This document shows, piece by piece, positions 1-64,000 of a stretch of DNA of 64,000 bases. A program made the translations under genes and the position numbers. The notes beneath the pieces are model-generated. The model made no database searches, was not told the origin of the DNA, and saw only the letters and a list, made by a program, of their open reading frames with translations. Position 1 is the stretch's first letter. The number at the start of each line of letters is the position of its first letter. The DNA comes from Gemmatimonadota bacterium (GTDB lineage: Bacteria; JAAXHH01), in the NCBI GenBank assembly GCA_026705925.1, contig JAPOZT010000017.1, positions 97,866 to 161,865 on the forward strand, read 5' to 3'.

Positions 1-273
1 GTCGGGGGCGGACATATCGACGCGCTGCCCCGGGGGTGCCTCGTGGTGCTGGTGACCCGGGCCCTGATCTGCGATATGGAAGCGGTCCGCCGGCGGGTCC
101 TGGCCGACGAACTCAGCCTGGCGGCGGACGTGTGGGACGTTGAACCCCTGCCCCCCGGAGATCCGCTGCTCGGGCGCCACAACGTCGTGCATACGCCGCA
201 CAACGCCGGTCGCACGATCGACGCGAACCGGGCCTGGGTGGAGAAGCTTGTCGCCCAGTTCAGGCCGCGGTAG
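1..273 (+). CDS. D-isomer-specific 2-hydroxyacid dehydrogenase (phosphoglycerate dehydrogenase-like), C-terminal fragment, 5' truncated by window edge
   Basis: Frame 1 is open from base 1 (VGGGHIDALPRGCLVVLVTRA...AADVWDVEPLPPGDPLLGRHNVVHTPHNAG); DV(W/F)xxEPLPxxxPL...N(V)xxTPHxAG is typical of the family. Confidence 0.75.
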   Translation, partial: VGGGHIDALPRGCLVVLVTRALICDMEAVRRRVLADELSLAADVWDVEPLPPGDPLLGRHNVVHTPHNAGRTIDANRAWVEKLVAQFRPR

Positions 274-314
274 CGGCATGACGCCGCCTGGCCATGAAGT
301 GGATGTTGAAAGGA

Positions 315-381
315 TGTGGAAAGGTTGTGAATAACCTGGGGAGCGGAGCGTGAATCAGGTGTGGATAATGTGTGGATAATT
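315..381 (-). promoter_or_regulatory. Cluster of DnaA-box-like 9-mers (TTATNCACA on minus strand)
   Basis: TGTGAATAA at 326-334, TGTGGATAA at 362-370 and 373-381; near match TGTGGAAAG at 315-323; all same orientation. Confidence 0.55.
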
Positions 382-414
382 AAGGCGGGGACCAAACTGT
401 CCTGACCCCCAACA

Positions 415-455
415 AAAAACCCCGGCCGTTTCACAGGGCCGGGGCTTCTTGTTTA
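415..455 (+). terminator. Rho-independent terminator
   Basis: ccccggcc-gtttcaca-gggccgggg stem-loop followed by cttcttgttt. Confidence 0.6.
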
Positions 456-729
456 CTGACCTCTAATAGCACGGCCGAAGCCGCTTCATTTCAAGGTAGT
501 ATGCCGCTCGCCCCTTTCAGTGGCCGAAGCTCCTACTTGGGGCGAACGGGAAGGCGTTCCAAGGTGCCTGATACAAATGCATGAGGGTGGTAGCACCATC
601 TTACGTTACGATGGGACGCGAAGGCAACCCTCATTTTGGATAACCTCGGGCGACACCTCGGAACTAAAGCACTGCTCCAGGACTCTGTCTGCACCCTGGC
701 TACGGGCCCGGATTATCCGATTCCGTTTA

Positions 730-2163
730 TTAACCTCCGTCGGCTGCCGGCTCGACCGCCTCGGTAACCATGATCGCAGGCAAGACACGGTCATCCGCGC
801 CCGGATAGGAGAGGATGATACGAGAGGTTCCCGCTCCTACGACTGCATTGGAGAAACTTCCTGTTAACGCCTTACTAGTAAGACCACCATCAGCGGAGGT
901 AGCAACTGTAACGGTACCTTCGCCGCCAATAAGGGAGACAGTTATTCCAGTGTCATCGAGCACTTCGCTTGACTGCTGCAACCTGAAGGTAAGGCTAGCT
1001 ACCGTGGCGCCTGTATCCGTAGCGTAATTACCCTCGGAATCGTACTCATTCACCGCGACTGTATACACCACATCCGCAGGATCAGTAGTACTGCCACTGC
1101 CGTCCATTCGATCTTCATTGCCCGTGAATAAGGCAGCAGCCGTACTGTCTGCATTATAAATGATGTGGATGGACCGCGCTGCCGTCAGAATTCTGGTAAA
1201 GGTAATGATGTGCGTTACCTCTCCGCCAGGCGTCACGTTGATCGTAATCGCCTTGGAGGAAACACCTTCGTATTTCGCGGTGATATCGGCTTCGCCCACG
1301 CTCTTTGCCGTAGCAGTGCTGCCGTCGATCGAGATGACACTGGGATCGGAGCTTTCGAAGGTGATATCGACATCGACTTCCGTTCCTTCGATGCCGGCCA
1401 TCTTGTCATCCTGCGCAGCGTCCCGAGCAGTGGCTACTAGAGGAATAGACTCACCGTTAGAGATCAAGTCCCCGTCCGAAGGACTGGTTATTACGATACT
1501 CTTGACCTCGGAAAGAACCATGACATCGAACGTGACAGCGATGCCGCGGCCCACGGCCGTCGCAGTGATTTCGGCTGTTCCGGTGCCGACTGCTTCAATC
1601 ATGCCATCATCTACCGTCACCTTTTCCGCATCTGAAGATGCCCATGTAAAAGTGACTCCAAGAATAGGCATTTTGGTCTGCGTGGCAGCCTTGGCGACAA
1701 TAGAGGTGGTTTTACCGTGGTCTAAGGTGACGTTCCAATCGCCACCAACTATGGCCGCTTCCTTAGCGAAACCGTCACTGGCCATGAAGACCAGGTTATT
1801 TTTGTCATTGCCACCCTGGATCAGCTTGATGTGGTGCACGTCGGCCAGCAAGTTGCCCAGATCGGCTGGATCGATGGTGGAAGCGTCACCAGGAGGACCT
1901 TGAGGACCCGTGTCACCCGTGTCACCTTTTTCACCTGGAGCACCTGGAGCACCTGGAGGACCTGGAGGACCCGTGTCACCTTTTTCACCTGGAGCACCTG
2001 GTGCACCTGGAGCACCTTGAGCACCGGGCAACCCTTGCGCACCAGGCGCCCCCGTATCGCCCTTAGCTCCGGGCGAACCCGGCGGACCCGCCGGACCTGT
2101 CTTGCCTTCGCAGCCCATAACGGACAGCGCGAACGCAACAACTATGACTATGAGGTAATGCAT
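730..2163 (-). CDS. Collagen-like (Gly-X-Y) lipoprotein with bacterial Ig-like (BIG2-like) domains
   Basis: Lipoprotein-type signal [18 protein letters not shown], then [22 protein letters not shown]... triplets, then Ig-like regions (ITVNVT..., [24 protein letters not shown]). Confidence 0.75.
1890..2095 (-). repeat. Gly-X-Y coding tandem repeats (9-bp multiples)
   Basis: Repeated acctggagcacctggagcacctggaggacctgg and ggacccgtgtcacctttttcacctggagcacc. Confidence 0.75.
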
Positions 2164-2756
2164 TATCGTCTCCCGTTTATGTGTTAAGTCAGGATGCTTC
2201 AAAACTGCCAAACATTAAACCATACACCCTCCTTTACATGGAGTAATTCCCATGAATACGTTGCCAAACTTTATCGGGTTGTCAGTATTGTTGCACAATT
2301 CACACACGTTTTTTGTGGTAGAATACACAGAGTTAATCAACAATCTATATGAGATCAAAGTATTGTCAACAGAAAATTTCGTTAATAGTTGTTATTGATC
2401 ATTATAGAGTATGATAATAAAATGACTTTCTCGCAATAACAATTACTAAATTAACGTTTAGAGCGTGATTTTTACCGATAAAAAGCTGGATTGATACATT
2501 TGTCAACACAAAATACTAATCATTATCACAACCTTATCTAGTTTATTATTGTTTTTGTTTAGGATTATTGGATATGTGCCGGTTTCCGTTTTCGGTGTGA
2601 TTTTTCCATCACAAATTCGCCCTGCCGATTGCACGAAATGCCTGATATTGCTTGACAGAAGCACTGTTTGTTGCGTAGAATTGCGTATTGTGATGAAAGC
2701 GAATGTCGTTCCCTGTTTCCTCGTATGAGTCGGTGATTTAACGAAGGTGAGAGATC

Positions 2757-3242
2757 GTGCAGATCAACAATCTGAGAGAGCTTTCCGATCGCTACGTTTC
2801 CGTTGTGAGAAACCTGTGTCGCCTGACGTACATCGCAAGACTGGATGAATGGCAGGGGCTGGACATGACCGTGCCCCAGGTCAAGACGTTGATCCTGCTT
2901 GAACACGCGGGTCCGCTCAGGATGGGCCAGTTGGCCGGTTCCCTGGGCAGCGGCCTTTCCACGACCACGACCATCGTGGACCGCCTGGTGAAAAAGCAGT
3001 TGGTTCAGCGGGATTCGGACCCGAACGACCGGAGAGTCGTTAAGTGTGAGCTTACCAAGAACGGCCGGGTGGCGACCGATATGTTCTGGGAGCACATCAA
3101 GACCAGGGCCCTGAAGGCTTCCGACCAGTGGGACCTGGAACAGTTCGAAAACGTGGTCCAGTCTCTCGAACTGATCTGGGGAACCGAAGAAGCGCTTCGG
3201 ACGAGTGACGACGCCGCATCGTCTGCCGCCGCTGCCAGGTAA
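2757..3242 (+). CDS. MarR-family transcriptional regulator (GTG start)
   Basis: LLEHAGPLRMGQLAGSLGSGLSTTTTIVDRLVKKQLVQRDSDPNDRRVVKCELT winged-helix signature. Confidence 0.9.
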   Translation: MQINNLRELSDRYVSVVRNLCRLTYIARLDEWQGLDMTVPQVKTLILLEHAGPLRMGQLAGSLGSGLSTTTTIVDRLVKKQLVQRDSDPNDRRVVKCELTKNGRVATDMFWEHIKTRALKASDQWDLEQFENVVQSLELIWGTEEALRTSDDAASSAAAAR

Positions 3243-3244
3243 TG

Positions 3245-3271
3245 GTGCGGCGCAGGATCCGCCGCACTTTT
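3245..3271 (+). terminator. Rho-independent terminator after the MarR gene
   Basis: GTGCGGCG (3245-3252) / CGCCGCAC (3260-3267) followed by TTTT. Confidence 0.7.
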
Positions 3272-3321
3272 ATAGATTCCGGTTCAGTTCCCCACTCTGC
3301 CTCAGATCTACTACCCTGATT

Positions 3322-3435
3322 AACCTGCATCTAACCTGCATCTAGCCCGCGCCGCCCGGCGATCAGGCTGCATCTTCATTCCAGCATCCATCCTGCGATC
3401 AACCTGCGATCAACCTGCGATCAACCTGCGTTTAG
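3322..3435. repeat. Intergenic 11-bp short tandem repeats
   Basis: aacctgcatct x2 (3322, 3333) and cctgcgatcaa x3 (3392, 3403, 3414) plus partial at 3425. Confidence 0.75.
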
Positions 3436-3751
3436 CCTGACCGCTCCCACTACGCCCATTTCCGCCGGTTCTGTGTCGCCCCGCGATCAGGTCGCTTTCG
3501 CGCGAGCTCGCGATCCTTAGCCCAGCTTAGCCCAGTCGCAGTCGTGCAACCGCCCGTGCGACCGCCCGAGTATAATGGAGTCCTTCCGCGGGACATCCCT
3601 CACGCCCGATCTCTGTAAAAACGTAAAAACCTGCGAGATTGCAGATCGTGTTGCCGACTAATGGATTTAGAAGGGAGGAATCATGGCCAGGCGACGGCCC
3701 TTGAGATCCATTCCCATTACAGTTTTTCACTCTATCCAGAGAGGTGTCGAC

Positions 3752-4012
3752 ATGAGATTCAGGTTAACGGTAAAGTGTGAACCCGACGGGGACGGATTCA
3801 ACATTCGATGTCCTGCGTTTCCTGATATACTCATAAGGAGCAAAACCATCGAAGAAGGCATGGAACAGGTCCCGGATGCGATTCTGCTCGCCATGGACCT
3901 TCTGTTCATGGAGGGCGTTACCCCTCCTTTCGGTGAGCACTTCGGTATAGAAGGCGACCTGGATGGTACGCCGCCCAATATACTTCCCTATGAATCGGAA
4001 GCGTTGAACTAA
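3752..4012 (+). CDS. HicB-like protein, no HicA partner seen
   Basis: MRFRLTVKCEPDGDGFNIRCPAFPDILIRSKTIEEGMEQVPDAILLAM resembles HicB N-terminal fold. Confidence 0.55.
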   Translation: MRFRLTVKCEPDGDGFNIRCPAFPDILIRSKTIEEGMEQVPDAILLAMDLLFMEGVTPPFGEHFGIEGDLDGTPPNILPYESEALN

Positions 4013-4083
4013 GCGGTCATCTCGCGCTCAGCCCTTACACCGCCCCGGGTTCTTTGCTTCCACCGTGGGCCGTCGCCTGAATA

Positions 4084-4149
4084 CAGCCTACGCCAAGGCC
4101 GATCAACGTCGCGAAATGAACGTCGCTGCCCTTGCCGTAGGCTGTTTTT
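4084..4149 (+). terminator. Long hairpin followed by T-run, candidate terminator or small RNA end
   Basis: cagcctacgccaagg (4084-4098) pairs with ccttgccgtaggctg (4130-4144), one mismatch, then ttttt. Confidence 0.55.
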
Positions 4150-4405
4150 CGTACAAATTCACGAAATATCACATTATATATTCCAATATTCACGTTTATA
4201 GCATATATTGAACTGTTTTTCCATGTATATGCGACGGGCGAATCACTATTTTGGAATGACCGGATGATCGTCAATTCCTCAAAGCCTGCGTCAAAATCTG
4301 CGTATAGGCGTGCGTCGAGTTTTGAAAACCGGATAACTTCGGTGCTCCGGGCAGTCTAAAAAGCGGCGGGTTTCATCATGGCAAACATGGCGGGGAGAAA
4401 GGAAG

Positions 4406-4561
4406 ATGGGTAGGGACCTCGAGCTTCCGGACACGGAGTTGACCATCCTCGAGAGCATCCGGAATCTGCTGCGGGCCTGGTTCATCGTCTGGCTTATTCT
4501 GACTTTACTGGGAACCTTTGGCCTGATCGTTTTATGCGCCGAAATCCTGACCAGGGGATGA
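4406..4561 (+). CDS. 51-aa putative small membrane protein
   Basis: MGRDLELPDTELTILESIRNLLRAWFIVWLILTLLGTFGLIVLCAEILTRG; one hydrophobic segment; below the ORF-track cutoff. Confidence 0.4.
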   Translation: MGRDLELPDTELTILESIRNLLRAWFIVWLILTLLGTFGLIVLCAEILTRG

Positions 4562-4604
4562 CTGCCGGGAACCAGAAGGTTAAACACCAAGACAAGGTCA
4601 AGAT

Positions 4605-4847
4605 ATGAGCGAGAACAAAGACAAGACATCGCGTGGCAGGCAGGGGAATGTCACGACGGAAGTAAGGCAGTCCATAGATCGAATCGAAGGAGATCTGTAC
4701 CACGGAGCCGGAAGCATATGGGTACGGTTGGGGAAGGTAGAGGAGAAGCTGAATCACGTTGCCACGAAGTCGTTCATCCTTACCGTGGTGCTGTCCGGTG
4801 TGGTTGTGTTCAGCGCCATAGTGTTCGCCATCCTGCGGTATTTATAG
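4605..4847 (+). CDS. Small coiled-coil protein with C-terminal TM helix
   Basis: 80 aa ending KSFILTVVLSGVVVFSAIVFAILRYL. Confidence 0.5.
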   Translation: MSENKDKTSRGRQGNVTTEVRQSIDRIEGDLYHGAGSIWVRLGKVEEKLNHVATKSFILTVVLSGVVVFSAIVFAILRYL

Positions 4848-5001
4848 AATTAACCGACAAAGCACTCCTCGCACGGTTTTTCGTGCGATTACCCTCGCTG
4901 TTTTAGAACGAGTTTCCGTACAAGTTTCCGCCCGATTTGTTTCGCTTATACCTGCCGGGTTGAAATAACCATAGCATATCCGGGACGACCGCCGCGCATA
5001 C

Positions 5002-5041
5002 AAAAAACCCCGAAATGCCCTTGCTCAAAGGCTCTTCGGGG
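5002..5041 (-). terminator. Rho-independent terminator of the tRNA transcript
   Basis: Minus strand ccccgaa...ttcgggg followed by tttttt. Confidence 0.7.
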
Positions 5042-5085
5042 ATAGTGCCAATAATACCGGCGATCGATTGGGACGCAAGCTATAT

Positions 5086-5155
5086 AGCGGTACGGGGAAT
5101 CGAACCCCGGTTTGATGGCTGAGAACCACCCGTCCTAACCACTAGACGATACCGC
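5086..5155 (-). tRNA. tRNA-Glu (CTC)
   Basis: Minus strand gcggtatcgtctagtggttaggacgggtggttCTCagccatcaaaccggggttcgattccccgtaccgc; acceptor, anticodon and T arms fold. Confidence 0.9.
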
Positions 5156-5266
5156 CACATTACTCCAGTAATATATACGCCATTCACCTTCTGGCGTCAA
5201 GCCTCAGGGCCGCAAGGCTGCCGCACCGGCGGCATTTTTATGCTTCCGCTCCGGCGGGCATGCGCA

Positions 5267-5337
5267 CTGGGGGGCAGGGATTCGAACCCCGATTCCATGG
5301 TCCAGAGCCATGTGTCCTACCCTTGAACGACCCCCCA
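5267..5337 (-). tRNA. tRNA-Gln (CTG)
   Basis: Minus strand tggggggtcgttcaagggtaggacacatggctCTGgaccatggaatcggggttcgaatccctgccccccag; cloverleaf arms pair. Confidence 0.9.
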
Positions 5338-5425
5338 ATCGGACCGGCGGACGACCGGGTGATTTTCCCGATTGCCGCCGCGTCTAAGATAGGGATTCCA
5401 CCTCGAAAATCAAGGAAAATCAGGG

Positions 5426-6577
5426 TCAGACGCGCTCGTAGGGATCGAAGAGGCGCTCGTATTCCCGCAGGGCGTAGCGGTCCGTCATCCCCGCGATGTA
5501 GTCGCAGACCCGGCGCTCGAGCGGCTCGTCCTGGCCGTGCGGAACGCCGGCCGGGGGAAGCTGGCGCGAGTCGGCCGTGTACTCGTTGAAGAGGCTTTCA
5601 ATGAACCGGGTCGCCTTGCGGGACATGCGTATCAGCCGGTAGTGCCGGTAGAAGTTCTCCATGAGGAATGCGCGGAGCTGCTGGTTCTTCCCGGCCATGG
5701 ACGGACTGTAGTCCACCACGGGGATGTCGAGTGTGCGCACTTCGTCCGGCGACTTCACGCTGTGGCGTTCCAGGTTCTCGTGGGTCGTCCGGACCACGTC
5801 CATGATCATCTGGTTGATTAGTGCGCGGATGATCCAGTACCGCTTGCGCGTGGGGTCGAGGTCCCGGATCTTCTCCACCTCCTCGCGGATCGCCCCGTCC
5901 CAGATTTCCAGTTCGGTGAGCTGGTCCAGGCTGAGTATGCCCGCGCTCACACCGTCGTCCAGGTCGTGCGAATTGTAGGCGATCTCGTCGGCGACGTTGG
6001 CGATCTGGGCTTCCACCGAGGCAAACTTTCCGGGCCGGAATTCCTCCTCGTCGAAGCCGTGTGGCGCGTTGTGCTTCGCGATGCCCTCGCGCGTCTCCCA
6101 GGTCAGGTTGAGACCCTGGAAGGACGGATAACGCCATTCGAGCAGGTCGATGATGCGCAGACTCTGCCGGTTGTGCTGGAATCCCCCGCAGTGCTTCATC
6201 AGGCTGTCGAGGGCATCTTCGCCACAGTGGCCGAAGGGGGGATGGCCCAGGTCGTGGGCAAGGGCGATGGCGGCAGCCAGGTCCTGGTTGGCGCCCAGAT
6301 TCCGCGCGATCGTCTCGGAAACGCCCGCCGTCTCCATGGTGTGGGTGAGGCGCGTCCGGTAGTGATCGCCCTCGTGGTACACGAAGACCTGGGTCTTGTA
6401 TTCGAGCCGGCGGAAGGACTTCGAATGCACAATCCGGTCGCGGTCCCGCTGAAAGGGCGTCCGCCACGGAGCCTCCTCCTCAGGATGCCTGCGGCCCCGG
6501 CTCGCGCTGCTCTTCTCGGCATAGGACGCGAGGGTGCGATCCTCCATCTCTTCCAGCCGGGTTCTGTCGACGATCAT
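5426..6577 (-). CDS. dgt: Deoxyguanosinetriphosphate triphosphohydrolase-like HD protein
   Basis: FRRLEYKTQVFVYHEGDHYRTRLTHTMETAGVSETIARNLG...ALAHDLGHPPFGHCGEDAL. Confidence 0.9.
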   Translation of the reverse strand: MIVDRTRLEEMEDRTLASYAEKSSASRGRRHPEEEAPWRTPFQRDRDRIVHSKSFRRLEYKTQVFVYHEGDHYRTRLTHTMETAGVSETIARNLGANQDLAAAIALAHDLGHPPFGHCGEDALDSLMKHCGGFQHNRQSLRIIDLLEWRYPSFQGLNLTWETREGIAKHNAPHGFDEEEFRPGKFASVEAQIANVADEIAYNSHDLDDGVSAGILSLDQLTELEIWDGAIREEVEKIRDLDPTRKRYWIIRALINQMIMDVVRTTHENLERHSVKSPDEVRTLDIPVVDYSPSMAGKNQQLRAFLMENFYRHYRLIRMSRKATRFIESLFNEYTADSRQLPPAGVPHGQDEPLERRVCDYIAGMTDRYALREYERLFDPYERV

Positions 6578-6656
6578 CCGGTTTACTCCGAAGCGGGGTT
6601 GTCAGGGCGCGGCTTCACGGCGCGGCATCATGCGCGGCGGCGCGGCGGCGCGGCGG

Positions 6657-8048
6657 TCACGTGCCGGCGATCAGGGGGCCGCCCGGGTCGATGTCCTGGA
6701 TCATGGTGGCGTTGAAGGCCTCCAGGGACAAATGGCTCCTTAAATCTCTATGGTCGGGATTGTCCCACAGGTTCTCGAACTCCCACGGGTCCGTGGCCAG
6801 ATCGTAGAGCTCGCCCTTGCCGTGGGTGTGGTACAGCACCAGCTTGTACCTGTCGTTCCGGTACATGGTGGCATAGTCTTGCGTATCGTTGGAGACGGCG
6901 TCGAAATACTCGCTGCGGACGAAGGACCGGTTGTAGCCCGGGTCCACCGTGCCGTTCAGGATCGGCAGCAGGCTGCGGCCCTGGAAGTTCTCGTGCACGT
7001 ATACGTCGGCGATTTCGAGCATGGTCGCCGACATGTCGATCAGTTCGACCAGCGCGTCGCTCCGGAGGTTGGACTTCATGTGGCCGGGGTGGGAAAAGAT
7101 CAGGGGCACGCGCACCAGGCCTTCGTAGAACCGGCAGCCCTTCCACAGCAGCCCGTGGTCGCCCAGGCATTCGCCGTGGTCGCTGGTGAAGATGATCACG
7201 GTGTTCTCCCGCTGCCCGGTGCGTTCGAGCTCGCCCAGGATGCGGGCGAACTGGTCGTCGATCTGCTTGATCATGGCGTAATAGAGGGCCTGCTGCTTCT
7301 TGCCGTCGAACGTCACCGGGTGCCGGGGCTCCGACTGGAAGAACACGTCCCTGAGTTCATCCTGCTGGCCCAGGTCGCTCAGGCGGAAGTGAGGACCGGG
7401 CATGTCGGCCGGATCGAACTGGTCGGCGTAGGCGCGGGGCGGGATGAACGGCGGGTGGGGATCGTAGGGGTTGAGCGTCAGCATCCAGGGCTCGTCGGGC
7501 GCCCGGCGCTCGCTTAAGAACTCCAGGGCGCACTCGGTGACCCAGGTCGTCTGGTGGAGCTCGGGCGGGACCCGGTCCTCGCTCGCCCGCAGGGCGTCGA
7601 GGTCGCCGCCGCGCTCGCGCACCCAGTCGGCGTAGTCATGCCCTTCCGGCCAGTCGTCCCGCGGCGCGTGGCTGAAGCGCCAGTACCGGTAGCCGTCGTC
7701 CATGCGGGGTTCCGTGCGCTTCCCCGCGCTCTGAAGGTGGAACTTGCCTACCAGGCCGCAGTCGTACCCGCTGTCCGCCAGCAGTTTGGAGATCAGGGGA
7801 GGCGGATTCTCGAAGACGCCGTTGCCGTTACGGGTGTTGTGGATCCGCCCGGGATACATGCCGGTCATGAAACTCGACCGGCTGGGCGTGCAGATCGGGC
7901 TCTGGCAGTAGGCGTGCGTAAAGGCGACGCCTTCCCGCACCAGCCTGTCCAGCGTCGGCGTGCTCACATGGGGATTGCCGAGCGCGCCGATGGTGTCGAA
8001 ACGCTGCTGATCCGTGCAGTACCAGAGAATGTTGGGGCGTAAAGGCAT
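6657..8048 (-). CDS. Sulfatase (type I, Cys-type)
   Basis: RPNILWYCTDQQRFDTIGALGNPHVSTPTLDRLVREGVAFTHAYCQSPICTPSRSSFMTG; CTPSR active-site motif. Confidence 0.92.
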   Translation of the reverse strand: MPLRPNILWYCTDQQRFDTIGALGNPHVSTPTLDRLVREGVAFTHAYCQSPICTPSRSSFMTGMYPGRIHNTRNGNGVFENPPPLISKLLADSGYDCGLVGKFHLQSAGKRTEPRMDDGYRYWRFSHAPRDDWPEGHDYADWVRERGGDLDALRASEDRVPPELHQTTWVTECALEFLSERRAPDEPWMLTLNPYDPHPPFIPPRAYADQFDPADMPGPHFRLSDLGQQDELRDVFFQSEPRHPVTFDGKKQQALYYAMIKQIDDQFARILGELERTGQRENTVIIFTSDHGECLGDHGLLWKGCRFYEGLVRVPLIFSHPGHMKSNLRSDALVELIDMSATMLEIADVYVHENFQGRSLLPILNGTVDPGYNRSFVRSEYFDAVSNDTQDYATMYRNDRYKLVLYHTHGKGELYDLATDPWEFENLWDNPDHRDLRSHLSLEAFNATMIQDIDPGGPLIAGT

Positions 8049-8077
8049 GTTGCCGTGCGCGCGCCGCCCTTGGACCC

Positions 8078-8731
8078 TTAGGGGGCAGGCTGCGTCGTCG
8101 CTTCTTCCTCTCCGCCCATGGAGGCATCCGAGCCGCCTTCATCCGCGCCCTCGGCGTCCATTTCGCCTTCTTCCATCTCGCCTTCACCTTCACCCATTTC
8201 GCCTTCACCCATCTCGCCTTCTTCCATTTCGCCTTCTTCCATCTCGCCTTCACCTTCACCCATTTCGCCTTCACCCATCTCGCCTTCTTCCATTTCCGGG
8301 GCATCGGCGGCCATGACGTGAAGCATGTCGCCCACCGCGGCGCCGATGTCGGTCGCGGCGTTGCCGCCGTTAATGGCGATCTGGAGCGTGCCGGACTCTT
8401 CGTCGATCCGGGCGAGCCAGGCGCCCTCGGCCACGTCGCCGTAGTCGGTGACCATGGGCATGACGAGGGTCTGTTCGTTATGGGTCACCGAAATCCAGCC
8501 GTCCGCGGCGAAACCGGCTTCCATCAACTGATCGCTCGTGGCGTTCGTGTTGATGTTGGCAAATTCCTCGCTGATGCTGCTGACCTCGACGTTGATCATG
8601 GCAACGTCCATGGCCATCTCTTCGGTTGCCGCCTCTTCCATGGCTGCTTCTTCGGCCCCGCCGCAGCCGTACAGGCCGAACGCGCCGACCATACAGGCCA
8701 ACAGGTATGATGTGAACCGCTTCATGATCAT
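8078..8731 (-). CDS. Acidic low-complexity putative lipoprotein
   Basis: MIMKRFTSYLLACMVGAFGLYGCGG signal/lipobox; C-terminal EGEMEEGEMGEGEMGEGEGEMEEGEM repeats. Confidence 0.65.
   Translation of the reverse strand: MIMKRFTSYLLACMVGAFGLYGCGGAEEAAMEEAATEEMAMDVAMINVEVSSISEEFANINTNATSDQLMEAGFAADGWISVTHNEQTLVMPMVTDYGDVAEGAWLARIDEESGTLQIAINGGNAATDIGAAVGDMLHVMAADAPEMEEGEMGEGEMGEGEGEMEEGEMEEGEMGEGEMGEGEGEMEEGEMDAEGADEGGSDASMGGEEEATTQPAP
8164..8295 (-). repeat. 2 x 66-bp in-frame tandem repeat (22 aa)
   Basis: cgccttcttccatctcgccttcaccttcacccatttcgccttcacccatctcgccttcttccattt repeated at 8164 and 8230. Confidence 0.85.
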
Positions 8732-8968
8732 GTTCCTTTCACGTGGAAATCCCATCGTGGTGTAGTGAAAAAATGACGCTTTGTAATGTAGAGGATAATA
8801 CGTACCGCGCTGACTTACTGGTCGTCGGCCATACGTACTCTATTTATAGGGTATATAACTTAAATTTGCAACTATTAATCGCTTTAACCGCGGTCGAGAC
8901 CGGCGGCAGGGGGATCAGGCGGCATCGGGTCCGGTGCCGGGTCAGGCTTCGTGGCCGGTGGTTTCAGG

Positions 8969-9790
8969 TCAGGCGCCGGGTCCTGCGGTGGCGGCAGCAG
9001 GTCCGGCGGTGGCGGCGAGTTCCGCCCACTGACTGCGTCCCACTTCCTTGACCCGGCCGTCGTCCCACTTGCCCAGGGGCCGGTAGGACGGGTGTCCGGG
9101 ACGGTCCTGGCAGGGATTGTGCCGGGTGTTGTAGCAGCAAATGAGGCTCCACCTCGGGTCGTCGCTCTCGTTCGGGTCCGAACGGTGCAGCACGTTCGCA
9201 TGGAAGAACAGCGCCGTGCCGGGCGACATTTCGCAGTACACGTGGTCGAGGTGCTCCAGCGCGAGTTCCACCCGCTTCGGGTCGGCCCCCACCTGGGTGC
9301 CGTAGCGGCCGTGTTCGATCCGGCCCAGGCGGTGCGAACCCCGGATGACCTGGAGGCAGCCGTTGCCCCTGTGGGCCCGGTCCACCGCGATGTAGCAACT
9401 GGCCATGTCGGGATAGAGCGCCTGGTTGTGATACCAGTACCCGTAGTCCTGGTGCCACTCCCACGCGCCGCCGACGCGGGGTTCCTTGACCATCATCTTG
9501 TAGTGGTACAGGTAAACCTCGTCATCCATGAGCCGCTCCAGCGTATCGACCATGCGCCGGCCGCGGCAGATGGCGTTGTAGATGTCCTCACGGTCCGTGT
9601 CCGAGGTCAGCCAGAGCTTGCTCTCCCGGCCCTCGGTATCCTCGGCGGCACGGACGAGCGAGGCCTTTTCCCCGTCGAGACGGCCCACGTTGAGGAGGAG
9701 TTCCATTTCTTCCTCGTCGTAGAGCCCCTCCACCATCAGGTAGCCGTCTTCGCTGAACCTATTCTCGTGTTCTTCGGTAAGCCGGAACAT
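8969..9790 (-). CDS. Phytanoyl-CoA dioxygenase (PhyH) family protein
   Basis: FSEDGYLMVEGLYDEEE...WHQDYGYWYHNQALYPDMASCYIAVDRAHRGNGCLQVIRGSHRLG...FFHANVLHRSDPNESDDPRWSLICCYNTRHN. Confidence 0.9.
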   Translation of the reverse strand: MFRLTEEHENRFSEDGYLMVEGLYDEEEMELLLNVGRLDGEKASLVRAAEDTEGRESKLWLTSDTDREDIYNAICRGRRMVDTLERLMDDEVYLYHYKMMVKEPRVGGAWEWHQDYGYWYHNQALYPDMASCYIAVDRAHRGNGCLQVIRGSHRLGRIEHGRYGTQVGADPKRVELALEHLDHVYCEMSPGTALFFHANVLHRSDPNESDDPRWSLICCYNTRHNPCQDRPGHPSYRPLGKWDDGRVKEVGRSQWAELAATAGPAAATAGPGA

Positions 9791-9810
9791 GAATTGCTCT
9801 CCAGCGCCCC

Positions 9811-11046
9811 CTACACTCCGATGCGGTCGCGATGACGCCGTTCGACGTGGTGCGCGACCGAGCGGCACACCCGGGAGATCCCCTCGCCGATGAGCGACTG
9901 GTCGAGGAAGCTGTAGCAAAGGCGGAACTGGTTCGCGCCGCGGCCATCGGTATAGAACGAGGGGCCGGCCACGTAGGCCACTTTCTCATGCTCGACGGCC
10001 CAGGCCAGCATCGCCGTGGAGTCGATCCCTTCAGGTGCAGTCAACCACACGTAGAACCCGCCGTCCGGATGGGTCCAGGTCAGGCCTGGCGGGGCGTGCT
10101 CCGCCAGCGCGTTCAGGGTGACGTCCCGCTTGGCCTGGTAGAGCGCCCTGGACAGTACGATCTGGGAGTCCATCAGTCCCTGGCGGCCGTATTCGTAGAC
10201 GATGCGTTGCCCGAGGGTGCTCGAACACTGGTCGCTGCCCAGCTTCGCCTGGCACAACTGGGCGATGACGGGCGCCGGCGCGGCGATCCAGCCGAGGCGG
10301 ATGCCGGGTCCGAAGATCTTGGAGAAGGTACTGACGAACAGCACGCCGTCGGGATTCAGCGCCTTGAGCGAAGGCGGAGGCGCGAGTTCGAAGTACAGTT
10401 CCCCGTAGGCATGATCCTCCAGGATGGGGATGTTGTGCCGGTCGGCGAGTTCGACCAGCCTGCGCCGCCGTTCCAGGGGCATGGTCACGCCGCCCGGGTT
10501 CTGAAACGTCGGCATGGTGTAAATCAGCTTGGTCCGCTTGCCCCGGCGTTCCAGTTCCGCAAGCTGCGCTTCCAGAAGGTCCACGCGCATGCCTTCGTCA
10601 TCGATATCCACCGCGACGAATTCCACGTCATAGCAACGGAAGACCGAGAACGCGGTCAGGTAGGTGGGGGCTTCCACGACGATGACGTCGCCGGGGTTGA
10701 GCAGCATCTTGGCGATGAGGTCCATGGCCTCGATGCCGCCCGTGGTGACGATAATGTCGTCCGCGGTGGCAGTCACGCCCTCGACGGGTCCCATGCGGCC
10801 GGCGATCCACTCCCTCAGGGCCGTGTATCCCGCCGTGGGGCCGTATTGCAGCGACATGCTGCCGTGCGTTTCGAAGACCTGGACGGCGACTTCCTTCATC
10901 GCCTCCATGGGAAACGTGGCGTCGTCCGGCAGGCCGCCGGCAAAGGAAAGCACGTCCGGCCGTTCCGCCAGCTTGAGCAGCTCAATGACCGCGGTGTCGC
11001 CAATGAGATCCATGCGGTCCGCGTATACATCCCGCCATTCCATCAA
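9811..11046 (-). CDS. PLP-dependent aminotransferase class I/II (2-aminoadipate transaminase-like)
   Basis: LSFAGGLPDDATFP...LQYGPTAGYTALREWIAGRM...VEAPTYLTAFSVF...STFSKIFGPGIRLGWIAAP. Confidence 0.9.
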   Translation of the reverse strand: MMEWRDVYADRMDLIGDTAVIELLKLAERPDVLSFAGGLPDDATFPMEAMKEVAVQVFETHGSMSLQYGPTAGYTALREWIAGRMGPVEGVTATADDIIVTTGGIEAMDLIAKMLLNPGDVIVVEAPTYLTAFSVFRCYDVEFVAVDIDDEGMRVDLLEAQLAELERRGKRTKLIYTMPTFQNPGGVTMPLERRRRLVELADRHNIPILEDHAYGELYFELAPPPSLKALNPDGVLFVSTFSKIFGPGIRLGWIAAPAPVIAQLCQAKLGSDQCSSTLGQRIVYEYGRQGLMDSQIVLSRALYQAKRDVTLNALAEHAPPGLTWTHPDGGFYVWLTAPEGIDSTAMLAWAVEHEKVAYVAGPSFYTDGRGANQFRLCYSFLDQSLIGEGISRVCRSVAHHVERRHRDRIGV

Positions 11047-11048
11047 AA

Positions 11049-11110
11049 CCCCCTGCGTAAACCTGATCCCCTGCGTAAACCCAATCCCCTGCGTAAACCC
11101 CCTGCGTATG
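11049..11110. repeat. 18-bp tandem repeat just upstream of the aminotransferase start
   Basis: cccctgcgtaaacctgat / cccctgcgtaaacccaat / cccctgcgtaaa / cccctgcgta. Confidence 0.8.
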
Positions 11111-11393
11111 CAAATCCGTAATCGAACCAGTCCGCGCGGATGCCCGTCGGGAGCCGCCGTTCGCGTGCATTATTTTACGGTCAGGACGGCGGGAAAACAA
11201 GACCAAATTTCCTTGACACCGGCGTGGATGCATGTCTTATCATGGCGTTCAAATGGTGGTCAATGTTGATCATCGTGTCATGATATTCATCGTATACACG
11301 GTGTCATGATGTCTTGGTGAGTATCGTGTATGCGGTGTATACAATGTATATCATGTTCCAGCACACCCATTTCCCGCCTCGCGAGGTGTATAC

Positions 11394-11651
11394 ATGGCCG
11401 AGGACAGCCAGGTTGTAGCCAGTTTCCAGAAGAACAGCCAGGAAGAGTTCCGCTTCACCATCACGTCCTTCCGCGGCAACGAGTACGCCGATATCCGGAT
11501 CTATTACGAGAACGACGGCGATTTCCTGCCCAGCAGGAAGGGCATCACCGTCTCTCCGGAGGCATGGAAATCCTTCCGGTCCTGTCTCGACGAGCTGGAG
11601 TCGGAACTCAAGCAGCGCAAGCTGCTCAAGGACGAAGAAGGAGAAGGCTGA
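11394..11651 (+). CDS. PC4/p15-like single-stranded nucleic-acid-binding protein
   Basis: EFRFTITSFRGNEYADIRIYYENDGDFLPSRKGITVSPEAWKSF matches the PC4 family pattern. Confidence 0.7.
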   Translation: MAEDSQVVASFQKNSQEEFRFTITSFRGNEYADIRIYYENDGDFLPSRKGITVSPEAWKSFRSCLDELESELKQRKLLKDEEGEG

Positions 11652-12878
11652 TCAGCCCACCCGGTGCCCTTCTCCGGCGAGAAAGCACTCGGGGTCATGG
11701 TGTATGGGAAGATACCCCGTGCTCATGAGGAATTCGCCGACGATCTCGGGTCCCATGAAGCGGAAGGTCTTCCTGAACACGGCCACCCATTCGTCCAGCG
11801 AAGTGCAGGTCTGGCCGTCCAGCCAGGCGGCGAAGGAACCGTGTTCCGCCCGGATCTCCCGGATGACCCGCGCGTTGTGAATGGCCGCGTCGATCTTGAG
11901 CCGGTTCCGGATGATCCCGGCGTCCCCGAGCAGGCGCGCCCGGTCCTCGTCGCCATAGGCCGCGACACGGTCCACGTCGAACCCCTCGAAGGCCTCCCTC
12001 AGCGCCTTTCGCTTCTTCAGCACCGTCAGCCAACTCAGCCCCGCCTGGTTGATCTCCAGCACCAGCCGCTCGAAAAAATCGTCGTCCCGGGACAGGGGAA
12101 AGCCGTACTCGTCGTCATGGTAGGCGGCCAGTATGGGGTCCTTGTGCGTCCAGGCGCAACGCTTCCGGTCGTCGGTCTCTTCGACGAACTCGCCCGTGCG
12201 GTAGGGGTGGTTGTCCGCCCCGGTGATCCATGTCTCGGGAAGGTGGCGCACACAGTTCATCAAGGCCAGGTGCGTATAGGTGGGCGTGATGATGAAACGG
12301 GTGACGGCGGTGTTCGCGAACCAGTCCATCCGGTCGTGTCCCATGCCCGGGGTGTCCAGGATCACCCCCACGAGGAACCGCATGAACGCCCCATGGCTCA
12401 CCAGGACGACGCACTCCCCCGTGTGGCCGAACTCGTCGTGGATCCTCCGGGCGACCCGCTCCGCCCGGACCTGGGCCGCATCGTAATCCTCCCAGGGCCG
12501 GCACTTCCACCAACCCTCCTCATCGAACTCGCCGCCGAGGCGGACGCCAGGGAATCCACGCTCGATTTCCGAGCGCTTCATGCCGGGCCGGCCCTCGTAG
12601 TTCGCGTTGCCCACGCCGGCCTGGACCCCGCCCTGTTCGTGGAGGTCGATCCATGCCTCCGCGGACTTACCCGTCTCGCGGAGGTAGGGGGCGATGGTTT
12701 CCAGGGTACGGAGGAACGGACTGACGAAAACGCGCGTGGGGCGAAGGTGGCGGATGCGGTTTACGAGGTATTCGGCCTGCCGGTATCCGAGCGCGGACAG
12801 GGAGGGATCGTCGGTGCGCTCTTCCTGAGGCCGGGCATTGTTCTCGGATTCCGCGTGGCGGATGATGTAGAGTTCCAT
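11652..12878 (-). CDS. Fusion: N-terminal histidine phosphatase, C-terminal DNA-3-methyladenine glycosylase I (TagI)
   Basis: MELYIIRHAESENNARP...VLVSHGAFMRF then RCAWTHKDPILAAYHDDEYGFPLSRDDDFFERLVLEINQAGLSWLTVLKKRKALREAFEGFD...GDAGIIRNRLKIDAAIHNA...HHDPEC. Confidence 0.9.
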   Translation of the reverse strand: MELYIIRHAESENNARPQEERTDDPSLSALGYRQAEYLVNRIRHLRPTRVFVSPFLRTLETIAPYLRETGKSAEAWIDLHEQGGVQAGVGNANYEGRPGMKRSEIERGFPGVRLGGEFDEEGWWKCRPWEDYDAAQVRAERVARRIHDEFGHTGECVVLVSHGAFMRFLVGVILDTPGMGHDRMDWFANTAVTRFIITPTYTHLALMNCVRHLPETWITGADNHPYRTGEFVEETDDRKRCAWTHKDPILAAYHDDEYGFPLSRDDDFFERLVLEINQAGLSWLTVLKKRKALREAFEGFDVDRVAAYGDEDRARLLGDAGIIRNRLKIDAAIHNARVIREIRAEHGSFAAWLDGQTCTSLDEWVAVFRKTFRFMGPEIVGEFLMSTGYLPIHHDPECFLAGEGHRVG

Positions 12879-13098
12879 GGGGCGGGGCGGTCTTTCTCCT
12901 GGCCTGCGGCCGGTGTTTGCGGTTGAAGGGTCGGCGGTCCTGGCGTTGGACGGGCCGTTGCACGCACCGTCCACTCGAACCGATACAAAGTACATTCCCC
13001 GCCCTTCCGTCGAAAGGAAAAGGTTTGACAGGCAGGGCGGCACGGGTTAAGGTTTCCACCTGTTTCCGAATGGCTCATTCCCCATGGAGCGTGCCTAA

Positions 13099-14208
13099 AT
13101 GGAAGGATCCGGCCGGCCCTATGTCGAATACCGCAAGGTCAGCAAAAGCTATGACGGAAAGACCACGGTAGTCGACGACGTCGACCTGGACATCCGCCAG
13201 GGAGAGTTTCTCACCCTCCTGGGGCCCTCCGGTTCGGGCAAGACCACCTGCCTCATGATGCTGGCCGGCTTCGAGACGCCGACTTCCGGCGAGATCCTCG
13301 TGGACGGCCGCTCCATCCAAAATCTTCCGCCTCGCAAGCGCGGCATCGGCATGGTGTTCCAGAACTACGCCCTCTTCCCCCACATGACGGTAGGGGCCAA
13401 TCTCGCTTTTCCCCTCGAGGTCCGCGGCATGGACCGCGGCCAGTGCCGGGAACGGGTGGAACGGGCCCTGCAACTCGTGCAGCTGGAAGGATTCGAGCAC
13501 CGGCGCCCCGGCCAGCTTTCCGGCGGGCAGCAGCAGCGCGTGGCTATCGCCCGCGCCCTGGTATTCGATCCCGAACTGGTTCTCATGGACGAGCCCCTCG
13601 GCGCGCTGGATCGCCGGCTCCGCGAGGAAATGCAGTACGAGATCCGCCGCATCCACAAGACCTTGGGCGTCACGGTCGTGTACGTCACCCACGACCAGCA
13701 GGAGGCCATGGTCATGTCGGACCGCATCGCCGTGCTGCGGGACGGCAGGGTCGAACAGGTGGCCGATCCCGAGACGCTTTACGAGGAACCGCAGCGTTCC
13801 TTCGTGGCCCGGTTCATCGGTGAGAACAACCGGCTGCACGGGAAGGTGATGGGCATTGAGGGTGAGATCTGCGAGGTATTCGTGGGCGGCGAGATCATCG
13901 AGGCGATCCGAATCGCGCCCTGCCGGGTGGGCGACGCCGTGACGCTTTCCATCCGCCCCGAACGCGTGGCCGTCTCACCGAAATCCGGACGCTACACCAA
14001 CGAACTGGTGGCCCTGATCGAGGACATCACGTTTCTGGGCGACTACCTGCGCGTGCGTGTCTCGGTGTGCCGCACGTCCGATTTCATCATCAAGATACCC
14101 AACACCGTCGGCCACGGCGCCCTGCTCGCGGGCGACAAGATCCTCATCGGCTGGACGCCGACCGACTGCCGCGTGCTCGACCCCGAAACGGAAGGAGAAG
14201 GAGAATGA
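13099..14208 (+). CDS. potA: ABC transporter ATP-binding protein, spermidine/putrescine (PotA) type
   Basis: LLGPSGSGKTTCLMMLAGFETPTSGEI...GMVFQNYALFPHMTV...LSGGQQQRVAIARAL...LVLMDEPLGALDRRLREEMQ. Confidence 0.9.
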   Translation: MEGSGRPYVEYRKVSKSYDGKTTVVDDVDLDIRQGEFLTLLGPSGSGKTTCLMMLAGFETPTSGEILVDGRSIQNLPPRKRGIGMVFQNYALFPHMTVGANLAFPLEVRGMDRGQCRERVERALQLVQLEGFEHRRPGQLSGGQQQRVAIARALVFDPELVLMDEPLGALDRRLREEMQYEIRRIHKTLGVTVVYVTHDQQEAMVMSDRIAVLRDGRVEQVADPETLYEEPQRSFVARFIGENNRLHGKVMGIEGEICEVFVGGEIIEAIRIAPCRVGDAVTLSIRPERVAVSPKSGRYTNELVALIEDITFLGDYLRVRVSVCRTSDFIIKIPNTVGHGALLAGDKILIGWTPTDCRVLDPETEGEGE

Positions 14209-15371
14209 CGCGAAAGGACGCCGCGAAACGGATACTGCTCCCGGGCCTGGTTGCACTGCTACCGGCCCTGGCCGCACTGCTTCCGGGACGACGCGCACTG
14301 CTCCCGGGCCTGGTTGCATTCTCCCTACTGCTCTGCGGACACGCCTCTGCCCAGGAGCGGACGCTGACGCTGGTCAGCTGGGGAGGCGCATACGCCCGTG
14401 CCTGCGAGAAGGGATACATCGAACGATTCGAGCGGGAAACGGGGATCGACGTCCAGATCGAAGACTACAATGGCGGTCTGGCACAGATCCGCGCCCAGGT
14501 CGACGTGGGCAACGTGTACTGGGACGTCGTCGACATGGAACTTCCCGACATGGTCCGAGGCTGCGACGAAGGCCTCCTCGTACCCATCGACGTCGACGAA
14601 CTGGCCCCGGGAGCCGACGGGACCCCGGCGGCGGACGACATATCCGAAGACGGCCTCACGGAATGTGGTCCGACCAACCTTTACTACTCGACAGTGGTCG
14701 TCTACAACGACGCGCGTATCGGGACGGCGAAACCACAGACCATAGCCGATTTCTTCGACCTGGAAAAGTTTCCCGGCAGGCGGGGCATGCGCCGATCCCC
14801 GCTGGCGAATCTCGAGTTCGCCCTGATTGCCGATGGCGTCCCACTGGACGAGGTCTACGCCACGTTGGATACGGAAGCGGGCGTGCAACGGGCCTTCCGG
14901 AAGCTGGACTCCATCAAGGACCGGATCGTCTGGTGGGAAGCCGGCGCCCAACCTCCCCAGATGCTGGCCGACGGCGAAGTGGTGATGACCACGGCATACA
15001 ACGGGCGGATCTTCAACGCGCAGGTCCTTGAGGGCCAGCCCTTCGTCATCGTATGGGACGGCCAGGTCCTGGACACGGGGGGCCTCGTGATCGTGGAGGG
15101 CACACGGAACCTGGAGGCGGCGAAGGAATTCGTTCGCTTCGCCAATACGGCGCGGGCCATGGCGGACGTCGGCCGGTACATCTCCTACAGTCCCTCGCGC
15201 CGTTCCGCCCTGGACCTGATCTCGACCCACGCTGAAACCGGCGTCGACATGGAACCGCACATGCCCACCAGCCCCGAAAACGTGTCCCGCGCATTGCATA
15301 ACGACTGGGAATGGTGGAGTGACAACGGCGAAGAGATGAACGAGCGCTTCAGCACGTGGCTGGCACGATGA
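14205..15371 (+). CDS. ABC transporter substrate-binding protein, PotD-like
   Basis: Signal peptide, then ERTLTLVSWGGAYARACEKGYIERFERETGIDVQIEDYNGGLAQIRAQVD; 4-nt ATGA overlap with the ATPase gene. Confidence 0.88.
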   Translation: MTRKDAAKRILLPGLVALLPALAALLPGRRALLPGLVAFSLLLCGHASAQERTLTLVSWGGAYARACEKGYIERFERETGIDVQIEDYNGGLAQIRAQVDVGNVYWDVVDMELPDMVRGCDEGLLVPIDVDELAPGADGTPAADDISEDGLTECGPTNLYYSTVVVYNDARIGTAKPQTIADFFDLEKFPGRRGMRRSPLANLEFALIADGVPLDEVYATLDTEAGVQRAFRKLDSIKDRIVWWEAGAQPPQMLADGEVVMTTAYNGRIFNAQVLEGQPFVIVWDGQVLDTGGLVIVEGTRNLEAAKEFVRFANTARAMADVGRYISYSPSRRSALDLISTHAETGVDMEPHMPTSPENVSRALHNDWEWWSDNGEEMNERFSTWLAR

Positions 15372-16663
15372 GCGAGCATCCCGAGCAACAGGCCGGCCGC
15401 TCCAGGCCCGGCCTTGGATCCGGCCCCCCGCCCGGCCACTCCAGACCAGACTCCACGTCCGACCCCCGGCCCGGTCCCCGGTTCGACCCCCGGCTGCGCG
15501 CGGCACTGCTGGTGCTGCCGCTCCTGGTCTTCGTCGGGGTGACCTTCCTCGCGCCCCTGGCGAACATGCTGGTCCGAAGCGTCTACGATCCGGTGGTCGC
15601 CGACGCCCTCCCCGAGACCCTCGATCGGCTTCGTGCCTGGGACGGCGAAGGCCTGCCGGACGAATCAGTCTACGAAACGCTGGCCCGCGAGATTCTTGCG
15701 GCCCGGGAGGACCGCACCCTCGGACAGGTGGCCACGCGGGTCAACCGGGTGCAGTCCGGACTGCGCAGCGCGTTTACGCGCACCGCCCGCAGGCTGCGAA
15801 ACGTCGATGAAGGACCGTGGTCCGACGCCATGACCGGCATCCACGCGGCCTGGGGAGAGACCGGGACGTGGCGCGCGCTGCGCGAGGCGGGAGACCGGTA
15901 TACGTCACGCCACTACCTGAACGCCCTCGATCTGCAGCGCGATCCCGCCGGTTTCATCGCCTTCCAGCCAGAGGACCGCCGGATCTACCTGTTCCTGCTC
16001 TGGCGGACCCTACTCGTGAGCCTGGGGGTCACCGCCCTTTGCCTGCTCATCGGCTATCCCGTCGCACGGCTGATCGCCCACGCCCCGCCCCGGCGCGCCA
16101 ACCTGCTCCTGATCCTGGTCCTCGTGCCCTTCTGGACCTCGCTGCTCGTGCGCACGACCTCGTGGATCGTGCTCCTGCAGAACCAGGGCGTCCTCAACGA
16201 CATGCTCGTCTTCCTGGGCGTGATCGGGGACGACGGCCGGCTGGCCATGATCTACAACATGACCGGTACCTTCGTAGCCATGACCCACGTGCTGCTCCCC
16301 TTCATGGTACTGCCGCTCTACTCGGTCATGAGCGCCATTCCCCGGGTGCAGACGAGTGCGGCGGAGTCGCTGGGCGCCAGCCCGTGGCAGTCCTTCTGGC
16401 GCGTGTACTGGCCGCAGACCCTGCCCGGCGTGGGCGCCGGTTCCCTGCTCGTATTCATCCTCGCCATCGGGTACTACATCACGCCGGCCCTGGTGGGCGG
16501 CAGCACGGGACAGCTCATCTCCAACATGATCGCCTTCCACATGCAGTCGTCGCTGAACTGGAGTCTCGCGGCGGCGCTGGGCGGCATCCTGCTGGTCTGC
16601 GTGGCGGGGCTTTACGTGCTCTACGACCGGCTCGTGGGCATCGAACGGATGAGGCTGGGCTGA
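15368..16663 (+). CDS. ABC transporter permease, PotB-like
   Basis: LVPFWTSLLVRTTSWIVLLQNQGVLNDMLVFLGVI...SAAESLGASPWQSFWRVYWPQTLPGVGAG (EAA-like loop); ATGA overlap. Confidence 0.9.
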   Translation: MSEHPEQQAGRSRPGLGSGPPPGHSRPDSTSDPRPGPRFDPRLRAALLVLPLLVFVGVTFLAPLANMLVRSVYDPVVADALPETLDRLRAWDGEGLPDESVYETLAREILAAREDRTLGQVATRVNRVQSGLRSAFTRTARRLRNVDEGPWSDAMTGIHAAWGETGTWRALREAGDRYTSRHYLNALDLQRDPAGFIAFQPEDRRIYLFLLWRTLLVSLGVTALCLLIGYPVARLIAHAPPRRANLLLILVLVPFWTSLLVRTTSWIVLLQNQGVLNDMLVFLGVIGDDGRLAMIYNMTGTFVAMTHVLLPFMVLPLYSVMSAIPRVQTSAAESLGASPWQSFWRVYWPQTLPGVGAGSLLVFILAIGYYITPALVGGSTGQLISNMIAFHMQSSLNWSLAAALGGILLVCVAGLYVLYDRLVGIERMRLG

Positions 16664-16671
16664 TAACGACG

Positions 16672-17517
16672 ATGACGACAACGACGACAACGACGACAAC
16701 GACGCCGACCGCCGGCCACGGATTCTGGCGCATCGCGTACAGCGGGTTCTGCGCGATCGTCTTCGCCTTCCTGGTCGCGCCGATCCTGGTAATCGTGCCG
16801 CTGAGTTTTAACGCCGAGCCCTATTTCACCTTTACCGAAGGCATGCTCCGCCTGGACGCCGACGCCTGGTCCCTGCGGTGGTACCGCCAGATCGTGGAGG
16901 ACGAGGAGTGGTCGCGGGCGCTGGCGAACAGTCTGCTCATCGGGGTCTCCGCCACGGTACTCGCCACGGCGCTCGGCACGCTCGCCGCGCTGGGCCTGTC
17001 CAACCCGGCCATGCCGGCCCGCCGCTTCGCCACGGGACTGCTGATTTCCCCCATGGTCACGCCCGTCATCATCTCGGCCGCGGGGATGTTCTTCTTCTAC
17101 TCGAACCTGGGCCTGGCACAGACCCACCTCGGGCTGATCCTCGCCCACGCCGCCCTGGGCACGCCTTTCGTCGTGATTACGGTCACCGCCACGCTGGCCG
17201 GATACGACCAGAACCTCTCACGGGCGGCCGCGAGCATGGGCGCAGGGCCCTTGACCGTATTCCGCCGCGTCCAGCTTCCCCTCATCGCGCCGGGGGTCAT
17301 CTCCGGAGGAATCTTCGCCTTTGCCGCGTCCTTCGACGAGGTCGTCGTGGTGCTCTTCATGGGCGGGATCGAGCAGCGGACTATACCGCGCCAGATGTGG
17401 TCGGGCATCCGCGAGGAGATCAGTCCCGCCATCCTGGCCGTGGCCGTCTTCCTCATCGTTTTCGCGGTGTTGTTCCTGTTGACGGTGGAGTGGCTCAGGA
17501 GGCGGAACGCGCGGTAG
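16672..17517 (+). CDS. ABC transporter permease, PotC-like
   Basis: FLVAPILVIVPLSFN...LANSLLIGVSATVLATALGTLAALGL...SRAAASMGAGPLTVFRRVQLPLIAPGVISGG; N-terminus MTTTTTTTTTTPTAG. Confidence 0.88.
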   Translation: MTTTTTTTTTTPTAGHGFWRIAYSGFCAIVFAFLVAPILVIVPLSFNAEPYFTFTEGMLRLDADAWSLRWYRQIVEDEEWSRALANSLLIGVSATVLATALGTLAALGLSNPAMPARRFATGLLISPMVTPVIISAAGMFFFYSNLGLAQTHLGLILAHAALGTPFVVITVTATLAGYDQNLSRAAASMGAGPLTVFRRVQLPLIAPGVISGGIFAFAASFDEVVVVLFMGGIEQRTIPRQMWSGIREEISPAILAVAVFLIVFAVLFLLTVEWLRRRNAR

Positions 17518-17742
17518 GGGTGCGAGGGAGGACGAATTTGCTCATTCCTCTACTCTTGAACTTAACGAACAACCCGTCGTGATCCTTCTGCCCATTCACT
17601 ATATCGTTTTCAATCTCTTCATCGACTGTAGTACCGGAGTACGGTGTATCCTTTAACGTTTTAAGTTTCATTTCTACGTTGAACATGGCCGTCCTGATCT
17701 GGATTTTCAATGCGTCTTTGTATGATCTGCTGAATGTGGTCT

Positions 17743-17946
17743 TTACTGACCTTCCTGGATTTCATTCGCGGTTAAATTGAAATAACCCTCGATCTTTGCG
17801 ATACGTTGTTCCACGTCACCGAGACGATTTTCTATCCTGTCCAACCTGTTGCGGACCCCGGTTACAAAGAAAATGTATAGACTGAACGCGCCAGCTATGA
17901 TGGCCGCGCCGACGGCTCTATCCGCCAATGACCTCGTAGTTGCCAT
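17743..17946 (-). CDS. Small protein: N-terminal TM helix plus coiled coil
   Basis: MATTRSLADRAVGAAIIAGAFSLYIFFVTGVRNRLDRIENRLGDVEQRIAKIEGYF. Confidence 0.45.
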   Translation of the reverse strand: MATTRSLADRAVGAAIIAGAFSLYIFFVTGVRNRLDRIENRLGDVEQRIAKIEGYFNLTANEIQEGQ

Positions 17947-18091
17947 GTCCTACCCTCCTGCGCTCTACTTTAGACGCTGTTTCTACATTTCTGATGTCGT
18001 TACAATTCCCTATAAGTCCAAGCGTACCTTAAACATACCGAATTGTTGACGTATTGTCAATACGGACAAACCTGTTGAAGAAGATTCCTTG

Positions 18092-19177
18092 TTATTCCGA
18101 GCCGTTCATGTACTCGTTCATCAGCGAATGGAAGTGGTGCACGCCGTTCTCCCGCTTGACGGAGAACCGGCCCTGGTTGTAGGACGCGGACTGCAGCCCG
18201 CGCTGCACGTGCTCGCAGATGAAGATGTCCTCTTCCTGAATCTCGTCGCCGAAGTCCACCAGGTTGTCCACGTCCTGTTCCATGTCGGGCGACAGGTACC
18301 ATTCGAAGATGGTCAGGCAGCGGTCGTGGCCCAGGGGCACGATCAGGTTGGTCTGCATCTGGCCCAGGTAGATGTTGAGCATGAGCGTGGGGAAGACCCA
18401 ATAGTACTGCGTGTCGCCCTGGTCCTGCTCTGTCGGCAGGTAGCGGCGCGGTCCCTTGTACCCCTTCTTCTCCGGGCCGAAGATCGGGGCGTGCTGGATG
18501 GAGTAGTAGCGGAAGGGCTCCACGCGGTAGGCGTCGTAGTCGATCTCGCGGTACAGACCCGGATGCACGACCGGCAGGTGATAGCCTTCCAGGTAGTTGT
18601 CCACGTACACTTTCCAGTTGCAGTTCATCTCGTAGTCGCGGCGCTTGGCCCATTTCATCTCGCCGATATTGTGGGCGGCGGCCCGTTTTCCGATGTCGCC
18701 CAGGAAGGCCTCCAGGGGCGGCGCGTTCGGGTCCAGGTTGACGAAAAGCAGGGGCCCCCACTGGCCGACGCGCACCGGTCTGAGCGCCATGGCGCAGCGG
18801 TCCAGGGCCTGCACCTCCTCGAACTCCGGCGCGTGGCGCAGCGAGCCGTCCAGGTTGTAGGTCCACCCGTGGTAGTAGCAGACGAAAGTCCGCCGGTTGC
18901 CCTGCTCCAGGGCCACAGGGCCGGCCCGGTGCCTGCACACGTTGAAGAACGCGCGGACCTTGTCGTCAGCGCCGCGGGCGATGACCACCGGCTCTCCCGC
19001 CACGTCCACCGTGAAGTAGTCCCCGACGTCGGCCACCTGGTCCGCCCGTCCCACGAGCTGCCAGGTCCTGCTGAATATGTCTTTGTATTCCCGCTGCAGG
19101 AACGCCGGATCGGTATACCAGGAAGACGGAATCGTCCAGGCGGTCTCGATATTATTGTCGAAGGGGTGGTCTTTCAT
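18092..19177 (-). CDS. Rieske [2Fe-2S] oxygenase alpha subunit (choline monooxygenase/ring-hydroxylating-like)
   Basis: CRHRAGPVALEQGNRRTFVCYYHGWTYNLDGSL Rieske CxH...CxxH; mononuclear Fe region NYLEGYHLPVVHPGL. Confidence 0.9.
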   Translation of the reverse strand: MKDHPFDNNIETAWTIPSSWYTDPAFLQREYKDIFSRTWQLVGRADQVADVGDYFTVDVAGEPVVIARGADDKVRAFFNVCRHRAGPVALEQGNRRTFVCYYHGWTYNLDGSLRHAPEFEEVQALDRCAMALRPVRVGQWGPLLFVNLDPNAPPLEAFLGDIGKRAAAHNIGEMKWAKRRDYEMNCNWKVYVDNYLEGYHLPVVHPGLYREIDYDAYRVEPFRYYSIQHAPIFGPEKKGYKGPRRYLPTEQDQGDTQYYWVFPTLMLNIYLGQMQTNLIVPLGHDRCLTIFEWYLSPDMEQDVDNLVDFGDEIQEEDIFICEHVQRGLQSASYNQGRFSVKRENGVHHFHSLMNEYMNGSE

Positions 19178-19267
19178 GGGGTTGTGCTCCTCGCCGGGTA
19201 CCGGGCGGTTCCCTTGGACCTCGGCCTGCGTGCCCGGCCAGTGATTCCTGGCTACAGCGATTTCTGG

Positions 19268-22144
19268 CTACAGTGCATCCGGGTCCGCGGCCTCCGGCAC
19301 CTCGGCCGAGGCCGGCACCCGGGCGGCCGGTTGTGCCTCGGGGTCCAGCACTTCCGGAATGGGAAGGCCCCGGTCGGAAAGCTGCATTTCGATGCCGGCA
19401 TGGTCGCCCACGAGCAGGTAGCCCGCGCGCCGGGCATCGAGGTACCTGCGGGCGGTGGACCGCACCTCCTCCAGGCTGACGGACCGCAGGTTCTCCACCG
19501 CGTCCCGCATGTCGGTCATGGGCCTTTCCGAACTCCACAGCGCGCCGATGCTGCCCGCGATGCGTCTCAGGGATTCGAACCGCTGCGCGTAACCGCGGAT
19601 CCGGCCGGTGCGCGCCTCCTCGAGTTCCTCTTCGCGCACCGGCCGGTCACCGCCCAGTCCGGCCATTTCGGCCATCAGTTCCTGCACGACCTCGCCGGTC
19701 TTGTCCGCCTGGATCGACGTCTGCACCTTCCAGTACCCGGAGACGCCGAGCAGGCCCAGCGAAGTGGATACGCCGTAGGTATAGCCCTTTTCTTCCCGCA
19801 GGTTCTGGTTGAGGCGGGACTGGAATCCGCCGCCCCAGATCGCGTCCACGAGCCGGAGGGCGTGGTAGTCGGGCGTATCGCGGTTCGGTGCCTCGATGAA
19901 CTGGCAGACCACGGTCTGCGGCGCGCCGGGTCGGTCCACCAGGTAAATACGGTTCGATTTCCGGTCCGGGGAGGGCTCCGGCACCTCCTTCGCGGGCCGG
20001 ACGTCAACGCTCCACGAGCCGAAACGCTGGTCCGCCAACTTCATCGCCTGGTCGCGGGTAATGTCGCCCACGAACACCAGGGCGGACTGGTCCGGCCGCC
20101 AGTTCTCCTCGAATGCCCGGGCGATCTCGTACCGCGACATTTCGGCGACGGAAGACGCGTAGCCCTGCACCGGTCGGCCATAGGGATGATCCTCGCCGAA
20201 CACCAGCCCGGGGCACAACCGCTGGGCGAGAGACTGGGGATGGGAAGCCTGTTGCTTGAGGTGGTCCAGGTGGCGGTGGCGTTCCCGCTCCAGCTCCTCT
20301 TCGGGAAACAGGGGATTGCGCGCGACGTCGGCGAAAAGAGACATGGCCGCGGAGAGCTTGTCGGTCAGCACGTCCAGTCCGATCCGGGCTGATTCGAGAT
20401 ACATGGACTTGCCGATGACCGTGCCCAGCCGGCTCAGGGCCTCGTCGAGGTCCAGCGCGCCGTAGCCGCGTGTGCCCTTGTCCATGGTCTGCAACATGAG
20501 CTGGGCCATCCCGCAACGGTCGGGCGGATCGTGCACGCCGCCGGACTTCACGTTCAGCGAAACGGCGACCTTCGGCAGGTCGTGGTGCTCGACGACCAGC
20601 ACCTCCAGGCCGTTGTCCAGCCGGTCCTCGTGCACCTCCGGCGTCTGAAAAGGCGTGTCCGACCCTAGCGCCGGGACCACGGACCGGTCGAGGACGCCAT
20701 CCGAGTTCGGCTGTGCCGGCCCGTCCCCCGACGCCTGCGCGGACGCCGATCCATCGCCGGCCGCCTGCTCCGCGGTCGTGCCTGCCGTCTCTGTGGACGC
20801 CGCATCCGCCGCCTGCGCCGCCGCACCCACCCCGACCGTCGCCTTCGGCAGCGTATCGGGGAAGTACCGGAGCGTCAGGCCGTCGCGGGAAACCAGCCAC
20901 CGTTTGACCGCTTCGGCGATCTTCGATCCGGTGAGGTTCCGGAACCGGTCGTGCTCGACGTGGAAGTACCCCGGGTCGTTTTTGTAGGTATTCGATTCGT
21001 TCAACCGGTCGGCCTTGCCGCCGAAACCGCCGATACGCTCCAGGCTGGAGACGTACTGGTACTCCCACACCGTGCGGGCGCGTTCCACTTCGTCCCGGGT
21101 CGGGCCGCCGGACGCCAGTCTCGCGATCTGGCCGTTCACCAGGTCTTCGACCTCCCGGACGTCGCAGCCCGGCCGGATGGTCGCGATGACGCCGAAGAGG
21201 CCGGCGATCTCCCTGGCGAAGTTGAAGACGCTGACCTCGGTGCACAGTCTCCGGTCGTAGACCAGCAGCTTTTCGAGGCGGGAGGACAGGCCGTCGCCCA
21301 GCACGGCCGCGGCCGCGTCGAGGGCCGTTTCCTCGGGTTCGAACCGTTGCGGCGCCGGCCAGATCATGTGGACCCGGGCCTGGGGCACGCGGTCGGTGAC
21401 CTCCACGATCTTTCCCTCGGCCAGGGCGGGCACCCAGCGGCGCTGGCGCTCGAGGAGCGGACCCGGTTCAAGCCCGCCGTAGTAGTGGGTTACGCGGTCC
21501 CGGGCAAAGGCCTTGTCGAAATCGCCGGCGATGACCAGCGACAGGTTGTTCGGCGTGTAGTAGGTCCGGAAGAACTCGGCCACCTCGTCCACCCCGGCCG
21601 CTTCCAGGTCCTCGTGCCGGCCGATGACGGGCCAGGAATAGGGATGGCCGGCGGGGTAGAGGTGCTCGTTGACCAGCTCGTACCAGCGGCCGTAGGGCTG
21701 GTTCTCCGTAGTCTGCCGGCGTTCGTTGCGGACGACCTCGCGCTGGTTCTCGAAGTTCTCCCGCGTGAGCGCGTCCGCCAGCGTGGCGACGCGGTCCGAT
21801 TCCAGCCAGAGCACGTATTCGAGGTTGCCCGAGGGCACGGTGGCGAAGTAGTTGGTGCGGTCGTTGCTCGTGGTGCCGTTTACGCCGCCTTCCCGCAGGT
21901 TGCCGCCCGCCTGTTCGATGTATTTGAAATACCCATCCGGCGCGTGCTGCGACCCCTCGAACATCAGGTGTTCGAAGAGGTGTGCGAACCCGGTCCGGCC
22001 GGGCCGTTCCACCTTGGAGCCCACGTGGAACCAGTGGTTGACGTGCACAACGGGCAGCTTGCGGTCCACGTGCAGGATGACCTGCAACCCGTTGGGCAGG
22101 ATAAACTTCTCGAAGGATACCCGAGGAAGATCCGAATGGGCCAT
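19268..22144 (-). CDS. M16-family zinc metallopeptidase, two M16 halves in one chain
   Basis: HLFEH (HxxEH) in N-terminal half; second half lacks it; Ala/Ser/Gly/Gln-rich linker between. Confidence 0.92.
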   Translation of the reverse strand: MAHSDLPRVSFEKFILPNGLQVILHVDRKLPVVHVNHWFHVGSKVERPGRTGFAHLFEHLMFEGSQHAPDGYFKYIEQAGGNLREGGVNGTTSNDRTNYFATVPSGNLEYVLWLESDRVATLADALTRENFENQREVVRNERRQTTENQPYGRWYELVNEHLYPAGHPYSWPVIGRHEDLEAAGVDEVAEFFRTYYTPNNLSLVIAGDFDKAFARDRVTHYYGGLEPGPLLERQRRWVPALAEGKIVEVTDRVPQARVHMIWPAPQRFEPEETALDAAAAVLGDGLSSRLEKLLVYDRRLCTEVSVFNFAREIAGLFGVIATIRPGCDVREVEDLVNGQIARLASGGPTRDEVERARTVWEYQYVSSLERIGGFGGKADRLNESNTYKNDPGYFHVEHDRFRNLTGSKIAEAVKRWLVSRDGLTLRYFPDTLPKATVGVGAAAQAADAASTETAGTTAEQAAGDGSASAQASGDGPAQPNSDGVLDRSVVPALGSDTPFQTPEVHEDRLDNGLEVLVVEHHDLPKVAVSLNVKSGGVHDPPDRCGMAQLMLQTMDKGTRGYGALDLDEALSRLGTVIGKSMYLESARIGLDVLTDKLSAAMSLFADVARNPLFPEEELERERHRHLDHLKQQASHPQSLAQRLCPGLVFGEDHPYGRPVQGYASSVAEMSRYEIARAFEENWRPDQSALVFVGDITRDQAMKLADQRFGSWSVDVRPAKEVPEPSPDRKSNRIYLVDRPGAPQTVVCQFIEAPNRDTPDYHALRLVDAIWGGGFQSRLNQNLREEKGYTYGVSTSLGLLGVSGYWKVQTSIQADKTGEVVQELMAEMAGLGGDRPVREEELEEARTGRIRGYAQRFESLRRIAGSIGALWSSERPMTDMRDAVENLRSVSLEEVRSTARRYLDARRAGYLLVGDHAGIEMQLSDRGLPIPEVLDPEAQPAARVPASAEVPEAADPDAL

Positions 22145-22201
22145 AACTCATCCCGGTAAAGGGAACGCAAGGTAAGATTGACGAAGAACATGTGTGCGGA
22201 G

Positions 22202-23266
22202 TTACACGCGCTCGAGAACACCGGATTTCGCCGACCGGTAGGCGGCGTCCAGGATCATGACCGAACGCATGGCCGCGTCACCGGGCGTATAGTTTTCCAC
22301 GTCCCGTCCGAGCACCAAGTCGGCGAAATTCTCCGGTGGTCCCTCGCAGCTGTAGGCGCCCGCGTCGGGTGCCACGTCGTGGACCTGGTCCCGCCCGTCG
22401 TGCCGGTGGATCGCGAGACGGGCGCGTTCGACATCGAGCAGCAGCATGCCTTCCGAGCCGAAGATCCGGATGTCGAGCTGGAACATCTGCCCCTCAGGGA
22501 TGTCTCCCGACCCCGACAGCGCCCCGATCACGCCGTCCTCGAAGCGCACCGTCACGGCATCGTACATCTCCACCCTGGAATTCGCCTCGGTCATCATGGC
22601 GAAGACTTCGCGGGGCATCAGGCCCGTGAGCCAGGACATGAGGCCCAGGCTGTGGGACATCTGCGCGTGCCCGTAGCCGCCGTCGGCCACCACGGGGTCG
22701 GCCCAGGTGGCCGGATCGGGCGCGAAGAGGCCCCCGCCATTGGCCTCGTGGTCGAAGTCCAGCCCCTGGAGCAGGCCCCGGATGGGCGAGGCCATGTGGC
22801 AGAGGACGGACTCGATAGTCCCGACGACCCCGGCGTCGAGCTGCCGCTTGGCCTCCTGGATGTACGGCTTGTGGTGCCAACCGTAGGGAACGAGCAGGTG
22901 AAGCCCCTTCTCGTCCGCCAGCCGGACCAGTTCCCGGGCGTCGGCGCTCTTCGTGCACATGGGCTTTTCGACCATGACGTGCAACCCGCGCTCAAGGGCC
23001 GCGGCGGCATGCTCGAAGTGCAGCGTATGGGGGCTGGACACCACCACGCCGTCGAGCTCGACCTCGTCAAGCATCCGGCGGTAGTCTTCTGTCCCGCAGG
23101 GCACGTCGAAGGCCTCCTGCACCTGGCGCAATTCGTCTTGCCCGAGCCGGCAGACGGCCGACAGTTCCACGTCCCCGGCCTCGTCCGCCCGTTTCTTGAG
23201 CACCGGCAGGTGATTGGCCGTCGCCCACCACCCCGTGCCGATGAATCCAATGCGTGCCTTTTCCAT
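22202..23266 (-). CDS. Gfo/Idh/MocA family oxidoreductase
   Basis: ARIGFIGTGWWATANHLPVL...VVVSSPHTLHFEHAAAALERGLHVMVEKPM. Confidence 0.92.
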   Translation of the reverse strand: MEKARIGFIGTGWWATANHLPVLKKRADEAGDVELSAVCRLGQDELRQVQEAFDVPCGTEDYRRMLDEVELDGVVVSSPHTLHFEHAAAALERGLHVMVEKPMCTKSADARELVRLADEKGLHLLVPYGWHHKPYIQEAKRQLDAGVVGTIESVLCHMASPIRGLLQGLDFDHEANGGGLFAPDPATWADPVVADGGYGHAQMSHSLGLMSWLTGLMPREVFAMMTEANSRVEMYDAVTVRFEDGVIGALSGSGDIPEGQMFQLDIRIFGSEGMLLLDVERARLAIHRHDGRDQVHDVAPDAGAYSCEGPPENFADLVLGRDVENYTPGDAAMRSVMILDAAYRSAKSGVLERV

Positions 23267-23338
23267 GATAGGTCCCTGTTGTTTTCGAAAGGATCCCGTT
23301 GTTTTCAGAACGTGCCGTGACTCCAGGAACGCGCGTCT

Positions 23339-23968
23339 TTAAGAACGCGTACCGCGAAACACGCCGGCCGTCGTGGCGTCCACGATCCAGACTTCATTCT
23401 GCCAGAGCGTGAACCCGTGCGGTTCCGGTCCCTCCACGTCCAGCCGGTCCAGCTGCTCGCCCGTATTGGGATCGTACAGGAACAGGGCGCGATGATTGGT
23501 CTCCACGCACCAGAGCCTGCCGTTATCCCACGCGATGCCGTGGGGCCGGTCGCCCGGCGCGGGGAAGGACTGCAGCACAGTCCATTCGTCGGGGTCCATG
23601 CGGTAGACGGTGGCGTCCGGGGGCGACGACATCCACAATTCACCGTCCCGCCATTCCAGGCCGTGGGCGCCGGTTTTCTTCGCGCCCGGTGTGGGGTAGC
23701 GCTCCAGCGTCTTTCCCGATGCGGGATCGATCTTCAGGGTCTCGCAACTGTAGGTGGACGACACCCAGAGATGGATGCCGCTGTGGGTGATCCCGCTGCC
23801 CCGGTCGGAGTCGCTGTCGAAGATCCGCAGTATCGCGCCGTCCCGGTAATCGTGCAGGCTGATCCGGTTGTCACCCTGATCCAGTATCCAGAGGCCCTCG
23901 GTCGTGGCCTGCAGCCCGTTGGGATGGGGGCCGGGCGCGTCGAAGACGTGGCTGAGCGTAAGTTTCAT
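23339..23968 (-). CDS. NHL/SMP-30-like beta-propeller protein
   Basis: Repeated GLWILDQGDNRISLHDYRDG, GIHLWVSSTYSCETLKIDPASG, GRLWCVETNHRALFLYDPNTGEQL blades. Confidence 0.65.
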   Translation of the reverse strand: MKLTLSHVFDAPGPHPNGLQATTEGLWILDQGDNRISLHDYRDGAILRIFDSDSDRGSGITHSGIHLWVSSTYSCETLKIDPASGKTLERYPTPGAKKTGAHGLEWRDGELWMSSPPDATVYRMDPDEWTVLQSFPAPGDRPHGIAWDNGRLWCVETNHRALFLYDPNTGEQLDRLDVEGPEPHGFTLWQNEVWIVDATTAGVFRGTRS

Positions 23969-24189
23969 TCTACAGCCTTCCCTTGATCTGGCACTGCTGT
24001 ACAGGGAAACCGGGGCGGAACGCTATCCCAAAAAATGCACCTGCGCCACCGGGCTGTCAAGGCACAAAGGCGGCGTCGAAGGCGGCGGCGGAATTGGTTG
24101 TCCCGTTCGCCCATTGGGTGTCGACGTGCGCGCCTATCGGGCGGCGACGTGTGCGCCAGTCGGGCGGCGTCGGCGGCATGAAAAAAGTA

Positions 24190-24227
24190 TTGACGCGCAG
24201 ACGTCATTACAATATTTTTAGAAATAT
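24190..24227 (+). promoter_or_regulatory. arsR promoter/operator
   Basis: TTGACG (24190-24195) - N17 - TATTTT (24213-24218); perfect palindrome ATATTT-TTAG-AAATAT (24212-24227) overlapping the ATG at 24226. Confidence 0.6.
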
Positions 24228-24540
24228 GGAAATGATTAACGCGGAATTCGCTCCCTCCTCTCTCGAGGCCGAACAGAAACACGCCGAAGCGTTCAAGGCG
24301 CTGAGCCACAGAACACGGCTGGCGATCTTTTACCACCTTGTCCGCCGGGGCGTAGAGGGCGATACCGTCGGTAATCTGCAGGAAGCGCTCGGCGTACCCT
24401 GGGCGACCCTGTCCCACCACCTGGACGTCCTGCGCCGCGCCGATCTGCTGGCGTCCCGGCGCGAAGAACGGTATATCTACTACCGCGTGCGGCCCGAACA
24501 GGTTAGCGACCTGGTACGCCTGCTTACCGCCTGCTGTTGA
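24226..24540 (+). CDS. arsR: ArsR-family metalloregulator with C-terminal vicinal Cys pair
   Basis: EAFKALSHRTRLAIFYHLVRRG...LQEALGVPWATLSHHLDVLRRADLLASRREERYIYYRVRPEQ...LLTACC. Confidence 0.88.
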   Translation: MEMINAEFAPSSLEAEQKHAEAFKALSHRTRLAIFYHLVRRGVEGDTVGNLQEALGVPWATLSHHLDVLRRADLLASRREERYIYYRVRPEQVSDLVRLLTACC

Positions 24541-24618
24541 ATCTCCAGTCGTTGAACAAGGAACCGGTTTACCTGGAAGGATGCTGTCGCAGTACCGATA
24601 CCCATTAAGGAGGAAGAC

Positions 24619-25101
24619 ATGTCAGACTATCCCAAGATCCACCTGTCCTTTCCCGTACGCGACCTGGACCGGAGTGTCGAATTCTACAAGAAGTTCTTCG
24701 GCGAAGATCCCGTGAAGACCCATCCCGGTTACGTCAAGTTCCTGCCCTCCGTCGCCCCCCTGAACCTGGCCCTGTACGCGGATGGGAAGGCGAAGGGGGA
24801 CGGGGCGAACCATTTCGGCATCGAGGTCCAGGACCACGAATCGGTCCTGCGGCATCTGCTGCGGATCAGGACATCCGGACTGGAAACCCGGGAGGAGATG
24901 GACTGCGATTGCTGCTTCGCCAACCAGGACAAGTTCTGGGTGGAGGACCCGGACGGCCGCGAATGGGAGATCTACGTGCTGAACCGGGACCTGGATGAAC
25001 CCGGCGGGCGGGATGAAGAAGACTGCTGCGCGGAACTTAAGTCCGGCGACACTGCCGAACAGGCGCGTTCGTCCGATGCGGCAGCGTGCTGCGGCGGTTA
25101 G
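24619..25101 (+). CDS. arsI: ArsI/CadI-type glyoxalase-fold protein (candidate C-As lyase)
   Basis: PKIHLSFPVRDLDRSVEFYKKFFGEDPVKTHPGYVKF...NHFGIEVQD...DCDCCFANQDKFWVEDPDGREWEIYVL; further CC pairs at the C-terminus. Confidence 0.8.
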   Translation: MSDYPKIHLSFPVRDLDRSVEFYKKFFGEDPVKTHPGYVKFLPSVAPLNLALYADGKAKGDGANHFGIEVQDHESVLRHLLRIRTSGLETREEMDCDCCFANQDKFWVEDPDGREWEIYVLNRDLDEPGGRDEEDCCAELKSGDTAEQARSSDAAACCGG

Positions 25102-25168
25102 CAAAGATCCGGCGGCCGCGGACAGCGTGCCAGACCGGTTACCAGTTGTTACCGAACGGGAGCAGACC

Positions 25169-26287
25169 ATGAAACCGGACACGCTGCTGGTCCACGCGGG
25201 GGGAGGATTGGAACCCGGTTCGGGGGCCATCGCGCCTTCCATGCACCTCTCGACCACCTTCGAACACACGCCGGAGGGCGAGGCGACGCACGACCACGTC
25301 TACATCCGGATGGGCAACCCGACCCAGGACCGGCTGGAAGAAGCCCTGTCGGTCATCGAGGACGGTGCGGAATCGCTTGTTTACGCGTCGGGCATGGCGG
25401 CGGTTACGGGCTGCGTGCAGACGCTCGAGCCGGGCGCCCACGTGCTGATGCACCGGGACGTGTACAGCGTCACCCGCGCGGTCGGCAAGGAGCTCCTGCC
25501 GAACTGGAACATCGAGGTGAGCGACGTGGACATGACCGACCTGGAAGCGGTCGGGCGCGCGTTGCGGCCCCATACGGCGCTGCTCTGGGCGGAGACCCCG
25601 TCGAATCCCGCCATGGACGTCATCGACATCGGTGCGGTGGCCGGCATCGCCCACGCCGGCGGCGCCCTGCTGGCCGTGGACAACACCTTCGCCACGCCGG
25701 TGATGCAGCGGCCCCTGCAACACGGCGCCGACATCGTCATGCATTCCATGACCAAGTACCTGGGCGGCCACAGCGACGTGCAGGGCGGCGCGCTCGTGTT
25801 CCGTGAAGGCGGAGACCGGGTCGAACGCGCGCGGCGCGTGCGCACGATCACCGGCGGCGTGCTCTCGCCCTTCAACGCCTGGCTGGTCCTGCGGGGATTG
25901 CGGTCACTGGGCTGCCGCATGGCGCGTCACGTGGCCAACGCGGAGGCTATTGCCGCGGCGATGACCGGTCATCCGGGGATCGAGGGCGTCGATTATCCCG
26001 GTCTGCCCGATCACCCGGGGCACGCCGTCGCGACGCGGCAGATGGATGGGTACGGCGGCATGCTGTCCCTGCGGGTCAGGGGCACGCGGGAGGACGCGCT
26101 GCGGGTCGCAAGCAAGGTCAGGCTGATTCGGAACGCCACGAGCCTGGGCGGGGTGGAAAGCCTGATCGAGCACCGGCAGTCTATTGAGGGACCCGGCTCG
26201 GTAACGGCGCCCAACCTGCTCCGGCTGTCCCCCGGACTGGAAGCGGCCGAGGACCTGATCGGCGACCTGGCGCAGGCGCTGGAGTGA
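25169..26287 (+). CDS. Cys/Met metabolism PLP enzyme (cystathionine gamma-synthase/lyase-like)
   Basis: HLSTTFEH...YIRMGNPTQDRLEEALSVIEDGAESLVYASGMAA...VDNTFATPVMQRPLQHGADIVMHSMTKYLGGHSDVQGG. Confidence 0.9.
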   Translation: MKPDTLLVHAGGGLEPGSGAIAPSMHLSTTFEHTPEGEATHDHVYIRMGNPTQDRLEEALSVIEDGAESLVYASGMAAVTGCVQTLEPGAHVLMHRDVYSVTRAVGKELLPNWNIEVSDVDMTDLEAVGRALRPHTALLWAETPSNPAMDVIDIGAVAGIAHAGGALLAVDNTFATPVMQRPLQHGADIVMHSMTKYLGGHSDVQGGALVFREGGDRVERARRVRTITGGVLSPFNAWLVLRGLRSLGCRMARHVANAEAIAAAMTGHPGIEGVDYPGLPDHPGHAVATRQMDGYGGMLSLRVRGTREDALRVASKVRLIRNATSLGGVESLIEHRQSIEGPGSVTAPNLLRLSPGLEAAEDLIGDLAQALE

Positions 26288-26336
26288 AACCGGCGGGTTG
26301 CACTGTATGAGCCCGGGTCGATGGGGCGCGCGGAGT

Positions 26337-26669
26337 TTATGCTGCGGGCCAGCAGGTTCCGCAGGGGGCGTATTCTTCCTCCGCCTTGTCGACGGCTATG
26401 GCCCTGGCATTGCCGTTCAGGAAACGGCAGTCGGACCGGTGGTACTTCGAGCCCCCATCGGTGACGTAAACGATCGACACGTCGAGATCCGTATCGGATT
26501 TCGAGGGCCAAAATCGGTTGTTGACGGTCAGTTCGATACCCTTTTCGAGCAACTCTTCCGCCATTGCCCGGATCAGCCTGCGCCTGTGCCACGTGAGGGC
26601 GGTGAGCGCCGCCGTTGCGGCCACGGCAATAATCAGTCTTAACATGGTTTCCTTATCCTTTTTATTCAA
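26337..26669 (-). CDS. Membrane-anchored protein with Cys-rich KYHRxxCxxL...PCxxC domain
   Basis: LIIAVAATAALTALTW then VYVTDGGSKYHRSDCRFLNGNARAIAVDKAEEEYAPCGTCWP. Confidence 0.6.
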   Translation of the reverse strand: MNKKDKETMLRLIIAVAATAALTALTWHRRRLIRAMAEELLEKGIELTVNNRFWPSKSDTDLDVSIVYVTDGGSKYHRSDCRFLNGNARAIAVDKAEEEYAPCGTCWPAA

Positions 26670-26905
26670 GGTCGGCTTTATTCAAGGTCGGCGGCTTTTT
26701 GCACGGCACGGTCGCCGAAACGCGTCGCCAACGTCGGGAATACCCCTGAATGCCCGTTGATGGCGACGGGTTTCGTATGATGGTTCAATATAACGATTTC
26801 GACCTCGAAAAACAAGCGTGAGCACGCCGGTCAGACGGAATTTCACCGTTTCAGAAGCCTTGACATCGCACGATTCGAAGCCTTGACTACGTGCTGTCCG
26901 GGGGC

Positions 26906-26934
26906 TTGACAGCGCGCGGTCCGGACGATATTAT
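26906..26934 (+). promoter_or_regulatory. Sigma70-like promoter
   Basis: TTGACA - N17 - TATTAT, upstream of the Gfo/Idh gene at 27029. Confidence 0.65.
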
Positions 26935-27028
26935 AAGTCGTTTAAAAAGTCGTTCCGATTGACCCGCTCAGGTACGCATTACGGCGTTTTATTCATTCAA
27001 ACTAACGACAAGACAAACTGGAGCAGAC

Positions 27029-28297
27029 ATGTCAAAGATCAGACTGGGACTGGTGGGCTGCGGCGGCATGGGCCACCGGCACCTCTACGGCCTGGCCGAA
27101 TTGCACCGTACGGGCCTCTGCCGGTTCGAACCCGTGGTGGCCTGCGACCCGAAGACGGAGAACGCCGAATCCCTGGCCGGTCACGTCGAAGACCATTTCG
27201 GCATCCGCCCGGCAGTAGTCGCGAGTCTGGACGAAGTGGACGCCGGCGACCTGCAGGCCGTCGACATCTGCACCGATCCGCGTTTCCATCACACGGTGTG
27301 TGCCGACGCGGCGTCCAGGGGTTGGGACGTGATGACGGAGAAGCCCATGGGCCTCACGGTCCGCGCCTGCCGCCTCATGCGCGAAGCCACGGACGGGGCC
27401 GGGCGCATCCTGTCGGTCGCCGAGAACTACCGCCGGGATCCGGTAAACCGGCTCGCCAAGGCCCTGCTGGACGCCGGCGTGATCGGAACGCCCCGCTACA
27501 TGGTCCACAACACCGCCGGCGGCAGCAACAAGATGCTGATCACCGTGTGGCGGCACCTGAAGAACGTCAGCGGACTGCTGCTCGACGTGGGCGTTCACTT
27601 CGCGGACATTTTAGAGTACTTCATGGGTCCGGTGTCGGACATCTACGCCCAGACGCGGCTCCATGAGAAGATTCGCTACAACGACATGGCGGGCAAAGAT
27701 CCCGCGACGGCTTCCCGCAACTCGCCGGCCGGAGTCTACGAGCACTGGCAGGCGGAGATGCCCGCGGAATTCGAGGTGACCGCCGAAGACGCGGCCTATG
27801 CCACGCTGACGTTCCAGAGCGGCGCGGTCTGCCAGTACCTGGAAGAGCATGCGACCTTCGGCAAGGGATTCTGGCACCGGGGCATATACGGTTCATCCGG
27901 ATCGATGGAACTGCCCGGGGACCGTTCCGGCCAGCCGTTCACCATTGCCCTGGAAGGCAAGACCATCGAGGGAGACGCGCTCCTGGACCTCGTGCCGGAC
28001 TTCGCCCTGGACGAGGCTACCGCGGCGCTGTTCGGCGGCGACCGCATGTGGAAGTACAGTTTTCCCTTCCCGGAAACGGACCGCAAGATCATCGCCATCG
28101 AGTATGCCGATTTCGCCGAAGCCATCGATGAAGGCCGCCAGCCCGAGGTAGACGGCTACATGGGCATGCGCTCGGTCGCCGTCTCCTACGGCATCATGGA
28201 ATCGGGCGAGGCGGGCAGGGCCGTCACCATGGACGAGATCATGGCGGACGAGACCAACGGCTACCAGAAGGAAATCAACGAAAGCCTGGGCATCTGA
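27029..28297 (+). CDS. Gfo/Idh/MocA family oxidoreductase
   Basis: IRLGLVGCGGMGHRHLYGLAEL...VDICTDPRFHHTVCADAASRGWDVMTEKPMGL. Confidence 0.92.
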   Translation: MSKIRLGLVGCGGMGHRHLYGLAELHRTGLCRFEPVVACDPKTENAESLAGHVEDHFGIRPAVVASLDEVDAGDLQAVDICTDPRFHHTVCADAASRGWDVMTEKPMGLTVRACRLMREATDGAGRILSVAENYRRDPVNRLAKALLDAGVIGTPRYMVHNTAGGSNKMLITVWRHLKNVSGLLLDVGVHFADILEYFMGPVSDIYAQTRLHEKIRYNDMAGKDPATASRNSPAGVYEHWQAEMPAEFEVTAEDAAYATLTFQSGAVCQYLEEHATFGKGFWHRGIYGSSGSMELPGDRSGQPFTIALEGKTIEGDALLDLVPDFALDEATAALFGGDRMWKYSFPFPETDRKIIAIEYADFAEAIDEGRQPEVDGYMGMRSVAVSYGIMESGEAGRAVTMDEIMADETNGYQKEINESLGI

Positions 28298-28380
28298 GGC
28301 GGCGGCGTGGAGACAAGGCTGGCACGCGTTTGAGACGCGGCAAGGCCGGCCCGGCGCAGCGGCCACCGGAACGAAAACTC

Positions 28381-29223
28381 ATGAAACTCGGCTATTCCAC
28401 CTGGGGCATGCCGGCCGTCGAACTGGACGAAGCGGTACCCCACCTGGCGTCCCTGGGATACGACGGCATCGAAATCACCGTCATCCCGGGCTATGCCACC
28501 GAACTGGGCACGCTCGACGCCGAGGAACGCCGCCGGATCCGCGGCCTCTTCGCTAAGCACGGGGTGGAGATGCCCGCCATCGCCGGGCACACCAGCCTCC
28601 TGGAGCCCGACGTGCGCCTGCACGCCGCCAACATGAAACGGCTCAAGGATACGGTAGAACTCTGCGCGGACCTGACTATGGACCATCTCGTGCCCTGCCT
28701 GGACACCACGCCCGGCGGCCGGCCCGAGGATTGGGCGGACGTGCGAGACCGGCTGCTGAACGAGACGGGCGCGCTCGTGGATTATGGCGCCCGTCACGGC
28801 GTGGTCATCGCCATGGAACCCCACATCGGCTGTTGCCTCTGCGACGTGGAGCGGACCCTGTGGCTGCTCGAACAGATCGATTCCAAGTACCTGAAGCTCA
28901 ACTACGACATCAGCCACTTCGACGTGGCCGGCGTGCCCACGGCAGAGAGCGTGGCGGCCCTGGTGCCTCACACCGTGCACACCCACGTGAAGGACCAGCG
29001 CGGCCGTGCTCCCGACTTCGAGTTCCTGATCCCCGGCGAGGGCGATTTCGACTACGTGGAATACCTGGACGCCATGCAGGCGGCGGGATACGTCGATTAC
29101 ATCACCGTGGAAGTCAGCATGATGGTGCAGCAGCGGGAGGACTACGATCCCCTCGATGCGGCCGGCCTGGCCTACCGCACCCTCGAGGCCGCTTTCGAGG
29201 TGTCGCAGGCGGAGCGGACCTAA
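28381..29223 (+). CDS. Sugar phosphate isomerase/epimerase (xylose isomerase-like TIM barrel)
   Basis: MKLGYSTWGMPAVELDEAVPHLASLGYDGIEITV...VVIAMEPHIG...NYDISHFDVAG...HTHVKDQRG. Confidence 0.88.
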   Translation: MKLGYSTWGMPAVELDEAVPHLASLGYDGIEITVIPGYATELGTLDAEERRRIRGLFAKHGVEMPAIAGHTSLLEPDVRLHAANMKRLKDTVELCADLTMDHLVPCLDTTPGGRPEDWADVRDRLLNETGALVDYGARHGVVIAMEPHIGCCLCDVERTLWLLEQIDSKYLKLNYDISHFDVAGVPTAESVAALVPHTVHTHVKDQRGRAPDFEFLIPGEGDFDYVEYLDAMQAAGYVDYITVEVSMMVQQREDYDPLDAAGLAYRTLEAAFEVSQAERT

Positions 29224-29445
29224 GAGTCGCCCACGGGCTACCCGGCGGGCGCCGTGCGGGCTTTGGGGGGACGGTGCAGGGACCAATGCGGGCGCCGCGA
29301 GGGCTTAGCCGGACACCCGGTGGACGCCGCGCCAAAGTTAACTTTTAAAAGTAAAATGAAGTGGATCGTGGTTCGAGCAGGTATAATATACGATCATCGC
29401 TTGAACAATCGTGACGTTCATCAAAATCCGAGGAGGCACCACAGC

Positions 29446-29862
29446 ATGTACGATCCCGTTCTCGTTGAACCCATGCGCAGAGAGCTGACGGACCTGGGCG
29501 TGGAAGAACTGAAGACCGCCGACGAGGTGGACGCGCTATTGGAGGAGCACGAAGGTACGGCGCTGGTCGTGGTCAATTCCGTCTGCGGCTGCGCGGCGGC
29601 CAATGCCCGGCCGGGCGTCGCCATGGCCCTGCAGAACAAAAAGAAGCCGGACCGGATCACCACGGTATTCGCCGGCATGGACCTGGAAGCCACGAGCAAA
29701 GCGCGGGATTACTTCAAGGGGTATTTCCCGTCATCGCCGCAGATCGCGCTGATGAAGGACGGCCAGGTGGCGTTCATGCTGGAGCGTCACGACATCGAGG
29801 GCCGTACGGCGCTCGACGTGGCCCAGCGGCTGATGCTGGCGTTCAACGAACACTGCGGTTAG
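29446..29862 (+). CDS. Bacilliredoxin (BrxA/BrxB family)
   Basis: MYDPVLVEPMRRELTDLGVEEL...VVVNSVCGCAAANARPGVAMAL...DYFKGYFPSSPQIALMKDG; CGC motif; aggagg RBS at 29431. Confidence 0.92.
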   Translation: MYDPVLVEPMRRELTDLGVEELKTADEVDALLEEHEGTALVVVNSVCGCAAANARPGVAMALQNKKKPDRITTVFAGMDLEATSKARDYFKGYFPSSPQIALMKDGQVAFMLERHDIEGRTALDVAQRLMLAFNEHCG

Positions 29863-29888
29863 GCCGGGCGCCCGGTTTGAGCACCGTT

Positions 29889-30287
29889 TTAATTCTTCTC
29901 GTATTCCGCCGTGCAGGTCGTGTGGATGCCGCCCCGGATCCGGTAGTCGGTGCTGACCGTCATGCGGACCGGCCGCACGGCGGCGACGAGGTCGTCGAGG
30001 ATTCGGCGCGTGACATGCTCCTGCACCATGCCGACGTTCCGGTAGGAGAGCAGGTAGTACTTGTAGGACCGCAGTTCGAGGACCTGCTCGTCCGGCACGT
30101 AGGACACGATCACCTCACCGAAATCCGGCAGCCCCGTCCAGGGGCAGACCGCCGTAAACTCGTCCGTATCGATATCCACGTCGAGGGGATCGCCCTTAGA
30201 CTCGTAGGGGAAGGTCTCCAGGACCTCGGGCTTGATGGCCTCGGGGCCGTCGAAGTCGAACTGCTTCTGTCGGGGTTCGATGTTCAT
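29889..30287 (-). CDS. queF: NADPH-dependent 7-cyano-7-deazaguanine reductase QueF
   Basis: FTAVCPWTGLPDFGEVIVSYVPDEQVLELRSYKYYLLSYRNVGMVQEHVTRRILDDL. Confidence 0.92.
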   Translation of the reverse strand: MNIEPRQKQFDFDGPEAIKPEVLETFPYESKGDPLDVDIDTDEFTAVCPWTGLPDFGEVIVSYVPDEQVLELRSYKYYLLSYRNVGMVQEHVTRRILDDLVAAVRPVRMTVSTDYRIRGGIHTTCTAEYEKN

Positions 30288-30333
30288 GGGTTACTTTTCC
30301 CTCAAACTCTTATTCCTTAATCGCTGCCCGTGA

Positions 30334-31530
30334 CTACACCCGGCCCGTGATGTCCGGCGCTTCGGGATCGACGCTGCCGCCTTCCGGCTGGGAGGCGACG
30401 GGCCTGCAGGGCATTTCCCCATAGGATTTGTACGCGACGTCGAGCCACGGGGTTTCGATGCGGCGATGGTCTTCGTACCGGCTGTTCATCACGGCGTCGA
30501 CGATGCCCGTGACCAGCAGCGTCCGCTCGGGCGGGTACGGCGCGGCGCCCGTCAGAAAGAACTGCTGGATATTGGCGCACAGGTAACCGAAGTGGGCGTG
30601 GTTGCCTTCGCGGACCAGGTTGAAGACGGCCCTGTGCACGGCGCCGTCGACCCGGGCGGCGTAAGCCCAGGTCTCGATGTAGCCGCCGAGCATGAGGGTC
30701 GTCGTCCGTAATCCGTCATTACGTTCCACCATGAAGACCGCCGGATCTTTCGCGTGATCCCGCGCCGATCCTTCGGGCTTGCCGGGTATGGTGTCGAGGG
30801 CCGCATCCATCAGGTCACGCGACCACAGGCCCTCGTCGCAGGCCCGCCACATTTCATCACCTTCCAGGCACTGCACCGAAGCCACGCCCGTCTCCCCGCC
30901 GATGCGCCGCTCGACCATGCACTGCAGGGCCTCCAGGGTGTGGTAGCCGTAGGATTCGATGCCGCCGAACCCCACGGTGAGCGCTTCTTCGACGTTGGTT
31001 TCCAGGTCGTACTCGATCCAGGGATCGCGCCAGGCCAGCGGCAGGGAGGAGCCGGCCATCAGGGGGATGTCCAGTTCCTCCGCCCGGTTCCACATCCACT
31101 GGGCGTCCCGGTAGTCGTAGGCGAGGTGCTTGTCGCTGAACACGGGCACGGTCCGGCCGCTCTCGGCGAAGACGCCGGCGATCTGCTCGAAGAAGTACCG
31201 CCGCGGATACATGTGGCGGCCCCGCTCGTTCCACGGGTAGTCGCCGTGCTCGCCGATGAGCAGCACCGCGTCCACCCCGAGGCTGTCGCCGCCCGCGTGC
31301 AGGGCCCGGCGGATGCTCGGGTAGACGGGCACGCCGAACTTCTCGGCCAGTTGCAGGCCGATGTCGTTCTCGAGGACATGATCGATGTAGAGGGATACGA
31401 CGTCCACTTTGGGGGCGAAGTATCCCTCGTCGACCGACCAGCCCTTCAGGAACTTGGAGACGATGACATCCGCGTGGGCGCCGGGGAAGTAGATCGTGCA
31501 GATGGCGGCGACGCGAAGGCGCTTGGCCAT
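30334..31530 (-). CDS. Uncharacterised protein, adjacent to the inositol-phosphate synthase gene
   Basis: 398-aa ORF MAKRLRVAAICTIYFPGAHADVIVSKFLKGWSVDEG...VDAVLLIGEHGDYPWNERGRHMYPRRYFFEQI; family not recognised with confidence. Confidence 0.75.
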   Translation of the reverse strand: MAKRLRVAAICTIYFPGAHADVIVSKFLKGWSVDEGYFAPKVDVVSLYIDHVLENDIGLQLAEKFGVPVYPSIRRALHAGGDSLGVDAVLLIGEHGDYPWNERGRHMYPRRYFFEQIAGVFAESGRTVPVFSDKHLAYDYRDAQWMWNRAEELDIPLMAGSSLPLAWRDPWIEYDLETNVEEALTVGFGGIESYGYHTLEALQCMVERRIGGETGVASVQCLEGDEMWRACDEGLWSRDLMDAALDTIPGKPEGSARDHAKDPAVFMVERNDGLRTTTLMLGGYIETWAYAARVDGAVHRAVFNLVREGNHAHFGYLCANIQQFFLTGAAPYPPERTLLVTGIVDAVMNSRYEDHRRIETPWLDVAYKSYGEMPCRPVASQPEGGSVDPEAPDITGRV

Positions 31531-31546
31531 GAGTCCCTGGTCTCCG

Positions 31547-32713
<1,167 letters not shown>

Positions 32714-32746
32714 GTTTTCCCCGCTTTCCTTCCGTCACCGGGCCCG

Positions 32747-32802
32747 CGTCACGTGCACCTCGTTACGTGCACCGCGTTACCTGCACGCCGTCACGCGCTC
32801 CC
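32747..32802. repeat. Imperfect 14-bp tandem repeat x4 upstream of ino1
   Basis: cgtcacgtgcacct / cgttacgtgcaccg / cgttacctgcacgc / cgtcacgcgctccc. Confidence 0.75.
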
Positions 32803-32897
32803 GGAGTATTGAAGAATGAATGAAACGCTCATTGAGACCTCGGTAACATCTGTCGCAATAAGAAAGCACAGAATCCCATATAACTCAAATAAATAAT

Positions 32898-32929
32898 TGT
32901 TATATTATCTATAGGTGTTATCTATAACA
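32898..32929. promoter_or_regulatory. Candidate operator between divergent ino1 and LysR genes
   Basis: IR TGTTATA (32898-32904)/TATAACA (32923-32929) plus direct repeat TTATCTATA (32905, 32918). Confidence 0.45.
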
Positions 32930-33015
32930 TACAAACATTTTTACAGATACACCGCGCCGGGTCGCGGGCGGGCCACTTACATGTTACGAGCTTACACCGA
33001 AACGGAGCGTACGCC

Positions 33016-33942
33016 ATGAACCTGTACTACCTGCAGTACTTCCTGGCCGTCGCACGGCGCGAGAGTTTCTCCCGGGCAGCCCGGGACATGCACGTTACGC
33101 AGCCCACGGTAAGCAACGGCGTACGCGAACTGGAAGAAACGCTGGGCGTGAAGCTGTTCAACCGGGGAAGCCGCCATGTTTCACTGACCATGGAAGGCCG
33201 GGCGCTGGTCGACTACGCCGTGCGCATCCAGGACCTCGCCGAGGAGGCGGAGAACCGCCTGGCCAGCGGGGATGTCCTGCCGGGCGAGGGATTCGCCTTC
33301 GGCGCCACCGACGCCGCGGTGACCTACCTGCTCACCGACATCCTCAAGCGCTACGTGGAGCGGTATCCGGAGCTGGAACTGTCCGTGCACGTCTCGCCCT
33401 CCCAGTACCTGGTGGAGGAACTCCTGGCCAATCGGTCGGAATTCGCTTTAATCACCCTGCCTTACACCCATCCCCGCATCGAAACCATGTCCATCTACCA
33501 CGATTCCATGCCGCTCGTGGTCGGCGGCGGCCATCCCTTCGCCGGCCGGACGTCGGTCGCGTTGACGGAGGTGGCGGAACAGCCGTTGATCCTCTTTCAC
33601 GAGGATTCCGTGTCGCGGCGGATCGTGGACGAACGGTTCACCGAGGTGGGCGTGTCGCCGCGCGTCGTCATGGAAATGCGCAGTCCGGAGGCCATGCGGA
33701 AACTGGTGGAGGCGGGGGTCGGGATTTCCTTCCTGCCTTCACTGACGGTTCAGGAATCCATCGCGGCCGGCACGCTTCGCGAGGTTGTCGTCGAGGGCTT
33801 CGAATTCAGCCGGGATATCGGCGTGGCCTGGCGCCGTGGACGGTATTTCAGTCCTGCGCTGGAAGTGCTGTTGGAGGATATCTTCGAAAGTTACGGCGAG
33901 GGTGAGGCCTGGTCGGAGCGGCAGAAAAGGGATCAGTCGTAG
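33016..33942 (+). CDS. LysR-family transcriptional regulator
   Basis: MNLYYLQYFLAVARRESFSRAARDMHVTQPTVSNGVRELEETLGVKLFNRGSRHVSLT. Confidence 0.93.
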   Translation: MNLYYLQYFLAVARRESFSRAARDMHVTQPTVSNGVRELEETLGVKLFNRGSRHVSLTMEGRALVDYAVRIQDLAEEAENRLASGDVLPGEGFAFGATDAAVTYLLTDILKRYVERYPELELSVHVSPSQYLVEELLANRSEFALITLPYTHPRIETMSIYHDSMPLVVGGGHPFAGRTSVALTEVAEQPLILFHEDSVSRRIVDERFTEVGVSPRVVMEMRSPEAMRKLVEAGVGISFLPSLTVQESIAAGTLREVVVEGFEFSRDIGVAWRRGRYFSPALEVLLEDIFESYGEGEAWSERQKRDQS

Positions 33943-34427
33943 GCGTTCAGTTCCGCGTCGATGCGGTCTCTGTGACGGGGATCGGTGCCTTTACTTGCGG
34001 CGACTACGGCGTCATGGCGATTCAGCCGGCCGTTCCGCCACCGGCGCAGGGTGAGGAAGATGACCCCGCCGCCGACGAGGAACATGAGCGGCGTAAAGAG
34101 ATAGGCCAGCCGGTTGAATCCGGCATTGGGCGGGGAGGAAAGGATGCGTTCTCCGTACATGGCCTTGTAATGATCAAGGATCTCCTCTTGCGTCTTCCCG
34201 TTTGCGAGCATTTCCCGAAGGTCCTCTTTCATCCTTTCCGCGGTACCCGAGTAGTGCTGGCTCAGCGGAGCGCGCCAGCAGCAAGGTGCGATCAACAACT
34301 CCTCGACGGACGCGGCGATCTGTTCTCGGCCATCGTCCACGACCGCCTCTATCTGTGAAACGGCCGTGCCTGGGGTTGCCAGAAACACCAGTACTGGAAG
34401 TATGAAGATTAAGGTGGTGCGTCGCAT
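33933..34427 (-). CDS. CcmH-like cytochrome c biogenesis protein
   Basis: SVEELLIAPCCWRAPLSQHYSGTAERMKEDLREMLANGKTQEEILDHYKAMYGERILSSPP, then TM LAYLFTPLMFLVGGGVIFLTLRRW. Confidence 0.75.
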   Translation of the reverse strand: MRRTTLIFILPVLVFLATPGTAVSQIEAVVDDGREQIAASVEELLIAPCCWRAPLSQHYSGTAERMKEDLREMLANGKTQEEILDHYKAMYGERILSSPPNAGFNRLAYLFTPLMFLVGGGVIFLTLRRWRNGRLNRHDAVVAASKGTDPRHRDRIDAELNAYD

Positions 34428-34542
34428 GGATCCCGTCGGGCTGGCTGTGGGTTGAAGCCGCAATCCTTTTCTATATGATAATAATGTACGCCAATTAACT
34501 CGGTTGTCAATTTTATTTGATTTACATGGCCAGCTTACGGAA

Positions 34543-35184
34543 TCAGCCAACAGAAGCCCGACGTGTTCTGGACGCGGATCTGCCCTGCTTCAACTCGTTG
34601 ACATCCGCGCTTAGCCCCGCGACTGTCGCGTCCATCCTCTCGACTGTCGCGTCCAATCTCTCGGCTGTCGCGTCCAATCTCTCGATTTTCGCGTCCATCC
34701 TCTCGATTTTAACGTCCATTCCCTCGATTCTGACATCCATTCCCTCGATTTTGGCGTCCATCTCATCCACCCGTCCATCCAGGGCCGTCATCCGTTCGTC
34801 CAGTCTGCCCTGTTGAATTTCGACGGTGTTCATTCTTTCGTCCAGCCGATCAAAACGCCGGTCAACAGCATCGAACCGTTTGTCAACTTCGGCAAACTGC
34901 CTGCCTACTTCATCAAACCGATCGTTCATAGTAGCAAATTGCGCATCGAATCGCTCGTTTTGGGCAACAAATCGCGCGTCGAACCGATCACTCATGGCTG
35001 CAAATCGCGCGTCGAATCGCTCGTCTTTCGCTTCCAGTTTCTCGTCCATCCGGTCGAGAATCCTTTTTTCCACTTCCAGCATTTCGGCCCTCACATTCCG
35101 CCTGCTCCCCTTGGCCTCCCGCCAGAAGAAGATAAAGGCCGTCACTAGTACGGCTGGCTGGATCCAGATCGATACGGTTTCCAC
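34543..35184 (-). CDS. TM plus long heptad-repeat coiled-coil protein
   Basis: METVSIWIQPAVLVTAFIFFWREAKG then FDARFAAMSDRFDARFVAQNERFDAQF... and MDAKIEGMDVRIEGMDVKIERMDAKIERLDATAERLDA. Confidence 0.7.
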   Translation of the reverse strand: METVSIWIQPAVLVTAFIFFWREAKGSRRNVRAEMLEVEKRILDRMDEKLEAKDERFDARFAAMSDRFDARFVAQNERFDAQFATMNDRFDEVGRQFAEVDKRFDAVDRRFDRLDERMNTVEIQQGRLDERMTALDGRVDEMDAKIEGMDVRIEGMDVKIERMDAKIERLDATAERLDATVERMDATVAGLSADVNELKQGRSASRTRRASVG

Positions 35185-35440
35185 TTCCTGGCTCCTTTCA
35201 AATGATCCGATACTATAGTGATTATAAATGGATTAGTGGAAATGCAAGCCACGATTCTTGTTTTTTCTTTTATATTCTTGACGTAACCGGTACGGCACTC
35301 CTATTCTGTGGCGCATTTTGCGGAACCGAGGAGCGTGGACGGCGCGCATATCGCGGGACGCGCAGTCAATCGCGGCCGAAGCATAGAGACCACGGGACCA
35401 CGGAACCACCAGTACGGGCAGGCCAACGGAGCAACCCAAC

Positions 35441-37714
35441 ATGCTGTCACGGGGCGAAGTCAACCGATCGCTACGATCTTTTATCGTGGTGAGAGGACTC
35501 TGGGGCGCCTGGGGCCAGATGGTCGGCACGAATACGGCCGTCTTCGCGGGTTTCGTGCTGTCCCTTGGATTGGACGCGTCGGACATCGCATTCTACTCCG
35601 CGATCGCCTCGATCCTCGCGCCGGTGCAGATCATTTCCTCCCTCTTCAGCAAGTCCATCGAGAACAAGAAGCGCTGGGTCGTCTGGAACGGCGTGCTGGA
35701 GGCGTTGTTCCGGGGGCTCATGATCACGATCCCCTTTCTCTTCGTCGAATCGCTGCACCAGCGGATGCTGCTCATCTTCCTGGTCGCCGGGCTGACCGCG
35801 GGATACATCTACACGCCGTTCTACTCGAGCTGGGTCGCCGGCACTGTCCCGGAGAACATCCGCGCCCGTTTCACGAGCCGCCAGACCATCGTCAACAGCC
35901 TGGTAGGCGCGGCGGTCGGCGTCATGACGGGCCGTTTCGTGGACTGGTTCCCGGATGATGAGAAGCTCATGGCCTTCGTGGTGGTGTTCGTCGTGGGGAC
36001 TCTCTGCGGCGCCGCCGGGCCCCTGTCTCTCAGGCGCACGCCCTACCCGACCCGGGTCGACGAGACCGAGACCCGGAATCCCCTGCGCCACCTGCTGCAG
36101 CCCTTCCGGGATCCAAACTTCCGCCGGCTGGTCACATTCTACGCGTCCTGGCAGTTCGCCCTCGGACTCTCCGGTCCGCTCTTCAGCGTGTTTATGCTCG
36201 ACCGCCTGGGGTTCGGCTATACCGCCATCTCCCTGCTGAGCGCCCTGGGCACGCTCGCTACCATCGCGGGGTATCGCGCCTGGAGCGTGATCATCGACCG
36301 CTTCGGCAGCAAGCCGGTCCTCCAGATCCTCATCATCCCCGGCGCGTTGAACGCCTTTCTGTGGGGGCTGTGCCAGCCCGGAAACCACGCCATGGTCGCC
36401 GTCGCCATGTTGCTTTCCGGCCTCATCATGGGCGGCATCAACCTGGGCGTCACGCCCCTGCAGTACGCGCTGCTCCCGAAGGAGAACCAGGACGAGCGGG
36501 TCGCCTACATGGCCTCGTGGTCCACGTCGATCAACCTGCTCTACGCCGCCGGGCCGCTCCTGGGTGGGATCCTGGTGGCCTCGCTTGCAGGCGTCCGCTT
36601 CACCGTGGCCGGATTCCTGATCCAGGACATCAATCTCCTGTTCTTCCTGAGCGGGATCATGCGTTTCGTGCCGCTGTTCCTGCTCCGGCCGGTACGCGAC
36701 GCCCGCTCCATCTCGTCCCAGCAGCTCCTTTCGAACATGTTCCGTGGCAACCTGCTGAGCTATACTTTCAACTACATCGTGTTCAACGTGGCCACGGCCG
36801 AAGACCGGCGCGCGCGGGCGGCCTACAGGCTGGGACGGTCCCGGAATCCCATGGCCATCGACCACCTCGTCCAGGCCCTGTCCGACGCCAGCTCCAAGGT
36901 GCGCAGGCAGGCCGCGCGGGCCCTTGGGGAAACCGGCTCGGAGGTGGCGGTGGACTCGCTCATCCGGGAACTGGAAAGTCCGTCATCGGACATCCGCAGC
37001 GAGGCGGCCGAGGCCCTGGGCCAGCTGAAACACGCCAGGGCGGTGGACCCGCTGGTCGAGGCCCTGGAAGACGAGGATCCCAGGGTGCGGATCAGCGCTA
37101 TTTCCGGACTGGGACAGATGGAAGGCGACGACGTGGAGGAACTGCTGTTCTGGCACTTCTCGAACAACGTGGACCCGCTGACCTTCCCCACGCTCGTGGA
37201 GGCCCTTAGCCACCGCGAGGACTACCGCATCATCAAGCCGACCTTCGACCGGCTGGGCTCCTTCACATCGCCCGCGGTGAGGTTGCAACTGCTCAACAAC
37301 ATCTGCCGGACGCTGGGGGCAGGCGACCGCTTCTACAAGCTGCTGTCCATGGAAGAAAACGAACGCTACGGCGAATTGGAGCGCATGATCAAGCGGACCG
37401 TTTCCCGGTTTACCGATTCGAAGGCCGTTCCCGAAGACACCCGCCGGAGCGTGGAAAGCCTCTTCGCGCTGTTCACCCGGGCCTATGAACGCAACGACGT
37501 GCCGGCCATGATGGAACAGGCCCGGTTGCTCGCGGCGCTGATACGCGACAGCCACCCCGTCGTGGAACAGAGTCCCCTTGACACCCTGTCGGTGTATCTC
37601 ATCATCATGACCATGAACCACTTCATCGAGAGCGATGCCCACCAGGACCTGCCCGGCGCGCAGGAGATCTTCCTGGCGGTATGCATGCGGCGGATCGCCA
37701 CGCTGGTGAGTTGA
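35441..37714 (+). CDS. MFS-type transporter fused to C-terminal HEAT-repeat domain
   Basis: N-terminal multi-TM MFS-like region; then SSKVRRQAARALGETGSEVAVDSLIRELESPSSDIRSEAAEALGQLKHARAVDPLVEALEDEDPRVRISAISGLGQ. Confidence 0.85.
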   Translation: MLSRGEVNRSLRSFIVVRGLWGAWGQMVGTNTAVFAGFVLSLGLDASDIAFYSAIASILAPVQIISSLFSKSIENKKRWVVWNGVLEALFRGLMITIPFLFVESLHQRMLLIFLVAGLTAGYIYTPFYSSWVAGTVPENIRARFTSRQTIVNSLVGAAVGVMTGRFVDWFPDDEKLMAFVVVFVVGTLCGAAGPLSLRRTPYPTRVDETETRNPLRHLLQPFRDPNFRRLVTFYASWQFALGLSGPLFSVFMLDRLGFGYTAISLLSALGTLATIAGYRAWSVIIDRFGSKPVLQILIIPGALNAFLWGLCQPGNHAMVAVAMLLSGLIMGGINLGVTPLQYALLPKENQDERVAYMASWSTSINLLYAAGPLLGGILVASLAGVRFTVAGFLIQDINLLFFLSGIMRFVPLFLLRPVRDARSISSQQLLSNMFRGNLLSYTFNYIVFNVATAEDRRARAAYRLGRSRNPMAIDHLVQALSDASSKVRRQAARALGETGSEVAVDSLIRELESPSSDIRSEAAEALGQLKHARAVDPLVEALEDEDPRVRISAISGLGQMEGDDVEELLFWHFSNNVDPLTFPTLVEALSHREDYRIIKPTFDRLGSFTSPAVRLQLLNNICRTLGAGDRFYKLLSMEENERYGELERMIKRTVSRFTDSKAVPEDTRRSVESLFALFTRAYERNDVPAMMEQARLLAALIRDSHPVVEQSPLDTLSVYLIIMTMNHFIESDAHQDLPGAQEIFLAVCMRRIATLVS

Positions 37715-37803
37715 CATGCATGATGGCGTAACGAGCTGATGAAGACCGCGGATGCAGGGGCCGATCGGCCCGGTTGACTTCGCGGCCATGGAAGCGTTCG
37801 ACC

Positions 37804-38940
37804 ATGAATAAAACCAGGGAACAGTTTCACCTGGGCATCGCCGGGGCATGCGGACGGGGCATGAGCTTCCGCGCCGCCTGCGACGCCCTCCCGCGGGTCC
37901 GCGTCCACGCCGTGTGCGACATCGACGCCGGCGCGCTGCCCGCCACCGCCAAGTTCCTTGGTGCCTCGGAACAGTACACCGACTACGATGAGATGCTCGA
38001 ACAGTCCGACCTGGACGGCGTGATCATCGCCACGCCCATGCCGCTGCACGCGTCGCAGGCCATCGCCGCGCTGGACCGGGGACTGCACGTATTCAGCGAG
38101 GTCCCGGCAGCGGTCTCGGTCGAGGAGTGCCGGGGGATCGTCCAGGCGACCGGGGCCTCCGGCCGCGTGTACATGATGGGCGAAAACTATACCTACATCC
38201 GGGAGAACGTGCTGGTGAAAGCGCTCGTGAAGGCGGGGCATTTCGGGACGCCCTACTACGCCGAGGGAGAGTATCTCCACGAGCTCAAGGGATACGACGA
38301 GCATCGCCTGGCGGCCCGGGGACTGCCGCCCGAACAGGTCTGGCGCCGCCACTGGCAATCCGGCATCGACGGCATCACCTACGGGACCCACAGCCTGGGG
38401 CCCATCCTGCAGTGGTTCGACGACCGCGTGGCGTACGTGACCTGCCACGGCAGCGGGCATCACTACCTGGACGCGGAGGGCAGGCCCTATGCCCAGGACA
38501 CGAGCGTCATGCTCTGCAAGATGGCGGGCGGCGGCCTGGCCAAGATCCGCATGGACCTCACGTCCGACCGGCCCCACGCGCTGACCAACTACCAGCTCCA
38601 GGGGACCGACGGCTGCTACGAATCGGCGCGCGGAAAGGGACAGCCGTTCCGCGTCTGGCTTAAGTCCCGCTGCGCGGACGAAAACACGTGGATGGACCTT
38701 CACGAACTGGAGGAAGAGTTCCTGCCCGACTGGATGGGGGCGGCGGCCGCGAAGGGCGCCGGGCACGGCGGGAGCGACTACCACGAACTGGTCGAATTCA
38801 TCGAAGCCGCGGATGGCCGGCGCAAGCCGTCCATCGGCCTGCACGAGGCCATGGACATGACCCTGCCCGGCCTCGTCAGCCAGCAGTCCATTGCCGAGAA
38901 TGGCCGTTCGCTGGCTGTGCCGGATTCGAGGGATTGGTAG
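37804..38940 (+). CDS. Gfo/Idh/MocA family oxidoreductase
   Basis: FHLGIAGACGRGMSFRAACDALPRVRVHAVCDID...GVIIATPMPLHASQAIAALDRGLHVFSEVPAA. Confidence 0.9.
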   Translation: MNKTREQFHLGIAGACGRGMSFRAACDALPRVRVHAVCDIDAGALPATAKFLGASEQYTDYDEMLEQSDLDGVIIATPMPLHASQAIAALDRGLHVFSEVPAAVSVEECRGIVQATGASGRVYMMGENYTYIRENVLVKALVKAGHFGTPYYAEGEYLHELKGYDEHRLAARGLPPEQVWRRHWQSGIDGITYGTHSLGPILQWFDDRVAYVTCHGSGHHYLDAEGRPYAQDTSVMLCKMAGGGLAKIRMDLTSDRPHALTNYQLQGTDGCYESARGKGQPFRVWLKSRCADENTWMDLHELEEEFLPDWMGAAAAKGAGHGGSDYHELVEFIEAADGRRKPSIGLHEAMDMTLPGLVSQQSIAENGRSLAVPDSRDW

Positions 38941-39047
38941 ATTACGTTTTACCTCGCGGTCCCGTCGGCTATACGTTGACTATACGCTACCAAACGCTAA
39001 GCTGCTCGTATCAACATCGTATCTACAAGTAATCCGGAGTACGCCTC

Positions 39048-40136
39048 ATGGCCCGTCCCGGCAGCCCGATCGAAGACATCGACACCCCGGCCCTGGTGAT
39101 CGACCTGGATCGGATGGAAGGCAACATCGCGCGCATGGCGTCGTTCTTCGCCGACAAGGACGCCTACTTGCGGCCCCACACCAAGACGCACAAGACGCCG
39201 GTCCTGGCCCACCGGCAGATCGAGGCCGGCGCCCGGGGCGTCACCTGCGCCAAACTGGGCGAGGCCGAGGTCATGGCGGCGGCGGGCATCCGGGATATCC
39301 TCGTGGCCAACCAGGTCGTCGGGCAGGTCAAGATCGACCGCCTGGTCGCCCTCGCGCGCCATTCGGACGTCATCGTCGCTTCAGACCACGAAGAAAACGT
39401 CCGGGAGATCTCCGACGCGGCGCTGGCCGCCGGCACCCGGGTGAACATGATCATCGAAGTCGACGTGGGCATGGAGCGCTGCGGTGTGCCGCCCGGCGAA
39501 CCGGCCTGGCAACTGGCCCAGGCCATCGACCGGCATCCCGGCGTCGTCTTCCGCGGGGTGATGGGCTACGAGGGCCACATCATCGGCAACCCGAACGACG
39601 AGGAACGGTACGCCGGCTGCCGGGAGTCGATGACCTTGCTGACCCAGACCGCCGACTACATCCGCGAGCGGGGCCTGCCCGTGGACCTGGTCAGCGGCGG
39701 CGGCACGGGGACGTACAAGGTCACCGGGACGTTTCCGGGTGTGAACGAAGTACTGGCGGGCTCCTACATCCTGATGGACGGCACCTACCAGCAACGCATC
39801 CCCGAATTCGACTGCGCGCTCACCATCTACGCCTCCATCGTCAGCCGGCCCGGCGACGAACTCGCCGTCGCCGACGCGGGCCTGAAGACCATGACGAACG
39901 ACATGGGGCTGCAGACCGTCCGTGGCGTGGAGGGCGCGTCCATCCTGCGCCAGTCCGAGGAACACGTCAAGATCGAGCTGCCCGGCGCGTCCTGCGCGCT
40001 CAGGCCGGGCGACAAATTTCACATCGTCCCGAGCCACTGCTGCACGACCATCAACCTCCACGACCGGTTTTACGGCGTGCGCGCCGGCACCGTCGAATCC
40101 GTCTGGAACATCGCGGCGCGCGGGAAGCTACAATAG
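39048..40136 (+). CDS. D-threonine aldolase/D-serine dehydratase-like PLP protein (copy 1)
   Basis: DTPALVIDLDRMEGNIARMASF...LRPHTKTHKTPVLAHRQIEAGARGVTCAKLGEAEVMA...VPSHCCTTINLHD. Confidence 0.9.
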   Translation: MARPGSPIEDIDTPALVIDLDRMEGNIARMASFFADKDAYLRPHTKTHKTPVLAHRQIEAGARGVTCAKLGEAEVMAAAGIRDILVANQVVGQVKIDRLVALARHSDVIVASDHEENVREISDAALAAGTRVNMIIEVDVGMERCGVPPGEPAWQLAQAIDRHPGVVFRGVMGYEGHIIGNPNDEERYAGCRESMTLLTQTADYIRERGLPVDLVSGGGTGTYKVTGTFPGVNEVLAGSYILMDGTYQQRIPEFDCALTIYASIVSRPGDELAVADAGLKTMTNDMGLQTVRGVEGASILRQSEEHVKIELPGASCALRPGDKFHIVPSHCCTTINLHDRFYGVRAGTVESVWNIAARGKLQ

Positions 40137-40144
40137 GAGCCCCC

Positions 40145-41245
40145 ATGGATCCCCGATACCTCGTAGCCAACGTCGATGAGATCCCCAGTCCGTCCATGCT
40201 GGTCTACCGGGAACGGCTCAAGGAGAACATCGACCGGACCCTGGAGATCGCGGGCGGCCCCGAACGCCTCCGTCCCCACATCAAGACCCACAAGATGCGC
40301 ACCGTCATCGAGATGCAGCGCGCGGCCGGGATCGACAAGTTCAAGTGCGCCACGATTTACGAGGCGCGGATGCTGGCGGAGATGGGCGTGGAGGATGTCT
40401 TCATCGCCTACCAGATGATCGGGCCCAACATCGGACGCCTGGTCGACCTTGCTGGCCGTTATCCCGGGACGACTTTCCGCAGCATGGTGGACGATACGGG
40501 CGCGGCCGAGGCGCTGTCGGCGGCGGCGGCCGGGGCCGGTGTAACCATCGACGTGCTGCTGGACTTCGACGTGGGCCAGCACCGCACCGGGATCGCGGCC
40601 GGCCCGGAAGCGCTCGAGCTCTACGCGCTGCTCGACCGCCTGCCCGGCATCACGCCCGGCGGCCTGCACGGCTATGACGGCCATAATCACCAGGTGGATA
40701 TCGAAGAACGCCGGCAGGCCTGCGGTGCTGCCCTGGACCAGGTACGGGCGTTTCAGGCCCGGCTGGAGTCCCGGGACCTGCCCGTGCCGAGGCGCGTCAT
40801 GGGCGGTTCCATATCCTTCCCTTGCTATGCCCCGGCCGAAGACGTGGAGCCCTCGCCCGGCACCTCGGTATTCTGGGACTGGGGGTACAGCAGCCGCTTC
40901 CCCGACCTGCCCTTCGAAGCCGCGGCCCTGCTCCTCAGCCGCATCATCAGCGTTCCCACGCCGACGCGCGTGACCCTCGACCTGGGTAACAAGGCCATCG
41001 CCTCCGATCCCGCCGGACAGCGCGGTATCGCCTGGAACCTTCCCGGCGCCGAACCCGGACTGCACAACGAGGAGCACTGGATCATGGACTGCCCGGACAG
41101 CTCGGGCCTGTCGGTTGGCGACCCCATCTACGTCTTCCCCACCCACGTATGCCCCTGCACCGCGCTGCATCGCCAGGTCTACGTGATCGACAGCGACGGC
41201 CGCTGTCGGGAACAGTGGACCGTCGACGCGCGGAACCGGGAGTAA
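40145..41245 (+). CDS. D-threonine aldolase/D-serine dehydratase-like PLP protein (copy 2)
   Basis: SPSMLVYRERLKENIDRTLEIAGGPERLRPHIKTHKMRTVIEMQRAAGIDKFKCATIYEARMLA...FPTHVCPCTALH. Confidence 0.9.
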   Translation: MDPRYLVANVDEIPSPSMLVYRERLKENIDRTLEIAGGPERLRPHIKTHKMRTVIEMQRAAGIDKFKCATIYEARMLAEMGVEDVFIAYQMIGPNIGRLVDLAGRYPGTTFRSMVDDTGAAEALSAAAAGAGVTIDVLLDFDVGQHRTGIAAGPEALELYALLDRLPGITPGGLHGYDGHNHQVDIEERRQACGAALDQVRAFQARLESRDLPVPRRVMGGSISFPCYAPAEDVEPSPGTSVFWDWGYSSRFPDLPFEAAALLLSRIISVPTPTRVTLDLGNKAIASDPAGQRGIAWNLPGAEPGLHNEEHWIMDCPDSSGLSVGDPIYVFPTHVCPCTALHRQVYVIDSDGRCREQWTVDARNRE

Positions 41246-41313
41246 TGCGCACGACCTCGAACGGCAACCACCCTCAGGCGCAGTGCACCCTCGACGCCCG
41301 GGACCGGGAATAG
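41213..41313. repeat. Duplicated 33-bp gene 3' end, copies 68 bp apart
   Basis: cagtggaccgtcgacgcgcggaaccgggagtaa (41213) vs cagtgcaccctcgacgcccgggaccgggaatag (41281), 27/33 identical. Confidence 0.75.
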
Positions 41314-41415
41314 GGTTCATTTCAGCACGATTCCGGTCCGCCGCCGCTTGCGAAAACTCCTCCGAAGTCCCCTCGCCGTTATGTGACAAACGTGTTACGA
41401 TTTTTCACTTTCCTA

Positions 41416-41444
41416 TTGACGAAGTGACGTAAATACATTATCTT
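41416..41444 (+). promoter_or_regulatory. Sigma70-like promoter upstream of enoyl-CoA hydratase gene
   Basis: TTGACG - N17 - TATCTT. Confidence 0.5.
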
Positions 41445-41539
41445 AAACTGTTCGCGCTTTCCGCGAAAACCGGGCCGTATTCCATGGGAATCGTCCCGGT
41501 TGTATGGGTTGTTTTACGGCACGTCGACAAGGCGCTTGC

Positions 41540-42319
41540 ATGTCGTTTGAGCAGATCCTCAAAGAGCAGGACGGCGGGGTGGTCACGATCACGATCGACC
41601 ATCCTCCCCTGAACGTGCTCAGCGCCCAGGTCGGACGAGAGCTCGGTGAAGCGCTCGACCGGATAGACGACGACCCTGCTGCTTCCGTGGTGATTCTCAC
41701 GGGGAGCGGCGACCGGGCCTTTGCCGCCGGAGCCGACATCCGTGAACTGCAGCGGCTGTCGGGTTCGGACGCCGAGGAAATGACCCATCGCTGGCATCGC
41801 CTTTTCCGGCGGATCGAAGGATTCAGATTGCCGGTCATTGCCGCCGTGAACGGGGTGGCGCTGGGAGGCGGATGCGAACTGGCCATGGCGTGCGATTTGC
41901 GTTACGCCTCGGAGAAAGCCCGGTTCGGCCAGCCGGAAATCAACCTCGGCCTGGTCCCGGGATGGGGCGGCACGCAGCGGTTGCCGCGGCTCATCGGCCG
42001 GGGACGGGCCCTCGAGTTGATGATGACGGGCGATATGTTCGATGCCGCCGAGGCCCATCGCCTCGGGCTCGTCAATCGCGTTATGGCGCCGGAAGACTTG
42101 ATGAAGACGGTCGGGGAACTGGCCGGGCGCATGGCCGCCAAGGGCGGCGTGGCGCTGGCTTCCATCAAGACCTGCGTCAACGAAGGGCTGGACCAGGGGC
42201 TGGACGAAGCCCTGGCGCTTGAAGCCCGAGAATTCGGAGCGGTGAGCTCCACAGAGGACAAGGCGGAAGGCATCGCGGCGTTTCTCGAGAAACGTCCCGC
42301 GGCATTCCGGGGTCGCTGA
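41540..42319 (+). CDS. Enoyl-CoA hydratase/isomerase family protein
   Basis: GDRAFAAGADIREL...IAAVNGVALGGGCELAMACDLRYASEKARFGQPEINLGLVPGWGGTQRLPRLIG. Confidence 0.93.
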   Translation: MSFEQILKEQDGGVVTITIDHPPLNVLSAQVGRELGEALDRIDDDPAASVVILTGSGDRAFAAGADIRELQRLSGSDAEEMTHRWHRLFRRIEGFRLPVIAAVNGVALGGGCELAMACDLRYASEKARFGQPEINLGLVPGWGGTQRLPRLIGRGRALELMMTGDMFDAAEAHRLGLVNRVMAPEDLMKTVGELAGRMAAKGGVALASIKTCVNEGLDQGLDEALALEAREFGAVSSTEDKAEGIAAFLEKRPAAFRGR

Positions 42320-42396
42320 GTCGAGGCGTGCGCACTCAATAAGCGACCTGGATTTCATCGGTAACCATGGGCACGCGGCAGGAAGAGAGCGATCGT

Positions 42397-42717
42397 ATGC
42401 AGCTACTGGGACCCACCGAGGGCGAATACATTCAGGTAACAGGCGAATTTGAAAAGCGTGAAGCCATCGAGTTCTGCGTTCAGGATCTGAACAGCAAGAA
42501 CATGGAATTCGGCGTCTGCGAGCAGGACGGCAAGTTCTTCGTGGCCCGGGTCATCGTGCCGGACGAAGAGATCGATACCCGCTCCAAGATCGTCACGGTG
42601 CGCAGCGACCGGGTGGACATACACGGGAATCCCCGCGGGATCATCCGCAAGGGGGTCTACAACTTCGTGGAATGGTACGCGGACGGAGAAGTCACCGCCC
42701 AGGAAGCCGCCGTCTGA
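42397..42717 (+). CDS. Hypothetical protein
   Basis: 106-aa ORF MQLLGPTEGEYIQVTGEFEKREAIEFCVQDLNSKNMEFGVCEQDGKFFVARVIVPDEEIDTRSK. Confidence 0.55.
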   Translation: MQLLGPTEGEYIQVTGEFEKREAIEFCVQDLNSKNMEFGVCEQDGKFFVARVIVPDEEIDTRSKIVTVRSDRVDIHGNPRGIIRKGVYNFVEWYADGEVTAQEAAV

Positions 42718-42903
42718 TTCGCGGGCCGGTCTGACCCGAACCGCCGGGAACCGCTCACCTTTCGGGGGCCTCAGGGTCGCCCGGCGTGTCGGCATCCGTA
42801 CAAAGACCTACCCGGCCCGGATGTGCCTGGAATGCCTGGACAGGCCTGTGCCTGACCGGGTCTCACGCATACAACATGCCGTACTGAGTGCATCCCACTC
42901 GAC

Positions 42904-42945
42904 GAAACCATGGAAGCTTTCGGACAGCCTTCCATGGTTTTTTTG
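42904..42945 (+). terminator. Strong rho-independent terminator
   Basis: aaaccatggaa...ttccatggttt perfect inverted repeat followed by TTTTTTT. Confidence 0.8.
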
Positions 42946-42961
42946 TAAATCTCGTTTGCAC

Positions 42962-43096
42962 TTCGCGGACGCGACTTTCATCGAAGCGACTTCCGTGAAC
43001 ACGATTTCCATCGAAGCGATTTCCGCGGACGCGGCTTCCGCGAGCATGCCTGCGGCGACCACGACTTCCTCAATCAGGGCTTCCCCATACAAGATT
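42962..43096 (+). repeat. 9 x 15-bp degenerate tandem array upstream of ABC-F gene
   Basis: ttcgcggacgcgact ttcatcgaagcgact tccgtgaacacgatt tccatcgaagcgatt tccgcggacgcggct ... up to tga. Confidence 0.7.
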
Positions 43097-43102
43097 TGAC
43101 CC

Positions 43103-45037
43103 ATGGCGCTCGTATCCTTCCACAAAGTCACGAAACACTACGGCGCGCAGTGTGTCCTGCAGGGCATCAGCTGGGGCATCGACCCCGGCCAGCACGTGGG
43201 CCTGATCGGTTCCAACGGGACCGGCAAGACGACCATGCTACAACTCATCACCGGCGACCTGTCGCCGGACGAGGGGGAGATCTCCCGCCGTCGGGATCTC
43301 CGGACGGGCTACCTGACCCAGGACGCGCACCTTACCGCGACCAACTCGGTCCTGGACGAGGCGCTGAGCAGCTTCGAACGCATTCACGCGCTGGAAAAGC
43401 AACTGCGCGCGGCCGAGGCGGCGCTGGAGAAGGCGAAGGGCGACGCGGAGGAGACCGAGCGACGGCTCGGGCAGTACGGCTGGCTGACGGAAGAATTCGA
43501 ACGGGCTGGCGGCTACACCTACCCGCACCGCGCAAAAACCGTGCTCCACGGGCTGGGCTTCAAGGAGGAAGACCTGCCCCTGCCGGTCAACGTGCTCAGC
43601 GGCGGGCAGAAGACGCGCCTTCGCCTGGGCAAGCTGCTGCTGGGGGACGCGGACCTGCTGCTGCTGGACGAACCGGAAAGCCACCTGGACGTGGCCGCGA
43701 CGGAGTGGCTGGAGGAGTACATCACCGACCACCCGGCGGCCATCCTGCTCGTTTCCCACGACCGCTACTTCCTCGACCGGACCGTGAACCGGATCGCCGA
43801 ACTGGAAGACCTGGGGCTGCAGAACTTCCCGGGCAACTACACCCGGGCCATGGAGGTCAAGGCGGAACGCCTCAAGGCGCGGCAGCGCGAATACGACCAG
43901 CAGCAGGCATTCATCAAGGAGCGGGAGGAGTTCATCCGCCGGACCATCGAGGGCGTCAAGACCAAGCAGGCCCAGGGAAGGCGGAGCCATCTGGCGCGCC
44001 TCGAGCGCCTCGAGAAGCCGCGGACGAAGCACCGGTCGGCCTCTCTGAACTTCGGGGCGATGAAGCGCAGCGGCCGGGACGTGCTCGCCCTCGATGACGT
44101 GTCGAAGAGCTACGGCACGCGGACGCTGTTCTCGGAACTGCACTTCACCCAGCACCTCGGCGACCGCGTGGGCCTGATCGGGTACAACGGCGCGGGCAAG
44201 ACCACGCTGCTCCGCATGATCGTGGGCCAGGAGACGCCTTCGTCCGGGAGCATCCGCCTGGGTACGGGCGTGGACATCGGCTACTACGACCAGGAACGGG
44301 CCAGCCTCACGGGCGAGCGGTCCGTGCTGAATGAACTCTGGTCGGTCAGGCCGGGCATGAACGAGGGTACCGTGCGCAACCTCCTCGGCCGGTTCCTCTT
44401 TCGTGGAGACGACGTCTTCAAGCAGGTGAACCTGCTGAGCGGCGGGGAGCAGGGGCGCCTGGCACTGGCCAAGCTGATTCTGGAGGAACCGAACTTCCTG
44501 GTCCTCGACGAGCCGACCAACCACCTCGACATCCTCTCCAGGCAGGCCCTCGAACAGGCATTGGCCGACTACCCCGGCACGCTCATGGTGGCGTCCCACG
44601 ACCGGTATTTCCTCGACCAGATGGTCGGCGCGCTGCTGATCTTCGAACAGGACGGCGTCCGCCACTGGGAAGGCACCTACTCGGAATACCGGGCCTTCAA
44701 GGAGGAGCAGCGCCTCGAAGCCGCGCGGTCTAAGGAGAAGAAGCCTCGGCGCAAGGCCGGGGCGGCTGGCGGGACGACTGGCGGGGCGACCGGGGCGGCC
44801 TACGATCCACGTAAGAAGGAACGCAAGGAGCAGCGGATGATGGCCGAAGCGCTGGAAGAGGCCATCCGGAAGAAGGAGGCGGAGATCGCCCGCCTCGAGG
44901 GCGACCTGGGCGAGGAGGGAACCTTCTCCGACCGGGAGCAGGTCGAACGGGTCGGCAGCGCTTATGCACGTGCACGTCAGGAGTTGGAGGACCTCTACCT
45001 GGAGTGGGAGGTCGTCGCCATGGAGCTGGAAGATTAG
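43103..45037 (+). CDS. ABC-F family ATPase (Uup/EttA-like)
   Basis: Two ABC cassettes: GSNGTGKTTMLQLITG/LSGGQKTRLRLGKLLL and GYNGAGKTTLLRMIVG/LSGGEQGRLALAKLIL, central linker, C-terminal coiled coil. Confidence 0.92.
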   Translation: MALVSFHKVTKHYGAQCVLQGISWGIDPGQHVGLIGSNGTGKTTMLQLITGDLSPDEGEISRRRDLRTGYLTQDAHLTATNSVLDEALSSFERIHALEKQLRAAEAALEKAKGDAEETERRLGQYGWLTEEFERAGGYTYPHRAKTVLHGLGFKEEDLPLPVNVLSGGQKTRLRLGKLLLGDADLLLLDEPESHLDVAATEWLEEYITDHPAAILLVSHDRYFLDRTVNRIAELEDLGLQNFPGNYTRAMEVKAERLKARQREYDQQQAFIKEREEFIRRTIEGVKTKQAQGRRSHLARLERLEKPRTKHRSASLNFGAMKRSGRDVLALDDVSKSYGTRTLFSELHFTQHLGDRVGLIGYNGAGKTTLLRMIVGQETPSSGSIRLGTGVDIGYYDQERASLTGERSVLNELWSVRPGMNEGTVRNLLGRFLFRGDDVFKQVNLLSGGEQGRLALAKLILEEPNFLVLDEPTNHLDILSRQALEQALADYPGTLMVASHDRYFLDQMVGALLIFEQDGVRHWEGTYSEYRAFKEEQRLEAARSKEKKPRRKAGAAGGTTGGATGAAYDPRKKERKEQRMMAEALEEAIRKKEAEIARLEGDLGEEGTFSDREQVERVGSAYARARQELEDLYLEWEVVAMELED

Positions 45038-45050
45038 GATCGGAGGAAAC

Positions 45051-46028
45051 TTGTACGACGCCGTCATCATAGGGTCCGGCCCGGCCGGACTCGCCGCAGC
45101 CTATGCCGCCAAACAGGCCGGACTGGATTACGTGGTCGTTGAACGCCAGTGCATCGTCCACACCATCTACCGGTTTCCCACGGGCCTGGTCTTCTACTCG
45201 ACCCCGGAACTCATCTCGCTGGGCGACGTGCCCATGATCGTACAGGGGCTTAAGCCCACCCGGGAAGAGGCACTAAACTACTACCTGAAATTCGTCGAGT
45301 CCCAGGAACTCAAGGTGAACACCTACGAAGAGGTCACCCGCATCTCGGGCCAGGACGGCGACTTCGAGATCGAATCGGTCTCGCAGCGGGAGGGGAACCG
45401 AAGCTACCGGACCCGGAAAGTCATCCTGGCCACCGGCGCTTTCGACAGCGCCAACCGGATCGGCGTGCCCGGCGAGGAACTGCCCAAGGTTTTCCACTAT
45501 TTCAAGGAAGGCCACCCCTACTTCGACCGGGACGTCCTCGTCGTGGGCGGCAAGAGCTCGGCCGTAGAAACAGCTTTGACCCTGTACCGCGCCGGCGCCC
45601 GGGTGACCATGTCCTACCGTCGTGGCGCGTTCCGGGGCATCAAGTACTGGGTCCTGCCCGACCTGGAGAACCGCATCGCCGAGGGATCGATCACGGCCAT
45701 CATGAATTCCACGGTGAAGGAAATCCGACAGACCGATGTGGTCCTGGAAGCAGCGGGGACGGAGCGCGTGATCCCGAACGACTTCGTCTTCTGCATGACG
45801 GGCCACACACCCGACGTGCCCTTCCTGAGCGGCACGGGCGTCAGAGTTCAGCCCAATGACAACGTCCCGGTGCACGACCCCGAAACCTTCGAATCCAACG
45901 TCCCCGGTATCTACATCATCGGCGTCATCACCGCCGGTAATGTGAGCAGCGACATCTTCATCGAAAATAGCCGCTTGCATGGACCGAAGGTGGTGGAGCA
46001 TATTCTGGGGCAGGACGAGATTTCGTAG
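45051..46028 (+). CDS. ypdA: YpdA-family FAD/NAD(P) oxidoreductase (bacillithiol disulfide reductase-like), TTG start
   Basis: YDAVIIGSGPAGLAAAYAAKQAGLDYVVVERQCIVHTIYRFPTGLVFYSTPELISLGDVP...VLVVGGKSSAVETALTLYRAGARVTMSYRR; RBS ggagg at 45042. Confidence 0.85.
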   Translation: MYDAVIIGSGPAGLAAAYAAKQAGLDYVVVERQCIVHTIYRFPTGLVFYSTPELISLGDVPMIVQGLKPTREEALNYYLKFVESQELKVNTYEEVTRISGQDGDFEIESVSQREGNRSYRTRKVILATGAFDSANRIGVPGEELPKVFHYFKEGHPYFDRDVLVVGGKSSAVETALTLYRAGARVTMSYRRGAFRGIKYWVLPDLENRIAEGSITAIMNSTVKEIRQTDVVLEAAGTERVIPNDFVFCMTGHTPDVPFLSGTGVRVQPNDNVPVHDPETFESNVPGIYIIGVITAGNVSSDIFIENSRLHGPKVVEHILGQDEIS

Positions 46029-46342
46029 TGAGTATACGACTGTATTTCAATGAGCAATGTCCCGATTGCGCACGGCAGGCAGCGCGCACGGGTCGCATGG
46101 ACTGGCTGGACCGGGTCGAACTGCGGACAGACCGGTCGCCGATCGGAGAAGTTCCCGCAGGCGAAATCGTCGTGGTCGAAAACAGAACGGACAGGGTTTT
46201 CACCGGGATCTATGCGACACGCAAAGTGTGCTTGCAGGTTCCCCTGTTGGTTCCTTTCGGACTGCTGCTGTACCTGCCGCCCGTCCTGAAGATCGCGGGA
46301 CGAAGAAAAATGGGATGCAACGGCGACGCATGCGAGATTTGA
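46028..46342 (+). CDS. Thioredoxin-like CxxC protein with C-terminal TM segment (DCC/DUF393-like), GTG start
   Basis: MSIRLYFNEQCPDCARQAARTGRMDWLDRVELRTDRSP...VPLLVPFGLLLYLPPVLKIAG; GTG overlaps the last base of the ypdA stop. Confidence 0.65.
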   Translation: MSIRLYFNEQCPDCARQAARTGRMDWLDRVELRTDRSPIGEVPAGEIVVVENRTDRVFTGIYATRKVCLQVPLLVPFGLLLYLPPVLKIAGRRKMGCNGDACEI

Positions 46343-46465
46343 GACGAATGTTTCACTGTTCGCGGTGTGCCATGCCGCAGGTGGCGACCTACCGTACGTG
46401 GCGAAATTCCATCCGGTTGCTCAGTTGCTACACGCCAATGCCCTTGTCGTTGAAGAGGTGAATCC

Positions 46466-46969
46466 ATGAATGAAAACAAGCCCACTTCCAATCCCCTCGT
46501 CGGTGTAGTCATGGGCAGCAAGTCCGACTGGGACACCATGCGGAACGTCCAGGAGGTGCTCGAGCAGTTCGGCGTGCCCCACGAATGCCGGATCGTCTCA
46601 GCCCACCGCACGCCCCTCTGGCTGGCCGAATACGCGGCCGAGGCCGAGGGAAGAGGACTCGAAGTCATCATCGCGGGCGCTGGCGGCGCGGCTCATCTAC
46701 CCGGCATGATGGCGGCACAGACTCTGTTGCCGGTGCTCGGCGTGCCCGTGGAGAGCAAGGCGCTCAAGGGCATGGACTCCCTGCTCTCCATTGTCCAGAT
46801 GCCCCGCGGCATCCCCGTGGGCACCCTGGCCATCGGCCAGTCCGGCGCCGTGAACGCGGGCCTGCTCGCCGTGGCCATCCTGGCCAACTCGCGGCCGGAC
46901 CTGCGAGAGAAACTTAGGCAGTACAGGGAAGATCAGACCGACAAGGTCATGGGGGACGAGCTGACGTGA
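46466..46969 (+). CDS. purE: N5-carboxyaminoimidazole ribonucleotide mutase
   Basis: [39 protein letters not shown]...[27 protein letters not shown]. Confidence 0.95.
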
Positions 46970-48135
46970 GCGGAACCAATGACGTGGCCGGTACACGCGC
47001 TCCCGTTCTCCCCGGCTCGACCATCGGTATCCTCGGCAGCGGTCAACTCGGCCGCATGATCGCCATCGCCGCCCGGCGCATGGGTTACCGCGTCCACACC
47101 CTATCGCCCGAATCCGACTCGCCCACCGGTCACGTCGCAGACCGTGAAATCGTGGCTGCCTACGACGACGTGGAAGCCGTGAAACGCTTCGCCGAAGGCG
47201 TGGACGTCATCACCCTGGAGTTCGAGAACATATCGGCCGCCTGCGTCGACGCCGCGTCGCCGATTGCTCCTGTTCGCCCCAAGGGCAGCGTCCTCCACAC
47301 GACGCAGAACCGCCTGCGGGAGAAGACTTTTTTGGCGGAGCACGGGCTTCCGGTCGCGCCGTTTCGCCACGTCAAGTGGAGGGAGGAACTGGCAGCGGCC
47401 ACCGAGGAAATCGGCACGCCCGCCGTGCTCAAGACAGCAGGATTCGGCTATGACGGCAAGGGGCAGGTGAAGATCGAATCGGCCGACGACGTGGTCCGTG
47501 CGTGGACGTCCATGACGGGGCAGGAAGCGGTGCTCGAAGCGTTTATCGACTTCAAGCTGGAACTGTCGGTCGTCGCCGCACGAGGATTGACCGGAGATTT
47601 CGCCCATTACGGTGCCGTCCAGAACAAGCATTCAAACCACATACTTGACGTCACGGCCGCCCCGGCCGACGTGTCGGGTGCGGTTAACGTCACCGCAGTA
47701 AACCTTACGCGGAAGGTATTCGAAGCCCTCGATGTCGTCGGGGTCGCCTGCGTCGAGTACTTCCTCGACCGCGACGGGAACCTTATCATCAACGAGATTG
47801 CACCTCGCGTCCACAACTCGGGCCACTTCACCTTCGACGCCTGCGTCACCAGCCAGTTTGAGCAGCAGGTCCGCGCCGTGTGCGACCTGCCTCTCGGGTC
47901 GACCGAGCAGCCCCGGCCCGCGGCCATGGCCAACCTGCTGGGAGATCTGTGGGTGAATGGCGAACCTGATTGGGCGTCAGCCCTGGCCATACCGGAAGTC
48001 AAGCTGCACCTGTACGGAAAACAGGAAGCCCGGCCAGGAAGAAAGATGGGGCATTTGACGGCGATGGCGGATACGCGGGAGCAGGCGGTGGAAAAGGTGG
48101 TGGAGGCGAGGCGGAGTCTGGACAGTTCTTTGTAA
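46966..48135 (+). CDS. purK: 5-(carboxyamino)imidazole ribonucleotide synthase
   Basis: [30 protein letters not shown]...[14 protein letters not shown]...[25 protein letters not shown]. Confidence 0.95.
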
Positions 48136-48173
48136 GATTGTTACCGGTTGAATGCTGCGCCGCAAGACTTAAA

Positions 48174-48743
48174 CTAGAACGACACCTCCAGACCGATGCC
48201 TACCGTGCCGGCTGATTGATCGGCAATTTGGACGTCAAACGTTGGATAAAATCGAAGACTTCCGGATACTGGAAAGGTCGTCTGCTGCCAGACATCCCTC
48301 CTGATCAGCGCGCCGACCATATACCCGGTTATCGCAAGGCTGGAACCCCCGATCGAAGCAGCCAACCTTCCATCGATCCAGGGTTTTCCGTCACAGGAAT
48401 CATCAGATACCGTTCCCTTTTCACAGGAGTTATCTGCGATATGACTCAATACAATGCCGGCCACGACCCCGATGCCCCCGCCAACAAGGAAACCTACCGT
48501 CCTGTATGACCTTGATCCCACGTGACGCTCAAGCAATTCGATTTCGCCATGGCGAATCCGCAGAGGATTTCCGTCTCGCTGAATCAAGCTGAAACTGGTT
48601 GAGTCATGGGCCGATAAGTAACCATCATAACGAGCATCCGGCGTAGTGACTCGAAGCCTTTCCCCCACACTTTGTGCTGCAGTAAACGATGGATAGCCCA
48701 CAGAAAGCAGTAAAATAAAAACAGTAATCGGTATCCTCCTCAC
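48174..48743 (-). CDS. Hypothetical exported/membrane protein (GTG start)
   Basis: VRRIPITVFILLLSVGYPSFTAAQSVGERLRVTTPDARYDGYLSAHDSTSF...; GTGA overlap with upstream gene stop. Confidence 0.55.
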   Translation of the reverse strand: MRRIPITVFILLLSVGYPSFTAAQSVGERLRVTTPDARYDGYLSAHDSTSFSLIQRDGNPLRIRHGEIELLERHVGSRSYRTVGFLVGGGIGVVAGIVLSHIADNSCEKGTVSDDSCDGKPWIDGRLAASIGGSSLAITGYMVGALIRRDVWQQTTFPVSGSLRFYPTFDVQIADQSAGTVGIGLEVSF

Positions 48744-49804
48744 ACCATCCCCCGCAACGTCTCCACCGCCTCGTCCAGATACTCGTCCTGAGTAAGATCT
48801 CCCTCGACCAGATCCGGTCGGTGACCGCCCCATTGCGTAGCCAGCACCAGCGTCTCGCCGATATCCCATAGCGTCCAGGCATTCGCGAATACCGGCAGGC
48901 AGTCCAGTTCCTGCCGGGTCAATGGGCGCACCTGGTTATATCCTTCCAGGAAGCAGCGCCAGATCTCGTCCGTCAGATGATCGGGCACCGTCTCGATGAT
49001 GTTATATTTGAAGGTCGCCACGTCATAAGCCCGCCAGCCGAAGGCACACTGGTCGAAATCCAGGATGCAGTATCCGTTGTCGGGATGGTACAGGATGTTT
49101 CCTACATGCAGATCGGCGTGAATGAGACCGTAGATGTCCTTACCCTTGCCCAGCGCGTTGATCTGCCGGCGCATATGATCGGCGTAATCCTTGAAGAAAG
49201 ACAGATTCTCGCCGCGCCGCTCCTTCAGGATGGATTCCAGTGTCTGCAGCGGGCCGTCCAGCAGATATTGCAGATCGAAATGATGACGACAGTACGGCCT
49301 TGGAAACTGGTCCGCCCGCTGGTGTATCTCAGCCACCGCAGCACCGAAGGAAATCACGACCGGTTCCTTCACTTCGGGATACCAGGTCACGTGCTCCTCG
49401 CCTTTGAAGAAGCGAAACAGGGCGCTGCAGGCCCCGTCGCGCCACGGGGCGGGACGGCCGGATTCAGCATCCAGAGTACTCAGCCGTTGCCCATCCAGCC
49501 GCTTAACCGGCTCAGGTACCGCCAGTTTGAATTCTTTCAGGTAGGCCAGCAGGTCGAGCTCATACCGGTAGGCCTCGGGATTGCGGACGTAGAAGTCATG
49601 ATCCGTATAAATCCGGTAGACGTACCTCTGATCCTGCGTCGTAATTAGAAAGTTCCTGTTGGCCCCGGGCTCCAGTTCGCGTACATCCACGGGTGTAGCC
49701 AGGCCATAGTGCTCCACCAGGTATGCGGCGACGGCGGAACAGGACTGCTCCGAAGATCTATCAGATGCGGAAGAATCGGAAGTATTGTTCATGATGGGTG
49801 CCAA
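48740..49804 (-). CDS. Aminoglycoside phosphotransferase/homoserine kinase-like kinase
   Basis: LIHADLHVGNILYHPDNGYCILDFDQCAFGWRAYDVATF catalytic HxDxxxxN and DFD motifs. Confidence 0.88.
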   Translation of the reverse strand: MAPIMNNTSDSSASDRSSEQSCSAVAAYLVEHYGLATPVDVRELEPGANRNFLITTQDQRYVYRIYTDHDFYVRNPEAYRYELDLLAYLKEFKLAVPEPVKRLDGQRLSTLDAESGRPAPWRDGACSALFRFFKGEEHVTWYPEVKEPVVISFGAAVAEIHQRADQFPRPYCRHHFDLQYLLDGPLQTLESILKERRGENLSFFKDYADHMRRQINALGKGKDIYGLIHADLHVGNILYHPDNGYCILDFDQCAFGWRAYDVATFKYNIIETVPDHLTDEIWRCFLEGYNQVRPLTRQELDCLPVFANAWTLWDIGETLVLATQWGGHRPDLVEGDLTQDEYLDEAVETLRGMV

Positions 49805-49846
49805 TATGAGTCTGCAAACTTGACCAGGGCAACAAGTTTAATTTCA

Positions 49847-49946
49847 TTGCCTGAGCGACCCAATGTCATCGTCCTGATGTCCGGCCAGCAACAGCTCGAC
49901 ATGGTGAGTTGCTCGGACTGAACGAGGTATGCCGAATGCCGCACAT
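49847..49946 (+). pseudogene. 5' fragment of a sulfatase gene (relative of 51195..52655)
   Basis: cattgcctgagcgacccaatgtcatcgtcctgatgtccggccagcaacagctcgacatggtgagttgct... aligns with 51193 onward; protein LPERPNVIVLMSGQQQLDMVSCSD* vs PKRPNIVVLMSDQQRLDTVSCYG. Confidence 0.8.
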
Positions 49947-49970
49947 CTATCTGAGGAATGTATGAATAAG

Positions 49971-51083
49971 GCGGGATTCATGAATCGTGTGCTGATTTGC
50001 CTTCTCGGTGCAATGATAGTCGTTGCCGCGTTTTTCGTTTACCTGATTTTTCGCCCGGATGTTGGAACCCGGATTTTCTTTGGAACGGGCCCCTCATCGG
50101 TAGAAATCAAGCTCAAGCACGATTACGAGGTCCCCGCCGCGGACGAGAAAACCGAGGCCATCGTGGCGGCTGCAAGGCACTTTCTGGATTCGCTGGACGA
50201 CAGTCAAAGACAAGCGGCGACATACCGGTTTTCCGATAACGCTCAGCGCTCGAACTGGTCCAACTTCCCCGAGGGCATGGTTCCGCGAGGAGGTGTAATG
50301 CTCGGTGTGCTCACTGTAACTCAGCGGGCAAACCTGGATGAGCTTCTTGGGGAACTGCTGAGTGAAACCGGCATGAAAAACATCACGCATCAACTGGCCG
50401 CGGAAGACCTGCTGGTCTCTGGAGACGTGCTCGGCGTCATGAAATACGGCAGCAGGTATTTCACCGCTGCTTTTCTTGGTGAACCGTCCACTACTGCCCC
50501 CTGGATGTTCCAGTTCGGCGGGCACCATCTCGCCATAAACGCCACCGTTTTCGGACCGAACGTTTCCTTTTCACCGATGCTGACAGGCGGTCAACCGCTG
50601 CACTTGCACCTGGACGGTGACGACATCTTCGTTACGCGAAGGGAAACCGCGGCGGCACAGGCGTTCATGGAGAGCCTTACGGATGTGCAGAAGGGATACG
50701 CCGTGCGATCAGATCAGCCCATCGACCTCCTTCTGGGCCCGGGAAAGTATGGTGTTACCGTTGCGCCTGAAGGCATCAAGGGAAGCGAACTGACCGCCAT
50801 CCAAAAAACATTGCTCCTGGATGTCATTGAGGCCCGTCTGGGTTTTATGAACAACGACGATTATGCGCAGAAAATGAAAGCCGTGGTGGCCGATATCGAG
50901 GACACGTACTTTGGATGGTGGGGACGGCGGGATGTTCCGGGCGCCGCGTATTTCCGCGTAACCGGTCCGTCCATCGTACTCGAATACGCGGTTCAAAACG
51001 GCGAGGACACCGTAGATCACGTTCACAGCATGTATCGAGAGATGGATAACGACTACGGTTCCGCATGGATCGGGACCGAGTGA
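49971..51083 (+). CDS. DUF3500-like protein with N-terminal TM/signal anchor
   Basis: ARHFLDSLDDSQRQAATYRFSDNAQRSNWSNFPEGMVPRGGVMLGVLT...APWMFQFGGHHLAINATVFGPNVSFSPMLTGGQP; start codon uncertain (ORF opens at 49929). Confidence 0.7.
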   Translation, partial: AGFMNRVLICLLGAMIVVAAFFVYLIFRPDVGTRIFFGTGPSSVEIKLKHDYEVPAADEKTEAIVAAARHFLDSLDDSQRQAATYRFSDNAQRSNWSNFPEGMVPRGGVMLGVLTVTQRANLDELLGELLSETGMKNITHQLAAEDLLVSGDVLGVMKYGSRYFTAAFLGEPSTTAPWMFQFGGHHLAINATVFGPNVSFSPMLTGGQPLHLHLDGDDIFVTRRETAAAQAFMESLTDVQKGYAVRSDQPIDLLLGPGKYGVTVAPEGIKGSELTAIQKTLLLDVIEARLGFMNNDDYAQKMKAVVADIEDTYFGWWGRRDVPGAAYFRVTGPSIVLEYAVQNGEDTVDHVHSMYREMDNDYGSAWIGTE

Positions 51084-51194
51084 ATCCGGCGAGCGTGTTT
51101 TTAGGTCAAGCCAATAGATTAAGTTCAATGCTTGAACGGTGTTAATTTACTTGAACTGTGTTATTTCGAACACTGACGCAGAGAGGAGCACCCA

Positions 51195-52655
51195 TTGCCC
51201 AAGCGACCCAATATCGTCGTCCTGATGTCCGACCAGCAGCGGCTCGACACGGTGAGTTGCTACGGGCTGAACGAGGTGTGCCGCACGCCGCACATCGACG
51301 CCCTGGCCGCGCGGGGCGTGCGCTTCGACTGGGCGTTCACGCCGACGGCGATCTGCTCGCCGGCCCGCGCCTCCTTCTACACGGGCCTCTATCCGCACAA
51401 ACACGGGGTGACGGCCAACGGCCTGTGCCTGAACGAGGGCGTGCGCGGCATCAACCACTACCTGTCGGATGCAGGTTACCGCTGTGGGTACGCCGGCAAG
51501 TGGCACGTGGACCAGGAAACCGGTCCCACGGGCTACGGGTTCACCGGCAAGGATTTCATGGGCTACGGCTTCCCCGGTGGGAATCTGCTTCCCGGCCTGC
51601 AGTTCGGCGGCAGCCTGAGCAGCCACAACCATTACGCCGACTACCTCAAGGAAAAGGGTTTCGACCCGCCGCCCACGGTCTCGCACCGTTACGTCGGCAC
51701 GAATCCCTCGAACCAGCGCCAGGAGATGTTCGCCCTGCACGAAGGGCCGGTCGAGTCGTGCATCGAGTACTTCGTCGCGGAGGAAGCCATCCGCGTGCTC
51801 GACGAGGTGGCCGGCGGCGAGGAACCCTTCTTCCTATGGGCCAATTTCTGGGGTCCGCACAGCCCTTCGCTGGTCCCGGAGCCGTACTTCTCCATGTACG
51901 ACCCGAAGTCCATTCCCGAGCATCCGGGGTACGCCGAGACCTTCGAGAAGAAGCCCTATCGCCAGAAGCTCATCGAAAACCTCTGGGGGCTGGGCGACTA
52001 CGGCTGGGAAGGATTCCAGGAAATCGGCGCACGCTATTTCGGGCACTGCACACTCCTCGACGACATGGTGGGACGCGTCGTGGCGCACCTGGAGAAACTG
52101 GGCGAACTCGACAACACCATCATCGTATACACCGCCGACCACGGCGACTGCCTCGGCGCGCACAAGCTGATTGAGAAGGGCGAATTCATGTACGACGAGA
52201 TCTACCGCATCCCCCTCGTCATTGCCCATCCCGGCTGTCATGCGCCCGGCACGGCCTGCGAGGAGTTCGTCTACCTCCACGAAATCATGCTCTCGTCCCT
52301 CGACGCCGCGGTTGTCGAAGTGCCCGCCGATCTCGATGGCCAATCCTTTCTCCCGGCCATCGAAGGACGCCCCTTTGCGAATGGGCGCGAGGAAGTCTAC
52401 TGCGTCTTCGACCGCCACTTCACCGTCGCCAATCAGCGCATGGTCCGCACCCGAACCCACCAGTTCACCTTTAATTCGGCCGATCCCGGCGAGCTGTACG
52501 ATCTGCTGCGCGACCCCTACCAGCTCGACAACGTGTACGGCGAACCGGAATATGAAACTGTAAGACAGGATTTAATGGGTCGGATGGAACGCTACATGGA
52601 GGAACTGGGCGATCCGCTGCGCGGATGGTTCGGGCGGATCAAGGGCGCGTATTAG
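51195..52655 (+). CDS. Sulfatase (type I), TTG start
   Basis: PKRPNIVVLMSDQQRLDTVSCYGLNEVCRTPHIDALAARGVRFDWAFTPTAICSPARASFYTGLYPHKHG; CSPAR active site; RBS gaggag. Confidence 0.93.
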   Translation: MPKRPNIVVLMSDQQRLDTVSCYGLNEVCRTPHIDALAARGVRFDWAFTPTAICSPARASFYTGLYPHKHGVTANGLCLNEGVRGINHYLSDAGYRCGYAGKWHVDQETGPTGYGFTGKDFMGYGFPGGNLLPGLQFGGSLSSHNHYADYLKEKGFDPPPTVSHRYVGTNPSNQRQEMFALHEGPVESCIEYFVAEEAIRVLDEVAGGEEPFFLWANFWGPHSPSLVPEPYFSMYDPKSIPEHPGYAETFEKKPYRQKLIENLWGLGDYGWEGFQEIGARYFGHCTLLDDMVGRVVAHLEKLGELDNTIIVYTADHGDCLGAHKLIEKGEFMYDEIYRIPLVIAHPGCHAPGTACEEFVYLHEIMLSSLDAAVVEVPADLDGQSFLPAIEGRPFANGREEVYCVFDRHFTVANQRMVRTRTHQFTFNSADPGELYDLLRDPYQLDNVYGEPEYETVRQDLMGRMERYMEELGDPLRGWFGRIKGAY

Positions 52656-53553
52656 CCTGTGCCCATTCGCGGAGAGGTACGTCGTCCTTGTCTTCCGACA
52701 TCCAATGCCGGGAAGCGGGGTGGTAGTACGGGTCCGGTCCCATCGGGTCGCCCTTCGGGGACAGGGCGCCCAGCAGCTGCCGCCGGACAGGCGAGCTTCT
52801 TTCGATGAGTCCAGGGTCCTGCTCGTTGTAATCCGTCGGCCGAAGCCAGCGGTAATGATATCCCACGTGTATGATCTTGCGCGTCTTCCGCGAGAGGTTG
52901 GGGCCGACGCAGTGCCACACCGCGGTGCGCCACAACACGGCCGAGCCGACGGGCAGCCTAAGCTCGACCGCCCCTTCCGGATCCGACCCATTCTCCCTTC
53001 CGAATAGTTCCGCGGGCTGGCGCCGGTGGCTACCCGGTACCAGCCACAGGTTGCCGCAATCGGTCTCGGTCATGTCATAGAGCACGTAGAATACCTTCAT
53101 CTCCATGAACGGAAGGCGTCCATCGAGGGAAGGCGCCATGAACAGATCGTCGCTCGCCAGGTCGGGATGCCAGCCGACGTTGCGGTATCCCGCCTGGTGG
53201 TCTTCGCCCTTGCCGACGCCCGAAATGCGGTCCTTCAAATCCTCGGGATAGGGCGGCCGGTAGTCCAGGTGCGTGGTGCGGATCTGGATGTTCCAGCCGA
53301 TCGCATCCACCACCAGGGGCAGCATGCGTGGGTGGTCGATGAGGTCGAGAAAGGCCTCGTGATGGGCCAGGGCGTTTCGCACGGCAAAGGGATCATCGGG
53401 GCCCAGGTCCTTCTCCGCACGAATCCGGTCGCCGACCTCGTCGATGGCCGCAAGCAACCGGTCGAGTTCGGCCTGGTCGAAGAACTCTTCGAGAATGATA
53501 AAGCCCTTCTCGTCAAAGTCTTTGGCCTGTTTTGGCGTCATCGCGAGAGGCAT
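52639..53553 (-). CDS. Phytanoyl-CoA dioxygenase (PhyH) family protein
   Basis: KDFDEKGFIILEEFFDQAELDRLLAAIDEVGDRI...GWHPDLASDDLF...DCGNLWLVPGSHRRQP; 17-bp convergent overlap with sulfatase. Confidence 0.9.
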   Translation of the reverse strand: MPLAMTPKQAKDFDEKGFIILEEFFDQAELDRLLAAIDEVGDRIRAEKDLGPDDPFAVRNALAHHEAFLDLIDHPRMLPLVVDAIGWNIQIRTTHLDYRPPYPEDLKDRISGVGKGEDHQAGYRNVGWHPDLASDDLFMAPSLDGRLPFMEMKVFYVLYDMTETDCGNLWLVPGSHRRQPAELFGRENGSDPEGAVELRLPVGSAVLWRTAVWHCVGPNLSRKTRKIIHVGYHYRWLRPTDYNEQDPGLIERSSPVRRQLLGALSPKGDPMGPDPYYHPASRHWMSEDKDDVPLREWAQANTRP

Positions 53554-53571
53554 CTAAGTCTCCCTTGTCTC

Positions 53572-53644
53572 CTCACCGCGCCAGCTCACCGCACCAGCCA
53601 CGTGCTGATGGACGGCCCAGCTCACCGCGCCAGCCACGTGCTGA
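53572..53644. repeat. 36-bp tandem repeat containing the 3' end of the flanking PotD-like gene
   Basis: ctcaccgc(a/g)ccagccacgtgctgatggacggcccag at 53585 and 53621 plus partial at 53572. Confidence 0.85.
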
Positions 53645-54716
53645 AGCGCTCGTTCATCTCTTCGCCGTTGTCGCTCCACCATTCCCAATCGTCGTGCAGC
53701 GCGCGCGCCACGTTCTCCGGACTCGTGGGCATGTGAGGCCGCATGTCCACGCCCGTCTCGGAGTGGGTCGAGATCAGGGGCATGGCGGAACGGCGCGTTG
53801 GGCTGTAGGCGATGTGCCGGGCAAGGCTGGCCATGGACTCTGCCTGGCTGGCAAATTCGAGAAACCGGCGTGCGGCATCGAGGTTGCGCGTGCCCTCGAC
53901 GATGCCATAGCCGCTCGTATACAGTATCTGGCTGTTCCAGAGTATGACGAAGGGTTGTCCCTCAAGCTCCTGGGCATTGAAGATACGTCCATTGGCTGCC
54001 GTGGTCATCGTTACCTCTCCATCGGCCAGCATCTGTGGGGGATGGGCAGCCGTTTCCCACCATACGATCTGTTCCTTGATCGTGTCCAGTTTGCGGAACG
54101 CACGGCGCACACCGTCCTCGGTGTCAAGTGTGGTATACACATCCTCCCGCGGAACACCGTCAGCCATGAGGGCAAACTCGAGATTGGCCACCGGCGAACG
54201 TTTCATTCCCCGTCTGCCCGGAAACTTTTCCAGGTCGAAGAAGTCGGCTATCGTAGTGGGTTTCACGTCGCCGATTCGCTCGTCGTTGTACGCGATCATC
54301 CTCGAAAAGAACAACTTGGTTGCGCCGCATTCGGTGATCGTACCCTCTACAAAATCATCCGTTGCGGACGCGCCGTCGGCGCCCTTTGGCAGGTCGTCGA
54401 TGCTGACGGGAACGAGCAGCCCTTCGTCGCAACCCCGGACGAGTTCGGGCATATTCAGATCAACTACATCCCAGAACACGTTACCCATCTCCACCTGGGC
54501 TCGGATCTGCGCCAATCCTCCGGTGTAGTCCTCCAGGTTGATCTTGATGCCTGTTTCCGCCTCGAACCGTTCGTGGTAGCTTCTATCGCAGGCCCGAGCG
54601 TAAGAACCGCCGAAACTGACGACGGTGATCGTCTGGTTTTGGGCAGATACCTGGTCCGATGGATATACAGAAAGCCAGGCCAAGACCACGAAGGCCGAAA
54701 GGACGATACGAATCAT
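53622..54716 (-). CDS. ABC transporter substrate-binding protein, PotD-like (orphan paralog 1)
   Basis: MIRIVLSAFVVLAWLSVYPSDQVSAQNQTITVVSFGGSYARACDRSYHERFEAETGIKINLEDYTGGLAQIRAQVE...MNERFSTWLAR. Confidence 0.88.
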   Translation of the reverse strand: MIRIVLSAFVVLAWLSVYPSDQVSAQNQTITVVSFGGSYARACDRSYHERFEAETGIKINLEDYTGGLAQIRAQVEMGNVFWDVVDLNMPELVRGCDEGLLVPVSIDDLPKGADGASATDDFVEGTITECGATKLFFSRMIAYNDERIGDVKPTTIADFFDLEKFPGRRGMKRSPVANLEFALMADGVPREDVYTTLDTEDGVRRAFRKLDTIKEQIVWWETAAHPPQMLADGEVTMTTAANGRIFNAQELEGQPFVILWNSQILYTSGYGIVEGTRNLDAARRFLEFASQAESMASLARHIAYSPTRRSAMPLISTHSETGVDMRPHMPTSPENVARALHDDWEWWSDNGEEMNERFSTWLAR

Positions 54717-54762
54717 GGGGGATCTGCTCGGTATACGGTCTCCTGGCTCCTCATCGCGCCGA

Positions 54763-54858
54763 CTCACCGCGCCAGCCACGTGCTGATGGACAGCCCAGCT
54801 CACCGCGCCAGCCACGTGCTGATGGATGGCCCAGCTCACCGCGCCAGCCACGTGCTGA
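54763..54858. repeat. 36-bp tandem repeat x3 containing the 3' end of the second PotD-like gene
   Basis: ctcaccgcgccagccacgtgctgatgga... at 54763, 54799, 54835. Confidence 0.88.
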
Positions 54859-55948
54859 AACGCTCGTTCATCTCTTCGCCGTTGTCGCTCCACCATTCCC
54901 AGTCGTTGTGCAGGGCGCGCGCCACGTTCTCCGGGGTCGTGGGCATGTGCGGTCTCATGTCCAGGCCCGTCTCGGCGTGGGTCGAGATCAGGGGCATGGC
55001 GGATCGGCGCGTCGGACTGTAGGCGATGTACCGGGCGAGGCCGGCCATGGACTCCGCCGTGGCGGCGAAGTCGAAAAACCGGAGCGCGGCATCAAGGTTG
55101 CGCGTGCCTTCGACGATGCCGAACCCACTCGTATCCAGGACCTGGCCGTCCCAGACGATGACGAAAGGCTGATCCTCCAGCACCTGGGCGTTGAAGATGC
55201 GCCCGTTGTAGGCCGTGGTCATCACGACCTCGCCGTCGGCCAGCAACTGCGGCGGATGGGCCCCGGTCTCCCACCATATGATGTGTTCCTTGATGGTATC
55301 CAGCTTGCGGAAGGCCCGGGCGATGCCCGCCTCCGTGTCTAGCGTGGCATACACCTCGTCCAGCGGCACCCCGTCCGCCATCAGCGCGAATTCGAGATTG
55401 ACCCGCGGAACTCGACGCATGCCCCTGCGGCCCGGGAACTTTTCCAGGTCGAAGAAGTCGTTGACGGTCTTGGGCTTCACGTCGCCGATGCGTTCGTCGT
55501 TGTATGCAAAAACCGTCGAAAAGAACAGGGTCGTCACGCCGCATTCCGAGATCGTACCCTCAACGAAGTCGTCCACGGCCGGCGTGCCATCAGCGCCCGG
55601 AGAAAAATCGTCGATGCTGATCGGAGCAAGCAGTCCTTCATCGCAACCCCGGACGATATCGGCGATATTCATATCAACTACGTCCCAGTATACATTTCCC
55701 ACGTCCACCTGCGCGCGGATCTGCGCCAGCCCGCCGTTGTAGTCCTCGAAGTTGATCTTAATGCCCGTTTCCGCTTCGAACCGCTCGTGGTAGCCCTTCT
55801 CACAGGCGCGGGAGTAGGAGCCGCCGAAGCTGACGACGGTGATTGTCTGGTTCTGGGCCGACACCTGGCCCGGGGGATATGCGGCGAGCGACGCCAATAC
55901 GATCAGGGATGATAGGACGATGCGAAATATGGGGGAATTACTCGACAT
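54836..55948 (-). CDS. ABC transporter substrate-binding protein, PotD-like (orphan paralog 2)
   Basis: AQNQTITVVSFGGSYSRACEKGYHERFEAETGIKINFEDYNGGLAQIRAQVDVGNVYWDVVD...MNERFSTWLAR. Confidence 0.9.
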   Translation of the reverse strand: MSSNSPIFRIVLSSLIVLASLAAYPPGQVSAQNQTITVVSFGGSYSRACEKGYHERFEAETGIKINFEDYNGGLAQIRAQVDVGNVYWDVVDMNIADIVRGCDEGLLAPISIDDFSPGADGTPAVDDFVEGTISECGVTTLFFSTVFAYNDERIGDVKPKTVNDFFDLEKFPGRRGMRRVPRVNLEFALMADGVPLDEVYATLDTEAGIARAFRKLDTIKEHIIWWETGAHPPQLLADGEVVMTTAYNGRIFNAQVLEDQPFVIVWDGQVLDTSGFGIVEGTRNLDAALRFFDFAATAESMAGLARYIAYSPTRRSAMPLISTHAETGLDMRPHMPTTPENVARALHNDWEWWSDNGEEMNERFSTWLAR

Positions 55949-56008
55949 TCGGATTACTCTCAGGATGTTCGGAATGGGAAGGTGATGGTTGGTAGGATAG
56001 ACGGTTGG

Positions 56009-56036
56009 TTGACCTGATGAAGTTAAGTTAGGTCAA
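56009..56036. promoter_or_regulatory. Candidate operator: 7-bp inverted repeat upstream of PotD paralog 2
   Basis: TTGACCT (56009-56015) - N14 - AGGTCAA (56030-56036). Confidence 0.4.
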
Positions 56037-56069
56037 ATGTGCTGGTAATCAATACAAAACGGGTGGGAT

Positions 56070-56951
56070 TTACGGGTAAGCTCTGTAAATCGCAGGCGTA
56101 AGGCGAACACGATCCGCCAGCGGAGGTTCCAGGCGGTAGGCTCGCGCTTTTCTCCGAAAGTCGTATAACCTCACAACCCTGAAGATCTCGGGATTTTCCT
56201 CGGATACGCTCAATTCGTTCCGCGTAATGAAGAACGGGGTAGTCTTCGGACCGTTCGTCGTTTTGATTTCCAGCCAGCGCTCGCGGCTGGCCTCGTAACC
56301 TGCGCCTGATCCGTGGAAAGACAGGATGTCGTAGCCGTAACCGTCCCCATCGTCCCGGGCGACCCAACGTACGTTGTCTGCAAGGTCCTGCCTGCCCAGC
56401 ATGGACAACCTCTTCCGTTCCAATTCGAACACGAATTCCTCGCCCGCCTTTCCAAGCATACGATTGCGGGCATCCCGCTCGGCAGGGGGTTCGAACTTTC
56501 GGATAATCCTGCTGATGTCTTCCGGCAATTTTGGATCTGTGACTTCCGGAGGTAGCGGCGCGTCTACATAGACCTGTTCCGGGTCTACTACCTGTTCCGG
56601 ATCTATGCGAAACTCGGGTATGGGTTCCCCTACTGAAGCTGCCTCACCCGTCAGCGACGCATAAAGCACAGCGTCATCATGTAGTCGTGCCTGCACCGCC
56701 TCGAACAAGGCCTGCTGAAAGTTGCTATAAGGTTTATACCCATCGATATAGGGAAGACCGAGAACGGCCAACACCGCGCTGATGTTCATATGCTTGCGCT
56801 CAATCGATCCCTTGGTGCGATCAACCGTGTCCATGAGCGCAAGACGATGCTCGGTCTTGTTGTAACGGCGTCCCTCCAGTTCGAGCGCGAGCATCTCGAA
56901 ATAGTCTTCTACGATGGCGGAGATTTCGGCTTCGGACCAGTTACGGGGCAT
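56070..56951 (-). CDS. DUF3883-type (putative nuclease-fold) protein
   Basis: GKAGEEFVFELERKRL...DDGDGYGYDILSFHGSGAGYEASRERWLEIKTTNGPKTTPFFITRNELSVSEENPEIFRVVRLYDF. Confidence 0.75.
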   Translation of the reverse strand: MPRNWSEAEISAIVEDYFEMLALELEGRRYNKTEHRLALMDTVDRTKGSIERKHMNISAVLAVLGLPYIDGYKPYSNFQQALFEAVQARLHDDAVLYASLTGEAASVGEPIPEFRIDPEQVVDPEQVYVDAPLPPEVTDPKLPEDISRIIRKFEPPAERDARNRMLGKAGEEFVFELERKRLSMLGRQDLADNVRWVARDDGDGYGYDILSFHGSGAGYEASRERWLEIKTTNGPKTTPFFITRNELSVSEENPEIFRVVRLYDFRRKARAYRLEPPLADRVRLTPAIYRAYP

Positions 56952-57060
56952 GGGAGGGCTTCGTATGTCTTTGGATGTCAGGCAACGCTTTGGTCAGCAA
57001 ATGCAACTGTTTGTAATCTTGAAGGTACGCCCACGTTAACTATGCGCTCGTTTATATGAA

Positions 57061-57117
57061 AAATGTATACCATGTCATCAAAAAACTATGAAATCTGACA
57101 ACATGGTTTACACATTT
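57061..57117. promoter_or_regulatory. Imperfect inverted repeat upstream of the DUF3883 gene
   Basis: aaatgtataccatgtca ... tgacaacatggtttacacattt. Confidence 0.4.
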
Positions 57118-57169
57118 CACATCTGCTTCGGTCGACTTACACGCCTTTACCGACTGATTTACCTCACAC

Positions 57170-57955
57170 CTACCGCAGCAGGTCGCCCGGAATCCTGGAT
57201 CCTGGATACTCCGCATCAGCGTTGCGCTCGGCGATGATGGCCGGCACCGGATCGGTCCAATAGGCCGGAACGGTGTCGGGGCGCCGGTGCCACGCCAGCA
57301 CCAGGGTGCGGCGCTCGTCGGTCAGGTTTCGATGCGCCGAGTGCAGCACACGGGCATCGGCCAGTACCAGGTCGCCGGCCTTGACGCAGACCTCAACCTG
57401 GTCGGGGTGGTCGCTGAACATGGTGGGATGGTCTTCGGCAATGAAGCGGGCACCCTGTTCATGAGCCGGCACCAGCTGGTCGTGCAGCGGGATGCGCTTA
57501 AGGTGGGTGCCGGGGATGATCTTTAGGCATCCGTTTTCCCGCGAAGTATCGCTCAGGTAGTAGGACACGAAGATGATCTGCGGCCAGGGCGAGCAGCTCA
57601 ACGGATCGTTCCACTGCATCCAGTCCTGGTGCCAGTACAGTGCCGGTTCTCCGGGATCCTTGGTGAGAAGGATGACCCCACCGGTGCTGGCGAAGTCTCC
57701 CAGGCCCATCTGCTCAAGGGCGCGCCGCGTGGCGGGCCAGTCGAGCAGCTTCTGGATGATCGGGTTCTCAGCCCCCTGCGCGGTGACGTGCTGGCCCTGG
57801 TACCTGACGTCGGGTGGCGGCACCCAGTCTTCCATCATGCGCTCGGTTTCGATGCGCAGCTCCTGAAGGAAGGTGTCGCTGAGGATATCGTCGACCACGC
57901 AGAATCCGTCGCGCATTAGTTGTTGGCGCTTTTCAGTGGCTTGTTCGGGGGACAT
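57170..57955 (-). CDS. Phytanoyl-CoA dioxygenase (PhyH) family protein
   Basis: MRDGFCVVDDILSDTFLQELRIETERM...YWHQDWMQWNDPLSCSPWPQIIFVSYYLSDTSRENGCLKIIPGTHLKRIPLHD...LVLADARVLHSAHRNLTDERRTLVLAWHRRP. Confidence 0.92.
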   Translation of the reverse strand: MSPEQATEKRQQLMRDGFCVVDDILSDTFLQELRIETERMMEDWVPPPDVRYQGQHVTAQGAENPIIQKLLDWPATRRALEQMGLGDFASTGGVILLTKDPGEPALYWHQDWMQWNDPLSCSPWPQIIFVSYYLSDTSRENGCLKIIPGTHLKRIPLHDQLVPAHEQGARFIAEDHPTMFSDHPDQVEVCVKAGDLVLADARVLHSAHRNLTDERRTLVLAWHRRPDTVPAYWTDPVPAIIAERNADAEYPGSRIPGDLLR

Positions 57956-58325
57956 GGGATCCTCGTTGTGTGTGGTGAAGCCAGGTCTTTCGATCAATTC
58001 AATCCAGGGAGGCGGAAAACAAGGTATCTACAAAGTATACACGAAACAAGATCGACTAGTGACCCAATCGTAGATTCCCACTACTGGGTCCGCTTTTTCT
58101 TCTCCTTTTACGCCCGCAATACAACGCTCGCCCAAATCCGCACTCTGAATCCGCACAACAGTCGCCTCAGTCACGCCAGCCCGCACGCAAAATCCCATTT
58201 TCGCGCGATTGTTACCAGATTAGCTAAGATTTCTACGACTGATTCGTAAAGGAGCGTTGGTCGCTCACATCGATTCTACGCACGAATGAGACCATTCACC
58301 CGATTTGCAAGGGAGGAATTCGAAC

Positions 58326-58550
58326 ATGGAACTCGCTCAACTTCTCATATCGCCAGGCATGTTGCTGGCGGCCTTCATCTTCTTCTGGCAACAGAACAGA
58401 ATCATCATCGACGAACTGAAGAGAGAGATCGTGCCGCTACGCAAGGAGATCACATCCATCCGTGACGAAATGCACGACATGAACGGACGTCTCGGCCGCG
58501 TAGAGGGTCTGTTGATGACCCTGGACTTCGAAAAACTGCGTAAGAAGTAG
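58326..58550 (+). CDS. Small TM plus coiled-coil protein, tandem paralog 1 of 3
   Basis: MELAQLLISPGMLLAAFIFFWQQNRIIIDELKREIVPLRKEITSIRDEMHDMNGRLGRVEGLLMTL; gggagg RBS. Confidence 0.75.
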   Translation: MELAQLLISPGMLLAAFIFFWQQNRIIIDELKREIVPLRKEITSIRDEMHDMNGRLGRVEGLLMTLDFEKLRKK

Positions 58551-58635
58551 CCGAATCCCGACTGGCGCATTGGCCGGAACGAGAGTGTCTGGCACGCCTG
58601 CCGAACCAGGTTACTCACAAATAGGAGGTAAGACC

Positions 58636-58959
58636 ATGGAACTTGCTCAGCTTCTTGTCACACCAACCACCTTGTTGATGGCCTTCATCTTCTTTTGGAA
58701 GCAGGCCAAAACCGGCAGGGAAGAACTGAGGCGGGAATTGAAGTCAGATATGAGAGATTTGAAGTCTGATATGAGGGATTTGAAGTCTGAACTGAAAACA
58801 GATATGAAAGAACTGAAGGATGAGTTTAAGGAAGAAACAACATCGATTCGCAACGAGGTCGCTTCCATTCGTCTAGAAATGCACGACATGAACGGACGTC
58901 TCAGTCGCGTCGAGGGCCTGCTGATGACATCCGACGTCGCACGATCAGGCAAGGAGTGA
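58636..58959 (+). CDS. Small TM plus coiled-coil protein, tandem paralog 2 of 3
   Basis: MELAQLLVTPTTLLMAFIFFWKQAKTGREELRRELKSDMRDLKSDMRDLKSELKTDMKELKDE...EMHDMNGRLSRVEGLLMTS. Confidence 0.78.
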   Translation: MELAQLLVTPTTLLMAFIFFWKQAKTGREELRRELKSDMRDLKSDMRDLKSELKTDMKELKDEFKEETTSIRNEVASIRLEMHDMNGRLSRVEGLLMTSDVARSGKE

Positions 58960-59045
58960 GGACAGTAAACATGGTATAAGCAGCAAGGCGAGCGGACCTG
59001 GAATAACTGCCGGACTACACCCAAATCCAAGAAGGAGGAAAGACC

Positions 59046-59303
59046 ATGATGGAACTTGCCCAGCTTCTCCTGACACCAGTTACACTGCTAACGGCCTTCA
59101 TCTTCTTCTGGAAACAGACCAAGGCCATAAGTAACGAACTGAGACGGGAACTGAAGTCAGATATGAAGGAAATGAAGGAGGAGTTAAAGGGAGAGATCGC
59201 GTCCGTGCGTACGGAAGTTACCGCCATCCGGGAAGAAACGCACGACATGAACGGACGGCTCGGACGCGTTGAGGGTCTGCTGAAGATCACGGATTCCGGT
59301 TGA
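59046..59303 (+). CDS. Small TM plus coiled-coil protein, tandem paralog 3 of 3
   Basis: MMELAQLLLTPVTLLTAFIFFWKQTKAISNELRRELKSDMKEMKEELKGEIASVRTEVTAIREETHDMNGRLGRVEGLLKI; aaggagg RBS. Confidence 0.78.
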   Translation: MMELAQLLLTPVTLLTAFIFFWKQTKAISNELRRELKSDMKEMKEELKGEIASVRTEVTAIREETHDMNGRLGRVEGLLKITDSG

Positions 59304-59318
59304 ATCCGGCGAACGGTC

Positions 59319-60860
59319 TCAGTCCCCGGCCAGCTTCTTGCGGAGCAACTCGTTCACCATCTTCGGATTCGCTTTGCCCTGGGTCACGCGCATGACCTGG
59401 CCCATGAAGAAGCCGAGGAGTTTGGTCTTTCCGGCGCGATATTCGGCGACGTCGTCTGGATGATCGGCGAGGATGCCGTCGACGACGCCTTCGAGTTCGC
59501 CGGTGTCCGAGATCTGTACGAGGCCCTGCTCCTCGATGACCTGAACCGGTGCCTTGCCGGTCTCGGCCATGGCATCGAGCACGTCCTTACCGATCTTGCC
59601 GCTGATCTTGCCTTCCTTGATCTGTCCGAGGAGCTGGGCGAGGTGATCGGGTGGAATTCGGGCTTCGAGGGTCTGATGGTCGATACGGCTTTCGTGCTGG
59701 ACACGCAGGAGTTCACTGAGCATCCAGTTGCTGACGGTGCGAGCGTCGGCGGATGGCTTGCCGGCCGATCCTCCTGCTGCAACACCGGATGCCCCGCCAG
59801 CCGCATCGCCAACCGCATGGGAGACGCATGCCTCGAAGTAGTCGGCCCGGGTCCGGTTCTCCGTCAGTTGCCGCGCCATGTCCTGCGGCAGTCTGTAGTC
59901 GTCGACGAAGCGCCGCATGCGCACGTCGGGGAGTTCGGGCAGGTCTTCGCCGATCTCGTCCACCCAGGAGCGGGCAATTTCGACGGTTACGAGATCGGGG
60001 TCGGGGAAGTACCGGTAGTCGTGGGCTTCCTCCTTCGACCGCATGGGGAAGGTCTCCCGCTTCTCCTCGTCCCACAGGCGGGTCTGGCGCACGACGGTGC
60101 CGCCGTCTTCGAGCAGCTCGGACTGCCTGGCGATTTCGAATTCGAGCGCGCGTTCCATGGATCGCATGGAGTTCATGTTCTTGATCTCGACGAGTTCGCC
60201 CAGGGGATCGCCGGGCTTGCGGATGGACACGTTGGCGTCGCAGCGCAGGCTGCCCTCATCCATGTTGCCGTCGCAGACGCCGATGTACTGCAGGATCTGC
60301 CGCAGCCGGGCGAGATAGGCCGAGGCTTCGCGGGGACTGCGGATGTCCGGTTCGCTGACGATCTCCATCAGGGGCACGCCCGTCCGGTTGAAATCGATGT
60401 AGCTCAGATCCGGATCGTACCCGGGTTCGTTGTGGATGGACTTGCCGGCTTCTTCCTCCAGGTGGATCCGCCGGAGCCGGACGAAGCGGGGGCCGTCCTC
60501 GCCCTCGATCTCGATGCCGCCGGCCAGGGAAATGGGCTCGCCCGCCCGGTCGTACTGCGAGATCTGGTAGCCCTTGGGCAGGTCCGGATAGAAGTAGTTC
60601 TTGCGGGCGAAGGCGCTGGTTTCGGCCACGTGGCCGTCCACGGCCAGGGCCATGCGGATCGTGTATTCAACGGCGCGGCGGTTCAGGACGGGCAGGACGC
60701 CGGGCATGCCGAGACAGATGGGGCAGACGCGGGTATTTGGTTCGCCGCCGAAGGCCACGGCGCATCCGCAGAAGATCTTCGAGTTGGTCAGGAGCTGGGC
60801 GTGCACTTCCAGCCCGATCACGGATTCGTAGTTCATGTTTCCTTGCTCGTTTGCGCTCAT
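59319..60860 (-). CDS. gatB: Asp-tRNA(Asn)/Glu-tRNA(Gln) amidotransferase subunit B
   Basis: [23 protein letters not shown]...[25 protein letters not shown]...[16 protein letters not shown]. Confidence 0.96.
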
Positions 60861-62368
60861 GACCGCGTCGCCTCCTCGAAGGCGTAGGCCGCTCTCAGAA
60901 TCCGCTCCTCGCCGAAGTGGGGACCGATGATCTGCAGGCCGACGGGCATGCCGCCTGGATCCGTTCCGCAAGGCAGGGAGATGGCCGGAACGCCGGCGAG
61001 GTTGATGGGCACGGTATAGACGTCGGACAGGTACATCTGCAGCGGGTCGTCGATCTTCTCGCCGATGCGGAAGGCGGTGGTGGGCGTGGTGGGCGCCACC
61101 AGGAGGTCGACCTTTTCAAAGGCCTGGTCGAAGTCGCCCTTGATGAGCGTGCGCACACGCTGGGCCTTGTCGTAGTAGGCATCGTAGTAGCCGGCGCTGA
61201 GCACGTAGGTACCGAGCATGATCCGGCGCTTCACCTCGAGGCCGAACCCCCCGCTGCGGGTCGATCCGTACATGGCGTCCAACCGGTCTTCGGGCGCGAG
61301 CGCAGGCGCGCCGACTCCGGCTCCGCTGCTGGTCGGCGCATCAACGGCAGGCGCGCCGCCATCTTCACCCCGGTACCCGTACTTCACCCCGTCATATCGT
61401 GCCAGGTTGGAGGAGGCTTCCGCGGTGACCAGGATATAGTACGCGGCCACGGCGTATTCGGTGTGGGGCAGGTGGACGCTTTCCACGCGGGCGCCGAGGG
61501 ATTCCATGCGTTCGATGGCCCGGCTTACGCTTTCCTTCACGGAAGGGTCGAGGCCCTCGGCCAGGTATTCTTCGGGTACGCCGATGCGCACCCCTTCGAT
61601 GCCGCGCTTCAGGTCTGCCGTGTAGTCCGGCACCGCTTCCGATGCCGACGTGGTGTCCATGGGGTCGTGGCCCGCGATGACGCCCAGTAGCCGCGCGCAG
61701 TCTTCCACGTTCCGGGCCATGGGTCCGACCTGGTCGAAAGAGGATCCGTAGGCGATGATGCCGAAGCGGGAGACCCGTCCGTAGGTGGGCTTGAGTCCCA
61801 CGACGCCGCAGAAAGCCGCGGGCTGGCGGATCGAACCGCCCGTGTCCTCGCCCAGGGCCAGGACCGCCGTGCCCGCCGCCAGGGCCGCGGCGGAACCCCC
61901 GCTTGAGCCGCCCGGCACGCGGGAGGTATCCAGGGGGTTCCGGCAGACGTCGAACACGGAGTTCTCGTTGGAGGACCCCATGCCGAACTGGTCCATGTTG
62001 GTCTTGCCGACGATCACGGCGTCCGCCGCGCGCAACCGGGCGATGACGGTGGCGTCGTAGGGCGGCACGAATCCCTCAAGTATCCGGGAAGCACAGGTGG
62101 TTTCCAGGCCTTTCGTGCAGATGGCGTCCTTGATGGCGATGGGCACGCCGGCCAGCGGTCCGGTCGTTTCGCCGGCAGCGACACGGCGGTCCACCTCCTG
62201 CGCGTCTTCTATCACCGACTCCGGGTCGACCGCGAGATAGGCGTTGATGGCGGGGTCTTTCTCTTCGATGAGGCGCAGGACTTCCCTGGCCGTCTCTTCC
62301 GCGGTCATCTCGCCGGACTTGATCCGCGGCGCCAGGTCGTGGGCCGCCATTTCGATTAAGTTTGCCAC
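60857..62368 (-). CDS. gatA: Asp-tRNA(Asn)/Glu-tRNA(Gln) amidotransferase subunit A
   Basis: [24 protein letters not shown]...[52 protein letters not shown] amidase signature; 4-nt overlap with gatB. Confidence 0.96.
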
Positions 62369-62398
62369 GCGTTACTCCGGATGCATAGACTCGGCATT

Positions 62399-62496
62399 AT
62401 TCACCACGCGATCTGCGGCATCACGCGGTGGTGTTCGGGATCCGGGCAGGCGCGTCGACCGGGCATTCATCGCGCGATCAACAGGGTCACGCGGTG
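62399..62496. repeat. Duplicated 32-bp 3' end of the FG-GAP gene, 66 bp apart
   Basis: attcaccacgcgatctgcggcatcacgcggtg (62399) vs attcatcgcgcgatcaacagggtcacgcggtg (62465), about 25/32 identical. Confidence 0.65.
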
Positions 62497-63936
62497 AGAC
62501 TCCGTGCCCGGCAGCTCCATCGGCGCCCCGTGCGCGTCCCGTTTCGTAAACGGATGGTGCATGACGATGTCCTGGCGGTCGTCCCGGTTGAGGTCGGTCA
62601 TCCAGGCGAATTCCTCGTCGTTGGGCAGTTCGACCGCCACCTTCTGTGGCTCGTCGGCAAACAGTCGCGGACCGGGCACGCCCACGAAGACATGCAGTTC
62701 CCGGTGGGTCCACTCGATCAGCAGGTCGGCGCGGCCGTTTCCCGTCACGTCCCCAATGAACAGGTTCTTGTTGAACGCGCGCAAGTACTGTTCGCGGTCC
62801 CTTCGCCGTGCGTGTTTTCCGCCCTGCAGCACGACGTCCAGAGGAACCCAACCTGGCTCCCGCGGACTCGGGGCGCCGTCCAGCTGGATGCGCCGCGTGG
62901 CCGTGGCGCGGTCCGGAATGCGGCCGTCGCGCACGTGGTAGAAGGCGACATTCAACCACACGTCATCTCCCATGAAACCCTTGATCCGCTTGAAGAGGCT
63001 GCCTTCGAGGTATTTGTTCTCGATCGAAGTGACGACGAGATCGCCTTTGCCGTCTCTGTCGAGATCGCGGCGCTCAATGGCGATTTGGACCTGGTTTTCG
63101 GTCTGAATCGTGACATCGGGCGTGGACGCGAATCGGATGGGGCTGCCGGGCCCACGTGCACCAGGACCACGGACGTCGGATCCGTCGCCACCAGTTTCGA
63201 GCGCGCCACCAGATCCACCCGCGTCATCGACTCCGAACGCGCCAAAATACACTTCGTAAGCGGATCGTTTGTCCTTGATCCGTGCTCCCTCGAGTACGTA
63301 GACCACCATGTCGGCGATGCCGTCGCCGTTCAGGTCGCCGAACGAATGAAGTGCCCGACCCGTCATTTCCCCGTCGGCAAGCAAGGTGACATCGTCGGAG
63401 TCGAATTGCACGTCAGTGGTGAAGGTCAACGGTTCGGGGTCGAAGAGGCCCTGTTCGTCCTGTACATGCGCTTCGAAGTGGTTTCCGTTCCAGGACACCA
63501 GGTCGACGCGGCCGTCGTCGTTACTGTCGAATCCGTGGATCCGGCTCACGCTCCAGGGGTCGAACCGGTATCCATCGGCGCCGAGGATCGGGTCGAAGTT
63601 GGGAGGAGGACCGACTTCTATCGGATCGGCGAAGGCGTCGCCATCCAATTGTACGTAAATCTGGAAACCATCGTCACCGGGTACGACCAGGTCGGTCTGG
63701 CCATCACCGTTCACGTCTCGGGTGACATCCACGTGCGGCACCTCACCCTCGCGAGGTGCCTGGAAACCGGTCGTGGCTGGCGCGACGGGCTTGACGTTCG
63801 TGGCAGCCGTGACGGTCGCGACGGACACGAGTTCGTGCTCCGTGCCCGAGTCGGGATCCCACACGTTAAGCCGTCCAGGTTCGCCGGTAATCAGGCGTTC
63901 GCGGACTCCTATGCGGGCAACGTCGACGAAGGTCAC
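62467..63936 (-). CDS. FG-GAP/VCBS-type repeat protein, N-terminus unclear
   Basis: Repeated Ca-binding-like DVNGDGQTDLVV, DSNDDGRVDLVS, DLNGDGIADMVV, DLDRDGKGDLVV; GTG start with no signal peptide, in-frame stop just upstream. Confidence 0.8.
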   Translation of the reverse strand: MTFVDVARIGVRERLITGEPGRLNVWDPDSGTEHELVSVATVTAATNVKPVAPATTGFQAPREGEVPHVDVTRDVNGDGQTDLVVPGDDGFQIYVQLDGDAFADPIEVGPPPNFDPILGADGYRFDPWSVSRIHGFDSNDDGRVDLVSWNGNHFEAHVQDEQGLFDPEPLTFTTDVQFDSDDVTLLADGEMTGRALHSFGDLNGDGIADMVVYVLEGARIKDKRSAYEVYFGAFGVDDAGGSGGALETGGDGSDVRGPGARGPGSPIRFASTPDVTIQTENQVQIAIERRDLDRDGKGDLVVTSIENKYLEGSLFKRIKGFMGDDVWLNVAFYHVRDGRIPDRATATRRIQLDGAPSPREPGWVPLDVVLQGGKHARRRDREQYLRAFNKNLFIGDVTGNGRADLLIEWTHRELHVFVGVPGPRLFADEPQKVAVELPNDEEFAWMTDLNRDDRQDIVMHHPFTKRDAHGAPMELPGTESHRVTLLIAR

Positions 63937-64000
63937 ACCGGGACTATCGAAGGTTCATGCCCTCGTTAATCGCATAAATAACATTGATGGACGGAAGCCA

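Follow-up and report, generated by a model that had tools for sequence, protein, structure and literature searches.

A tandem triplet of N-anchored coiled-coil genes

The window, a 64,000-nucleotide stretch belonging to a 3.77 Mb genome, carries three same-strand ORFs of 74, 107 and 85 amino acids, each with a GGAGG ribosome-binding site on its 5′ side: copy 1 at 58326–58550 (+; GGAGG at 58312), copy 2 at 58636–58959 (+; GGAGG at 58624) and copy 3 at 59046–59303 (+; GGAGG at 59034), in which a second ATG at 59049 would give an alternative product of 84 amino acids. On the left lies a phytanoyl-CoA dioxygenase-like ORF (57170–57997, −), which we take to be PhyH, and on the right, convergent with copy 3, a GatB-like ORF (59319–60971, −), presumably Asp/Glu-tRNA amidotransferase subunit B. 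Both neighbours, at 91–97% and 85–92% identity, respectively, adjoin the locus in ten congeners, and phyH and gatB flank it in 10 of 10 congeners with flanks read. Separately, a 49-residue C-terminal fragment of GatB lies beyond phyH in L056 (1144–1290), on the far side from intact gatB. A scan for sigma-70 promoters found nothing.

The three products share a common plan, comprising a 21-residue hydrophobic head (consensus MELAQLL..P..LL.AFIFFW), a charged arm of variable length and a 14-residue constant tail (consensus HDMNGRL[GS]RVEGLL). The transmembrane heads are MELAQLLISPGMLLAAFIFFW in copy 1 (58326–58388, +; best 19-residue Kyte–Doolittle mean 1.92, from residue 3), MELAQLLVTPTTLLMAFIFFW in copy 2 (58636–58698, +; 1.76) and MELAQLLLTPVTLLTAFIFFW in copy 3 (59049–59111, +; 1.86). 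The tails are HDMNGRLGRVEGLL in copies 1 (58473–58514, +) and 3 (59241–59282, +) and HDMNGRLSRVEGLL in copy 2 (58882–58923, +), and each contains an R-h-x-x-h-E hexamer, at 58488–58505, 59256–59273 and 58897–58914, respectively. Between the head Trp and the Arg of this motif lie 33 residues in copy 1, 66 in copy 2 and 48 in copy 3. The copy 2 arm is lengthened by heptad units (LKSDMRD), one 21-nucleotide unit corresponding to seven residues, or one heptad; Tandem Repeats Finder placed a 21-nucleotide tandem repeat at 58733–58790 (+; 2.8 copies, score 95, 89% matches), and a repeat search (family D3) found more units of this length. The preliminary description of this DNA, which reported three tandem genes with their own ribosome-binding sites, a membrane head and coiled coil with constant ends and a variable middle, and in-frame repeat units in copy 2, thus holds in these respects; the analysis adds a genus-wide family, turn-quantised length, copy-number change by recombination and a trimerization motif.

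Synteny across the genus and dN/dS establish that the three ORFs are real genes and not chance reading frames. Aligned with orthologues from 7, 9 and 11 genomes, copies 1, 2 and 3 had dN/dS values of 0.28, 0.14 and 0.12, respectively. By part, pairwise dN/dS was 0.02–0.04 in the tail (0.02, 0.04 and 0.04 for copies 1–3), 0.05–0.12 in the head (0.12, 0.05 and 0.07) and 0.17–0.70 in the arm, with purifying selection strongest in the tail and head. Of the 10 congener loci that were read, 7 keep all three copies (with the window, 8 of 11); G001 has two, G005 two and a headless relic, and G003 only one. In G001 the copy 1 leader stands 5′ of the copy 2 body, and in G003 it stands 5′ of a copy-3-like body, chimaeras that are the expected remnant of recombination between tandem copies and that indicate how copy number at this locus appears to change.

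A genus-wide family

The host is an uncultured bacterium of a Latescibacterota genus, the named relatives being Latescibacterota metagenome bins, some of them labelled Gemmatimonadetes. Bin names and papers on sponge Latescibacterota suggest that the genus is probably sponge-associated. A first family profile matched 120 ORFs in 81 DNA stretches, and 107 members were sorted by head sequence into seven classes, A to G, of which class A takes in the AFIFFW heads and has four tail versions. The host genome itself gave 16 matches to the family profile at E ≤ 1e-5, one gene being split into two matches, and 22 matches at E ≤ 10 with copy 3 as query; about 17 distinct family genes were read there. 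The family is real, uncharacterised and structurally well defined.

Each of the 12 genomes of the genus contained 6–23 matches to the family profile at E ≤ 1e-5, and four other genomes of the phylum contained none, even at E ≤ 1. A scan of 84,980 species genomes, seeded by two short peptide patterns and therefore limited in reach to fairly close relatives, returned 35 loci; they came from seven bins, every one of which bears Latescibacterota or Gemmatimonadetes in its title. As far as these searches reached, the family so far appears to be confined to one genus. A literature search gave no match for AFIFFW, and among the papers listed none was relevant to the expansion of coiled-coil families in sponge symbionts or to turn-quantised indels.

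Members outside tandem arrays are single and occupy fixed syntenic sites among unrelated genes. A mobile element was considered and rejected, as the flanks of nine subfamilies are syntenic between genomes. One long member in the window, with the head ..SIWIQPAVLVTAFIFFWREAKGSRR and a very long arm, lies at 34543–35232 (−; coordinates from stop to stop, start codon uncertain); it matches the family profile at E 5.6e-7 and is syntenic in L118, L141, L146 and L153. Congeners of this gene begin SMEVETIS and the window reads SQEVETVS, with Met replaced by Gln, so translation must begin at some later codon (GTG, for example) or its start is uncertain.

Arm length varies in whole helical turns

Distances between a head anchor and the motif Arg were measured group by group, free of alignment, in ten groups. 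They range from 33 to 169 residues across the family, and in group A1 take the values 33, 37, 44, 48, 51, 55, 59, 62, 66, 70 and 77. Over the ten groups the distances were in phase at a period of 3.65 residues with a mean resultant of 0.90, a value reached by 0 of 5,000 random sets (maximum 0.65). Clusters of close relatives showed 31 gap events, of which 30 measured 4, 7, 11, 14, 18, 22, 29, 33 or 44 residues, and the arms of copies 1–3 differ by 15, 18 and 33 residues, or 4, 5 and 9 turns. Arm length therefore varies in whole helical turns.

The arms also have the periodicity and predicted fold of a coiled coil. Their hydrophobic period was 3.56–3.60 in copies 1, 2 and 3, a periodicity that, for copies 1 and 3 taken singly, attains no more than modest significance (reached by 54 and 52 of 2,000 shuffles, respectively). 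AlphaFold2, run on copy 2 with 37 family members, predicted a single helix spanning residues 3–105 (mean pLDDT 86; pTM 0.41, as a monomer). Profile matches in the PDB were coiled coils, including known trimeric ones, with reovirus sigma-1 the best (3.6e-5) and designed and viral helix bundles lower in the list. Positive residues after the head predict an N-out, C-in topology.

Quantisation might instead be a by-product, with 21- and 33-nucleotide arm repeats slipping by whole units and the arm serving as a passive linker whose phase is unselected. The 21-nucleotide repeat of copy 2 and the visible 11-residue repeats of other classes (LEDKMDKRFVA, EMQEEFKAVRA) speak for slippage, but 4-residue steps are common and turn up at several sites, and combinations such as 15, 18 and 29 keep to the phase of a single period over ten head groups; we consider this reading improbable. 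Slippage of 21- and 33-nucleotide repeats could still contribute in part: it may generate the turn steps, which would then be kept because selection favours a hydrophobic seam without breaks. With two constant ends and a turn-stepped arm in 12 genomes, the family amounts to a clean natural experiment in how coiled coils evolve.

A putative trimerization motif closes the coil

The hexamer R-h-x-x-h-E, published for parallel coiled coils as a trimerization motif (Kammerer 2005, as cited in PMC6173795), occurred within 40 residues of the C terminus in 103 of 107 members compared with 5.4 expected from shuffles. The 103 occurrences do not represent independent events, since the tails are for the most part homologous and also form part of the profile used to find the members. 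Motif density was 0.043 per site in the last 30 residues versus 0.008 in the arm. The hexamer differs between subfamilies (RLGRVE, RFDRLE, RIARIE and RVGRLE), and R, h, h and E are kept in all; it is this retention of the same four positions by four divergent hexamers that is informative.

In parallel trimeric coiled coils the motif takes the register R(g)-h(a)-x-x-h(d)-E(e) (PMC3653964), and FapF provides a bacterial example of such a trimer (PMC6173795). The family motif has the same Arg(g)-h(a)-x-x-h(d)-Glu(e) register within a continuous heptad coil, and the core positions next to it are hydrophobic and fit that register (a M/I, d M/V, a L). The likeness to published trimers thus extends to the exact hexamer, its g-a-d-e register, its location at the C terminus of a heptad coil and its presence in divergent tail versions; the family differs in that the motif closes an N-anchored membrane protein, for which a trimer is predicted.

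Predicted homotrimeric rods

We consider it fairly probable that family members form N-anchored parallel homotrimeric rods with a cytoplasmic tail clamp, functioning as tethers or spacers. Each gene would encode one continuous alpha-helix with around 20 residues in the membrane, followed by a cytoplasmic coiled-coil arm that is closed by the R-h-x-x-h-E clamp. Three chains encoded by one gene would zip into a parallel trimeric rod on the membrane, nucleated and fixed by the clamp, with a membrane-to-clamp reach of roughly 5, 7 and 10 nm for copies 1, 3 and 2, respectively. The arm would act as a spacer that grows or shrinks in evolution by whole helical turns (4, 7 or 11 residues), only such steps being tolerated because others would break the hydrophobic seam running from anchor to clamp, and unequal length would keep paralogues apart. 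The rods would present a near-invariant tail surface to a partner, the tail likely serving as both clamp and docking surface; the context of the genes offered no clue to this partner.

The preliminary description had instead suggested hetero-oligomers of different reach, in which copies 1–3 would be co-expressed and mix through their common tail, leaving the extra arm looped or unpaired. Co-expression would suit tandem same-strand genes that are 85–86 nucleotides apart and between which a search found no terminator-like site, and mixing would suit identical or near-identical tails and the retention of three copies at the loci counted above. However, three congeners lack one or two copies, and lengths have drifted separately for each copy and in each genome. 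Homotrimers are also likelier because, with heads in one membrane plane and a common clamp bearing a parallel-trimer motif, chains whose arms measure 33, 48 and 66 residues could not stay in register over their full length. The suggestion of hetero-oligomers is therefore unsupported, and we regard it as unlikely.

A more ambitious form of the homotrimer reading, in which each genome would deploy 10–20 paralogous trimers with a common clamp as length-coded orthogonal rods, turn-step arm length both setting the standoff and stopping mixing, seems to us doubtful. The family makes testable whether length mismatch alone insulates paralogous membrane oligomers, and it offers a candidate structural component for sponge-associated Latescibacterota, whose cell biology is poorly known.

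Comparison with known families

Pfam, NCBIfam, PHROGs and PADLOC yielded generic coil matches only, none above the curated cut-off where one exists, in keeping with the initial impression that the genes belong to no recognised family, and the phage records and viral contigs searched contained no relative. Like DUF1640/CCDC90-like proteins (best E 6e-5, coil only, below cut-off), the family consists of small prokaryotic membrane proteins with a coiled-coil stalk. The DUF1640/CCDC90 anchor is C-terminal, whereas the family described here is N-anchored, its hydrophobic stretch occupying residues 3–21. DUF1640 proteins have a beta-layer motif at the start of the C-terminal stalk (PMC4786415). Against the DUF1640 model (PF07798), copy 2 scored 19.9 bits, compared with a gathering cut-off of 33.5, over the coil part only.

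Multi-copy paralogues with repeat arms also recall the Bdr proteins of Borrelia, and tblastn matched 16 Borrelia plasmid records (E 1e-3 to 4e-3 among the matches listed). The matches listed begin at query residue 23 or 29, outside the head. The transmembrane segment of Bdr is C-terminal and follows the repeat arm, unlike the N-terminal segment here. Since they leave the head uncovered, the plasmid matches to Borrelia Bdr and DUF1640 were not accepted as homology.

BhlA/UviB-type holins and PspB, like the family, are short proteins with an N-terminal transmembrane segment and a charged coil; family genes differ in standing outside any phage or psp context. Holin_BhlA was absent among the Pfam matches listed for the three copies and 37 members, and PspB (PF06667) matched one subfamily only, at E 0.042, below its cut-off. 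That the family comprises small membrane-active proteins of holin, spanin or toxin type, with the head permeabilising or stressing the membrane and the coil controlling assembly, is very unlikely: a single N-terminal segment and charged coil in fewer than 120 amino acids resemble BhlA-type holins, weak PHROGs matches include Rz-like spanins (E about 0.006) and one head class touches Hol_Tox (E 0.087), but phage records and viral contigs are without a match, no model exceeds its cut-off, the genes occupy fixed chromosomal sites among metabolic genes, and constraint peaks in the tail rather than in the transmembrane head.

Related and neighbouring reading frames

Elsewhere in the window, at 17743–17949 (−), another small ORF with a transmembrane segment and coil, MATTRSLADRAVGAAIIAGAFSLYIFFVTGVRNRLDRIENRLGDVEQRIAKIEGYF, has its own R-h-x-x-h-E hexamer (RLDRIE). 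Small proteins of opposite topology, with the coil first, the transmembrane segment last and an RLTRIEEKL motif, are encoded near or adjoining family members in L061 (8602–9387, −) and L066 (6410–6688, −); their DUF2730/XhlA scores are sub-threshold. Members with a QPLIL head are adjoined by a second small transmembrane/coil gene (MDATNVISNVVVIGILLFVWRSLDMRIS...) in L065 (5452–5760, −) and also in L109, L116, L143 and L152, forming a conserved pair. In L148 (1730–2089, −), a class A copy has its tail replaced by a simple repeat of RSGRSGQSG type and is apparently degenerate or frameshifted. Finally, the window contains tandem paralogous proteins at 53622–54896 (−) and 54836–55948 (−), which by eye we take to resemble periplasmic solute-binding proteins, with a 36-nucleotide tandem repeat (2.7 copies, 54763–54858) at their junction.
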